This document shows, piece after piece, positions 1 to 60,078 of a stretch of 60,078 nt of DNA. Location: contig JACVRA010000412.1 in the NCBI GenBank assembly GCA_019828545.1, positions 1 through 60,078 on the forward strand, written 5' to 3'. The first letter of the stretch is position 1; each line of letters opens with the position of its first letter. A program made the position numbers and the translations under genes. The notes beneath the pieces were generated by a model that did no database searches, had not been told where the DNA came from, and saw only the letters and a program-made list of their open reading frames with translations. Source of the DNA: Paracamarosporium sp. OC-R06-R3 (Eukaryota > Ascomycota > Dothideomycetes > Pleosporales > Didymosphaeriaceae).

Positions 1-1051
1 CTTTGCCTCAATACTCTATCAATTCAATCTTCCAATAGGCTAATAAGAAAAAAAAGGAATATGGATATATGTGAAATAGCTTTGTGCAACATGTCGGTGA
101 TATACATATAGTCGCCTATACAACACGCAATTACCAGATGTTGTTGACAGGAATGGATACATAATGATGGCCAGTAGCTCTCCTTCATCGGAAAATGACA
201 AGTCTAAGTCATTCGTGTGTGACAGGTCCATTGTTGGATTCAAAGAAATGTCCAATACTTTATACATCCCTGCGATACAGCCTCAGTCGCAATTGTTTCA
301 TCATTGGTTCAGGGCATAGACTTGGGACATTGCTATCTTGACGCTCAAGGGCTAATGGTGGAGGTAAGTGTAGCCAGCGAATTGAATACTGGATGTGAAC
401 CGCTGACGAGACGTTTACGCTTACGCGCTTTTATGTACAAGCCCACACCGAAAACTCCAGAAGATATGCTCACAAGCTCGGAAGCATATTATGAGCTTTT
501 CTAGGTCAGAATACATAATAAATCGCATCTGACCGAGATATAGTACCGGAAGACAAACAAGAATTGGTCAATCAGGGCTTATTCGACTCTGAAATGTCCC
601 TTACACACAACGGAGCAGTTTCACCGTGGTCAATTTTTGAACTGCTTATTCTATCATATCCCAAGGCGCTCGACTCTAGAAATTCTGGTAGTATCAATTT
701 CCTATATGCCAGGACGGTATTGTGAAGATATAGCTCGTGTGTTTACTCACACCGTGGTTCGGAAGGCGCTGAGGCTATTTCACACCACCACGTCATCAAC
801 TCAACTCTCGCTTCCCCACTTCAATATTGCGAGTGCCAAGATCTCCCCAAAGAAAGATATCACTCGCGCCTGCCTATTCGAAGCAGCCTTGCACCTCTCA
901 CTCCTGTTACTAGACTACTTCAACACCAGTCCCCAAAAAGCCACCGCCGACTCCATTCCATTTCTTTGGCCCTCGTAATAACATATGCATGTGTGAGGGG
1001 ACCCATCTGATTTGTCTAAACTAATCGTCTAAGGGCTGTTAAGAAGTCATT
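1..1051. other. Region with no supported gene
   Basis: Several short open frames occur on both strands, the longest about 113 codons at 637-978 on the plus strand, but none has a signal peptide, a domain-like pattern, or splice sites joining it to a neighbour. I see no RNA gene or repeat. The last part presumably contains the promoter of the gene starting at 1052. Confidence 0.5.
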
Positions 1052-2044
1052 ATGGATGCATCGTCTCTCAATCTTGTGACAGCGCTGAGAACAACGGTTA
1101 CGAAACTTCAGAATACTATTACTGAAGAGGCAGGCGATGCTACCACCGTCATCGCAATGCACCAAGCAGTGCTGAAGGACCTTCAGTCTCAGCTTGACGC
1201 CCTTGAAAAGTCTTATGCTTCGATTAAGAACATGCAAGACAAACACAAACAAGAGACATCCATCATCAATGCCAAGATCGGTGTTGTGATAAAAAGCGAC
1301 CGTTATCTCAAGATGAATGATCGAGATGATACCGTACTGATATTATGCACTATGATGAAGGAGCTTGAGTCTCAGTATCGTGTTTCTCTCGAGGCCTCGA
1401 AGAGGCGTAACGAGACAGAAGAGGCACGTGCAAAGGACTTGGTCGATCGTGCCCAAGTATTGCTTGCGCATGCGAAGGAGGCGGTCAATCTGGAAACTAC
1501 AGTCCGTGCAATTGTCGGAACCGAGTTGAAGGAACGACACCGGGAAGACGTCGCCACGAGCCTACTGCAAGACGGTATCATCGTTTGGGTCGCACACACA
1601 AACCAATTCGCCATACTTATGACCCAATCCTTCATGCATGTCGACGGCCATCAGCTATCCATAAAACCTACCAGCTTGTCTTTCGACCCACACTTTCTAC
1701 GCAGCCTCAACGACAAATACGGAATGAGCTATATCTGCACAGACATGAGCGATTTTGAGATCAAGATCGACCTGCGTGACGTGGACGAGCTGAAGTTTGT
1801 GAAACGTAGGGCGGTCGTTCCCGGCACGTCCGACAAGAACAGTCCCCATTGGGAACCGCCTAAATATCATCAATGCGTGCACATCAGTACCCATATAGGT
1901 ATGCAATACTTCTTGGCGGACAGGAGGACCGAGCCACGTAGTAGCACGTGGGAAAGCCTGCAGGGTGCGCTAGATGAGGCACCGAGTTTGTTGTACATCC
2001 ACTTGAGCGAAATGTGGAAAATGGCCAAGCAAAGCTTGTCATAG
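1052..2044 (+). CDS. Hypothetical protein with N-terminal coiled coil
   Basis: Single-exon frame of 330 residues; I do not recognise the family. Residues about 1-165 are rich in Glu, Lys, Gln, Ala and Leu with heptad-like spacing, consistent with helical coiled coil (for example the stretch with KDLQSQLDALEKSY). Residues about 170-330 look globular, with mixed hydrophobic strands and a Trp-containing end. There is no signal peptide or membrane segment, so it is probably cytosolic or nuclear. The frame is long and free of stops and its codon use resembles the surrounding genes, which supports a real gene. It could belong to the loosely defined coiled-coil proteins of fungal accessory regions. 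The function is unknown. Confidence 0.65.
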   Translation: MDASSLNLVTALRTTVTKLQNTITEEAGDATTVIAMHQAVLKDLQSQLDALEKSYASIKNMQDKHKQETSIINAKIGVVIKSDRYLKMNDRDDTVLILCTMMKELESQYRVSLEASKRRNETEEARAKDLVDRAQVLLAHAKEAVNLETTVRAIVGTELKERHREDVATSLLQDGIIVWVAHTNQFAILMTQSFMHVDGHQLSIKPTSLSFDPHFLRSLNDKYGMSYICTDMSDFEIKIDLRDVDELKFVKRRAVVPGTSDKNSPHWEPPKYHQCVHISTHIGMQYFLADRRTEPRSSTWESLQGALDEAPSLLYIHLSEMWKMAKQSLS

Positions 2045-2294
2045 TCACACGCGCGACTAACGGTCGGAAAATTTGCCGGATGGACCCGTTAGATTTGGAT
2101 TATATCTATTTTTGGAGTAAGGCAAAAACCTCATGCATACTCACTGCTTTCCGGTAGCAGCTCGTCATTACCAGTAACTGGATGGAGTAAGGAAATGACA
2201 GTGTTTCGATTTCTGACTGTTGCTTCTGTCAGATTTGGAATCTCACAATCAAAAGATTTTCAGCTTAAACTCGACCCCATGATATGAACATACC

Positions 2295-2316
2295 GAGAGA
2301 GAGAGAGAGAGAGAGA
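2295..2316. repeat. (GA)11 microsatellite
   Basis: An uninterrupted GA dinucleotide run of 11 units lies in the 540-bp intergenic stretch between the gene ending at 2044 and the minus-strand gene ending at 2585. Nothing else is evident in that stretch. Confidence 0.9.
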
Positions 2317-2584
2317 CTACCAGGTGTGAGGAAGTGGAGAAAAGTAAGGCCATTTAGGGCATATATTTTCAGAACAATTTCCAATTTCTTATATCCCGTA
2401 TGATCCTCACAGAAAAGCCCAATAAGCATATCATAAAGAAGATAAAAACTAAGGCAAAAGGAGTGTATTACTATTACTATGACTGTTGGCCATGGCGATT
2501 TTGGTGATGCATCGATGCTATGCGCTAAAGGAACGACAAAAAGATTAGGAAAAAGCAACTTCCAACATCCCCCAGGACAATCCC

Positions 2585-3169
2585 TCACTCCTCAACACAA
2601 GCAACATCAATAGGCTTGCCCAACTGCCCTGTCATCTGGCTGCCGGTTCCCTCCGTAGAACACACACTGATCAATTCCACCGCCGCACAATCAGCTAGGA
2701 ACCTCTGTCCGGGCTGCACATAGCTCAGAATGATCTCGTCATTCTCACCCGCACACGCCTGGAACTTTCCGCCGTCGTGCCAAAGAGTAGGGATGCCAGA
2801 TGCGTTCAGGAGGATGTTGGTCGGCGCGGTACCGTTGTTGTTGACGAATGTCATGGCCTTGCCGTCTGGGACGGTAGCTGTGCCGCCTGGGGTAATGGTG
2901 ATGCCCACGGAGGCCGTGCCGATCTTAGGGTCTTGGCCGTATTTGTACAAGAGGGAGCGGGAAGAGCGGAAGGACGTGAGGACTAGGTGTCCGACCGAGT
3001 TGGCGACGTACCAGGTGCCGCTGTTGAGAGCATCGACGGGCTCAGGGGCGTTGCCGTTGGATTTGTAGACGAGGTTGAAAGTCGGCGAGGTGGATGTTGC
3101 GCGGGAAGTCAGAGTTGGAGCCGCAGATGCGATGCTCAGGAGGGCAAGAGAAGGCAGAATGAAGTGCAT
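2585..3169 (-). CDS. Small secreted cysteine-containing protein
   Basis: Intronless, 194 residues. The N-terminus is a clear secretion signal: Met-His, then a hydrophobic core with LALLSIASAA and likely cleavage near residue 17-18. The mature part is rich in Gly, Thr and Asn, has beta-type character and contains four cysteines in its last third (CAGEN, DCAAVE, VCSTE, ACVEE), enough for two disulfides. There are N-glycosylation-like sequons (NGT, NAS). No membrane anchor is seen, so it is expected outside the cell. It resembles the general class of small secreted fungal proteins that includes effector candidates, but nothing in the sequence shows a host role. Confidence 0.8.
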   Translation of the reverse strand: MHFILPSLALLSIASAAPTLTSRATSTSPTFNLVYKSNGNAPEPVDALNSGTWYVANSVGHLVLTSFRSSRSLLYKYGQDPKIGTASVGITITPGGTATVPDGKAMTFVNNNGTAPTNILLNASGIPTLWHDGGKFQACAGENDEIILSYVQPGQRFLADCAAVELISVCSTEGTGSQMTGQLGKPIDVACVEE

Positions 3170-3855
3170 GATTGCGTAGATGAGAGAGGATAGATGAGTG
3201 GATAGGACTTTGAGTTATGGACTGTAGTAAGATGTGATGGTTGTTGATGATGGTGTTTTCAGTGCGTAGATGTTGCACTTTATATATGTCGTCGTTCCTT
3301 AGGTAAATGTTGCATCTATCGTACTCGGTGCCTTACGTTCTACTGACAATGGGGAGTCAATTGCTGCTCCAAGCTGTGTCACTGACACTGTTGGGTTGCA
3401 GTCGCACGTGCCGACAGTAGAATCGTGTTCATACGAGCTGAGCTAGTCTATTGTAGATCAATATGTACACTATACGTCGATCATCGTGTGAGATTTAACG
3501 AAAGCGTTAAACGCATGAAACGCTTACTTTACGAGTCGATGCTTGTGTTTAGCCAATATGATTGGGGCCGGAAGTGGGTAAGTGTAGCATCCAGGCGTTC
3601 CAATAGAGCTCAGCCTCAAAGGTCACCAAACCACGTCATACGACCGAAACAAGAAGATATTTCGAGACAACATTGCGAGCGGCGTCGCGATGGATTATCG
3701 AGAGGCGGTGTAGAGAGGCAACATTCATGATCACATGATGGTGTAAGTGCCCCGGGAGCGCGTCGCACTGAATAGCGACGTCAACCCACGTCGCTTATCG
3801 ATAAGAGCTCTAACTTTTTGGAGCAAGCATTTACCACACAATACTACATCGCACA
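3170..3855. other. Divergent intergenic region
   Basis: This stretch separates the secreted-protein gene (minus) from the Elp4 gene (plus) and should carry both promoters. A short open frame at 3425-3730 has no supporting feature. The only notable element is the palindrome near 3794-3805. Confidence 0.5.
3794..3805. promoter_or_regulatory. Perfect 12-bp palindrome CTTATCGATAAG
   Basis: The 12-mer equals its own reverse complement, contains two back-to-back GATAA cores, and ends 50 bp before the Elp4 start codon. GATAA is the core bound by fungal GATA factors, and TATCGATA-type palindromes occur in housekeeping promoters of other eukaryotes. The regulatory role is inferred from position only. 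Confidence 0.4.
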
Positions 3856-5113
3856 ATGGCCTTTCGCAAGCGTAACGTAGCCCTCACACGCTCTCCAGCT
3901 GACGGGCCTCCATCTGGCAACTCCTTGGCCCCCGTCTCATCAACTACACCAGCCCCACCTACACCGGGCGTGCGCCCCTCACCCATCGATGGCCGCCCCA
4001 CCACCTCAACAGGCGCTCCCTCGCTCGACTCTATTCTCGCCGGGCACGCAGGTCTACCTATCGGCAATAGTATCTTGATTGGCGAGTCGGGAACGACGGA
4101 CTATGCAGGTGCATTGCTACGGTTCTATGCCGCGGAGGGCGTCGTACAGGGACACAAGGTGCATGTAGTGGGAATGGGAGAGGTCTGGGGAAGGGAGCTG
4201 CCAGGCATAGCGGAGGAGAAGGATAGGCGAAAGGAGGGCAAGGAGAGGGCGGAGAAGATGAAGATTGCGTGGCGATATGAGGGGTTAGGTGCGCATGGGA
4301 GTTCGAGGGAGAGAGGTGCGTTGTATATACTCGCAAACAAACTGCTTCAAATTGATCTCGATCGTCCCAAGAAGAAGGTCTAAGTGTGATGTAGGTTCTC
4401 CATCCCCGAGCACAGGTGATGCGGCAACAGACGAGGCCGCCATATTCTGCCACACATTCGATCTCGCGCGGCGACTCACGCTGCCCGTCGGCACGGCGAT
4501 AGACTACATCCCCATCCCACGAACGACAAACTCGCCGTTTACTCAAATCTTGGAGAACCTGCAGAGACAGATAGCCAACTCGCCACCGAACTCAATACAC
4601 CGGCTTGTCATTCCATCCCTGCTTTCACCCGCCCTCTACCCTCCCGCTACTTCCCATCCATCCGCAGTCCTCCCGTTCCTCCATACTCTCCGTGCCCTCC
4701 TCCGGAAATACTCCACTCGCCTCACTGCCATGATAACCCTTCCTACGACGCTGTATCCGCGGACATCGGGCGTCGTTCGCTGGATGGAGATCCTTTCTGA
4801 CGGCGTCTTCGAGTTATCACCGTTCCCGTACTCGCATCTTGATTCGCTAGCCACATCGGCGGGTACGACGAAAGATGAAGAAAAGCCACAAGGTATGTTT
4901 GCAGTGCATAAGCTACCTGTATTCCATGAGAGGGGTGGCGGAGGGAGTACAGAAGGGCTAGGTGAAGAGCTTGCGTTTACATTGAGTCGGAGGAAGTTCG
5001 TCATCGCCAAGTTCAGCTTGCCGCCACTTGAGGGTGACAGGGAGGCGCAAGAGGATGCCGTAAGGGAGGTGAGCGGTAATGCGATGCCGCGAAAAGAGGA
5101 TCTCGAGTTCTGA
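3856..5113 (+). CDS. ELP4: Elongator complex subunit 4 (PAXNEB/Elp4)
   Basis: Elp4 is one of the RecA-fold subunits of the Elp4-6 subcomplex of Elongator, which acts in carboxymethyl-type modification of wobble uridines in tRNA. I infer two exons, 3856-4288 and 4395-5113, giving 383 residues; the intron (GTGCGC...GATGTAG) is phase 1 and joins a Gly codon. The N-terminus is a Ser/Thr/Pro-rich tail, followed by the family start (TTSTGAPSLDSILAGHAGLP) and the strand-turn GNSILIGESG, which replaces a true P-loop. Exon 2 has FCHTFDL and TALYP-type family blocks and ends in the characteristic acidic KEDLEF tail. The length fits fungal Elp4. Without splicing, the first frame ends after 175 codons. 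The exact intron edges are less certain than the identity. Confidence 0.87.
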
Positions 5114-5283
5114 GGCGCGGGTCATGGGTCCGGACTGACGACCGCGAGCTTTGGATAGGCGAGATAGACTCATATAGTATGTGCCTGAACAACATAGCTT
5201 TGCCATGCCATTCTTCCGCTTCCCTTTGTTGCTAAGACACCGTTTAGTGTTTTATGGAGTCGCGATCTGACGGCCTCGATGGG

Positions 5284-5532
5284 TTAGAATTCATCTTCGT
5301 TGTCCTCTCTTAGTAGCTCATCCATCTCAATTCCCTCCCAGCCTCCAGTTCCAGCTCCACCTTGTAGACCGCGGCCATATGAATCGCCGTAGGATGCGTA
5401 TCTTGGGTTGAATGTAATGCCCGCAACTCTCGCGCGGAAGTCGTTCCCTAAACACGAAGATAACGCCAGAAATACGAGAAAGAACACGAAAGGCACGCCG
5501 AGCAACAGCACCAGCAACAGAAAGACATTCAT
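5284..5532 (-). CDS. Small single-pass membrane protein
   Basis: This is an 82-residue frame if translation starts at the ATG at 5532, which has a good context (CACAATG); an upstream in-frame ATG at 5607 would give 107 residues. Residues about 2-27 form one strongly hydrophobic helix rich in Leu, Val and Phe. The rest is hydrophilic, with Tyr/Gly-rich turns and an acidic C-terminus (LLREDNEDEF). It ends convergently against Elp4, and its start faces the EF-hand gene at 5710. I do not recognise the family. Short length makes it less certain, but the clean membrane helix plus acidic tail is unlikely to be chance. Confidence 0.55.
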   Translation of the reverse strand: MNVFLLLVLLLGVPFVFFLVFLALSSCLGNDFRARVAGITFNPRYASYGDSYGRGLQGGAGTGGWEGIEMDELLREDNEDEF

Positions 5533-5709
5533 TGTGAACGGGTGGGTAAGGAAGGAAACGAAAGTGGTGCATGCCCACGTGAAACTGAAAGTGACGTCGG
5601 ACCGCACGTTTCACCGGCGGATCCCTGTCCACTGACCCCTGTCTAGATAGATTGACCTCCGCAATCTCCAGGTGTCGCCGTCCCTCCACCTCATCAATAC
5701 GTATGCAAG

Positions 5710-6394
5710 ATGAGCAGATTACTCCGGATACCGCTCAGCGCGCTGGTTTTATTGTCCAGCGCTCTTAATGTCGCTGCCCACGGTGGGAACGACAACCACC
5801 AGATTGTTGTTGCGCCAGACGCGGACTGGGCGACGCGACACATGGCTGGTACGAATAACCTAACCCTTTCACTACACAGCCTAGATATATATTCTAATTT
5901 GGCATACAGAGGAGCATCACATTTCCGCCTTCGACGCCGGCACATTCTTCACGCTACACGACTACGACTCAACAGGTCTCTGGACCAGCGTCGACATCCG
6001 CCGCACCTACGGCCTCAACGACCCCTCAAGCTCCCACATTTCCGAGACCAAGAAACAAATGGTGGTACAAACTGTGCTAGACATGTTTGACATCAATAAA
6101 GACGGCGAGATCTCGGCGGCAGAATTCTACCAGAAGGACCACGAGGGCGTAAAGCTTCCGGACTTCGGCATGGGTCCAGGACACCATGGAGACGACGAGT
6201 ACGAGTATGAAATCCACCACTGGGAGAAGTATCATAGTGGGGATGATGTCAAGGAGGAGGATCTGAATCATCCTGAGGACATCGCACATTTCAAGATGCA
6301 CGAGGAGCAGGAGAGGAAGCAGGAGGAGTGGGAGAGAGCCGAGCGCGCGGGGATTGTAGAGAAGAATATTCCTGCGAAGTTTAGGATCAATTGA
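5710..6394 (+). CDS. EF-hand protein of the secretory pathway (Ssp120-like)
   Basis: Two exons, 5710-5848 and 5910-6394, encode 207 residues; the 61-nt phase-1 intron has a CTAAT branch-like sequence and rebuilds a Glu codon (MA-EEHHI). Residues 1-23 are a signal peptide ending in NVAAHG. A first helix-loop motif surrounds LHDYDSTGLW, and a canonical EF-hand calcium loop lies at about residues 107-118 (DINKDGEISAAEF). A strongly conserved acidic/His stretch follows (PGHHGDDEYEYEIHHWEKYH), then a charged C-terminal helix. This layout matches the fungal Ssp120/nucleobindin-like proteins of the ER-Golgi lumen, proposed to act with cargo receptors. No HDEL-type signal is present at the end. Confidence 0.85.
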
Positions 6395-6854
6395 AGAGTG
6401 TTTGATGACGCGGCTTCAGGGCGTGTATGGCGTACTTGGGGATTGGCATAGGATGGGATGTTAAGATACCACGGGTCATGTTGGGGTTGCGCGCTGCGTG
6501 TTGTATATATACTGTATGATGAACATTCTTCTGAATGGCCATTCGGAGGTATTTGAAAGGTGCCTAGGATACGCAACCTTGCCTCGATAATCCGCATAGC
6601 GCAAAACGCACAGACATACGTACTGGGGCGGTTCCATGGTCGCGGACCGCAGTAAAAGTCACCAGTCTCTGCATGATGGGCATTGTTACATACACAACAA
6701 AACCAGTCGTATCTTCTTGTTCGTTGGACATGGAGGGCGTGTCCAGCTGAAGCAGGGTAATAATAACGTAGCCTTTAGCTACCGTTGTGCGGCATAATAA
6801 TCATGAAAGCGTAGTATACTCAGAGATACGGATCGACTCTGATTATCACTACCA
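6395..6854. other. Intergenic, convergent 3' regions
   Basis: Lies between the ends of the EF-hand gene (plus) and the STAND gene (minus). I see only 3' untranslated sequence and no further gene. Confidence 0.5.
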
Positions 6855-9636
6855 TCATTTGCCACCTATCGTGACTGCCAGCACAATCGAAGAGTCCATC
6901 CCTGATCGTTTGTCGTACCAGTCTGGAACATATCTTGCATGAGGCTTCCACACATGAGAAGTTTGGTCTTCATCCGTCGCTTTCACAACAGATAGTTCAC
7001 CCATTAGCACTTTCGAAGATTCGTCCTGGCCGGCACGAACAGCCCAATCCAACGGCGTCTGTCCGCCGCGGTCTTGAGCATCCAGATTGGCTCCATACTC
7101 CAGCAGCAATTTTATAGTCTCCAAATGACCCTGGCCTGAAGCTGTATGTAATGGTGTTATTCGGTCAAAGTCCGCGCGATTAGGATTTGCGCCTGCTTGC
7201 AACAAGGCAGCACTAATGAGTGAGTGATGCCTATAGACCGCACCATGCAGAGCTGTGCCACCAAAGCGGCTGCCTGGTGCGTCAAGATCAACTCCTTGTT
7301 TGATAAGGTGTTGAACTATGTGGAATAGACCAAAGGATGCGGCATAATACAGAGGGGTAGCATGCCGGGGATAGAGACTCCATTTGAATGGCGCATCCGC
7401 GTTGAGGACCTGAACCCATGACAAAAATGCTGCGCGGTTCTCGGATGAAAAAAACGCGGCAATCTTCTCCTGCAATTGGGTCTCGCCACTCGATCCTCGG
7501 AGATAGTATGTCCAAGCTGTAGAAGCGTGTCTGAGAAACGGATGCTCGGCTAGTCGTTGAGCAAACGAATCCGCACTCTCGCTAGGCCCCGATTGGAAGT
7601 CCAGAAATGATAGATAGGTGAAGCAATCAACAGCCAGCTCACTCTTTGCAGTCTCATTACACACCGCAAATGCTGATGCAGGTCCTTTCCGGATGCTAGC
7701 AGAAAGCAGATAGTCCTTGACGGATAAATGGGCCAGTTGCACATGTCCCTCTCTGCTGACATTGATTAAACTTCCGCACATCTCTAGAATATCTTCCGTA
7801 TTAGCAAGGCAGAGATCTGTATCCAGCTCGTCTGCATTTTGCTCAATTGCGATTGCAGACCGCAGCTCTTCCAGGGTTAATGGCAAAACTGTAAATGATA
7901 ACCAGAGAAGGATCTTGCGAACAAGATGTATATCGGCTACAGCAACTTTGGTTAGAACATTCTCATATACTTCACCAAGCCCTTTAGGTATGTTCTGTAG
8001 TGAAACCCGGATACCCCTGACTGTACGCAATGTAGCTATCTCATCTATAGTGCATTGTACGAGACGGAACCTAGAAAACCTCAGTTCTAAATTGTCATTG
8101 ACATTTCATGCTTACTCACATTCCGTCAGATCTTGACCGGAGAGATTGTTGTATGTCCCATTTGACAGAAGGCTGTAGCCTTCGCAGTCGTGTGTCAGAG
8201 CTCAATCGGTGCTCAATGTATGATTTGATATCCTCATCGACATCTTCGACGTAGTCCTCCATGTGAACACGCGTAAAGGACGACAACGCATCTTTGATGT
8301 CCACCGTGTCACGGCTTGTTACTAGTACACTAACCTTCTTCGTAGAGTGCTGTATATCCACCAAAAAGTCAAGGAGGTCCTGCCGACTTTCACATTCATC
8401 TATGGCGTCGATGAGCAATATAATCCTGTTGAGTCTGGAGAGAGACTGTAGGACCGCCCGTAGAGCCGAGAATGAAGGAGGCTTGCGTACTCCGCTTCCT
8501 TGTTGGCTTCCCTCGAAAGCAGTCCGCAATTCGATTGGACAAGAACCCATCTGAGAGCATAGCTGTGCAATAAGTGAACCTAAAGTATTAATAGCACTCT
8601 GTGTGTTATTTTTGCGGAAGTCACAATAGAAATACGATACAATTGGCTGGTGCACTGTATCGCTATCAGCAAAGTAGTCGCTGGTTAGTGACATGATTAT
8701 GTTAGAGCTTTTACTAATGTTAGTTGACGCAACTGCGAGTGGAAAGAGTTAGCGGAGCACATACAATAAAAATGTTTTCCCACAGCCCGCTGTGCTATGT
8801 TAGTTGAAACGCTCTATGTTGGTCATACATGGCTCGAGACTCACGAAAACCACTAAGCCACAAGAAGGCATTATTGCTAGTGCGCCAGTGTTGGAACACT
8901 TTTGACTTAAGGAACCAGGTTCCTGTGCCGGTGTGATGGGCATTGGCAACCAGCTCGTGGTTATCGAAAGAATCGATAGGTGCTAGCCATCGTGTAATGG
9001 CTCTGTCTGCGTCGTCTGGAAAGGTATAATCAGATAAGAATTGTAAACGTAATAGTTGTTGCACATACTGCGCTCTTTTGTGTCGATATCAGTTACGAGT
9101 TTAGAGACATTTGCACCGATACACTGAAGATCTTCACCCAGTGATTTATTCAAGTCGCGTATTTCCTTCAGAATAATGGATTCGTCCGCTGTCATCGCAA
9201 GTATAATCGTATTTTTGCATCGATCAATTCGTTCAAGACATGCCTTTGCTTCAGTGTCCTTGAGCTGCCATCCCATTACCTGTATGAACACTCGTCGTTT
9301 TGATATAGGCGCATTAAACCCGTAAGTCGAGACAATCTTTTTTTCGAGAAGCGCAAGTTCCTGATGGCACCGAACTAAGGGCCCCGACTCTGTATCACAG
9401 AGTATGGTAAAGGTCCGCAGCCGTTTGGAGTCTTCAAAGTTGCTTTCGTTAAGTGGTTCCACAACGCGCTCAACATTTTCCAAGAGGTTGCGTAGGTCTT
9501 TGATCTCGTCAAGTACCCAGGTGAGAGACCATGGTGCTTTATGCAGCGCGGCGCGAAATTCGTAACATACTGAAAGAACAGAGTTTGCTAATTGAAGTAC
9601 GGTGATCAGATTTGCTGTTACACTCAACGGATCCAT
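6855..9636 (-). CDS. NLR-like STAND protein: helo-like/PigL_N - NACHT - ankyrin
   Basis: I reconstruct five exons: 9636-9069, 9015-8845, 8789-8765, 8713-8120 and 8070-6855, giving 857 residues with four introns of 49-55 nt. The start is set at MDPLSVTAN, the standard opening of the fungal STAND N-terminal (helo-like) family. The 25-nt third exon carries most of the P-loop, which reads SGFPGCGKTF across the splice (Lys about 251). A Walker B-type block LLIDAIDECE lies at about 353-363. Four ankyrin repeats occupy about 688-811 (TPLYYAASFG, TALHGAVYR, TPLHTASGQ, TPLDWAVRAG). Such proteins act as intracellular sensors that oligomerise with nucleotide. All expected modules are present with no internal stop, so the gene looks intact. 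Confidence 0.85.
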
Positions 9637-11479
9637 TTGGAAAGAGAAGTAGATCAGATAATTCCACAATCGTGGTGATGGTGGTTTTAAATGATTTACC
9701 GTCTGTAGTTGTTCGCATCAAGACTGGTGCAGGCAAAAAGGCGGAGCTGTGCATACGTGCCGTAGGCTAACTGGTCACATCCGAAGGTAGGCACTGCCTG
9801 TGTCACGCATGAATGGCTATAGATAAAGCCTTGGGTACGGCCTTGTCCTCACCGGTAGGCTGACAAGGCATAAAAATGACCGCAGCACTAATTTCTGAGA
9901 CTCGATATCAGCCAGACCTTTTCATACAAATTTCTACTTTATCTGAACGCATATACCATCCTAGATTATTCGGACGAAACTCTGGAAACCATTACTTGCA
10001 AAAATCACTAAGTCTAGAGCGTGAAACGTGATATTCGTTGTGTAGGACCTGTTCATTACAACTTCAACATGGAAACTTTTGAATGTCTAGAGATTCAGGT
10101 GAACTGCGAGAGAAGATGGCCCCCCAGACGTATGCATACACTGACACAGCGAAAGTACTATCAAGAGACAAGACATTGAAGAAAAACAAGGCTTAACGAA
10201 TGGACAATTCCTCAGCGCTTATCGTGCATGTTATAGGTCTCCGAGGAACGCCTTATTTGAGACGCCACCAGAACCTACCCTCAACCACTGATTGCGCGTC
10301 ATACGACAGTGTCATGCTAGTGAGACCGGACCGAACGCAGCCTACCTCGATCCTGGGGCCGATTGTCCCAGCAACTCGACACACCGCAACTTTAAAAAGG
10401 TGCAAGGCTGAAGATGCCGGGGCCAAGGGACGCGGTATATTACGCCTCACCCCGCGAGGCTCAGCTCACTCACAAAACAGGCAGCATTCCAAAAAGCCGG
10501 AGCATAATTCGTCTTCAAGGCGTATGCTAAAAAGAGATAGAAATGCGACCTAAAGCACTATTCTATCGCTCGTGGGCACAACGTCACAAGGCTCCAAGTG
10601 CGGGCACCTTATGTTAGCCTTGCAGCGTGCAATGTAACTACGCGCCTACCCCTGTCTCTCATGCTGCTCAGCCTGTCCTAATTCCGTAGTTGCAGATGCT
10701 TATCATGCACCTCTATCCTGCATGTGGCTCCACATGACTGTTTCGCAGAGCCTCAAATACCTCTGTTCGCAGTAGTTCATCTACGAACTCGCTAGCCCTT
10801 CCCCGTGCCTGACTTACGATTGGAGAACGATATTGGCGTTGATCACACGCATGAGCGAAAGTCCCCATCTCTAGCAGTGGTCTGAGCTAAAGCAACTACT
10901 TTCGGTGTCTCCTTCAAATCTATCAAATTCAACACCCTAAACGCACTAGACTATTGGAGACAACAAGAGCACATCGTCTCATTACCGGCTAGGACCTCGC
11001 ATGCTCTCGGCCGGGTACTTGCTTGGCTTAATAGCTTCGAATCTATCTATATCAGCTCGGACATTATCACCTTGGTAGCCAGCCGGGATGTATTGTTGGT
11101 GTTACCTTCCTAAGTCTGGGTTTGAACGCGTGGCGCTGAGGGTGAACCAATCTAATGTCTTGCCATATGGGATCGGCTTGGGAGTCTACCCGTTTTAGTT
11201 CGCAGAAGCTGCCGCATTTATGAATAGAATATGTAAGTTTCCGAAATGCGGTGTGGTGAGATGACATGAGCGAATCAGATACCCAACCAGCATTTCCAAT
11301 TCGACGTAACGCCGAAGCAACGTTGTGCGATACGGCTGAGCTGTACGGTCGATACGACATAAGAAAGCTAGTGAAGAAGCTTATCTAAGTCTCACTGATC
11401 AACCAGTGGTATAATATGTAACTTTTCTTCCAGCCGGATTTGATGTGCAGCGCTAATTGCACAGTTCTCCTTCGTCTTC
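9637..11479. other. 1.8-kb intergenic region between STAND and HET genes
   Basis: The two flanking genes are transcribed away from each other, so both promoters lie here. Short frames at 10200-10553 (plus) and 11067-11360 (minus) lack any domain or codon signature I trust. No transposon ends or tandem repeats were seen. Confidence 0.45.
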
Positions 11480-14077
11480 GTGATGACACCGCCAGGCCAA
11501 CGTTCATCGAGATCTCGTACACACACAAAAAAGTTACAACAAGACATGTCGGAAGTGGAGCTGCGATCATCTGATGGTGCACACGATTCGCCGGCCGTGT
11601 CAGTGTCGTCAGATAATTTACCTCATACATTGTCGACCAACCAGAAAGACGATCCGCAAACGGGTTCGAATACCTGCCAGTACTGCAACCAACAGCTCAC
11701 AGTCTCATCTGATGGATCTCATCACATATGTCCGGACCGAAATAGGGGACAGACACCGGGGAAATGGCCCTCAAATCAGCCAGATACGCGGAGAGGTCTG
11801 TCGGACGACCCGTCCACTGTCACTACTGCACAGAGTAACACGGCTCTACCAGAGAAGCGTAAACGGTCTGAACAAGACGAAGAGCAAAGATCTGGCCAAT
11901 CCTCAGATGCATCCTCTAAAAGACCCAGGGTGACTGACCAGGATGACGACGATCCGACGTCTCCTTCCGAGCCGCCACCATCGGAAGTACGTCGCCGACA
12001 AAGGCCAACACCGGTACAGAACAGACACCGGTTCGGGCGTGTTCCAGCAGGAAATGAAAATAGGTCAATTGGCATGAGAGAAAGGGTTTTGAGCGTCATG
12101 TCAAAACAAATCCATATGCGTATTAGAGAGGATCAGGTCAGACTGCTTATGATCAAGCCAGGAAAAGAAGACGAAGAAATCAACGTCAGTTTGTTCCCGG
12201 TCAACGACGAAGATTTGGGTAAAAGATTTCAATATGAAGCACTCTCATACCATTGGGGTGAAGGTGCGGAAGACAACATCATCATCGTGGACAAGTGGAA
12301 CTCGAAGCCCATACCAAAATTGGTATCGGTTGTGGACAAGTTGTTGGATCAGAACAAGACTGAAGGTAACAAGCGACAAGACCTGAAAGCCCGGACCTAT
12401 GGCGTGCGCGAGAACTTATTTGCGGCCTTGAAAAGCCTACGAGATCCCTCTAAGGAAACATACCTGTGGGTCGATGCTCTGTGCATCAATCAGAAAGACG
12501 AGTTTGAGAAAACCCAACAAGTGATGAAGATGAGTCAAATCTACCACAAGGCAGATAACGTTTGTATCTGGCTTGGTGTAGGTGATAGAGATTCTGATCA
12601 AGCGATGGACTTCATAAAGAAGGTCATCAACGAAGATTTGCTCCCAGAACTCCTTTCAAATGATCAACACATTCCTCACTGGATATGTCTATACCAGTTA
12701 CTAGAATGGAGCTGGTTTACCCGCCGCTGGGTTATCCAGGAGCTTGCCCTAGCACGAGAAGCAACGATACACTGCGGTAGGAAGCAAGCCCATTGGAACG
12801 ATTTCCGTGACGCTATTGGTATCTTTTACCGATATTACGACAACCTAGTGTGGAGGATGAAGAAACACGATCCTCGTGGCAAGGAAATCACAGATGACCT
12901 GGGATCCCTGGGCGCTCAACTTCTCGTCGACCTTTCCAGTAACGTTTTTCGTAAGAACGATGACGAAACGTATCAGTCGACCAAATCGCTCGAGATGCTA
13001 GTCTCGCAGCTTGCTGGTTTTGACACAGCGGATCCACGTGATACTGTTCATGCACTACGAAACATCTCCCGAGAAGGTTACCGCCCGAACGGAGAACCCC
13101 CTCCAAGTACGCAACCCCAAATACCTAAGTCAGACTATGGGCAAGATCTCATGGAAGTTTATCAAAGGTTTGTGAAGTGGACTGTCGATACTTCTGAATC
13201 TCTAGATATCATATGTCGGCATTGGGCATTGCCCGAACGGGAAAGGGAAGGACCAGCCACTCCATATCTGATTGAGAAACTCCCATCGTGGATCAAGACT
13301 GTGGACAACGCCCCTTTTGGCAGAGGTGCAGATGTCTACAGAGGACGTCGAGCTGGTGAAAGCTTTGTTGGCCTTCCTGGCAGGAATACATACACCGCCT
13401 GCGGTCGTACTACAGCAAATGTCAAATTCGGCATATATGAGACAAGACGAAAAAAAAATGAGACAGCCACGCAGGATACATCTCTATCAGTCCGCGGTCT
13501 ACACATCGGACAAATAAACGCCCCACCCATCTCGATACCTGACGGAGTCATTCCTCAGGATTGCCTCGCATATCTTGGCTGGGATAATGAATCAGTTCGC
13601 ACGGAACTCGAAAATGCACCAGAGAAACTGTGGCGGACACTTGTTGCCAATCGTGGTCCAAATGGACAGTATGCGCCTACATACTACCACAGAGCCTGTC
13701 TCAATTGCCTAGTCAACCTGACAGTCAATGGCCATCTTAATGTGTCGGAACTTACTAAGAAAATCGCACTCAATGAACAAACAAGCATTACCAAAGACTA
13801 TCTGGAGCGCGTTCTTGCAGTAACATGGAACCGATCCATTTTCCAAGCAGAGTCGCTTGCCCAGACGTCTGAGAAACTTGTAGGCTTAGGACCCCCTAAA
13901 GCCAAGGATGGTGATGCTATTGCTATTCTGTACGGCTGTAGTGTTCCAGTGATCCTTCGGCCTATCGGCGAAGCTTATGAGTTGATTGGGGAAGCTTACA
14001 TCCATGGGCAAATGGATGGCGAGGCAGTACAGGACAAGCAACACAATGATAGGTCCCAGTGGTTTAAACTGGTTTGA
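11480..14077 (+). CDS. HET-domain (heterokaryon incompatibility-type) protein
   Basis: Single exon, 865 residues; a second in-frame ATG at residue 23 (MSEVELRSS) is also possible. The HET domain starts near residue 250 and shows its three landmark blocks: ALSYHWG (about 254-260), LWVDALCINQKD (329-340) and RRWVIQELALA (about 415-425). HET domains are related to TIR folds and trigger regulated cell death on non-self recognition. In front lies a long disordered tail with a Cys-x2-Cys...His-x-Cys cluster at residues 66-84 that could bind zinc, and basic nuclear-localisation-like patches (EKRKR, SKRPR). The region after residue 450 is long and unassigned, with likely substrate- or partner-sensing function. 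It lies divergent to the STAND gene. Confidence 0.88.
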   Translation: MMTPPGQRSSRSRTHTKKLQQDMSEVELRSSDGAHDSPAVSVSSDNLPHTLSTNQKDDPQTGSNTCQYCNQQLTVSSDGSHHICPDRNRGQTPGKWPSNQPDTRRGLSDDPSTVTTAQSNTALPEKRKRSEQDEEQRSGQSSDASSKRPRVTDQDDDDPTSPSEPPPSEVRRRQRPTPVQNRHRFGRVPAGNENRSIGMRERVLSVMSKQIHMRIREDQVRLLMIKPGKEDEEINVSLFPVNDEDLGKRFQYEALSYHWGEGAEDNIIIVDKWNSKPIPKLVSVVDKLLDQNKTEGNKRQDLKARTYGVRENLFAALKSLRDPSKETYLWVDALCINQKDEFEKTQQVMKMSQIYHKADNVCIWLGVGDRDSDQAMDFIKKVINEDLLPELLSNDQHIPHWICLYQLLEWSWFTRRWVIQELALAREATIHCGRKQAHWNDFRDAIGIFYRYYDNLVWRMKKHDPRGKEITDDLGSLGAQLLVDLSSNVFRKNDDETYQSTKSLEMLVSQLAGFDTADPRDTVHALRNISREGYRPNGEPPPSTQPQIPKSDYGQDLMEVYQRFVKWTVDTSESLDIICRHWALPEREREGPATPYLIEKLPSWIKTVDNAPFGRGADVYRGRRAGESFVGLPGRNTYTACGRTTANVKFGIYETRRKKNETATQDTSLSVRGLHIGQINAPPISIPDGVIPQDCLAYLGWDNESVRTELENAPEKLWRTLVANRGPNGQYAPTYYHRACLNCLVNLTVNGHLNVSELTKKIALNEQTSITKDYLERVLAVTWNRSIFQAESLAQTSEKLVGLGPPKAKDGDAIAILYGCSVPVILRPIGEAYELIGEAYIHGQMDGEAVQDKQHNDRSQWFKLV

Positions 14078-14254
14078 TTCTTAAGCTTCTTCCAATACTC
14101 TCTTTTACCCTTGTATATAATTGTTTTTCAAACATTCATGCCACTGAACTTGAAAAATCCTACTGTGAGTCCTCCAAGGCTATATAGCCCCCTTTCAAGC
14201 ACACAAGGAAGTTTCACTATTGCGGTGTTCCTAGGCTATTGAGTTTTATACACT

Positions 14255-15766
14255 TTACATTCCCCCTACGAATACATCAAACACAACGTGCAGCACGCCT
14301 GGCGCGTACGTCTTTACCTTCTCAACATGCTCGCATCTCACCTCTCCGTGTAAACCAGCGATATTCAAGTACCCTTTTATCTCGTTTACCACCTCCTCTG
14401 CCTTTTTCTCAATATCTTTCACTCCCACATTCTCATGCGCATGTATCCATCCTCCCAACTCCCTGTCAATCATGCCTACAGCACTCTTCCAAGACAGATT
14501 GGAAGAAGGTAAAAACCCGCAATTGACATGTCGAATCGGTGAAAGCTCTACGAAGCGCCGTATCGTCGCAAGATCCTGGTGCGCATATTCATTCGAATGC
14601 GCAAAAATAAGCAAATCGCTACTCTCGTCCAGACGATTTGATCCAGGAGTGTTGGGTTCAACGACCTGTGCCTTCCATCCATTTAACTTCGCTCCCCGCT
14701 TCAGCCCTTCGATACTCCAGGGGTTCAACTCCCAGCAGAGCACTTTGCTAACTCCAGCCTTCTTATACGAAAAAACGAAATAGCCAATGCCTGCATATAA
14801 GTCGACGGCTGTGCATCCCCTAGGATCTGCGACCGAAGTGGTCACCGAAGGGAGAGTAAGAAGACGTGTTTTCTCGCGGATGTTGCCGCGGCTGAACATG
14901 GTGTGGAGGGGTGCCCAGGTTTGATGGATGCCGTTCTGCGTATGCTGGACCCAAAGGGCGCTGTCGAAGTCGGTAGCGGTTGGGGACGAGAGGGTTTGAG
15001 TGGAGGGCCGAGGGCCGAAGTCGCCGTATATTGGTGTGAGGTTTGTTGGACTGCGGAGAATATTTTCGGGTGATGCGTTCTCTATGCTATTGAGGGGAAT
15101 GGAGGAGTGCGTGAATTGTGATGAAGCTTGGAGAGGTATCCCGGCATTGACGGCAATATGGGTTACTCCTACACCAGAAGCGACTCGTTTCCAGAAGGAT
15201 TGGAAGTTGGATGGCTGGACCAATTCAGCTTGACGAAATGTGGTCCAGGGGGCTGATATGAAGGCGTTGTGAGGTAGGAGAAGCATGGGTCGGTATATCG
15301 TGTAAGAGGTTGGAAAGGCAGATATCAGTGCATCCACTGATATGTCTAGAGAAACCAGAAATTCTTTTGGCAGAGCCTCGAAACTCTCCTTAAGAGTCTT
15401 AAGAACGGGATTGCTCCCCGAAGTCTCCAAGTCATTAGCGGGGCTAGAATAAGATGTCACCCGTATCTCTCCTCGAACGTCATCGAGGCCTAGCTCTCTG
15501 AACAAAACATTGAATTCTTGATCATGTTCTGCCGGTACCAGAATCGCTGACTGATCTGTAGTGGAAAAAGGTATGTTCGTGCAGATGCTCATATAGTGAT
15601 CATTCTCTATTCGGTTGACCAATTCATACTGGACAATTTTTCTCGTTTTGTTCAGGGACTTGCTTTTTTCCAAGGCCGTTTTGACGCGCTTGACATGACG
15701 CCGAGGTACTATGAGCTGGGCGCATGTTGGTTGATCACGTGTAGATCCCTCTTCTGCCATTCTCAT
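14255..15766 (-). CDS. TRM12: tRNA wybutosine-synthesising protein 2 (Trm12/Tyw2)
   Basis: Intronless, 503 residues. Trm12 transfers the aminocarboxypropyl group of S-adenosylmethionine to the tricyclic base at position 37 of tRNA-Phe, an intermediate step of wybutosine synthesis. The C-terminal Rossmann-like domain has the substrate/catalytic block HTMFSRGNIREK (288-299), the cofactor loop VDLYAGIGYF (321-330) and the ELNPWS acidic motif (346-351). The first 180 residues form the weakly conserved N-terminal region. A second Met two codons later could be the start. It ends 178 bp past the HET gene, tail to tail. Its promoter region contains a pyrimidine-rich tract at about 15780-15807. Confidence 0.88.
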   Translation of the reverse strand: MRMAEEGSTRDQPTCAQLIVPRRHVKRVKTALEKSKSLNKTRKIVQYELVNRIENDHYMSICTNIPFSTTDQSAILVPAEHDQEFNVLFRELGLDDVRGEIRVTSYSSPANDLETSGSNPVLKTLKESFEALPKEFLVSLDISVDALISAFPTSYTIYRPMLLLPHNAFISAPWTTFRQAELVQPSNFQSFWKRVASGVGVTHIAVNAGIPLQASSQFTHSSIPLNSIENASPENILRSPTNLTPIYGDFGPRPSTQTLSSPTATDFDSALWVQHTQNGIHQTWAPLHTMFSRGNIREKTRLLTLPSVTTSVADPRGCTAVDLYAGIGYFVFSYKKAGVSKVLCWELNPWSIEGLKRGAKLNGWKAQVVEPNTPGSNRLDESSDLLIFAHSNEYAHQDLATIRRFVELSPIRHVNCGFLPSSNLSWKSAVGMIDRELGGWIHAHENVGVKDIEKKAEEVVNEIKGYLNIAGLHGEVRCEHVEKVKTYAPGVLHVVFDVFVGGM

Positions 15767-16158
15767 ATATCACTACTTCTGTCTTTTTCTTTTTTCTTTT
15801 TCCCCCTTAGCTTGCTAGTCATTCATGGAAACGTCTCCGCAGATGTCTGGGTCAGACGGCGGACTGTGTCTTGCATGCGTGGAACGTAGTAAAGTGTAGT
15901 CCGACCAATAATGCGCCTTCATACCCTGGGCGTATTGGGTAGAGTGATGTAGAGAACGAATCAATGTACCAATTGCTATGTGGTGTGATGGATCTCCACC
16001 TCTAAAAAAAGTTCAGGACTTCCACCAACCGTTGGAAGAAAGCTAGCCAGGTACCCCGCCCCCACCAAGCTCGCACAGCCACCGAAAGCACAAGTGCCTC
16101 CACAACCTCAATGTCACACCATTCCTCCTAACACAAGTTCCAAACGCCCATATGCACA
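15767..16158. other. Divergent promoter region of TRM12 and Nudix gene
   Basis: A 392-bp spacer between two divergent housekeeping-type genes. It includes a T/C-rich tract near 15780-15807 and C-rich sequence before 16100. No gene is seen in it. A leading ATG at 16152 opens an 8-codon upstream frame that overlaps the Nudix start. Confidence 0.5.
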
Positions 16159-17151
16159 ATGCCTTCCACAAACCTTGATCTGATCAATGCGGTCGATGGG
16201 TACTCGTCCTTCCTACTTACTGCTTACAGCCGCTGACTCCCTCCCAGCTTCCCATACCAACAAGTTAACCCCGACCTTTACGAAGCCAGCATATCCACGT
16301 ACTACGAACTCCGTGTAGCAGACCACAATTATGCCCTGGGCTATATGTTACCCTCTGTTGCTGAAGTCTTCCGTGGCGTCGCACACTGGGAATTAGACGA
16401 TATAGATCTCACGCTCACGCTCAACGGCGGCTCCAACGCAGCCGAGCGCTCTGCCGTCGTCGCGACCACACTCACGGCATTGCGCGAGACAGGACACTTC
16501 AAGGTGCTTGATAAATGGCGCAATGAGTTGTACCCAGTATACGGACGTAATCGAGAGCTACTCTTCGATGTGGAGCGGAGCGCGAGCCCGCTGTTTGGTG
16601 TAGTCACGTATGGTGTGCACCTAACTGCATACGTAAAGAAAGACGGTGAGCTGCGGATATGGGTACCAAGGAGGGCCCGCACGAAGCAGACGTATGGTGG
16701 CATGCTTGACAACGCTGTAGCAGGTGGCATCGCCTCGGGTGAATCCGCGTTCGAGAGTCTAGTTCGAGAGTGTGCAGAAGAAGCATCGCTGCCAGAGGAC
16801 TTGGTGCGGAGTAAGGTGCAGACAACAGGATGCATCACGTATTTCTATATAAGGGATAAGAGCGCGGGAGGAGAGACAGGTTTGATGCAGCCCGAGGTGG
16901 AGTACGTGTATGATTTGGAGCTACCCGAGGATGTTGTGCCCAAGCCTGGAGACGACGAGGTTGAGGAATTCTACCTATGGAGCGTAGATGAGGTGAAAGA
17001 GCATCTGGAGAAGGGAGAATTCAAGCCGAACTGCGCGTCAGTTATGATCGATTTCTTCATACGACATGGCATTCTGACACCCGAGAACGAAAAAGACTTC
17101 GTCGAGATTGTGGCCCGGTTGCACCGGAAGTTTGAGTTTCCTACGCTATAA
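16159..17151 (+). CDS. Nudix hydrolase with DUF4743 N-terminal domain
   Basis: Two exons, 16159-16199 and 16248-17151, give 314 residues; the 48-nt intron is phase 2 and rebuilds a Gly codon (AVD-G-FPY). The N-terminal part (residues about 1-125) matches the DUF4743 region that precedes the Nudix fold in fungal and plant relatives of thiamine pyrophosphokinase-associated hydrolases. The Nudix box spans about residues 173-196 (GGIASGESAFESLVRECAEE), preserving the G-x5-E-x7-R-E-x2-E-E pattern needed to bind divalent metal. Plant and fungal relatives are thought to remove damaged or oxidised thiamine diphosphate. A very short upstream frame starts seven bases earlier at 16152. It ends convergently against Rpb8. 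Confidence 0.87.
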
Positions 17152-17313
17152 AGCAGGATGCTGAACATCTAAGGACGCCTCACACTCTGGGGGTATCCGT
17201 GAAGTAAAATAGACTAGACAGAGACCAAATGATACCACTCCACCTTTTCCTAAACGCCGCCCATGCTGTTGTTGCGTGCTCTTTGTGATATAAAATGAGA
17301 GAAGACCAGAGGC

Positions 17314-17805
17314 CTATTTCTTGACGAGTAGATAGAGGTGCTCGATCTTGAGGCCGGTTAGTTTCCTATACGGACCGGCCATGACCAGCAACAGTCCTCC
17401 AAACGACAGATAGACCTTGCTGTACAAATAATTAGCTCCACGCGTACCAACAACCTCTTATACGAGAACTGACCTATTGCCGTTGCTCTCCTCGCCAGTG
17501 ACCCTGTACACCTTCCCGTGGCACACATAGTCGTAAAGGTCTGCTAGCGTCTGCTCCCCAGCCTTCTGCACATCTCTCCAACCAGCCTTCGCATCGTCCT
17601 TAACGCCATCTAGGCGGATGCTGTTGGCTAAGACGACAGTGAGAGTCTCGCCTCGTTCGACAGGGAACAGCTCGTGGTTTACGTCGAGGGTCAGATCGAC
17701 GGAGTTATCGGTGGAAACGCCGCGCAGGCGTGAGACGCGGTCGTATTTCCCTGAGTTGACATCGTTGATGGTGAAAGTGTCTTCGAAGAGGGTTGCGTCG
17801 GCCAT
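17314..17805 (-). CDS. RPB8: RNA polymerases I, II and III shared subunit Rpb8 (RPABC3)
   Basis: Exons 17805-17474 and 17419-17314 encode 145 residues, nearly the length of yeast Rpb8. The 54-nt intron (GTCAGT...TACAG) is phase 2 and rebuilds a Ser codon. The protein starts with the family signature LFEDTFTINDVN and continues with an OB-like fold containing VSRL, LTLDVNHELFP and VLANSI. The second exon supplies the conserved end VYLSFGGLLLVMAGPYR and HLYLLVKK. Rpb8 is a structural subunit common to the three nuclear RNA polymerases. Without the intron the frame runs only a few codons past the donor, so splicing is required. The small gene sits between the Nudix and F-box genes. Confidence 0.93.
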
Positions 17806-18359
17806 GGTGGGCGGGAATGCTCAAGCTTTGCGCGTGCACGGGTGGAAGTTTCGCAGTAGGAAGTGTCGAACGACAAATTGGAGTATTAGGCGAGGATGCG
17901 CGCGTTTACCGGAGCATACGCTGCTTGAAGTGTAAGGGAACCACAGTTACGCGGGGAGCAAAGCGGGACGTGAAAGAAAACATGTCAAGCTTCCACCAAA
18001 GGACGCGCCGGAACAACAGTTGTTCCTTCCCCGTGCTCCGCCGCATCGCCGTTCGGAGACGCCCCGCGGTTACAGCAGCAAACACGTCCTGCCAGGAACT
18101 CAAATCTTAAATATAACACATTCAGCCGACTGCGCATAGCTTGATATTCCCCCTTTGCCAAGTGACGATCTTTTTTGCGTTCTTCATACTATTGTCCGGC
18201 GCTTAGACAGTGCTCATTCACCTCCGAAGCCACCCAGCGAGCTCAGTGCCGCTTACAAACGTGCAACCTCACCGCCTTCATTCTAAACTCACCAGTCCGA
18301 CCGTTTGCGAACTGGCTTGGCATGCGAGACAATAGCGCTCGCGCCCGAGAACCGTCTAT
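17806..18359. other. Divergent spacer between RPB8 and F-box gene
   Basis: Promoter-bearing spacer of 554 bp. Open frames of about 60-105 codons on both strands have no domain support and look like chance frames in GC-rich sequence. Confidence 0.45.
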
Positions 18360-21027
18360 ATGAGCGCGCTGCACGACCTGCTCCGCCTCCACCGACTGCT
18401 CGGCTTCCCCCCCTTCGAGATGCCACCGACCTCCTCCTTCGACGGAATGGACAGTCGTGAGCAGAGCCCCATATTGCGCGACTTCGATACCGATCCCTTT
18501 CGCAGTCATGGTAAGAGGAAAGAGCAGACTTCGCCTTTCCTCCAACTGCCGAACGACCTGTTCAAGTGTGTCTTGGACTATCTCGACAGAGACAGCGCAT
18601 GGTCACTCAAGCGTACCTGCAAAGGCATGTCGACATCCAAGGTCGTGGATGAGCTACTCTATCGATACCCGCTGCAATTGAGCGATGTTAAGGACATCAG
18701 GCTGGGCGATTGGAAGTACAGGTCCATGGGCCAAGCGCGCTGGAGATATTTTCAGGCCAGCATCAACGACAAGAACCGGCATTATGTGCAAAAACTTGCC
18801 ATGAGCCATTGGTGCAGCATCGATGACTTTAAGTGGATAGAGGAGAATCTGCCTGCTCTCATTGGGCTGGATCTCTCAGCCATCAAAGACTTCGTCTGGA
18901 CGCCTGAGGAGATCTGGTCGTGGAATACACTAGCTGAGGCTTGCCCGGAGCTGTTCGCACGCTTAGAAGAGCTGGAGGTGTCTAACTGGGCTGACTACAC
19001 TGCGCATTCACGCATTGAATACAGTTATGCGTATAATGACTACAGGTTTAAGCCACAGTTCCGTCTATCGCGGCGGCGAGGGGGTGGATCTGTCGCGAAG
19101 ATGATCTTTCCATTATGCAAGAATCTGAAGACTCTGGTAAGATCCTCGTCATTTTTCCGCGATGCTTCTCTAGTGTTGAATCACTGTCGATCATGCTACC
19201 TATTCAAGAGCAATAGCACAGCGTCACTCAACATTGAAGTAGAGAGATTTAAGCTAACAATGTAGGCAATTCGAGAGCGTTATTCTGGATTCCACACTTG
19301 GAACGAGTGGGAGGTTCATCAACGCGTATGCTGCCTTATAGATGGCATCAAGAACAACTGTCCGTCGAGCTTGACCAAGCTACGAGTCCACGATTACGGT
19401 GAGTGAATCCACGTCCTTACTGAAGTCGTGCACTGACAATATTCAGCGCCTTATCGTTCGCTCTTCTCGACCGACGCAGCCACGTGGTCAAACATTCAGA
19501 CCGTCGAGATTGGCCTGTATGCTTGGATGGAAGATCGTCGAGACCGAGATGTAATCGGACCCATACCCTACCGAATCACCCAGGGCCACCATCACCGCGA
19601 GGAAGAGGAGGCTTTCGATGACAAGACGTATGATGACTGTAAGCGACATCATATGGATCTAGGTAAGTTGAGCCACTTATTTGTCATTATATGATTGAGA
19701 CATACTCATTAGAGTCCGTACAGGCAACAACGTCGTACAAGGTGCCGGTGCATCTTTCGAAGATCTACTCAAGAGCCTGCGTACTGTTACCCGAAAGTAT
19801 CCCTTAATAAACATAAAGCCGATTGATACGCTTCGAGACATCACTCTGCACCCCTTTCATCTAGTCAATGTCAGCCAGCGACGACATCACGGAAACGCCC
19901 AACATCAGAACGCACAACAGCAGCCAGATCCCGTTGCTAATCAAGACATACAAGAGGCTTTGCGGTGGCTAGCACAGAAGTGCGGCTGGAGACCCATCCT
20001 CGCATGGGATAGTATGATGTGTGACGTGTTTCCGGCGAATCTCGAGCCAAGCCGCTCATTCCTTCCCAAACAAGAAGTTTTGACCCGGATTAGAGACATG
20101 ATCTCCATCTTACGCTCGCTCGGTATCCCTATACGCCTTTCAATTGGTGATCGGGCCAACAGCTGTCCTAGCTCCGGCCCAGACGGGTGCCTCTACTTCG
20201 GCGATTACAAGACCTTTGTTGGGGAGGGCGAGAACAGACGCGAACTTCTCGCCCCCACACAAGCTTCCTTCAACCTAACCGGTATCGCGGATATGGTCGA
20301 CGAACTCACAATCCAATACCCCGGCGACGTACCTGGTGTTCACGGCTGGCTACGCTCTTCACGCACTCCCTCGGACGCCGAGAGAGTCCTTCTTGCTCGC
20401 GAACTAAAAGGCTGGCGCCGCTTCTGGGAACGCTACGCACCCCAATTTGTCAACCTGAAGAAACTTACGGCCAATGTGCCAATCGGCATCTACAACGATT
20501 GGGGTAGGTCCGAAGGCTTGCGCGAGTTACTTGATGACGAGCGTTTCGAGATGTTGGAAGTGGAAGAGAAAGGTGGAGATTTCGGTTTCTTTGGAAGCTA
20601 CTTCCCCTTCTCTTCCCTGAAATACAACTTCGCGAGGAGAAGGTGCCGCATGAAGTTCGTGCAACGAGTGTTCTTCCGTCAGGATGATATGCCGCTTGAG
20701 CTGTTTCCAAAGCACCCAGAGTTTAAAGATCAGGAGCATGAAACATGGGAGATCACGGACGAAGATATCCTGACGCCTGAGGGACTTGGCGAGCACCTCT
20801 TCTGGCCAACCAAGCAGGAGAAAAATACATTGAAGGAAGCCGGGGAGAAGCGAAAACCAGACGACGTTGATGGAGCGAATGATAAGAGCGAGGAGCAACC
20901 GGCGAAGAAAAAGAACAAGACGAAGGAAGAGTCGCTAGCCGAGATCAGGGCTGTGGAAGCTACTGAAGCACTAGAGGGAATTCTGGACGTGATGGAGGAA
21001 GACGCAATGGGGTTCTTATCACGATGA
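18360..21027 (+). CDS. F-box domain protein
   Basis: Four exons, 18360-19136, 19266-19398, 19447-19662 and 19724-21027, give 809 residues. An F-box-like helix bundle lies at about residues 60-95 (LQLPNDLFKCVLDYLDRDSA), the region that would bind Skp1 in an SCF ubiquitin ligase. The following body alternates hydrophobic and charged segments with LEELEVSNW- and LTKLRVHDY-type pieces, reminiscent of an irregular leucine-rich substrate-binding part. The last 100 residues are highly charged and contain nuclear-import-like clusters (KRKPDD, KKKNKTK). Introns 2 and 3 are short and canonical; the first is 129 nt with a GTAAGA donor. The substrate cannot be predicted. Confidence 0.8.
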
Positions 21028-21576
21028 GCGACCGCTGGGCCTGCACTCTATGGAGGACCAATCCTACGCCGGGGTTCTTGAAAGTATGCTGTGGGTAGAC
21101 TCAAAATGTTAAGCTTGTGTATAATACGATATGATATGGTATGGGTATAAATATGGGTAGGTAATATGGCCGTGGTGTAAGGATCAGGGTCTGGTAATGG
21201 GTCTCGAGTACAGTCACGGATAGATCTCACCATTAAAATCGAAGAATCTCTAATGCCTTGAGGGTAACCTGGCTCCTACTTACCTGATGTCTTGTGGAAG
21301 CTCTAATAAAATTAGTGGATGCTCCAGCGCCCTGGCTGTGAATTCTATTCAAGTCGATGCTATCCAGGTAGATAGATATATTTCTTAGTTTTGTTTGTCA
21401 GCTGACGGATTTGAACTGACGCGCCGTCTGATCTTTTACAGTCAGCAGAATAAAAAAAATCAAAAACTAAAAGCCACTTCGAAGCCCGGCTCAAAGAACT
21501 CTATTACGAGTTTTTGTTTGATTCGGTGATGAGAAAGCTGCTTAACAAGTATATATAGGGTGTTTAAGATAGTATG

Positions 21577-21597
21577 GTGTGTGTGCGTGTGTGTGTG
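21577..21597. repeat. Imperfect (GT)n microsatellite
   Basis: A run of about ten GT units with one C substitution, in the spacer downstream of the F-box gene. Confidence 0.85.
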
Positions 21598-23709
21598 AAT
21601 GAACTGCACTATATGGCAATAATAGTGTGTGGTTAAGTGAGTGAGTGAAAGAGGGGGAGGTAGACGATATTTAGTGAATGATGGAGATGGTAAGTGTGCG
21701 ATAGCTGTTGATATTAGAGAGAAATAGTTTAGGTATTGAAAAAGTGTGATATGATGCGGTGTTACCGCCGTATAGTCAGGATCATACACTGGTTATGTGC
21801 GGTTTTCTTTTTGGGTACCATGTGGAGGCCGCCGCGAAGGTGTAGTAGGAGAAAACGGAAGCAGTAAAGATTCGGACAACGAGATTAAAGATGGTATAAG
21901 GACTGAACCGATTGCAGGAGTAAAATTTGCAGCCCCTGAATGTCAGTGCAACTTGGTTGCCTTGAGTGTCGGTGTTTAGATGATATGAGCAACTCCCTTC
22001 CATCCTCACACTACGACGGACACTAACACCCTGCTCACATGTGTAGCATGATTATACAACGCATTGTCGCGATGTAAGCCAGAATCTGTCAGTTCCAAGC
22101 AATGCTCCATTCCATCAATTAATAGCGAAGGCATGGTGCTAGTCGCTTACCCCAGTACGGCATGCGTTTACTCCAGGTTTCGAAGCGAACAAAACCCCAT
22201 GGTCCAAATTTTTCAGTAGCGAACTTTTGGCCCCAGGGGAACAATAATCTGTGACAGCATTGATCAGCTAAAAATTACCATCTGGGATGTGAAGCGGGGC
22301 CCCTTTGAAAAACCCACGGCGCGCTATATAAGTACGAGTGGCTTTTACAGTTAAGACTTACGAAGCGCCGGGTCCATGGGTGAACTACCGAATTAGTTCT
22401 GAAGCTTTGAGCAAATGCCGATGCACTACTTTCAGGATAAGATCTGCTGCGTCGCGGTGTCATCATGACAGCACCAGCCGAAGGCAACTGCTTTTTTGAC
22501 ACGGAATCGCGTTGAGCGTGTCCCAAGTTCTATACTAGAAGTCTACGCCATGCGTTTCCGCTATTCAAGACCGATTTCCCCAGCTGAACATACGACTAGA
22601 TTACTTGCAGCACATCTCCGAGCTCGGTCACATCGCAGATCAAGAGCTTGGACAATCCACTAAGCAGCAGCTACGGGCTCTCCAAACTCGTATGCGGGAC
22701 CTGGAGCTCCTAAATCAAAGTCGGGGACAGTAGATGCTTTTGTTACAAACTTCCTCAGTCCCTCAAGTTGCTTCACGCCAGTGTACTTAAAGCTTGTTTC
22801 CGTAGTTTTTAGCTACGTACACCGCATATCAAGGCCACGTAATCATGGCATTTTACCATCCTTTCGGTCGATGTTCGGTCTTCGCTACCATTATAACGGA
22901 TCTGTCACTAGGTGGAATTGCACGACGTAGTAGAATATTCCCTTAGTCTCTGAGTGGGTGGTTGATGAGCTTTGCCATTTCCATCCCATCAATGCTTTGG
23001 CGCTGAGCTATGGAATCACAGAAAGTCTGCCGGTGACTGACACAATCCCCCGATCGAGATACAGCGCAACAAAAGGCACAGGCAATTGTGAATAGCAGCC
23101 TTCTACCTTGTCTCGATTGAGGAAAGGCGAATTCTGCGCCCAGGCAATTGCGAAGTCAACCCTTTCCAATTGTAGTAGCAAGCCTTCCAAAGTGAGACAA
23201 CTTACAGAACTTGGCAGAACATCAAACGCGCTCATGGGCTACGGAGAAGCAATATGGGCTCAGATTTGGGGGCATAGGAGGGTCTTACGCCACCCTCGGC
23301 TCAGGTGATCGTCTATGCTTGAACGATCAGAATCAACTAAACACTGATGGAGCATGGCGTGGCCTTGGTGGCCCTAGCTAATATCTACCACGATCCACAT
23401 ATTGCGGCTGAAGCCTAAGTTCAGAAATGCTCGCCAGAAGGAAAAAATGCTTCGTGGACTAACTCAAGGGCTCTAGCGAATTGATTGCACGTTTGTTGAG
23501 CCTCTGAAGAAGGCGCAGCGTTGAGCGTCTCGACCAGGCTACGCGCCATACTCATGAGAGGACGGCATACGACTAGCTTCAACACAAGTTCCCGCATCCC
23601 CAAAGCTGGGTACCGCCTGGGATTGATCAATCGCGCGGGGGGCAATGGGGCACTAGATGATGGACCGCAAAGTCAAGGACTAGGGTGCTACCCTCCGACG
23701 AATCAAGCT

Positions 23710-24024
23710 ATGGCTACTATGTCCCGTATATTTGACATCATTGGAGAGGTCATCTGGACCGTGACGTGCGCGGCTCAACGAAGCTATACTATAGCCAAAA
23801 GGGAAGAGATGCGGGCTAGGGTGAGGCTCTTGATCTTGCATTCTGTGACCCCACTCCGGAGAAGGACCGATAGCCATCAAGAGGCCGTTACCGCAGATGA
23901 AGCCATCATGAGGCTCTGGTGGTCGAGGCCCACTGGCGCTGCACAGAAGCACGCTAGAAGCAAGCTAGAAGACGCTGTTGAGATTCTTACTCGAGCAAGG
24001 TCAACCAATAACATGCATGTGTAG
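23710..24024 (+). CDS. Possible small hypothetical protein or gene remnant
   Basis: An open frame of 104 codons from the ATG at 23710 has an amphipathic, protein-like composition (MSRIFDIIGEVIW, then Arg/Glu-rich helices such as AKREEMRARVRLL). The same frame is open for a further 63 codons upstream without a Met-led start that I trust. No domain, signal peptide or splice partner is visible. It could be the last exon of a decayed gene in this gene-poor stretch. Low confidence. Confidence 0.25.
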   Translation: MATMSRIFDIIGEVIWTVTCAAQRSYTIAKREEMRARVRLLILHSVTPLRRRTDSHQEAVTADEAIMRLWWSRPTGAAQKHARSKLEDAVEILTRARSTNNMHV

Positions 24025-24615
24025 TACGATTTCCTGGGGAGTTTTCATCGATGAACACAACATTATAGAGGCGCATGATCAGATATGTCGAGACGAAGTT
24101 CAGTACCAAGCGAAATGGCCCGGAGCTAGCGAAGAAGATTGACCGTTGTGTGGTTTGAAGATCGCGGCAATCATTGCCATGCTTCGGACAAGAAGCCATT
24201 TACGCATCATGGAGTGGAGACCTTCACTCGCGAATGCCTGGGGGCGACTAGCGTAGTCCCGGTTGAGGCGGGGTGCGGGGAGACTCTCGGGCAGCACAGA
24301 CTAACAACTGGCCAAGAATCCACTCACGCTCGCCCCCTAATGCAGTAGCTTCGTGCTAGTGCATCGTGGGCACATCTGGATTCTGAACCACTAAACCATG
24401 GCGCATCGCAAGTTGGGGTGCGGCTCAAGGCTTGTAAGGCCCTTTCGCAGGAGGCTGTTAACTATAAAGATATCGTGTTTGCCCATCCCTCTGGAGCATC
24501 ATCAGTGTGCATCTCGATCACGGGTTTCCCAAGTACCACGGCTCCTTGTTCAATTTCAGTATCGTCTTCTTCTTAAATATATCATCGACAGAAAAGAGAT
24601 ACACACACGACAACA

Positions 24616-26288
24616 ATGGCTGGTGGTGGCATTCCGACAGATTCTCCTGGAATCGCTGGAGGATACCTGAGCGGGAAGAAACTCATCTACCCATTGAGCT
24701 TGGTCATTTCCCTCTTCTTTCTCTGGGGTTTCTCCTACGGCCTCCTCGATGTCCTCAACAAGCACTTCCAAACTGTCCTTGGCGTCACGCGCCTCGAGTC
24801 TACCGGTCTCCAAGTCATGTACTTCGGTGGTGGTTATCTCTGTTTCTCCCCGGTTGCTGCTGAGGTCCTCAAGCGCAAAGGCTACAAAGTCACAATCCTG
24901 ATGGGTCTCACTCTATACTCGCTTGGAGCAATCTTCTTCTGGCCAGTCGCCCATTTCTCGACCCCACAGAACGAAAAGGCTGCTTTTGGCGGATTTCTGG
25001 CTTGCACCTTCGTCATTGCATGCGGTCTAGCTACCTTGGAAACCTCTGCCAACTCCTACGCTGTGGTTATCGGTCATCCGGCTACTGCTTCCGCTCGCCT
25101 CCAGTTCTGCCAGAGTTGGAACGGTGTTGCTTCTTTCACTGGTCCTCTGATTGCGTCAAAGGCCTTCTTCTCGGGTGAGAATGCTAACTCCCTCACGGTA
25201 CGTAATAATCTAATCCGCCCTTCTAACGTTACCATTCTAACTCGGTCTCACAGAACGTCCAATATGTCTACCTTGCTGTTGCATGTGCTGGAGTCGCCGT
25301 TGGTGTGCTTTTCTTCTTCTCAAAATTGCCAGAAGTTTCGGAAGCTGCTGGGCGCTCAGCATCCATCGTTGCAGCAGACTCCGAGGAACTTGGTATGGCC
25401 GTGGACCAATACGGCAACATCATTGAGCAGAAGCCATTGTGGAAGGAGTACAACATGATCTTCGGCTTTGTCGCTCAGTTCTGCTACGTCGGTGCCCAGG
25501 TCACTATTGCGACCTTCTTCATCAACTATTCTACGGAGGCAGCCTCTTACACTGCAGAGGAGGGAGCTCGCTTACTCTCTTACGGCCTTATCGTTTTCAC
25601 TGTTGGTCGATTCATCGCCGCTGGCCTAGCTTACTTCTTGGAGTCCAACTTCATGCTCATGGTCTATGCCGCTGTCGCTATTGCCCTCACAGCCTATGTC
25701 TCTAGCGCGCACGGGACTGCAGGCGTGGCATGCATCATCGTCATCTTCTTCTTCATGGCTCCGATGTACCCCAGTATCTTCACCATCGGAACTGCAAACC
25801 TTGGCAGGAACACCCGTCGCGGTGCCGGTATCCTCGTCATGGGCGTCTCCGGCGGAGCAGTCTTCCCTCCGATCCAGGGTGCCATCGCCGATGCAAGCAG
25901 CACTCGTATCTCCTATCTTGTTCCCATGGTTGGCTTCATCATCGTCATGGTCTATGTCACATTGCACTGGGTCCGCCACGGCATGCACATCCTCCGTGTC
26001 AAGGGCGACAACGTGGTTGCCACTGCGCTCGAAGGTGGTGCTGTCGGTGGGGCAGTTCAGACCGTCCACTACGACGAGAAGCGCCTCTCTGTTGCTGAGC
26101 TTGAGACCGTTCGACGCTCTAGCCTTGCGGGCGCTCCCGTGAATGCTATCACGGGTGGATACCATGTCACAGCTGATCATCAGGCTGGCTTGGACCGCCG
26201 TAGCAGCATTCCGGGCCGTGTGAACGCCGCGTTCGGAGGCTACGACTTGAAGGGTGAGCGTGAGGTGGTTGAGCATTCTGCCAAATAA
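24616..26288 (+). CDS. MFS sugar transporter of the FucP (fucose permease) family
   Basis: Exons 24616-25197 and 25254-26288 give 538 residues with a 56-nt phase-0 intron. The protein begins with a short tail and then the first transmembrane helix, which carries the FHS/FucP hallmark FFLWGFSYGLLDVLNKHFQ. About twelve membrane helices follow, with a hydrophilic central loop around residues 225-255 between the two six-helix halves. The family marker ATLETSANSYA at about residues 140-150 and the second-half block FFFMAPMYPSIFTIG are present. FucP-type proteins bring hexoses such as L-fucose, glucose or galactose across the plasma membrane with protons. The C-terminal tail of about 100 residues is hydrophilic and probably cytosolic. 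The true substrate is not evident. Confidence 0.9.
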
Positions 26289-27403
26289 GGTGGTACGATT
26301 TGGCCATGAGGTGCAGGAGTCGAGGGAGGTCTGGGAGATAAACAGATCGATGGTCATGGTTGATGTCTGATGTGCTTACTTTTTGTTTTTATTGATACCT
26401 CTGAAGCAGTGTTGTGTTATTCTTCTTGTATATAAGACTGTCAGTGTAGTCTGTCATGTTGTAACGAATCGATGTCCTGAATCTCACTATGAAGAACTTA
26501 CCGACTTGATCAATGAACACGTTAAGCATCTGATTTACATGAATTACGAGCATTTGAACAAGGACAAAGCAGGACTCGGTAGCATCAAGCGGATCAAGAA
26601 GTGAAGATGACCGCCTAAACAAAGCTGGAACACGCGAAGGATCCAAACCCTGACTTATCCGATATCCAGTCCACCATGACACAATACCATCAATCGCCTC
26701 AAGCTCATCATGAAAAGTATCGCACGCAGATTTGCAACAGCGCAGATAAAGCGGTACAAAGATATATCCGTAACACCGTGTCAAGTCTACTGGTACTTCT
26801 ACATGAGACTTGAGATAGATGTCACACACTTGTTGTAGTTCATCCGAAGCAGCTGTTCGCTCTGAAAGTATGATTAGATTATATCGATGTTGATTTCATG
26901 ATTGGCGCGGAACTCCACGTTTACAACCCGGCCAGACACTTCAAAGCATTTCCTAGGCTGAAAGTGTTTACCAGTCGGTGTACGGTGCCATTCGGACAGC
27001 GTGTGATGTCTTCAATCGCTGTGTGTAGGCTGTGTTCCGGAAGCGTTCAGGATGTGGCTGAAGGATCAGTTTAGCGTGACATTGTTTGATTGCATATATA
27101 TCGATTACTCGGCAAAACCCTAGGTTGCGAATAGTGTGCTGCCATTCGCCGCAGCGTACGGGGTGCCGATAGTGCGAAGTAGATGGTGGCGTGGTCGAAG
27201 GATCTTATGATATGTTGTGAGGTTGGACAGGGATGTACAAGCTGACGTCTTTGTACATGAGAACCAGCAGAGCAAGAGCTCGTCATAATTTGTCTAACAT
27301 GCTGAGACATCGGTCGTGATTACTTTGTCATATTATACAGCGTTGTTTTATCGGCTCGTCGAAAGTTGCCTCGCTTGAAGTCCTACACGTGAAAGAAAAA
27401 AGG
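26289..27403. other. 1.1-kb convergent spacer
   Basis: Lies between the ends of the transporter and GH76 genes. Short frames on both strands around 26383-26829 overlap each other; the plus-strand one has a charged, helix-like end (EELTDLINEHVKH), but nothing allows a firm call. No RNA gene was recognised. Confidence 0.4.
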
Positions 27404-28842
27404 CTATAGGAGTGCAACAGCCAGTACAACCAAAGCGACCACCAAGCTGCGCGACACAACAAGAGCATCCGCCGCACCCTGTTGTTCAATAGGCTCCCCA
27501 CTTCCAGACGCAGCCGGTGCATTTCCAGTCGACGTGCCGTTCGAAGTGGATCCCGTAAGAGGGGCCTTCGCATCCGGAACCAGCAGCCCCTGCACCACAG
27601 CCAGGGCACTAAATGCTTCACCTAAACCCGTGTCGACACTGATAGCCGTGTCATCCGCATACCATCTCAACGCGCATTCCAACTTGCTACCTTCACCGCT
27701 GCAACCCTCAGCTGCTGCTTGGGCAGAAGCTTGAAGAACGGGCGTAAGGGATTCAGAAACGAAGGGAGCGGATACAGCGGCGCGTGCGTAAGAGCGAGTG
27801 GAAATGCCTTTAAAAGCGCGCTGATCGATGTTGCATTTCCCGTTGCTCTCGCAGGCGACTTCATAAAGGACTTTGTTCTTCTGGAACACGTCGAAAGTGC
27901 CCACAAGGCCGGACACGATCTTCTTCCACTTGTCGCTTCCCTTGGTCTACGTACATTAGCTACTCTTCCGTTGGCTTTACGATTTCTGTACTCACCACGT
28001 TGTACATGTGGGCTGCAGCTTCGGTGACGGTGGCATGATTGGCGGACCATTGGATCTTGTTAGGTTCAGAGCAGTTTTTGAGCTCGTCAGCGCCGTCATA
28101 GACGTTGAAATCATCCGACACTAGGCCGCTCTCTTGCGTCCACTCAAAAACCTTTTCCGCCCAGTCTGAATATGTGGTATTGCCAGTAAATTTCGCGAGC
28201 CGGGCAGCAAGCAGGATGAAGTTTCCATTTGAGGCAGCGTTTTTGTAGGTGTAGCCTTTGTTGAACATGTATACCTGCCAGTTTAAGCCTCCATCGCAGG
28301 TCTCAGTGTTCCAGCGTTCAACTTGGGTGTCGAAGACGTTGGAGGCCAGGTTGATCCAGGATAGGTTTCCCAAATTGGAGGTCGTGAAGCCGTTTTCGGC
28401 GGCAGACATGGCTGCAAGGCCCCAAAAACTTTGGTCATCGTTGCCGAGAGATTTAGATTGGTTCGTTGGCATGAAGGCGTCATAATAGCCAACCTGGTGC
28501 GCTACACCTTCAGTAATGAGATCATCGTACTGGTTGTCCCCAGCCAGGTATGAGTAATCGATTAGACTACCCAGCACTGCGCCCGATTCCCACCAGTAGT
28601 ACGGATCACTGAAAAGCCCAGGGATGAGGTCCGTCTCCAGATCACTCTTGTATTTAGCAACAATGCCGCCAGCGAGGGTTTTTGCGACGCTCTTGATCGA
28701 ATCTAAATCGGGTTAGATCGAGGACGGGTTTGTGTTCTCCTGAGATCCACTTACCCTGGTCATTTACATCGACATCTAGAGCCACACCAAAGCGCGCAAG
28801 GAAAGAGGTAGCGACCGACAAGGTAAGGAGAGGATTAAACAT
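27404..28842 (-). CDS. GH76 alpha-1,6-mannanase-like GPI protein (Dfg5/Dcw1 type)
   Basis: Exons 28842-28755, 28702-27996 and 27946-27404 give 445 residues. Dfg5/Dcw1 proteins are thought to cross-link GPI-linked mannoproteins to cell-wall glucan. Residues 1-21 are a signal peptide. Family blocks follow: PYYWWESGAVLGSLIDY (about 63-79), the catalytic Asp pair in GNDDQSFWG (Asp118-Asp119), GYTYKNAASNGNF and LAARLAKFTGN. After a Ser/Gly-rich spacer, the last 20 residues are hydrophobic, as needed for GPI attachment. One odd point is that the usual QWSYN-x-G block reads QWSANHA here. Introns are 52 and 49 nt. Many N-glycosylation sequons are present. Confidence 0.88.
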
Positions 28843-29153
28843 AATGAAAATAGTGATGTGGAATCTGCACTCTCGTAACGTCCAAAAACTGCGGTCCTCG
28901 TGGTTTTAATGTTCCAATCCTCTAGCTTGGCATAAGCTGGTATTGGAACCAGCCCTGCGCGCACGGCTTGGTACGTTAGGCAGCTAGGTCTCGGGGACCA
29001 ATGAGCACACTGTCTTAAATTAGAGGCCGGGAATCATTCCCTGGAGCACCGAAAGCCGACTAGGGGGAGTGGCTTAAACCACGTCTCAAACAAAGGATTG
29101 TCGAATCGGGCAGTGCACGATGCTGAAAACTGCCTCTTACGTGCGTATGTATT
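28843..29153. other. Spacer upstream of the GH76 gene
   Basis: A 311-bp spacer between two minus-strand genes. It must hold the GH76 promoter and the 3' end of the UPF0261 gene. No other feature is visible. Confidence 0.5.
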
Positions 29154-30449
29154 TTATGGCTTCTTATGCTTCCGGACTTTCTCCATCAATGCTTCTGCTA
29201 TGTCGTGGGCGAAGCTTGCTTCGTTAATTCCTCGAGCATCGCTCTTGATCTGAATGTTGGTGCCTTCAAGACCCTCGTGGATTGCCTTGAACATTGCTTC
29301 ATCTGCCGACTCATCTGAAAATGGTCCGTCGGGCGTAGAAATCATACTGACACCTGCCTTAGGCAGCCACACTTCGATCATCGCAGGCTCTCGGGCGTGC
29401 TGACGCAGCTGAGCTGCAATGAAGCGCCCAACTTCAGCTGCTTCCTTTTCGGATGTTCTCATCAATGTCACCACCGGATTGTGTTCGTACAATTTGCGGG
29501 CCTTGTAACGTTCTGGCACTGTGTTAATAGGTCCGAAGTTGGACATGTCAGTTGCGCCGACTGACACCACGTTGGGTATACCGGCTTTCGCAGCTGCTTC
29601 GAAGCGATCATCACCAGCGCTCATGATACCGCCTGTGAGTAGGTCGCACACTTCTGTTGTGGTGAGGTCTAGCACCGCATCAAGTGTGCCTTCACGGACC
29701 AGTCGCTCCATAGCTTTACCTCCATGTCCGGTTGCATGGAAGACATAGATCTCCACATTGTAGTTCGATTCGAGATGCCTGCGTATCGCATCCACGGCCG
29801 GTGTAGTCACGCCAAACATGGTAATGCCGACCCTAGTCTTTGCATCAGGCATGATTACTGTGCGCCGAGCTGCGTAAGAACAAGCCATGCCAGCGATAGC
29901 TGCGCCCGCATTGCTAAGAACATTGCGCAAGACCTGGTTCAGTCCAGCAACATCTACTACCGAGTACATCAGCGTGATATCTGTCTCTTCGACAATGGGT
30001 CCGGTGTCGCCGCTGGCAACTGTCGAGACAATCAACTTTGGGAATCCAATTGGGAGCGCATCTCTCATGACCGCTGCAGCGAGAGAGGTTCCTCCCGAAC
30101 CTCCGGCGGATATTATACCGTCGAGGTAGGTGCCATCGAACCGTTCGTAGAGATCCTTTACTAGTGCCGTGGTGAAGCCTGCCATCGTCTTGATGACATC
30201 TCCACGCGGAAGTTCGTCGATTTTCTGGCCATTGCCATAGCTCTCTATCAGCTTGTTGTGTGGATAATCGATAGCCTTATGGTGGGTTTCTTGTCTTCCC
30301 ACGTCGATGAAGATGACGCTCCCATTCGGATCCGCCGACGTGATAGCTCCGCGGAGAAACAAAAGCTCCTCCAGTTTTGTATCGCAGGTTCCTAGAAGAG
30401 CTACGCGAACCATGACGGTGTTAAGAAGGCTATGATCTTCCAAAGACAA
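29154..30449 (-). CDS. UPF0261 / Tm-1-like ATP-binding domain protein
   Basis: Intronless, 431 residues; a second ATG at residue 13 (MVRVALLGTCDTK) fits the usual family start better and would give 419 residues. The diagnostic opening is VALLGTCDTKLEELLFLR. Further blocks include GGSGGTSLAAAVMRDALPIGFPK, FHATGHGGKAMERL and SVGATDMSNFGP, all typical of the Tm-1 N-terminal domain family, whose plant member binds ATP and a viral replication protein. In bacteria and fungi the role is not known. It is transcribed divergently from the TIM-barrel gene at 30570, which encodes the other half of plant Tm-1. Confidence 0.88.
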   Translation of the reverse strand: MSLEDHSLLNTVMVRVALLGTCDTKLEELLFLRGAITSADPNGSVIFIDVGRQETHHKAIDYPHNKLIESYGNGQKIDELPRGDVIKTMAGFTTALVKDLYERFDGTYLDGIISAGGSGGTSLAAAVMRDALPIGFPKLIVSTVASGDTGPIVEETDITLMYSVVDVAGLNQVLRNVLSNAGAAIAGMACSYAARRTVIMPDAKTRVGITMFGVTTPAVDAIRRHLESNYNVEIYVFHATGHGGKAMERLVREGTLDAVLDLTTTEVCDLLTGGIMSAGDDRFEAAAKAGIPNVVSVGATDMSNFGPINTVPERYKARKLYEHNPVVTLMRTSEKEAAEVGRFIAAQLRQHAREPAMIEVWLPKAGVSMISTPDGPFSDESADEAMFKAIHEGLEGTNIQIKSDARGINEASFAHDIAEALMEKVRKHKKP

Positions 30450-30569
30450 TGGTCGGTCGAAATGTGATGGATGGTAGTCGCTTCTAGCAGCCCCGCAATG
30501 TTGACTAGGTGACGTCAGCGCCTCGCATTCAATGGCAGGCGTCCGCGGCGAAACCTCTCCAACACAACC
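30450..30569. promoter_or_regulatory. 120-bp shared bidirectional promoter
   Basis: Only 120 bp separate the start codons of the UPF0261 gene (minus) and the TIM-barrel gene (plus), or 156 bp if the later UPF0261 start is used. Both promoters and 5' leaders must fit here, so co-regulation is likely. I see no obvious TATA box. Confidence 0.6.
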
Positions 30570-31462
30570 ATGGCGCCCCCAAGTGACCGCAAAGAGATAT
30601 TGCAGAAACTGCGAAATTCGATATCCGATGGCGCTGTCATTGTTGGTGCTGGCGCTGGCATCGGCCTTTCGGCCAAGTTTATCGAGCAGGGCGGTGGTGA
30701 CCTGATCATCATCTACAATAGCGGCCGTTTCCGGATGGCAGGCAGGGGTTCATTGGCTGGGCTGATGCCGTATGGAAATGCCAACGATGTTGTTTTGGAG
30801 ATGGTCGGTCCAGTTCATTCACAATGGCCTATACGATAACTCATGATGGATCCCAGGCAAACGAAGTGCTGCCCGTTGTGAAGAAGACGCCGGTTCTTGC
30901 TGGGGTCTGCGCCACTGACCCCTTTCGCGATATAGATCGCTTTCTCAAACAACTGAAAGACCTCGGGTTTGCTGGCATTCAAAACTTTCCCACAGTTGGT
31001 CTCATCGACGGTCAGTTCCGACAGAACCTGGAAGAGACAGGTATGGGCTACGATGCAGAAGTCGAACTGGTTCAAAAGGCACGTGAACTGGACCTCATCA
31101 CTACTCCGTACGTTTTCAACGTGGCAGAAGCGAAGAAGATGAGTGAGGCAGGTGCAGATATTATCGTTGCGCATATGGGTTTGACCACTTCTGGGTCTAT
31201 TGGTGCAACGAGTGGAAAGAGCTTGGATGACTGCGTAAAGTTGATCCAAGAGATAAGAGATGAAGCTACGAAAGCGAACCCGGATGTTATTGTGCTATGT
31301 CACGGTGGTCCTATCGCTGCACCGAAAGATGCAGAGTATGTCATATCGAGGACGAAGGGCGTGCATGGTTTTTACGGTGCCAGTTCAATGGAGCGACTAC
31401 CGGTCGAGGAGGCGATTACCAACATTACCAAGACGTTCAAGCAATTGAAGCCCAGTGCATGA
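30570..31462 (+). CDS. TIM-barrel protein, phosphoenolpyruvate hydrolase-like (Tm-1 C-terminal type)
   Basis: Exons 30570-30803 and 30857-31462 give 279 residues; the 53-nt phase-0 intron (GTCGGT...CCCAG) joins VVLEM to ANEVLPVV. The barrel shows the family blocks [62 protein letters not shown] and [13 protein letters not shown]. This is the PEP-hydrolase-like TIM-barrel family, found in plants fused behind UPF0261. The length fits the stand-alone bacterial form. Without splicing, the first frame ends early at codon 90. The enzymatic reaction is not established for the fungal form. The divergent neighbour is the natural partner. Confidence 0.88.
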
Positions 31463-31820
31463 AGCAATAAATAGAAACTCACTGTTGCTCATCGCAGCTA
31501 TTCATTTTCTTACTTCATCGCACATCTTCTGCTACCTTCAAGTCCGCTAATCATTCACTGCCTACGACGAGGGTGTATAGAGACTGCACGTCGCGCTGCA
31601 TGTATTCATGAGCAAAAAAATTGAAATCTATTCAACTACACCATCATAGGCTCTTCATCACCTTCGAGAATAGTATCACATTGCATCAAAGGAGTTGCAA
31701 CGTATGGAAATTTACTAAATAGGGAAAAGCGCAGTCTATGTCCTAAAATGGAACGCTACACGACTACCTCTCGCTCAGCCCAATCACCTTGCTTAGTTCC
31801 ACACTAACTTCTACCATAGC
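31463..31820. other. Convergent spacer
   Basis: A 358-bp spacer between the ends of the TIM-barrel and AA9 genes. Nothing beyond 3' untranslated sequence is seen. Confidence 0.5.
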
Positions 31821-32757
31821 TCATCCCTTCCACACACTAGGTCCAGGCAGCTTGTACGAAAACAACTCACCACTTTTTGCCTGCGCAAGATACTCATCAA
31901 GCATGCTCTCCGGTACCGGAAAACTCACCGTCGGTCCCGGTTCACTGCCCCCTCCTTCACCTACAATCTCCACCTGCGCACACCCCGCATAGAACTGGGT
32001 ACGGTTTCCTCCCACTGGCAAAATGCTATCCATACGCATGAGGTAGAAGCCCGGCGGAGTTTCTACCGGAACCGTAAAATTGTACTGCAGCAAGGCGTAA
32101 GTCGAAAATAGCCGGATAGATTAGGAAGATATAGGCAACTCACCTCGCTGAATTGCACGCCTTCGAGTTCTTCCCGGGTGAACCACCATGTATCCGTAGT
32201 AGGCCCGCGTTGGGCGATCTTAAAAAATGCACCGGATGCGCCGTCCCAGGATTGTAGACCTTCTTTTGTCTGAATGGGACTGCGGGCTAGGTATGCAACG
32301 AGCGGGCCATCGTGCAGAACCAAGCCCCAGGGTCCGGTCTATTTTTTCCGCTAGTCAGCTTCTATATTTCGAGGTTCGTTGCTTCGTAGTGGAGACCCGC
32401 GTACTTGATTCCTGATCCAAAAATTCGGCCTGAATCCGACTTTGCTGCCTGCGATTACGGTGGCAACATCGCTATCTACCCCTGAGACTGTTGCATTTCT
32501 TCCGCAGCGAATATCTGATGATACAAGATCTTGCTCATGGAATGGTGGGTAGCTGGGTCCATTGCCAGCATGGGTCTCGTCGGAGACGCGCCTGGTGTAG
32601 CGAAAGGCGGGACTAATCGTTTCGTTAACGAGGAAGTAGGGGAAGTTGTCTATTCAAACTTAGATAAATCGTAATAACTGAAGGAATAGGAAGTACAGTG
32701 TGCGGCGCAAAGGTGAAGCGCGCAAAGCAGAGCGGTGCAAGAGAGCGGCAATCTCAT
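31821..32757 (-). CDS. AA9-type lytic polysaccharide monooxygenase (formerly GH61)
   Basis: Four exons, 32757-32697, 32649-32405, 32338-32144 and 32084-31821, give 254 residues; introns are 47, 66 and 59 nt. The signal peptide (residues 1-19) ends in LCAA and cleavage exposes His20, the N-terminal His of the copper brace. The second copper His is His111 in VLHDGPLVAYLA, and the axial Tyr is Tyr199 in TQFYAGCAQVEI with Gln197. Cysteines in IRCG and AGCAQ could form the common disulfide. AA9 enzymes cut cellulose or related glucans oxidatively outside the cell. No carbohydrate-binding module is present. The position of the usual second-sphere His is Pro190, an odd feature that may affect activity. 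Confidence 0.85.
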
Positions 32758-33968
32758 GTTAGATATATCAATAAGAGTATTTCTGCTTGATACTGAGGGA
32801 CTTGAGAAGAGAAGCTGCAGAGAAGGGGCGATACTTCAGGCAGGTATTTATCCACCTTTTCCGATGGATGCATATTGATATATATCCCCCAGAAAGGCAT
32901 GCCTCCCGATCTATTCTATCATCTACACTCGCACGATACATACATCCTACAGGGTCATTTTCGCCTCAATTAGTAATCATCATCGAACAAAAATCACATT
33001 GTCAAGTCGTTCCGCTGTTTAGGCCCTGCAAATGTGCTTCAACGCTAGAAGCAGTGCCACTTTGGTGTCGCGCCTTCGGAGTTTGAATAGGATCCTCAAC
33101 AACAGAGGATGATTACAAATTGCTCGCCAAGGTCTTGTAGAACTTACGGTATTTGCTTCAATCTAGGCCTACGCGGTAGATGGTTTTTAGACGCAAATAG
33201 CGTAATCGGATTTGTGACGGAGGCAGATACAAACACGGAAGCAAGAATGATTTTGGTCGTATGTCTACCAACGACAGCGTAACAAATAAACAAGTCATTG
33301 AGATGTAGATTCCTCTGTATATTCCTGTAAACTTATCGCTTTTTGACTTATTCTCGAAAGGAAAATACTTCACCTCATATGAAGCACGACGTGATCATCA
33401 TCTGTGACGAATAACTGATTTTAATCTATCTATAAAGTATGATTTCACCACATACCCTATCTAATGCTGATGCATTAGATACTAAGCAATATAAGATAGT
33501 CGTAGTACATAGAACATTATGAGGTTGTTTGTAGTGTCTCATCTGTCGCAACTATAAGAAAAAAAGTTTGCGTCAGTCCTGAATACTGCTGCAGTTTGTC
33601 TAAAAAAGAGCTAAATAACTGTCTTAGCCATTTCTCCTAATTCGTAGATTTTGATTTGGAGAATCATGTTGCTTGGGTAAGCTACAACTGTGGCTGTATG
33701 TTGCAGTCATATGCTTCTCTGTGATTGTTTCCCATTTCCTGCGACTGCTTGTGCTGTTTGCTTGGAACCTCAATTTCGATCATAAATACCACATAGTTTT
33801 CTACATACTCACGGTATCAAGTTATATAGCCTATCCTGTATTTTCAGCTCTCCGTCGTCCCGGTGACCTCATTCACCTGCCCCTTGTTTCGATACGCGTC
33901 GCGGCTCGAATAAACCACGCTAATCGAACGCGCTAGAGGTGAGACTCCCGCCGCAGCTCTTGCCCTAC

Positions 33969-33977
33969 TATATAAAG
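33969..33977 (+). promoter_or_regulatory. TATA box of the first island gene
   Basis: TATATAAAG is followed by a pyrimidine-rich start-like tract (CTCTTTCTATACACTCAACTC). It lies about 310 bp before the ATG at 34282, a distance accounted for by the leader intron listed next. Confidence 0.55.
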
Positions 33978-34038
33978 CCTTGTGCGCTCTTTCTATACAC
34001 TCAACTCTCTTGTCGCCGTCAACTACATTCGTATACCT

Positions 34039-34195
34039 GTAAGTATGCATAACCAACATGGTATGAACTACTCTAAAGCGTGTCCACAGCCTGAAGCATT
34101 GTAGCGCCTGGAAAACAGTAACTGACGGACTTGGATCTCGCGCTGTTCGTATGCAATGTGCACTGGTTGCTCCCTAAGGTACTAACGCGATACAG
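34039..34195 (+). other. Probable 5'-leader intron
   Basis: GTAAGT donor, a good ACTAAC branch sequence about ten bases before the end, and a TACAG acceptor. It lies between the TATA box and the ATG at 34282, so it would be spliced from the untranslated leader. At 157 nt it is longer than the coding introns here. Confidence 0.5.
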
Positions 34196-34281
34196 TCCGA
34201 ATCTCCCCCACAATAATATATAGTAGGGACGCAGAGCTTTTCTTAGAGGATAAGTTTTCAGAAAAAACGGTACTCAGCACT

Positions 34282-35468
34282 ATGAGCTCTTCGCATAGAG
34301 GCGGATCAGCGCGCTTGCCGGCCACCATGCAGGGTAACTACCCTACAACAGCGGCACAAGATTTTGCTGCAAATGGTCTTTCGGGTTCGGGATCGCCAGG
34401 TGAGTAGTCTTCTCAGGAGACCGACAAGAAACTAATCTTACGGCTGCACAGGCCCCGACGACGCAGCGAATGTCGATTCTGATGATGAATCGCGTGATTA
34501 CAACAGCGACAACAACAGCAATGGTGAGTATAGATCTAAAGTAAAGAAAACTCGGCTAACTGTTGGATACAGGCAACAGTGTCATGTCAGACGTCGATAT
34601 AACCGAAGACGCAGTAGAAGAAAATCCTACATATTCCCAGCAGAGCGCACCGACAAAGAAGGCGAAGAAAGTGTCAAGGAAGAAGGGCAAAGGCAAGAAA
34701 TGGACCCCGAGCTACGATACCGCGGTCACTGCCTACACCTTAACAACCTTCAAGAACAGGATCGGCGTTCCTGGAATGCAAGCATTCATGAGGCGACAAG
34801 AATTCAACATCGATGTCGACGCTGAGTTCCCAATTGTGGGCAGGAGCTATTATAATCACGATGGAAATTCGGTTGGTCGCGGAGATGCTATGGCAGAGAG
34901 GTGTAGTGAGCTACATCAGAGCCTCCTCGACGCTCATGAGGCTGCTAGAGCGGAAGAAGTCTCACGGGAGGTGGAAGCCAATCAGATCATGCAGGGAGCT
35001 CGCATCGACACCTCTTCTAATCCAGCGAGAACCTTTCCTGGGTGGCCCGGCAATCTTCCACCTGAGGCCATGGTGCCTGACTCTTATCGCACTACGCTGG
35101 CGCGTATCGATCTGCAAACGATCAGAGACCAGGCATCTACCGAGATCAACGCGGCGTACGATAATAACCAGGAGCCTGCAGCCGAGTTCACGAATCTTGT
35201 ACTCAGCAGTGACAACCAGCCACTTATTTCCGCCAATGTCCAGCGCCTTGTGTACAGAATCGTTCACGCGCAGATTCGTGGTAATAGGCTCCGAAGCCTT
35301 CACGTTGCCGAATCTGGAGACCAACGTTTCCAAATTCCAGGCGAGTACGAGGAATTGCGAGCAAGGCTTAGATATGAGCTCCGGGACGCCCTGAATCTGG
35401 AGGAGAACGTCGACCGCGCGGCCACTGCTCAACGGCTAGTGGTACAGGAGTTTCCACCACATCTATGA
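34282..35468 (+). CDS. Island paralogue 1: unknown basic protein with modules A and B
   Basis: Exons 34282-34399, 34452-34523 and 34573-35468 give 361 residues; both introns are phase 1 at Gly codons. I do not recognise the family. The first 60 residues are low-complexity, with exon 2 encoding an Asp/Asn/Ser-rich stretch. A strongly basic patch follows (KKAKKVSRKKGKGKK, about 92-106), suggesting nuclear location. Module A (about 107-180) starts WTPSYDTAVTAYTLTTFKN and has FNIDVDAEF. Module B forms the C-terminus (about 276-361) with LISANVQRLVYRIV, a charged helix EYEELRARLRYEL and the end FPPHL. Both modules recur in the gene at 39677, and module B in the gene at 41851. No signal peptide or membrane helix is present. 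Confidence 0.75.
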
Positions 35469-36673
35469 AATGGGTGCTTCTGTGCCCAGACATATGATGA
35501 TGAAACGACTTGGTAGCTCGATGTCGTGAAAATTTTTGTGTACGTTGCTTGGTTATGGTGTCTTTTTTGGAGGGTTTTGATCAAGATTACCCTTTTCTTT
35601 CTACGGATATGGTTGATTCATTGTAATTTACAAAATTGCTAGACGGGAACCACCCGAGAGCTTCTTGGATAATCGACTGAAAAGCATTTAAAGGCAGATG
35701 GTCACCGTTTGTATTTGCCAATGTTTTCTTTTTGGGCCATGGTATTGATTTTCGCACTGGATGTCAGACTGAACAAGTTGTGTTACCTAGGTGTTCTTGC
35801 TATCAACGTGCGATATCTGTCAACACTCTAACTTTTGAAGTGTTCTCGCTTTGTTGAATGACAACTCAAATAGAACATTTGAGAGTAGCGCCGTTAATGT
35901 GGCTGATGAACACGCGGCTACTCAATACCCGCCGTCCGCACTTCTGGTCTCTCGGCCCACCATCTTCGATTTTACGCACTCAAACACAGTTTTCTCCCCT
36001 TTTCCCTTTGTTGATTATCTTGAGCCACACACTGTTATCTGCATGTATAACCGACGCATAACCAGCTTGTAGTATTTCGCTCTCGAAACTTGCTTACCTG
36101 CCTTTTTTATGCCGTACGCGGTCAGTATATGCCACGGGCTTGCACTGCGTTCAATTTCTAACGTTAGGGCAGAACTACTACCATAAATCATCGATGACCA
36201 AAGCCGATGCACCTAATCATGTCTAATATGAACTCGATTTGAACCTCCACCGATAATACGACCTATAAACACAATATGGTTGTAGCCACGGAGAGTGAAT
36301 ACTTCACATCAGTTGTCAAAGGCGCGACTAGAGTTCAAAAAACATTTGCTCTGTGTCTATTCATCGCGACTAATTACTTTCCTCACAGATCAGTTGGTAC
36401 TCTGCATCTTATCTGGTACGTTCAAACCGCGCGTTCAATTCACTGGTAAACTCATCAACTGACTCGGCTATGGCTCAGACAGATAAGTCCAAGACAAATG
36501 CACAGGAGAAGGTCTCTACGGTAAGTAATCATTTTTCTTTGTCGCTTCGGGAGACTCATGGTGTTCAACAACTAAGCAGTTTTAACCTTTACACACCGCC
36601 GATTAGGGCTGGCACTCTCGAGACTCACCTTCAGTACCGCCTGCAAACCTGAAAGGTAGCCTCTGTTGTCGCC
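35469..36673. other. Spacer between island copies
   Basis: No intact gene. A possible short first exon starts at 36470 (MAQTDKSKTN, followed by a GTAAGT donor) and may be the 5' end of the decayed copy downstream. A 16-bp sequence at 36223-36238 recurs at 37231-37246. Confidence 0.35.
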
Positions 36674-38343
36674 ATGACACGTATTGTCGTTAATATGGAC
36701 TCGGCCAATGCCTCTCAATGCGAGTCAGACACCGCATCTTCGTCAGAGCGGAGGGCTTCGGATGCCACTTCTTCTCCCGCTCATAAACATAGAATGAGCG
36801 AACAGGCATACCTGAGAAGTAACGTAAGAAAAGCATGAACGGTAAAAGGAAGACAGCAAAGGTTTCACTCCCAACTGGCGTTCCATATCAGTCTACTCTG
36901 TCACAACACTATGCAACAGGGTCGGCAACACAAAAAGCATCAGGTTCTTAAAAGACCGTGGCATCGACGTTGTGGATGACTTCACAAAGTCGCATATAAT
37001 CTACAAAGGAGCGGCAATAAATAGGAACAATGTTCTAGCGCCGAAAGCCTAAGAGGCCCAACAAGCCCAGAAGTGCGTCGGTGGTCAAATTATGGCTGTG
37101 GCTAGAGAACCACCGCAATTGTCCGGTACCGAACCCGACTTGACATTCAGCTATCGTGCCAAGATGGACATCCGGGCCGAAATCGTTCTCATATAGAGGA
37201 TCACAAAGCAGAGGGTAACAGAGAAGATGGCTAATATGAACTCGATGGAGACTACACTGCTCAGACTTTACGGTTGGCGATTGCTTCTCGTACTCGTGTA
37301 GATATTCGCGCGATCAAGGAGGCTATCTTAAATTTTGAATTCAGCTCGTGTTCTCCATGACGTCGTTCTCGACAGTCTCAGTCGGCCTATGATCTCGATT
37401 CACGCACAAGAGATCATTGGTTGCCTTGCCAAGTGGGAGAAGTGAATGCACGTCTTCGGTACCGAAGCCAGAAACAGGCTCCCACATCTCCGCTCTCAGC
37501 TTTTGCAAGGTTTCATAGCGGACCAGACCAAGCTCGTTATGGAGCTTTTGCGAGCGATCGAATGGGGTGATGGAGTGAACATCGTTTTCAGAGTTACAGA
37601 AATGGTCGAGCAAGGATTTATGTTACAAGTGTGGCAAACTCAAGGATAGATTGCTTGGTGTACGAGTATAGTGGATGGCATCGAAATCTTACCTGTGCTG
37701 AGAATATAATAAACCATGAAATCAGCTTTTGCTGATTTGCGCGATTACTATTCCTCTAGTATCATTTGGTAGTTCTATTGACTAGGATTACCAAAACATC
37801 GTGAGGGCCAACACCGTCACGCTTGGATGGTTGAAGTGGTACCGAGAAATCGCAACCATGGATACTGCGAGGCAACAGAGCTCTGCTGCCTGGATGCAGA
37901 ATATATCTTCGCCTTACGGGCATAGTGCGTCGGAAAATACTTCATCACCCAATCCAAATTCGAATCCAACATGCTAGGTTGCACGATATTCTTGAACCAA
38001 AAAGCCGCTTATATACGAGCCTTGAACGACCTAGTCCAGGGTGAACTCCCAGCCCTGTCACATGGAAAGATGATCTGTATCTCGTTCGATGCGGCTATCT
38101 ATATTAACAGCCCTTGTAGATCCCTTCGCGCATTAGGATCAATGTTCGTCGTCACAGATCTCCTCTAGATCGGTTACGATGGAAGTATGTCCTCCTACTA
38201 GAGAGACGAACAATACTAACGTTGAACAGAACCAGAGGAAGAATATGCACGAGAACAGCGCGAGTTGATTATCGAGGACTACAAAGGGTGTAAGAGCATA
38301 GCAGAGATAAGGCGTCCACATGAGCTATCGGAACTGTGCTGAG
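36674..38343 (+). pseudogene. Decayed copy or copies of the island family
   Basis: An open segment at 36858-37052 translates to a clear module A: FTPNWRSISVYSVTTLCN, RFLKDRGIDVVDDF and IIYKGAA align block by block with WTPSYDTAVTAYTLTTFKN and FNIDVDAEF of the copy at 34282. The segment is preceded by an in-frame TAA and ends in TAA; beyond the stop the same frame still resembles the parent (GGQIMAVAR against NQIMQGAR). A Ser-rich N-terminal part at 36674-36835 is in another frame. Further down, weak module B-like pieces occur (HGKMICISFDAAIYINS near 38060-38115 and EEEYAREQRELIIEDYKG near 38230-38285), separated by stops. The downstream part may be a second decayed copy. The module A homology is firm and the rest tentative. 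Confidence 0.6.
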
Positions 38344-39676
38344 AAGACGAGAGAACATCTGGATTTACCAAACACACAAGAACAGGCTTGAAATGTTACG
38401 ACGATAATATAGCGTCGAACAGAAATGATACCAGCGTCGATTATAGCGAGATGAATGATAATTTCAATCCTTACAGCTGATTCTAAGTAACTGTATAATC
38501 ACCCTATTTACAGCTTTCGAATCTTGCAACAACGTCAAAGTTGAAATTATATGTCGTGGGAAGCCTTATGAATGATTGAGTGGTGTTGGATTCGAGAATT
38601 TCCGGGCTAAATCGCAATATAGGGGCACGTAATTGTTGATGTCTAAGACATTTATAGCGTCAGAGCTAGCATGTCAGGGCTTACCAGTCTTAATCTACAT
38701 CTCTCTCTAGTAAAACACAAGATATCTCTAATAAATTCATATATGCAATGCGAATCTTAAATGGGTATCAACGTAATTAAATGATTGTTTCTGCTCCAAA
38801 AGATTAGAGATCGCATGTCCAAACCCAGTCGCTACACATCACTATGTTCGTATGACCATAGGATCGAATATGTCATGAGTAGTCTAGAGATCAAATAAAA
38901 TGTGCTTGTACCAGTAGTAACTGATGCAGAGGTGGGAATGACTCGCCCATATCTACCGCTCATCCTTCTATAGAGATAAGTGATGTTGCGCACTTAACTG
39001 GCACTGTACATCAATTCAGCAAATTAGTAATGCGCAGATACATTGGAATTGATATCATCTCACAGAAAGCTCACAATAGACGCTACGGCGCAGGCTTGAG
39101 TTCATCTGCCGGGATAAAAGCTGTTCAGGAGTTCAGACGGTGAAATATGGGTTCGTAAATAGCTGATTGACTTCAAGACTGCTTTATCTACCCCCATATA
39201 CAGTGCTTCTCGGTGCTTTCTGTGACGAGCAACGATATAGATAGCAACCCATAGCAGCACATTCTATGCCAATTAAGACTAGAACATGCCTAAAATATAC
39301 AAATGACCGTATGAAATGACAAATATAATCTATCTCCACCAAGTGTAAGTTGCTGCAACGGTCAACTTCCATGCAGTGTAAATGCGTCTGTCACGTGTGA
39401 CGGGCTCCTGCTTAATCAGTCACAAATCTATTGCACAACGCACTAGGAGTTACAAGATCACACACGCACCACGCTTCACTCAACTCAACTGTATGCATAC
39501 CATTTATCCCCACCCTACCTGATCAGCACCGCGTCCTTCACGGGAGCAGCACGCATTACTTGTCACCAACTAACGCCTCGGTAATATTGAAAGATTTTTG
39601 GTATCATAGAACGCGTTGTATCAATTCGGCCTAAGATTCCATTCAATCAGAGCACACCCAAACTTGAGAGAGCAAA
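38344..39676. other. AT-rich gene-free stretch in the island
   Basis: No open frame longer than about 65 codons and no domain-like peptide was seen. The sequence is AT-rich with many stops in all frames. It holds the promoter of the gene at 39677 at its end. No transposon ends were recognised. Confidence 0.45.
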
Positions 39677-41189
39677 ATGAACGTGCTAGGCGAAAAATCT
39701 ACGCCTAATCGGCAACAGCGTGGTTCGGCCCTCTTGCTCGATTTCTGGAATCTGACACAGAGTGCATACCAATCTTCAGATGTTGTGTCGCAGGATCACA
39801 GTATCAGTAAGTTGGAAATTCTTTTGCTGGCCCATACTAATATTCACAGATCACAGTACTCACAACCATGGGAATCGAGCTCAACAACCGGAAGACACCA
39901 CCGACAAAATCTCACCGGAACTCGACGACTACAACCACCTCATCACTTTCCATGCCCTTAAGGCTCTACCGGCCTCTGTAGACTCTTCTACTGCTTCCAT
40001 TGGCCGCCGGACGAAGTCTAAGCACGGCCAAGCAAAGAATCCCTTCAAACCTAAGTGGTACGGAGCTAACAAAGTCTATTCTGATTCCACCCTCTACAAT
40101 AAAATAAACGTTGCTGATAAAGAGGCTTTCCTGGCTGATGAAGGTGTGGACGTTGAGAAGCAATTTCCACGTAATGGTTGCGTGTTCTACCGGCAGGAGA
40201 GTAACGGTAAACGCTCGAAGATCTCCAGGGGCCAGGCATTAATAGATCTTGTCAAGATTGTCCATCAGCAAGTGATAAATCGAAGGAGGGCTAGCGTTCC
40301 TGTACGTCGCCGGAGGGTGCTGAAAGTGGGTGGCCATGATCGGGACAACAGTACCTCCGGGGCTGGTAGCGAGCGCAATCGAGCGACGGGGGCACATTCC
40401 ACCTTGAATACGCTCGAAACTACCAAACGCCCGCATCTCACCTCGAACCCAAACGGCGATCGCCGCATATCAGCCGCAAACCAGGTAAACGAAAAGACCA
40501 AAGTAAACGGCAGAGAGCGTGCTTCAGTCGCGTTTCAATCACTATCTGCACCTGGCTCCATATGCGCGCCAGAGCTCCGACATAGAAAGGCTCCTCTTCC
40601 AGAAGACCCCATCTCTACTACTACCAACGAAACACCCCGTAATCAAGCCCTCGTCAACGAGCCAACCCTTCAGTATACAATGGCCTCCCTTCGCGAAAGC
40701 CCTGAGTCTCCCGCTACCTACAAAGCACGCCAAGATCTGATCCTCATCAAGAACACCATAATAGCTGAGAAAGACTCCAGCAATGTCCAAAACAAAGACC
40801 AACAAGCAGTCTCTTCCCATGAGATTCACAACGATGCGATCTCCCAGCAGACCCAGGAGAGGAAAGCAGAACGCGAGAAATTTGTCCGCGACGACCAGGG
40901 CAACATTTTGATCTCAGCCGAAGTCCAAAGGCTCGTACGTCGTACTATTAACGCAGCTAATACCTACGCTGACCGCAAGCGTCGTTGGGACGAGGGAGTG
41001 GAAAAGGACCAGCCTAGAAGCGGCAAGCATCTCAAAAAAGAGGGAGCCGCCGCAAAGGAAGAATATGGGAACGCCCGAGCAGATCTTATGCAGCAACTTG
41101 CTTATGATGTTTTGTGGGAGCCATACGTATACCGTCCTGGTTATAGGGCTGGAGATATCGTTGTGGATGTTTTCCCCCCGAAGCTCTAA
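39677..41189 (+). CDS. Island paralogue 2: unknown protein with modules A and B
   Basis: Exons 39677-39806 and 39850-41189 give 489 residues; the 43-nt intron is phase 1 (GTAAGT...CACAG), the same phase as in paralogue 1. Module A (about 109-184) reads FKPKWYGANKVYSDSTLYN, then EAFLADEGVDVEKQF, VFYRQESNGK and SRGQALIDL, and is again preceded by a basic stretch (GRRTKSKHGQAKN). The middle 200 residues are Ser/Thr/Pro-rich and probably disordered, much longer than in paralogue 1. Module B ends the protein (about 388-489): GNILISAEVQRLVRRTI, a basic linker, a helix with ADLMQQLAYDVL and the end VVDVFPPKL. No secretion signal is seen. It is probably nuclear or cytosolic, with unknown function. 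Confidence 0.75.
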
Positions 41190-41850
41190 ACCATGCTGTT
41201 TCTCAAGGGCCTTATGTCTGGTCGAGGATAGGTAAGTTTTCAATGCTTGCTCATTTGGACCGGTCACTCACCAACCATCTAGCATAGCTCGAACATCCTT
41301 TACACAATCCAAGGAGGGAGTCGAAGTCCTGAAGTCCCTGTGGCGAGACTGTGGATCTGATCGGTGGGCTGTGTAAGGGTAGCCAAACGTCGGATGGATT
41401 GATATCAATCGAATGATGAGCAAGCAGGATTTGACTTCTTTATCTTCATGGCAACAAGCTTGGCACTGCGGTTTCTCATACGAGCCCATGGCGGTTTGCG
41501 ATTGTACAATTGCTAGTTGTGTATAAACAGAATTATTATACTGAACCTAGTGACTTGCTCTCGACATTTGTGATTGATTCTGGTTTATTAATCAACAAGC
41601 TGTGCGGCCTCACCCAGGCGACCGTTGATTGAGTGCGCATGAAGACCTATAACTCAACGCTTCTACACGGTCTTCTGCACGAAAGAAATGATTTACCTGA
41701 CGGTGACTTGTCTACATATTTTGGCATTGGAATTAAGCTTTGGAACAGCATCACGTCTTGCCTATAATCTTTCTCGACTACACGAGCTATCACGGCCGAA
41801 AACGCGATACGTACCCCTTTGCAAGAATCCCCAGCAGTTTCATAACGATC
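41190..41850. other. Spacer between paralogues 2 and 3
   Basis: A 661-bp stretch with no supported gene. The frame of the next gene is open back to 41740, but the ATG at 41851 is the better start. Confidence 0.4.
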
Positions 41851-42354
41851 ATGGATGACTTCATCAACGCAAACTCCGCGAACAACACCTCTCAAAAGCC
41901 CAAGTTCACTGTATCCGAAGTACATACTGCTCTAATAGACATCAAGAATGCAGCTCTAGATACGTGGTACATCGAACACGACCGCAAACGCCCCGTAGAC
42001 ATCGAACGAGGACATACTCTGTTTATGCGCTGGAATAGGTATTCGCATCGTGCACCCCAACTGATTCTCTTCGGCTCAGACGGCAAAATCCTTCTCGGCT
42101 TACGTATTCAAAGATTGGCAAACGACTTGGTAAAGAGGGCCAGCGACATCAACATATCGGCTAAGTTGGAAGCGAAGTTTATCACAAAGACAAAACTGTA
42201 TCTTTACGACTTGGAGGAATTCAAAGAAAGAATGAAGATGATGCACGACTTGCTCGAGGAGCTTATCAACATGCCGAGTGTGCAAGCGAGGAATGAGGCG
42301 ACCCGGATAGTGAATGAGGTTTTTGCGCACACAATGGAGGACGGACAGATCTAA
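41851..42354 (+). CDS. Island paralogue 3: short protein with module B only
   Basis: Single exon, 167 residues from MDDFINANSAN; an in-frame ATG at 41740 would add 37 residues. The last 86 residues match module B in length and pattern: GKILLGLRIQRLANDLV corresponds to LISANVQRLVYRIV, DLEEFKERMKMMHDLLEEL to the EYEELRARL helix, and TRIVNEVFAH to the VVQEFPP end. The first half (KFTVSEVHTALIDIKNAAL) does not show module A. It may be a derived truncated member or a regulator built on module B alone. No introns, signal peptide or membrane segments are seen. Confidence 0.65.
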   Translation: MDDFINANSANNTSQKPKFTVSEVHTALIDIKNAALDTWYIEHDRKRPVDIERGHTLFMRWNRYSHRAPQLILFGSDGKILLGLRIQRLANDLVKRASDINISAKLEAKFITKTKLYLYDLEEFKERMKMMHDLLEELINMPSVQARNEATRIVNEVFAHTMEDGQI

Positions 42355-42598
42355 CGAGATTCGAGTGACAAGATCTGCGGCTAAATTTTATGATTGGAAT
42401 CATTTTTCTATAAGGTAATTTAGGATGTAGTCTGTTCATAAGCATGCGATATAAGTTGCGAGCACTAGTGGCGTAGCAGGCGGGTCTTCCCGCCCCCACA
42501 TGCTCCCTGCCCCTGTCCCGCTGCCCGTGTTTCAGATCTGTTGCATACACAACATGTCTTTCTAGTTATCCACACCACAGACTCAACATATCGACCAG

Positions 42599-43810
42599 AT
42601 GAAGTGGTCAAATTATCTTTCACTGCTATACAGCCCTCTCGCCGTCTGCACTACATTTCCAGCCAACCATCAATGCCAAAACCTTATACACTTCTCCAAC
42701 CAGCACCCTGTATGCATACCAGCTGAAAAACCCTACCGTTCCCATGAATCAGACGACTTGCAATGGCAGAAGCCTGCAACATGCTTCACGGGTGCCTCAA
42801 GAACATACTGCGCACACTCGATCTCTAATTACCGCGATAACCGAGGCCTCAGCATTATCGGGGTTCCCAAAGCTGCACACGGGGCTCTGGCAGCACGTCT
42901 TGAATCTCTCAAGATACCACTTGTTTCACATCAAGACTGGTATGAAGTACGCGATATACCCGGGAAAGGTAAAGGCGTTGTAGCGAAACGACACATCTCG
43001 AAAGGCGACGTGATTATGCTCGACTCCCCGGGTATCATTTCAAGTGCACGACTTCCCATGCATATCAAACCAGCTGAGGGTTCCACACTATCAATGAGCG
43101 CCATGAATATGCTCAAGGACGAAGACCAGGACGGTATCCTGGAGCTCGACAGGCCTGCCGACACAGCGGGACTGGAAGGCATACTCAAGACAAACTCTTT
43201 TCTTTGCCAATTTGAAGATGGAGATGCAGGGGACGAGTACTTGTGCCTTTTTCCGCTGGTGTCGAGGATTAATCATGCTTGTCGGCCGAATGCAAATGCG
43301 AAGTTCATTCGAAGGACGCTGTTGATGGAGATTCAAGCGCTAAGGAACATCGCCCCTGGTGAAGAAATCAGCATTTCGTACGGAAAGGTCGACTTGAAGT
43401 ATGCCAATCGACAAAAGTTGTACAGCGAGAATTGGGGGTTCAAATGCGCATGCGATTTATGCTCCTCTGGTAAGGAAGCAATTTCGGAGAGTGATTGGCG
43501 ACGCGATCGCTTTGCGCAACTACACGACATGTTGGGTTCTCTGACTGCGGAAACGTACAAACCACAACTGGTCATAGAGTGGGAAAACGAGATCCTTGAC
43601 ATCAGCGAGAGGGAAGGCCTGGAAGTGCTCGTGACCGATGACATGGAGCGCATGGCTTATGTGTATGCTGGACAAAACCAACATTCGAAGGCTTTGGACT
43701 GGGCACGGAAAGCCAAAGAAAATCTTTTACGCTGGAGCATAGAGTCAAGCGATGGTAGTGATGATCTAAAGAGAATCCAACAGATGTTGGATGAATTAGA
43801 GCTGAACTAA
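42599..43810 (+). CDS. SET-domain protein (SMYD/SET5-like)
   Basis: Intronless, 403 residues. The SET domain spans about residues 113-262: it opens with YEVRDIPGKGKGVVAKRHISKGDVI, contains the cofactor/substrate motif NHACRPNA (225-232) and ends with GEEISISYG (254-262). A post-SET cysteine cluster follows (CACDLC, Cys283, 285 and 288). The C-terminal 110 residues are helical. SET proteins transfer methyl from S-adenosylmethionine to lysines. The N-terminus is unusual: MKWSNYLSLLYSPLAVCTTF looks like a secretion signal and is followed by a Cys-containing stretch. If it is real, the protein would enter the secretory path; the alternative is a misjudged start, though no other ATG gives the full SET domain. 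Confidence 0.85.
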   Translation: MKWSNYLSLLYSPLAVCTTFPANHQCQNLIHFSNQHPVCIPAEKPYRSHESDDLQWQKPATCFTGASRTYCAHSISNYRDNRGLSIIGVPKAAHGALAARLESLKIPLVSHQDWYEVRDIPGKGKGVVAKRHISKGDVIMLDSPGIISSARLPMHIKPAEGSTLSMSAMNMLKDEDQDGILELDRPADTAGLEGILKTNSFLCQFEDGDAGDEYLCLFPLVSRINHACRPNANAKFIRRTLLMEIQALRNIAPGEEISISYGKVDLKYANRQKLYSENWGFKCACDLCSSGKEAISESDWRRDRFAQLHDMLGSLTAETYKPQLVIEWENEILDISEREGLEVLVTDDMERMAYVYAGQNQHSKALDWARKAKENLLRWSIESSDGSDDLKRIQQMLDELELN

Positions 43811-44336
43811 GTGGCCACCAGCTAGAGTAACCTCCCGTGCTGCGCCACGATGACGAGTATTTGACCTGTTTCAGGCCCTAGAAGGAAGCTTGAAAGCCAT
43901 ATTCCAAATGAGGCGAGCATATCCTGGACCAAGAATGCGTTACAGCCAGCCTTGTACATAGCCATAGTCTGCGTCTCCTCAAATAGTACTGAACCGCAGA
44001 CTAAGAGGACCAACCTCTCGGTACAAAGTTCGGAGCTAGTTCGGAGTCAATTTGGCGTGTGTCATATGTGACGTGGATGGCCAAGGGAAGTATCTGGGAG
44101 GAATCAATCTGGACGGCGTGCATGCCTCTCCACCACTCGCATGCGCACAGAATCTCAATCACATTAGATTATATCCGGTACGTTCGTTTGGTTGCCTCAA
44201 GACGTTTAGAATATATCAAATACATCCAATATCATTACCCATTGCTGGTATCCAAGTCTAAACCCTATTCCAAATGTCCCGCAAAGTACGCCAATCCTGG
44301 TCATTATATCGTACATCTATTCATTCCCCACCCATC
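43811..44336. other. Convergent spacer after the SET gene
   Basis: 526 bp between the SET gene and the minus-strand surface-protein gene. Short frames here have no support. Confidence 0.45.
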
Positions 44337-45332
44337 TCAAACCTCCCTTTCCCTCCCAACAACCCGAACCTCAACATTCGTCTCTACCGGATCTTTCGCT
44401 GTATCCATCTCGATAAAGCTGCTCCTCGATCCCATCTTCGCGCTGTACGCGCCCCAACTGTTTGTTGCGAACTGTGCCTCGTAATGCTCTTTTAATTTGC
44501 GTTGCTTCTTTTCCTTCTTGAAGAGGAAGAATATGATGGCTAATAAGCTTACGATGGCAGTGCTAAAGAACCCGGCTAAAGTACCGCCAACGATGGCAGT
44601 TTGGCGCCTTTCTGATGCACAGAGGGGAGATTCAGGAGATGCAGTGGGCAGTGCGCTGTTGAAAGAGGCGACTGCATTAAGTGGTTCTGCTGACGAGGTG
44701 GTTGATGATGCCGTAGAGCTGGTCTTGGATGATGATGATGACGACGATGATGATGCGATCGTAGAGGTAGTGGTAGGAGTAGAGGAAGCGCCGGCGGTCG
44801 ATGTCTTGAATTGGAATGCACCGAGGAATTTCGTTTTGATTTGGGGTGCTGTGGCGTTGTTGCAGCAGTTTTTATGGTCGCCGACGGCCCGGCAACAGTA
44901 GCTACCGTAGTCGCACATCTGGACGTTCCATGCGGCGACTTTCGAGCTGTTGCCGAAATTGTTGCGAGCTAGAAAGGATGTTAGTCTTGTGATTTTGGGG
45001 AAAGACGTTGAGATGAGAAAAGACTTACCATCCGGGCACAACTTTGGACACGATGGATCCATGCCAGTTGGATCTGTGCATCCGTTCTGCCATATCGTGC
45101 CCATAAATTCATCGTTGGTGGCCATGCAAAGACCATTCGAAAGACAGAGGTCTACGGAACCCTCTGGGCGATGTATAGCACAGCAACCGCTGTGTTTGGT
45201 ACTAGGATTACAAGGCCCGTATTCATCGCCCAGCTGAGTGCCATTGAGCGCGTAACATTTCCGTTCTGCGATCGCTAGGCGTAGAAAAAAGGAGAAGATG
45301 AGAAATGAGCATAGAGAATAGGCTGAGGGCAT
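44337..45332 (-). CDS. Cys-rich single-pass surface protein with Ser-rich stalk
   Basis: Exons 45332-45029 and 44968-44337 give 311 residues. Residues 1-22 are a signal peptide (CSFLIFSFFLRLAIA). The ectodomain to about residue 150 carries some sixteen cysteines, including GCCAIH, GSYCCRA and NCCNNAT, with N-glycosylation sequons. A Ser/Thr-rich stalk (about 165-215, with a nine-serine run) leads to one membrane helix (IVGGTLAGFFSTAIVSLLAI) and a cytosolic tail of about 55 residues starting KKEKKQRK. This layout is common in fungal wall-sensor-like and uncharacterised surface proteins. The 60-nt intron (GTAAGT...TTCTAG) is a multiple of three with no stop, so retention would simply add 20 residues. 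Confidence 0.78.
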   Translation of the reverse strand: MPSAYSLCSFLIFSFFLRLAIAERKCYALNGTQLGDEYGPCNPSTKHSGCCAIHRPEGSVDLCLSNGLCMATNDEFMGTIWQNGCTDPTGMDPSCPKLCPDGKSFLISTSFPKITRLTSFLARNNFGNSSKVAAWNVQMCDYGSYCCRAVGDHKNCCNNATAPQIKTKFLGAFQFKTSTAGASSTPTTTSTIASSSSSSSSSKTSSTASSTTSSAEPLNAVASFNSALPTASPESPLCASERRQTAIVGGTLAGFFSTAIVSLLAIIFFLFKKEKKQRKLKEHYEAQFATNSWGAYSAKMGSRSSFIEMDTAKDPVETNVEVRVVGREREV

Positions 45333-46940
45333 TATCGAAACGTGCGAGATGTACTAATTGAGAGAGAGCGTGCGTGTATAAAAGAGAGACCGACAAAAAG
45401 AGACTGAAAACGAGTGTATATCCTGTAAGAGGCGTAGCGCACGATGAATTACCTTCCAAACAACAACAAGATCGCAACCACACGCGGGCGGCTCCCTCAC
45501 ATATCTAGTCTCCCACCATAGCCAACGAAATTACGTCCTCAGCCCTGTGTGCAAGGACGGGCGTGCGAGCCAGCGTGTGCTACGGGGATGCCCTAGCGGA
45601 GGTTTGATAACTTGTTTCACATGGCGAGGAAGCCTCACGTCTTGGGCACTCGTCTGCACGACGTGGATCGGACTTCAATCCCCACAACGACGATTGGGCT
45701 CAAACATCCACCGATTGCACGGTAGCGATCTTCACGGGGCGGCGCATAATGGCGGGAGGCAGCCTGGTGGGGCGCTACACGGTGAAGTCCGTGAACAGTG
45801 GGTTGAGCGCGCCTAGATGTCCGATCGGGTCGGCAAATACTGTCGCTCGCCCGCCTTGGTGTGCTAAATCTGGTCGGAGAGACCAGAATGGCATTGAATG
45901 CAGTGGCAATGCAAAACTTTGGATGAATGGGCAAATTTGGGCAATGTTGGGCGACCGTCATGGCATGAAGACGGCGTGCAGGTGTCGTGGTGCGATCGCT
46001 GCTGATTGGTCGGCGTCCGTGCGCTCGTAGCCCAACTACGGCAGGGTCCAGCGCATCGCGAAACGCCATCTAGTCTTGTCGTGCCCAGACGAACGGCGTT
46101 GTCAATGACACAATCTACTAAATTTGGAAAACTATTATGCCTTATATATTGCGAAAGCGAGGGATGTCTTGCAGACGCTATACGCCACAGCCCAGATCTT
46201 CATCCGTGCATTGCGAACCCCTTTCCAACCCAAGCTTTTGCAAAATTGTCCGGTGACGTACCAAGTCTTTCGAACGACCAGATGATATAACAAAGAATGT
46301 TCGTGGCAAAGCCGCGAGAATATTGTAAAGGAAAAGACGGAATCACATCAATTGAACACTGCCAACCAATCGCTTCGAAGACCTGGCAATATGCGGAGAA
46401 AGACGTCGCGACTTCAACCTCAAAGTAGATATTGGATCCTGAAGGTGAGACCTTGAACCCTTAAGGCAGACATACAGACTGTGCAGGCAGAGCAAGTCCA
46501 GGAGAAATCAGTCTTGCGCTCAGACTATCTCGGGAACTGCGCTGGCGCACGGTAGACTCAAACAGGTCTAGATTGAAGAGCGGTTTACGTCGAACACAAG
46601 TGAGCATAGTCAAGGGTTGTCCTTGCTCACTGCGACAGCACATCCATCGGATGCTGTCCTATGGGGGGAAAAAAGGAAAAAGAAAAAAGAAAAATATTAC
46701 GTGCGCCGGATTGGCTTGTGGGTCTGTGCGAGAGACTGTCCCTAGCGACGAGGATAATCCGACGCAAGACAACCGAGTGAGCAACGCAGCCAAGCAACTG
46801 AACGGCTCCTCAAGAATCCCTCGGTCTCAGCATACTTTGCAAATCCCCAGCAGCATTAGCTAACTGCTCAATCTATACTACTCAATCATACGATTTCTCG
46901 AATGCTAGATCCGTTCAAGTGTCGCTCTCCTGACTATGCA
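45333..46940. other. 1.6-kb gene-free region with a purine tract
   Basis: The first half is GC-rich and has open frames of 60-145 codons on both strands that overlap one another and show no domain. From 46659 to 46693 there is a G then A-rich purine run. The HET gene end at 46941 bounds it. Confidence 0.4.
46659..46693 (+). repeat. Polypurine tract
   Basis: About 30 consecutive purines: G6, then A-rich with single or double G. It is low-complexity sequence within the gene-free stretch, downstream of the second HET gene. Confidence 0.8.
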
Positions 46941-49351
46941 TCAGCCCAAAACGATCACCTCAGTCTGCGGACTTGCACTTATCCATTGTTCCTTTTTCAT
47001 CAGTTCAGGAATTGCGACCCGATAGTAGACATTTCCGATGCGCTCTACCACCATAGTATGCAAGCCGCCCGGAGATTCTTCGTCCTGGAACGGGCTTTCG
47101 GCAATTAAAATACACTCCAGGACATCGGCTTGTTGGTTCATCCACTCGACGTTTAAGCGAACCTCAGTTTCGTGCTCGTTGTTCACGTCGCTTAGACAGT
47201 ACACACCCCATTCGACTCTGTCTCGCATATCGAACTTATCGAACTCATCGAACTTGGAGCTAGGATTTTGAAATTTTGGCAGCTGCGAGACTTTGAAACG
47301 CCCAACACTTGTTGAGATTACAAGCGTCTGTGAGTTTTCGAAAGGCAAAGAACTTTGTGGAATATCTAGTAGTACTTGAGGTTTCAGATCGGAAATCGAT
47401 ACTTTTGGTCCAATCTCGTCAATATGTTGTTTGGAAACGTCTTGCGCGGGATTTGTATTGTACGCTTCAGCTCCACTGCTTGGGTTCTTTAAATCAGGGA
47501 ACATTTCGAATGGACGCTCCGAATTCAAGTTGTGGATGTGCACAAGGACGAGTGGATGCGACGGGGCCACAAGTTCGAGACTTCTCCTCGGCCATCGTCG
47601 ATATTCTGGATAATGCAGGGAGTCTCTGAAAGAAACGCGTCCATGGAAAGACCATCCCGTCCAAGACCAAGACGGAAACATAGATCGGCGGCGCATCTCA
47701 AGACCACTGGAGACCACATAGTCAGCTTCCCAAAGTAGAGCTCCAGGAAGAAGTTCTATTGGAAGACCCCAAAGGGATTTACCTATCGTCTCCTCTTCGC
47801 TTTTTAAAATGCCGCTAAAAGCCGAAAGATAGTCACTCTCGTAAGTCAGGTCACGAGAGACAAAGGAGCTCAAAAGCCTCAGAAGCTTTGTGTACCCAAG
47901 ATGCTTTCCAATCGGTAGTTCAGCAGCCGAACCTTGTATGTATCTTTGTATCTCATAACTTGAGTGTGTCGCCTGCGATAAATTACTGCATAGAAGTCTT
48001 TCCGAACCATCTCGGATGCAAAGCGTTTCGGAATAAGCGCCTTGAAAGCAATGAAAAATCACATCCGAGTCGGTGAAGAAAATCTGACGACGAGACAGTA
48101 CGAGTTCTTGGAACGTCCAGCCACGGGTACTCCATCTGGATCGATCTAATGCTGCTCCACTATCTTCAACGAATACATAGTTGGTTCGGCTGATTGGTAA
48201 TATTCTGTGGGTATTCACTACTGGGTTCGACACTCTCGCAAGCCCTTTGTGTAATTTGAGTGTTTCTGCGGCTACCAGGGTGACGTATGCCGTGGAGTAA
48301 ATTAGATCCATATGTGAAATTTGCTTCACTTTCTCCATTGCATCATCCTGGACGATGCAAAGAGCATCGCACCAGAGGAACGGAATTTGGAGCTTTTCGC
48401 AAACGATCAATGCGTCTTTCACCACAGCTGTCAGCTGTGAAGTAAGATAACTCAAGGACCCTGGACGCGCTAGAGTCTGAAGATTGTCCTTTATAAGTGT
48501 ATACTGTCCCGTACCCCAGGTATAGCTGAGCGCAGCGTAACGGTACGATAGATCTGCATTAACAATAGACTTTTTTCTCACGTCAATGAGTCGAAAGTAT
48601 GGCAAGGCCTGGATGGATTGACAGACTGTAGGATGCGTGTGGCTCTCGTCGCATTCCCGTATCCAAGACGCGACTCGTTCAAAATTTACGAGTGGCTGCA
48701 AACACCGCCGAGCAAAATGCTGAAGTTTTACTATTCTGGAGCGACTGGCGTTGCTCAATTCAAGTGCCGTATCTCCTACGAGAGGAAGAACAGATAGTCT
48801 CAGCTCTTTGGAACGGAATTTGACATTGATTATGGGGTAATCCACGTCCCAGAGACCCTGATGTAGTGAGCCAAGTGGAAGCATCGAACCTACAAACACG
48901 CTTATTTGAATTAACGTACCTCGCGGCGCAACTTGATATAGGGACCCGGAGAGAGCCACAAGCGCGATGATTGCTCTACTATTCCGGGAAAATATTCATC
49001 GAATATCTCCCTCATCAAGTCGCAAAGCCGGCACAATCCTTCCTCATTGCGTGTGCTGGTGTCATAATTTTGTTGTGGACCAGCAAACTCAGTCATGGCC
49101 AGATTAACCACCTCAAACTCGTCCCACTTTATGTGAGCAGGATTGGTTGAATCTCCACGGTCCACCCAGAAATCCCAGTGAGAGCAACGGACACAAATAC
49201 CGTCCTCCTGCACGCGGATAATCCGCTGGTGGACAACATTGTTAGCGTCCTCGAGCATGCGTTGTGTATGGCCGGTTGTGGAGGCTTTTAACCCATCCTT
49301 GTAACGTAAGTAAGTGAGTAAAGAATCGTGAACACCAGACCGTGTCGCCAT
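46941..49351 (-). CDS. HET-domain protein
   Basis: Exons 49351-48920 and 48857-46941 give 782 residues; the 62-nt phase-0 intron (GTACGT...CATCAG) joins KLRRE to GLWDVDYP. The HET domain shows ALSYTWGTG (about 252-260), FLWCDALCIVQDD (304-316) and RGWTFQELVLSRR (about 389-401), the classical three blocks. The N-terminal 120 residues carry two CxxC pairs (Cys53/56 and Cys107/110), a common feature of this group and possibly zinc-binding. HET domains are associated with cell death after recognition of non-self. The C-terminal part contains the typical PSWSWTGW block near the middle and is otherwise unassigned. An alternative acceptor 26 bases upstream breaks the frame, so I prefer the chosen one. 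Confidence 0.87.
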
Positions 49352-50278
49352 GCTCGAGCACCCGTAATTATTAGCAGGCTGCTTTAAGAGTCAATGTGAC
49401 GCACCAACAACACGTGGAGGCGTGGGGCCGATCGGACGCTAGTTGTAAGAGGTCTAGTGCCATATGTCAAATTTGACATGTGACCTAAATTCCTCCGCGA
49501 TACAGTTGCATTTCGTCTCTGAATTTATCATACAAATGCTTTTGAAGTCAGCCTACCTGTCTCCATCTAGTAAGCTATGGTATCACAGGAAGAGTACAAT
49601 GAATATTTTCAACCATTTCCCGCACACAAGTGTTCCGCTCGGCTGAAACACAAAACGCTCCCCTCCGCGTGCGGCTGCGTATATGCCGCAGTGTGAAGGA
49701 CTGTACTTGTCTAGAATTTCTTCGAACGAAACTGCGCTACCAAGTTTTCTACTTACGTCGCGTTCCTCCTTTAATCACCCGTGTGCATTTATCCCGCAGT
49801 CCCTGCATAAGTAGATTGCTGCTTGTTTAGATCGATCTCAGGAACGACCGCAGCACAAAGCACTGCTTCGGTCATGGTGCTGCAAGTTGCATTGATGTAT
49901 ACCAACACAGAGGATACGAACGCGCCTTCCTATTTCTTTTTATTTGCTTTTTTATCCAAGCTATCTCGCAGCTTATACGACCTGTTGTGCATCCACGGCG
50001 AGGAATGAGCCTTGGAAATGGCGTAGAGCCTTTCCTGAAGCAGCATGCATAGCCACCCACCAAACAGCCCTCAAAAATCGCGCATCAACCCGATCAACCA
50101 ATCGATAAGCACCGTGCCCAGGGACCCAACCAGACACTAGGTCTGACCGCTCAAGCTTGTTTACTGCTTGGTATCACGTACGGGATTTACGGGCGCGTTA
50201 AGATAGCGCCCCAGTATAAAGCGGTACGTCGACCAGACCCTGCCTGAGGGAACTTGCTGGGTTTTGCTGCCACCTATC
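49352..50278. other. Divergent spacer between HET and potassium transporter genes
   Basis: 927 bp that must hold both promoters. It is pyrimidine-rich in part and contains an ATCGATAAG sequence near 50099-50107, similar to the palindrome before Elp4. No gene was supported. Confidence 0.45.
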
Positions 50279-52947
50279 ATGGAGTCGACTGTTCAATTTG
50301 CCGGTAACCCTCGACCGAAGCGACAAGTCAAGGATTACGATGTTGGCGGCGTGGTACCGCTTCGTGTGAGATCACGATCCCGCGGGAGGAAAAGCTCGTT
50401 CGAAATCTTCAAGGAAGGTGCCATAGAAGCTGTGGAGGATGAAGACGCTGGCTTACGGAACGAGAACGACTACAAGCGCAGACAGGTGGGTGTTTGCCCT
50501 GCATGTTGATTTGGATTGACTAACGATATGCAGGCCTTCAGTTTCGCGCAGGTATTGATCCTCGCTTACCAGAGCGTCGGCGTCATCTACGGTGACATTG
50601 GTACCTCGCCACTTTATGTGTACTCCTCGACTTTCACAGAAGCACCAGACAGGGCCAACCTGCTTGGTGCACTGTCCCTAATTATCTGGTCTTTAACTCT
50701 GATGGTCACCGTTAAATATGTTCTTATCGTTCTTCGTGCCGATAACGATGGCGAAGGAGGCACTTTCTCGACATATTCGTTGCTGTCGCGTTATGTGTGT
50801 ACCTGACATCTGCTGTTTAGGCATTTCGTTAACCCTTTCCAGGCGAACATTGCGAATCGCGACCCACGTGAAGCCACCATGATCCGTACGTACTACGAGC
50901 GCAAATATTATCTTAATCTAATGTGGAAATGCAGGCATGGAACGTCACCAGACTAATGAGTTGAGCCGATCACAAAAAACCTTCCGCTCCACGATCGAGA
51001 GAACCAGATTTTTCCGCCGCCTTCTGAAGACCATCGGCGTCTTCGCTGTGTCCATGGTCATGGCCGATGGAGTTTTGACTCCGGCACAGTCTGTCTTGGG
51101 TGCTGTCCAGGGTCTCAATGTAGTCAAGCCCGACATCTCCAAGTCCACCATCGTCGGCGTTACATGTGCTATTCTGATCTTGCTGTTCCTTGTACAACCC
51201 CTCGGAATCTCTAAACTAACAATGGCTTTCTCGCCTATCGTCATCACCTGGCTCGCGTTCAATGCTGGCTTTGGAATCTACAACTTAGCTCGGTTTGTGC
51301 TTCATAGCTCTAGCTCTGGATTTTCACTAACTGGTCTAGGCACGACTATACCATTCTCAAGGCTTTCAATCCATACTATGCCTTTGACTATCTCGCGCGA
51401 AACGAATACGAAGGATGGAGAAGTCTCGGTGGAATCCTTTTAGCGTTCACTGGTGTTGAGGCCTTGTTTGCTGACATTGGAGCATTCAGTCGCCGAGCGG
51501 TTCAGATCAGTTGGCTTGGGTACGCCTACCCGTGTCTGCTTTTGGCGTACTCCGGCCAGGCCGCTTTCATTAGCGAGAACCCAGATGCGTACTCAAACCC
51601 ATTCTATAATTGCGTACCAAATGGATGGCTCTACCCTTCTCTGGTTATCGCTATCCTTGCTGCAATCGTCGCTTCTCAGGCTATGATAACTGCCACATTT
51701 CAGGTATGAACTTTCCGATCAAGTCAAACTGGCATACTAATCCATTTCAGCTCCTCGCCCAAATCATGAAACTCTCGTACTTTCCTCAAATCAAAGTTGT
51801 CCACACCTCAACAACATATCATGGCCAACTTTATGTGCCCGCAGTCAATTGGCTGTTGATGGTGGGCACCGTAGTCGTTGCAGCTGTGTACAACAACACT
51901 ACATCCCTTGGTAACGCTTACGGCGTCTGCGTCATGTTTGTCACCTTCTTCGACACCTGTATGGTTACATTGGTTGCAATCCTGGTGTGGCGTATCCAGC
52001 CATATTTTGTCTTCCTACCTTGGCTCATAATCGCAAGCATGGACGGCACCTTCCTATCTTCTGCTCTGACTAAAGTTCCCGATGGTGCTTGGTTCACGAT
52101 TCTCCTCTCTATCCTGATTGCCACCATTTTCATCCTATGGCGCTTTGGAAAAGAACAACAGTGGTTTGCGGAAGCTGAAGACCGCTTTCCGACCACGCAT
52201 TTCGTCAAAAACTCCGACGATGGACGTGTTCAACTTACAGAGAAGTTTGGTGGGAAATCACTTAGTGCAATTGAAGGTTTCGGTATCTTTTTTGACAAAG
52301 CTGGCGAGACCACTCCGATCGTTTTCAGTCAGTTCATCCGCAAACTTGTTACCGCGCCAGAGGTCATCGTGTTCTTCCACCTTCGCCCGTTGGAGATACC
52401 GTCAGTTGCTTACGAGGACCGCTACCACGTATCGCGTCTTGCTATACCAAATTGCTACCGCCTGGTCGTTCGGCACGGATACATGGATGAAGTCATTACA
52501 CCAGACTTGGCTACCCTCATTTACGAAAAAGTTCGCAACCACGTAGTCAGCCGTGCGCTCGACCGTGAAGGCGAGGGGAAATCCGCCACAGGGACTGACA
52601 TCAACAACGCAGCGGATGTTGCGAAAGTTAACGTGAAGGTCCACGCCTCCGAAAAAGACGCATCGGCTCCTTCTTCATCTGAGCCGAGTGCAAGGCCTGC
52701 ACCTACCCCCACGATGAGCGTCTCGAGCACGACCTCCAGGCTAACCGCTCTGGAGCGCGCATTCAATCACGAAGTGCTTTATATCATTGGCAAGGAGCAG
52801 ATGAAAGTCAAACCCGGAACTAATTTCCTTCGTAAGATCTTACTCCGCGCCTTCTTATTCATTCGGGAAAACACGCGAACAAAGATCGCCAGCCTGGACG
52901 TGGATCGCGATCGTGTTATCGAAGTCGGCTTCGTTAAGGACGTATGA
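50279..52947 (+). CDS. High-affinity potassium transporter, HAK/KUP family
   Basis: Six exons, 50279-50485, 50534-50794, 50843-50885, 50935-51292, 51340-51703 and 51751-52947, give 809 residues; all five introns are 47-49 nt. After a charged N-tail of about 70 residues, the first membrane helix carries the family signature VGVIYGDIGTSPLYVYSSTF. About twelve helices follow, including VLTPAQSVLGAVQGL and AFTGVEALFADIGAFS, the conserved family blocks. The hydrophilic C-terminal part (from about residue 520) includes a Ser/Pro/Ala-rich linker. HAK proteins take up potassium with protons at the plasma membrane when potassium is scarce. The 43-nt third exon makes this gene easy to mis-annotate. Confidence 0.92.
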
Positions 52948-53358
52948 CAAAGAAGGATCAGATTAGGTCCGTACTTGACCTATGAGTATTTTAGTGCCGT
53001 TCTACCCCCTCGTATACCTACTGAGCAATTGTTCGATGGATTCTCATTACCACAATGTCAGATTATTGGTTTCAATATCAATTCAGGGTCGTACATTCTA
53101 TTCGCTGTACGATGCTCTCTGATGTATCATTCCTTAATTTTCTCACAATTATTGTGCATCTGCACAACGTATCTACTTTCGCTTTTTACACTGTGTACTA
53201 GGATGTTAACAATGATCGTCAAGCTTGCCATATACTTCTTGAACGCGATGCATATTCCAAGTAACCAACACACATCTATTGTAAACCATAGGTACAACCT
53301 CATTACAAAGCTTTCTGAATTAATTTGTGCCTCTTAGGACACTGACCCTCCGTCGCTA
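52948..53358. other. Spacer between HAK and coiled-coil genes
   Basis: AT-rich 411 bp between two same-strand genes. It should hold the HAK 3' end and the next promoter. The open frame inside it (52975-53337) has no domain support. Confidence 0.45.
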
Positions 53359-55170
53359 ATGTCCGACAATAATCTTTCACCTACCGGTTTAGCGGCTTGC
53401 GAGGTTGTCGATGGGATTCAAGCTACGACGAAACCTACGAGCATGGTTCTTCCTCAACAGAATTCCAGTGAAAATTCGAATGATTCCACTGCATTGTCTA
53501 AAGATGCAGTTGTAGTTGGGAAAACCAATTCACTCACTAGGCAGTCGCAGTCCCATTCCGGACAAAATTCAGACGTGTCTCCATCGAGCAATAAGGCTAA
53601 GCAGAATAGTCCTACAGTTTCAACTGCTACTAAACCTTTGGCACGTGTAGGGCAAAAGTCTGCATTTCGCACACCGAATGAGAAGCCCAACACCACTCGT
53701 TCCGTAGCATCGACTGCTGGTATACCTCGGAAGCCATCAGGATTGCGGTCAGATGCAGAGAAATGGAAGGCGAAGTACGAAAAGCAACTTGAGGATATCA
53801 AAAGGGTTCGGAGAGAAAAAGAACAGGCAGAGAGCGACTTCAAAGGCTCCTTATCTCATCAGGCCGAAAAGCTTGCGGCAAGCGAAGCCCGTTGTGAGCA
53901 AGCCGAAAATGAAGCTGCCGACTTTGCAGAGCGGCTCGTTGAAGCGCAGGCTAATGTGGAGGTGAGGGACCGCGAGATTTCCAATCTCAATCATACCCAG
54001 AACCAACTATTAACAAAGATCATGTACTCCCCTGATCAGCTCGGGGAACTAGAAGCTCAAGCAAAGCTCGCTGGTGAATTACAGACCGAGCTCAATGGCG
54101 CGCGTAATGTCCGTATTCCCCAGCTTGAACGGGAGAACAAAGCGCTCAAGGAAAAACTTCGCGAGATTTTAGGAGAGGCAAACACTGCTTCAAAGATCCA
54201 CAAAGTAATTGACAAAAACGAACAGCTAATTGAGGAGAACGAATATACCCGTGCTAGCCATAAGGCTTCTATGAATCTTCATGAGGAAAGCGACCTCTAC
54301 ATTGCTCAATTGGAAGATGCCAACGAAAAAGTTTACTCAATGTACTTTGAAGCGGTAATGAAGCTTGAGAGCCAACAAGACCGCAATGCTACCTTGGAAA
54401 CTAAAAATGTGCGTCTCACCGAGCATAACCAAGACATCATCATTAGAAACATGCATCTCATCGATAGAAACGAGCAACTAAAGCGCGATCTCCAAGATCT
54501 CCATAATGAGAAACGTTTTCCCAGCCCAAGCCCTGCTTCCCAAAGTAAATCTGGGGAGTCTAGGCCGAGATCAGCTTCATCTGCTGTACCCCAGCTCTCA
54601 GGTGTCGTGGATGTGGTTGAGACCGAGCCTCCTTCCCCACAGAGGCCTGCTTCAACATTTACCGGTATCATCTCCGCTATGGAACATGACAATTTCATGC
54701 AAAAGCTGTCCATGACACAGATCACCGCCATCTCGGCAGAGCCTTCTCTACCAGATGTGCCTCGACCACCGATGAACCGAGATCTGTACATTACAATCAA
54801 TATCGACGCAACTGATCGCTCTAATTTTGCCCTTCTCAAGCGGCTCACATCAATTACGACGAAAGGCACAACATTCAAAATCAACGGCCCAGCTGACATA
54901 GCGAATACGCTCGCTCATCGCATGGAAGACGCCCAAGCCGAAGCAACGCAGAATAAGACCAAAGTTTTAGATCTTCAGCAAATGTTGTGGGCCAGAATTA
55001 AAGAGATTGAACAGATGAAGAAGACTGGCTGCAGCGTGACCGTGCACAAGTATCTAGCAGACGAGCTCGTCGCTATGCAAGCACGACTCGAGATGCAAGA
55101 CACATTGCTTGCAAGTTGTGGTAGACAATTGGTGGAAAGCAAAGCGCATCTTAACGTCGACCAATCTTAG
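53359..55170 (+). CDS. Long coiled-coil protein, unknown function
   Basis: Intronless, 603 residues. Residues 1-130 are Ser/Thr/Pro/Gln-rich and probably disordered. Residues about 130-390 are almost continuous coiled coil, rich in Glu, Lys, Ala, Leu and Gln (for example KEQAESDFKGSL, ENKALKEKLREIL and LKRDLQDLHNEK). A second disordered linker follows (about 390-480), then a smaller helical end with DLQQMLWARIKEIEQMKK. There is no membrane helix or signal peptide. The pattern suggests a cytoskeletal, septum or spindle-type scaffold, but that is inference from shape alone. Its neighbour at 57476 is another coiled-coil protein. Confidence 0.75.
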   Translation: MSDNNLSPTGLAACEVVDGIQATTKPTSMVLPQQNSSENSNDSTALSKDAVVVGKTNSLTRQSQSHSGQNSDVSPSSNKAKQNSPTVSTATKPLARVGQKSAFRTPNEKPNTTRSVASTAGIPRKPSGLRSDAEKWKAKYEKQLEDIKRVRREKEQAESDFKGSLSHQAEKLAASEARCEQAENEAADFAERLVEAQANVEVRDREISNLNHTQNQLLTKIMYSPDQLGELEAQAKLAGELQTELNGARNVRIPQLERENKALKEKLREILGEANTASKIHKVIDKNEQLIEENEYTRASHKASMNLHEESDLYIAQLEDANEKVYSMYFEAVMKLESQQDRNATLETKNVRLTEHNQDIIIRNMHLIDRNEQLKRDLQDLHNEKRFPSPSPASQSKSGESRPRSASSAVPQLSGVVDVVETEPPSPQRPASTFTGIISAMEHDNFMQKLSMTQITAISAEPSLPDVPRPPMNRDLYITINIDATDRSNFALLKRLTSITTKGTTFKINGPADIANTLAHRMEDAQAEATQNKTKVLDLQQMLWARIKEIEQMKKTGCSVTVHKYLADELVAMQARLEMQDTLLASCGRQLVESKAHLNVDQS

Positions 55171-55784
55171 AGGGTCGGCTGCTTTCGGGAGATGATCGAG
55201 TAGAAAACCAAGGTATGAGCAAACTTGGCAGCGCGAGCTGAGGCAGACTTGTTCATTTCACGTATTCATAGCTTTTTACTGTAGTAACTGAGTTACAGGT
55301 TTGTCATTTATTCTCTTATGCAGGCTCGCGATTTCTGTGGCGAATGTGCCTCCGTCTCTATACTGCCTTTCTTGAATGAACAAGTCACGCGGTATAACGA
55401 GTGATCTTTTTCGATCCAAAATACTGTTGTGCAAGACTTAGAGTGTTGAGAAAGCAAGAGTTGAGACTTTGTACCATGGTACAAATTCGGCTTAGCGTGT
55501 TGAGGTATGAACGATGGTTGCCTAGCGCAATCCGTCATTACTCTCACTACAGCCTTGTCAAAAGTATCAAAACGCGATTACGTGTCCAATTTCATTGTCT
55601 AATTTCATTGTCCAATTTCAAATCTTCCCGTCTTCTCGCTCCTCGCTCTTTGCTTTCGTGCCCTTTCGTCCGCTCCTGAGTAATTCGAACAACGGTGTTA
55701 CGCGTAGCCTCGCTATAACGCTTACCTGACCTCACCGTGCGTCACCGCATCACAATCTAGGGCGAGCAACTTAAGCTTTCGACC
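55171..55784. other. Spacer before the SGNH-like gene
   Basis: 614 bp with no supported gene. The final 200 bases are pyrimidine-rich with CT and TCGCT runs, typical of fungal promoters and transcription starts. Confidence 0.45.
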
Positions 55785-56693
55785 ATGACTACGACTCGCC
55801 AGATTAACCCGTATAGGTTCTATGGAGAATGGAAAGGCCATCCGGTCGAGGACCTGAAGACGTTCCGCGACATCACGCTACAACAACGTCCCGACAAGCC
55901 CATCGTGTACCTCGCCGGTGACTCTTCTCTAGACAATAAATACTGGGTTCCTGGCTTGGGATTTGGTGGCGAGCCTCTCGATGTTGAGGCTCCAGAGATT
56001 TATTACCATACGCTCCAGCGCGCAACACCGAAACCAGATGTCGCATTTTGGATGAATCACATGCTAGGCAACAGCGCGACATGTATCAACGCGGCTGTTG
56101 AGGCTTCTATGTTGCGCGAAAGAGATAATACGCTGTTGCCTCATGACGAGTTTATTCGAGACAACATCAGAAAGGAAGACGTCTTGATTGTCAGCGTGGG
56201 CTGCAACGATATCGCGATGCGCCCAACATTCTCAACCATCTGGCGAATGCTGGTCCTTGCCTGGCTTACACGACGGTCTTCTATTGTGAATGGAAGCGCA
56301 TGGGCGCTCCGTTATTTTGCGCACCTCTTCGGACCTCAGACAGCAAAGTACATCGCTCGGCTGTGTGCAAAAGTAAAACCTCGCGCAGTCATTCTCTGCA
56401 TGATCTACTTTCCGCTGGAAGCAAAATATGGACAGAGAAGTTGGGCGGACTTGGCTTTGAAATTCTTGGGATACAATAGGGATCCTGGGCAGTTACAGGC
56501 AGCGATCAAGACGATGTTCGACATGGGAACAGCAAAAGCCAGAGTCGAGGGAACACAGGTGATTCCGTGTAAGCTATATCAAGGCCTTGATGGATCAAGA
56601 AAAGAAGACTATGTGGAGAGAGTAGAGCCAAGCAGTACTGGTGGGAGAAGAATGGCGGACATGTTCAAGACTTTGATGGAGGAGCTATTCTAG
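55785..56693 (+). CDS. SGNH/GDSL hydrolase-like protein
   Basis: Intronless, 302 residues, without signal peptide. It shows two SGNH landmarks: the nucleophile block VYLAGDSSLDNKYW (Ser47) and the oxyanion block VSVGCNDIAMRP (Asn141). SGNH enzymes are esterases or acyltransferases with a Ser-Asp-His triad. The C-terminal catalytic block, usually D-x2-H-P, reads ERVEPSSTGGRRMA (about 278-291), so Asp and His appear replaced by Glu. It may therefore use an altered triad or be a non-catalytic relative. The central part (150-215) is rich in Trp and Leu and may sit near a membrane. The substrate is unknown. Confidence 0.75.
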   Translation: MTTTRQINPYRFYGEWKGHPVEDLKTFRDITLQQRPDKPIVYLAGDSSLDNKYWVPGLGFGGEPLDVEAPEIYYHTLQRATPKPDVAFWMNHMLGNSATCINAAVEASMLRERDNTLLPHDEFIRDNIRKEDVLIVSVGCNDIAMRPTFSTIWRMLVLAWLTRRSSIVNGSAWALRYFAHLFGPQTAKYIARLCAKVKPRAVILCMIYFPLEAKYGQRSWADLALKFLGYNRDPGQLQAAIKTMFDMGTAKARVEGTQVIPCKLYQGLDGSRKEDYVERVEPSSTGGRRMADMFKTLMEELF

Positions 56694-57475
56694 AAAGTAC
56701 TATAAGACCTCATCCCTTTCCAAAAGACCCATATTACGTTGAAAAGTACTGCTAAGGGAAGGGCCTTCCACTTTTAAAAAAAATGCTGCGGTTGAGTAGC
56801 TGAAAGATCTCTACGGCTGAGTTGACCCATTCAGCTTGATACTCGTACCTTTAATCGATATCGAATCGATGAATTTTATGGAGTTTGAATATGACCACAG
56901 TCTGGGCCAAGAAAACACCTACGCCAAAAGTATTGTCCAGACAGATTTGAATCCTTGGCGTTTCACCAGGTTCAAGTCGAACCTCGCAAGCTGCAAGGAT
57001 CACGTGTTGACTTCGCTCATTATCGGTGAATCTTCAGGGCACCTAGAATTCTTTGCGTGGTTTTGGACCTCGAACACGAGAATCAGATTTCTACGAGTCA
57101 TCAGTGATACGAAAGTCCATAACTCTGGCTTCTATTCCCTAGCCCGGTTGAGATGCATCACATGCCATTATTCACACCTTGGAGTCAAACTCATCACGTG
57201 TACTTGTTAGCCACTAAGACCTATAGAAGCCCCTTCATCAACACACCCACCACCCCAATCGCATCTCCACTGCATATACTGGTCAACCCAAGCGACTTAC
57301 CTAGTACTAGATTCCATTGAAGCTTCTTCGCCTGATTCCTCACCACGCCCTCCCCCTTGATTTGACAGCGAAGTCATAAAACTAACATCTCAACGGTCCT
57401 CAGAGTACGTTACAGAGCGTCTATAACCCTTCTGTATGACAAAATACTAACCAAAGGCTATAGAAATATTACACC
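56694..57475. other. Spacer upstream of the zinc-cluster coiled-coil gene
   Basis: 782 bp. A 124-codon frame at 56836-57210 has no domain features. The last 100 bases before 57476 look like a promoter and leader. Confidence 0.4.
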
Positions 57476-58690
57476 ATGGATAGTACTCTCGACGATATCA
57501 TAGAAGGGGCTATAAAGCAGACAGGTGGGATCGAGGACATCATGAAAGCGACTGTCGCTCAGGTAAGATTAGTCGACAGGAGTTGATCGCGCGCTCCGAA
57601 CTTGGAAGCTGATAAACTGGACAAGGCTACGCAAGAAATTCGACGCGAGAACATCGAGCTCACAGATAGGCTTGAGGAAGCATGCCGCAAGATTGAGTGG
57701 TTAGAGACAATCATTAGGAATGATGAAGAAGACAAGGAGCAGGCTTTGCAGGCACAACGAGAACTCTTTCGACGGGTTGGAGGCGCTGCCTTCCGACGTA
57801 TCATCGACGCGCTGGAAGAACAGCAAGCTCCAGATGTTCGCGAGATCACAGGCCTGGAGGTGCATAATCTGGGTGATCATAGTCAGGATGCTGGACATGG
57901 CGAGAACGATCATCACAGCCTGGATATGGGACCTTCTTCTCTAAGCCCACAGTGCTCACAGGCTTCCATCCAAGCTTGGCTATCATCTACCATAGACGAT
58001 TTCCCATCAACGCCGAAAGATCAGCCCGTTGCTTACCGACCAAAGGGCTTGAGCGTCTCTGAAGACTCCGCCTCGCCTCTCGCCACACCTATCGCTCCCA
58101 CACATGGACAATCTTCGACTGCAATGGTCCCGCCTCTACAATCATCCGCTGAGCATACCCCACAACCCTCAATCACTCCTACATACATGCAACCCCGATT
58201 ATCAACCCCCAAAGGTCTTTCTGCGCAACCGCTCACTCCCCCACCCGTTCCCAACGCCGGTTCGAAGAAGTCGTCAATTAGCTCACTGGCTATTGCACTA
58301 GCTCCGCAGGTCTTTGGCCTTCAGCATCCAGGGCCTGGCCGTTACGATAGTCCTATCATCTGCCCTAAATGCCGCCAACACTTTTCGTTCAGCAGTTGGA
58401 GCGCAGATCACTTCGAAACGTGTAACGGCGTGCCTATGGCCACTGGTCCATCGTTCGGGAAGTATAGCATGCCGGATCTACATGGCACGCCAGATTACCC
58501 TGCCAGCCTATCCGGATCTAACACTGGAGATGGCGCCCCAACTATGGCACCTGAAAATACGTCACCTGCAGCTCAGTCTACAGACCGGGAGTCGACGACT
58601 GGCTTGCTACTGCGATCGCCGTCCAGCATGCCACACCGACCTCCTAGTTCCTCTCCTAGATCTACAGATGTGGTTACCGCCGAGCACTAG
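57476..58690 (+). CDS. Coiled-coil protein with a C-x2-C-x12-H-x3-C cluster
   Basis: I propose exons 57476-57524 and 57609-58690, giving 376 residues. The start MDSTLDDIIEGAIKQT is well placed, but the junction is uncertain: the frame-consistent donor is GTGGGA, while a stronger GTAAGA donor 38 bases downstream would shift the frame and stop within about 30 codons. The N-terminal 90 residues form a coiled coil (ENIELTDRLEEACRKIEWL). A long Ser/Thr/Pro-rich disordered part follows. At residues 268-288 a cluster CPKCRQHF...HFETC places Cys268, Cys271, His284 and Cys288 as for a small zinc finger. The tail is Ser/Pro-rich. Function and family are unknown. Confidence 0.65.
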
Positions 58691-59454
58691 AAAATAACCA
58701 CTCAGTCTAGAAGCACATCAATGGTTCAATGCAGGCATGACATGAAGACGTCGAGTTCGAAGTTACATAGAACTAGGGAGGTAAATTCCTCAGAGTGATC
58801 ACTCTCAATGAGGTATGTTGAGGCTACATTCAGGACTGAACGTTATGGGATGCATCATAACATAGTCACCTGCTTGTTCTATTTTCCATGATGTTGCTCA
58901 TATAACGGTCCTTGTTGGTATTTATTTCCCCGTGGGATCTAACTTGGATTGTTCTCTACACCAAATTCTGGGTGACATAAGGGAAATTATGGTGTAAGGA
59001 TTATGTTAATGCTGTCCTGGGCCCTATTGAAAGTGACATAAAAGGACACATCACCATCTACTGTGTATGTACCTATCAAGTTCCCCTTGCCGTGACTATA
59101 GCTTGGTCGTTACTCGTGCCCCTGCCTCCGTTCTACGCGCGCACTGTCACGTAGAAAATCGGGAGACCGCCGCGTTTATCCCCACAGTCATATATCACCC
59201 ATTCCTTCGCTACCCCACTTTCGGAGATGGTCGGTTGGCCAATCAAATTCAAAGGTACCACTTCAAAGCTCGGTAGGGAAAGTCAATCACGTGACATGCA
59301 TTTATTGCGCCCGTCACCAATGGCACGTGCGCGGGCCCCGCACTTGACACAAAACAATTTGCTATGCTGCTCTTCTCTAGATAGTCGCAACCTAACTCAG
59401 ATACCCCGAAAAGCTGTCAACAGCTATACCACCCCAAATCACTTCATTGTACCG
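58691..59454. other. Spacer before the terminal short exon
   Basis: 764 bp with 3' sequence of the previous gene and a promoter-like end. A CCAAT-like GGCCAATCAAA occurs near 59237-59247, and pyrimidine-rich sequence precedes 59455. Confidence 0.45.
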
Positions 59455-59583
59455 ATGGCCACGTCCTCTACTCGCGACACGGCCCCTGGGTCTGATGAGC
59501 GCCCGAGCTCGGAGACTGGCAACGCAAAAGCAGGTGCCAGCCCCAACATGGACTCAAAAATCCAGCGGAATCAAGGCAAGTAG
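59455..59583 (+). CDS. Short N-terminal exon or 42-residue peptide, possibly disrupted gene
   Basis: From ATG at 59455 the frame runs 42 codons to TAG. The peptide is Ser/Thr/Ala/Gly-rich and looks like a disordered N-terminal tail (MATSSTRDTAPGSDERPS). Just before the stop the sequence reads AAGGCAAGT, an ideal donor of the rare GC-AG intron class (intron from 59576), so this may be exon 1 of a longer gene. The transposon starts about 52 bases after the donor, inside the putative intron or next exon. Downstream exons would lie beyond the element and outside the window. Upstream there is a promoter-like region. Moderate to low confidence. Confidence 0.4.
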   Translation: MATSSTRDTAPGSDERPSSETGNAKAGASPNMDSKIQRNQGK

Positions 59584-59635
59584 CTATGACCAAATCACTA
59601 AAGCTATTGAATATTCTGATTATGTTAACGTAATA

Positions 59636-59668
59636 CTAAGCGAGCGGCGCATCTAAGCGAGCGGCGCA
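59636..59668 (+). repeat. Two direct 16-bp repeats in the transposon end
   Basis: CTAAGCGAGCGGCGCA occurs twice with one base between copies (59636-59651 and 59653-59668). Such subterminal repeats often serve as transposase-binding sites. Confidence 0.85.
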
Positions 59669-59707
59669 CCTCGCCAACTTTTCGCAGCCCGTTACCTATT
59701 AACAACA

Positions 59708-60078
59708 ATGGCTCAACCAATTACTATTCAATCGACCTATAACAAAGCTGATGTATCCCTAGCCATCTTAGCTATTAATCGCAATCAAATTCAAAGTGGA
59801 AGACGCGCTGCTATAACGTATAAAGTCTCTAAAACTACGCTCCGCCGCCGACGCGCTGGAATTACTACGCGACGCGATTGCCAGCCTAACTCAAAGAAGC
59901 TCACTAAGCTAGAAGAGGAGGTAATTACTAGACATATACTTGACCTAGATTCGCGAGGATTTCCGCCTACGCTAAGTGCTGTGCGAGATATGGCAGATAA
60001 GCTGCTTGCTGAGCGCGGCGCTGGCCAGGTTGGCAGAGACTGGCCTAGAAACTTTGTCAAGCGAACAGACAGCCTTAC
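59708..60078 (+). CDS. Transposase N-terminus, Fot1/pogo type (partial)
   Basis: Open from the ATG at 59708 to the window end, 123 codons without stop; the 3' part is missing. Residues about 10-55 form a psq-type helix-turn-helix (VSKTTLRRRRAG), and residues about 65-120 match a CENP-B/Tc5-type DNA-binding domain with LDSRGFPPTLSAVRDMADKL, then the block GRDWPRNFVKR, a hallmark of fungal pogo/Fot1 transposases. The catalytic DDE part would lie beyond the window. No stop or frameshift is seen so far, so the element could be intact and young. Confidence 0.85.
   Translation, partial: MAQPITIQSTYNKADVSLAILAINRNQIQSGRRAAITYKVSKTTLRRRRAGITTRRDCQPNSKKLTKLEEEVITRHILDLDSRGFPPTLSAVRDMADKLLAERGAGQVGRDWPRNFVKRTDSL

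What the first reader, a model, noticed from the sequence alone, without database searches (positions are those of the whole stretch)
34282..42354. Same-strand island of an unrecognised paralogous gene family
Three intact genes (34282, 39677, 41851) and one or two decayed copies (36.7-38.3 kb) share sequence modules that I cannot assign to any known family. They lie in one orientation in a gene-poor, AT-richer stretch between conserved blocks. Basic patches before module A suggest nuclear proteins. This is the best candidate for an undescribed system; its function is open.
Basis: partly seen in the sequence, partly recalled or inferred. Interest (0 to 1): 0.75.

Follow-up and report, generated by a model that had tools for sequence, protein, structure and literature searches.

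The report
Small fungal family-restricted gene island
A short stretch of an unnamed fungal genome holds three related genes of unknown function and one dead copy; relatives were found only in close fungal cousins and in unnamed samples, and no known structure or function was matched.

Summary
The core observation holds. Genes at 34282 (361 aa) and 39677 (489 aa) are paralogues sharing modules A and B. The gene at 41851 (167 aa) shares module B, more weakly. One decayed, same-strand copy lies at about 36.7-37.6 kb (0 of 400 shuffles reach its chained score).

Of 9 relatives found, the 3 with a species name are Didymosphaeriaceae (Pleosporales). Gene 2 found no relative. Genome searches found no other open copy, but they also missed the decayed one. 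No curated Pfam cut-off was seen to be reached, and no solved structure matched.

Best reading: a young, fast-turnover, family-restricted gene cluster. Gene 1 is probably a nuclear helical adaptor or regulator (lysine-rich patch, two helical modules); gene 3 is a shortened, module-B relative. The history is well supported, the mechanism is inference. An undescribed family of an ordinary kind; moderate interest.

The parts
34282..35468 (+). Gene 1, 361 aa: exons 34282-34399, 34452-34523, 34573-35468; modules A and B
   Evidence: spliced open frame with GT-AG introns; 6 relatives at E 5.4e-97 to 8.2e-67
34650..34700 (+). Lysine-rich patch before module A of gene 1 (PTKKAKKVSRKKGKGKK), NLS-like by eye
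   Evidence: 10 K/R and no D/E in the best 25-mer; kept in P0001, P0002, P0005, the 3 of 6 relatives that reach this region
34731..34991 (+). Module A of gene 1 (helix, beta-hairpin, long helix in the model)
   Evidence: alignment A1; AlphaFold2 block means of pLDDT 69-86 for residues 51-130 and 56 for 131-140
35061..35465 (+). Module B of gene 1 (helix, short hairpin, three helices; conserved C-terminus)
   Evidence: block means of pLDDT 66-89 for residues 171-300
36700..37620 (+). Decayed copy (pseudogene): module A fragment 36861-36992, module B fragment 37341-37418, weak tail 37524-37619; frame breaks and stops between
   Evidence: colinear profile score 20.6 (gene-1 profile) or 30.6 (with gene 2); 0 of 400 dinucleotide shuffles reach it with either profile (maxima 5.4 and 6.3), reverse strand 0
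37693..38345 (-). Retroposon-like insertion 37706-38333 flanked by the 12-bp duplication CTGTGCTGAGAA (37693-37704 and 38334-38345); not a family member
   Evidence: 46 other matching pieces in the genome, 39 of 46 starting within window positions 37700-37721; duplications at 14 of 16 places; family profile score 0
39677..41189 (+). Gene 2, 489 aa: exons 39677-39806, 39850-41189; module A, long low-complexity middle, module B
   Evidence: no outside relative
40005..40301 (+). Module A of gene 2
   Evidence: module-A profile of gene 1 and relatives: 38.4 bits, 0 of 2000 shuffles, maximum 6.4
40821..41186 (+). Module B of gene 2
   Evidence: module-B profile of gene 1 and relatives: 16.3 bits, 0 of 2000 shuffles, maximum 9.5; E 0.013 among 1873 segments; hhalign over both modules
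41851..42354 (+). Gene 3, 167 aa, with a conserved N-terminal part and module B
   Evidence: 3 relatives at E 3.0e-67 to 1.1e-56, alignment A2
42064..42327 (+). Module B of gene 3
   Evidence: 18.6 bits with the module-B profile that includes gene 2, 0 of 1000 shuffles; E 1.6e-4 among 1873 segments

Best explanation
This is a small tandem family of genes restricted, as far as could be searched, to the fungal family Didymosphaeriaceae. It grew by local duplication and loses copies. SHOWN: genes 1 and 2 share modules A and B; gene 3 carries module B behind its own conserved N-terminus; a fourth copy has decayed and a retroposon-like repeat inserted just behind it; no other open copy was found in this genome. 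INFERRED: gene 1 makes a nuclear protein. Its acidic, serine-rich start is probably disordered, the lysine-rich patch would carry it into the nucleus, and the two compact helical modules would bind partners (protein or nucleic acid), so it would act as an adaptor or regulator rather than an enzyme or a secreted protein. Gene 3, with module B and little or none of module A, could share or compete for module B's partner. Gene 2 is a fast-diverging duplicate.
For: Homology. With module profiles built from gene 1 and its relatives only (so gene 1 matches by construction), the next best of 1873 segments are gene 2 (E 1.6e-9) and the decayed copy (0.01) for module A, and gene 2 (0.013), the decayed copy (0.082) and gene 3 (0.55) for module B. 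Restriction: the 3 of 9 relatives with a species name (Karstenula rhodostoma, Paraphaeosphaeria minitans, Didymosphaeria variabile) are Didymosphaeriaceae; no gene-1 relative was confirmed in viral or prokaryote contigs. One locus in the genome: eight searches find nothing better than E 0.43 elsewhere. Constraint: dense invariant columns in both alignments. Linkage: a gene-1 relative (P0004) and a gene-3 relative (P0008), both from source jgi, each sit on one contig of 35,665 bp. Nuclear cue: basic patch kept in P0001, P0002 and P0005. Helical modules.
Against: No experiment, expression data or partner supports the nuclear adaptor role. Profile-profile comparison of the gene-1 and gene-3 families alone is not significant (E 0.089, and it aligns 25 columns at the end of module A, not module B); gene-3 family against gene 2 gives E 0.021 over 25 columns. 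Three of four gene-3 family members score within reach of shuffles with the gene-1-only module-B profile (14, 64 and 104 of 1000 shuffles as good). The gene-1 model is middling (mean pLDDT 67.7, pTM 0.46) and the gene-3 model poor (45.1). The genome searches did not find the decayed copy in this very window, so decayed copies elsewhere cannot be excluded. The named hits are patchy (gene 1 in two species, gene 3 in a third), so a joint function is not shown.
Confidence: 0.5

Rival explanations
1. The genes take part in allorecognition or genome conflict. They sit on a contig with two HET-domain genes and an ankyrin protein with a winged-helix domain, turn over by duplication and decay, and are lineage-restricted.
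For: HET in the frames 11480-14077 and 46941-48959, ankyrin and GPIID_WHD in 6855-8030; a decayed copy and a repeat insertion in the island.
Against: The HET genes are over 4 kb and over 20 kb away. No HET or NACHT domain was matched in the family at E <= 1. HET genes are common in such genomes (own knowledge).
Confidence: 0.15
2. Lineage-restricted coding genes under weak constraint, with no important function.
For: Gene 2 found no relative; one copy has decayed; gene-1 relatives are 51-63% identical to it.
Against: Gene-1 and gene-3 families keep many invariant columns, and genes 1 and 3 are probably still linked in another fungus.
Confidence: 0.2
3. The genes come from a mobile element, domesticated or still mobile.
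For: A retroposon-like insertion lies inside the island, and the island is gene-poor.
Against: No transposase, integrase or reverse-transcriptase domain was matched at E <= 1. Open copies were found at one place in 43 Mb. The island shows no RIP bias, whereas the six reverse-transcriptase loci printed do.
Confidence: 0.05
4. Secreted effector-like proteins.
For: Lineage restriction, small size of gene 3 and a gene-poor setting are effector-like (own knowledge).
Against: By reading, no N-terminal hydrophobic signal in genes 1-3; no signal-peptide program was run. Gene 1 has a conserved internal lysine-rich patch.
Confidence: 0.05

Closest known systems
Lineage-restricted (orphan) gene islands of filamentous fungi, such as the orphan regions of a wheat pathogen named in PMC5082898 (listing and start of abstract seen only)
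   Same: genes without recognised domains, gene-poor setting, a repeat insertion, copy turnover (the general picture is own knowledge)
   Different: here a small paralogous family with relatives in several genera of one fungal family; presence or absence within populations was not tested
DUF2939 (PF11159), a family of unknown function
   Same: 5 of 7 gene-1 family members show a weak match (best E 0.0021); in the two coordinate rows seen (P0002, P0005) it lies in module B
   Different: best score seen 18.8 bits, below the curated cut-off 24.8; the window's own gene 1 shows no such match at E <= 1
Hypothetical proteins P171DRAFT_438349 (Karstenula rhodostoma) and PMIN03_009157 (Paraphaeosphaeria minitans)
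   Same: relatives of gene 1 over 87% and 80% of its length at 50% and 49% identity
   Different: none in kind seen; both are named hypothetical, and the names occur in no paper of the held library

Membership tests
Family defined by gene 1 (modules A and B) | gene 2 carries module A | tested here: met
   38.4 bits, 0 of 2000 shuffles; E 4.2e-12 for the whole profile
Family defined by gene 1 (modules A and B) | gene 2 carries module B | tested here: met
   16.3 bits, 0 of 2000 shuffles, maximum 9.5; hhalign E 7.1e-9 over both modules; alone, E 0.013 among 1873 segments
Family defined by gene 1 (modules A and B) | gene 3 carries module B | tested here: met
   E 1.6e-4 with the profile that includes gene 2; 3 of 4 gene-3 family members exceed all 1000 shuffles and the fourth (P0007) is reached by 4; weak without gene 2
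Family defined by gene 1 (modules A and B) | gene 3 carries module A | tested here: inconclusive
   no full module A: 1.3 bits, 34 of 1000 shuffles as good; but relative P0008 scores 4.5 bits (1 of 1000) and hhalign aligns 25 columns of module A's last helix to gene 3's first helix (E 0.089)
Family defined by gene 1 (modules A and B) | decayed copy holds modules A and B in order | tested here: met
   0 of 400 shuffles reach the chained score
DUF2939 (PF11159) | score above the curated gathering cut-off | tested here: not met
   best seen 18.8 against 24.8 bits (best E of 7 members 0.0021)
HET-domain allorecognition proteins | PF06985 HET domain | tested here: not met
   no HET match in genes 1-3 or the 9 relatives at E <= 1, while two neighbours match at 1.4e-30 and 9.9e-28
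Known folds of solved structures | significant structural match of the gene-1 model | tested here: inconclusive
LINE-like retroposon (37706-38333) | target-site duplications, one fixed and one ragged end | tested here: met
   14 of 16 places with duplications of 7-12 bp (as long or longer in at most 3% of 300 random pairs each; misses L019, L027); 39 of 46 pieces start within 22 bases of each other
LINE-like retroposon (37706-38333) | reverse transcriptase in a longer relative | tested here: inconclusive
   no longer copy found; 0 of the 30 reverse-transcriptase loci held, of 41 matches, share the repeat

The most novel reading that the evidence does not exclude
Modules A and B are a protein architecture so far seen only in one fungal family, and the locus encodes a nuclear regulator (gene 1) together with a shortened module-B partner or competitor (gene 3), kept linked across species while further copies come and go.
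Probability: 0.2. Interest if true: 0.55.

Novelty: new member of a known kind. Interest (0 to 1): 0.33.

Why it matters
It is a compact, testable case of how a gene family confined to one fungal family arises: two full paralogues, a partial paralogue, a dead copy and a repeat insertion in about 8 kb. If the nuclear role held, it would show a lineage-restricted gene gaining a regulatory function. Without that it is one of many undescribed fungal gene families.

Tried and rejected
Second decayed copy at 37.7-38.3 kb: rejected, it is a dispersed retroposon-like repeat with family profile score 0. Further decayed copies on the + strand in 33000-34281, 35470-36400, 38346-39676 and 41190-41850: chained score 0 in all four.

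Modules A and B as an internal duplication: no sequence support (hhalign E 0.37), although the model shows a hairpin followed by a helix in both.

RIP as the cause of decay: the stretch with the decayed copy has TA/AT 0.77 and CATG/ACGT 1.14, like its neighbours, against 1.53-1.84 and 0.13-0.74 in the six reverse-transcriptase loci printed, of 30 held.

Other copies in the genome: the next best were E 0.43 (contig C104) and E 0.84 (C276); profile re-scoring gave E 0.33 for the first and nothing for the second. These searches missed the decayed copy in the window itself, so they speak for open copies only.

Viral or prokaryote origin: 25 and 41 pattern stretches for the gene-1 family, none confirmed. 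The prokaryote collection holds no fungi, so this says nothing about other fungi.

Solved structures by sequence: best E 0.75 (gene-1 family) and 0.31 (gene-3 family); gene 2 was not searched there. Viral fold library: nothing at E <= 0.001, best E 0.25. VIA-align left module A barely tested. Sub-threshold Pfam rows also included DsrD in 3 of 4 gene-3 family members (best E 0.012; 15.5 against 24.2 bits for gene 3) and Di19_C for gene 2 (E 0.01; 16.8 against 29 bits); taken as chance.

Papers: the three relatives' names occur in 0 papers; 'Didymosphaeriaceae' with 'lineage-specific genes' in 0. Searches were read as listings and abstract starts only; no paper was opened.

For gene 1 the profiles and the model used the unspliced main frame 34566-35465, whose first two or three residues fall in the intron; for gene 2 the comparisons used the unspliced frame 39762-41186, which differs from the spliced protein at its start.

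Full report
SETTING. The window is a whole contig (C197, 60,078 bp) of a 43.1-Mb assembly in 337 contigs. It reads as a filamentous ascomycete: spliced genes and HET, NUDIX, GH76 and SET domains. The nearest named relatives of the island's genes are Karstenula rhodostoma, Paraphaeosphaeria minitans and Didymosphaeria variabile, all Didymosphaeriaceae, Pleosporales. The species of the window is not identified.

GENES. Gene 1 (34282-35468, three exons, 361 aa), gene 2 (39677-41189, two exons, 489 aa) and gene 3 (41851-42354, 167 aa) are all on the + strand; the three introns are GT-AG. Gene 1 has 6 relatives (E 5.4e-97 to 8.2e-67), 51-63% identical in the alignment. Gene 3 has 3 relatives (E 3.0e-67 to 1.1e-56), 60-68% identical in the alignment. 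Three of these 9 relatives carry a species name.

ARE THEY ONE FAMILY? Genes 1 and 2: yes. A profile of gene 1 and its relatives scores gene 2 at E 4.2e-12 among the 1873 stop-to-stop segments of the window. hhalign gives E 7.1e-9 across both modules. Each module of gene 2 beats all of 2000 shuffles. Gene 3: with the module-B profile of gene 1 and its relatives, the top four of 1873 segments are gene 1 (by construction), gene 2 (E 0.013), the decayed copy (0.082) and gene 3 (0.55). With gene 2 in the profile gene 3 reaches 1.6e-4, and 3 of the 4 gene-3 family members exceed all 1000 shuffles, the fourth being reached by 4. Against this, hhalign between the gene-1 and gene-3 families alone is not significant, and three gene-3 members do not stand clear of shuffles without gene 2 (14, 64 and 104 of 1000). 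I take gene 3 as a module-B relative. It shows no full module A; a 25-residue resemblance of its first helix to module A's last helix leaves open that it is a shortened form.

DECAYED COPY. In 36401-37700, module A (36861-36992) and module B (37341-37418) fragments lie in order on the + strand. The chained score is 20.6 with the gene-1 profile and 30.6 with gene 2 added; 0 of 400 dinucleotide shuffles reach either (maxima 5.4 and 6.3), and the reverse strand scores 0. The other four intergenic stretches tested and the repeat score 0 on the + strand.

THE REPEAT. 37706-38333 matches 46 other pieces in the genome (40 of 54 candidates scored; some contigs hold several pieces, and one piece is the hairpin read on the other strand). 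39 of these 46 start within window positions 37700-37721, with ragged other ends. Duplications of 7-12 bp flank 14 of 16 places examined; the misses are L019 and L027, and random pairs of places give one as long in 0.3-3%. The window's own is CTGTGCTGAGAA at 37693-37704 and 38334-38345. Independent truncation beside a fixed end with target duplications is the pattern of non-LTR retroposition (established knowledge). No longer copy was found, and none of the 30 reverse-transcriptase loci held, of 41 matches, shares it, so its autonomous partner is unknown.

DISTRIBUTION. In the own genome, searches with gene 1, gene 2, gene 3, P0003, P0005, P0008, P0009 and the C-terminal part of gene 2 find only this locus, apart from two matches at E 0.43 and 0.84 that gain no support from profile re-scoring. 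None of them found the decayed copy, so decayed copies elsewhere are not excluded. P0004 (gene-1 relative) and P0008 (gene-3 relative) come from the same source, each on a single contig of 35,665 bp. That is probably one contig and thus conserved linkage, but contig names were not shown. Among named species, gene 1 was hit in Karstenula and Paraphaeosphaeria and gene 3 in Didymosphaeria; missing hits may be missing gene models.

DOMAINS AND FOLD. No Pfam family was seen to reach its cut-off in genes 1-3, and among the relatives the best E is 0.0021. DUF2939 is the nearest, sub-threshold, in 5 of 7 gene-1 family members; DsrD appears, also sub-threshold, in 3 of 4 gene-3 members. The gene-1 model (300-aa main frame; 181 of 300 residues at pLDDT 70 or more; pTM 0.46) has a low-confidence N-terminus, then a helix, a hairpin and a long helix (module A), and a helix, a short hairpin and three helices (module B). 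Foldseek and VIA-align found no convincing relative, but module A was barely tested. The gene-3 model is poor and was not searched; gene 2 was not modelled.

HOW IT MOST LIKELY WORKS. Shown: family, decay, insertion, restriction as far as searched, conserved basic patch. Inferred: gene 1 is a nuclear protein with two helical binding modules, and gene 3 shares module B's partner. The inference rests on the basic patch kept in the three relatives that reach it, the lack of any enzyme-domain match, and the helical model. No program for localisation, signal peptides or membrane segments was run. My confidence in the family and its history is about 0.9; in the nuclear adaptor role about 0.35-0.4.

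VERDICT. An undescribed but ordinary kind of thing: a lineage-restricted fungal gene cluster.

Noticed in passing
window 37704-37790, minus strand: The fixed end of the dispersed repeat carries a perfect 8-bp hairpin (AAATCAGC-loop-GCTGATTT; z -2.44, 4 of 200 shuffles fold as well). A second subfamily (L026, L028, L032) keeps the stem with a different loop, which looks like a 3'-end recognition hairpin.
   Followed up: partly
L034-L039: The six reverse-transcriptase loci printed show strong RIP (TA/AT 1.53-1.84) with stops inside, while short copies of the dispersed repeat reach 99-100% identity, as if too short for RIP.
   Followed up: partly
window 11480-14077, 46941-48959 and 6855-8030: Two HET-domain genes and an ankyrin protein with a GPIID_WHD domain lie on the same contig.
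   Followed up: no
window 29154-31462: A UPF0261 gene lies next to a divergent gene at 30824-31462 that looks by eye like its TIM-barrel partner; only the first was scanned.
   Followed up: no
L026 (contig C244, about 96.5-101.9 kb): Several copies from both repeat subfamilies lie within a few kilobases, a local hot spot of insertion.
   Followed up: no
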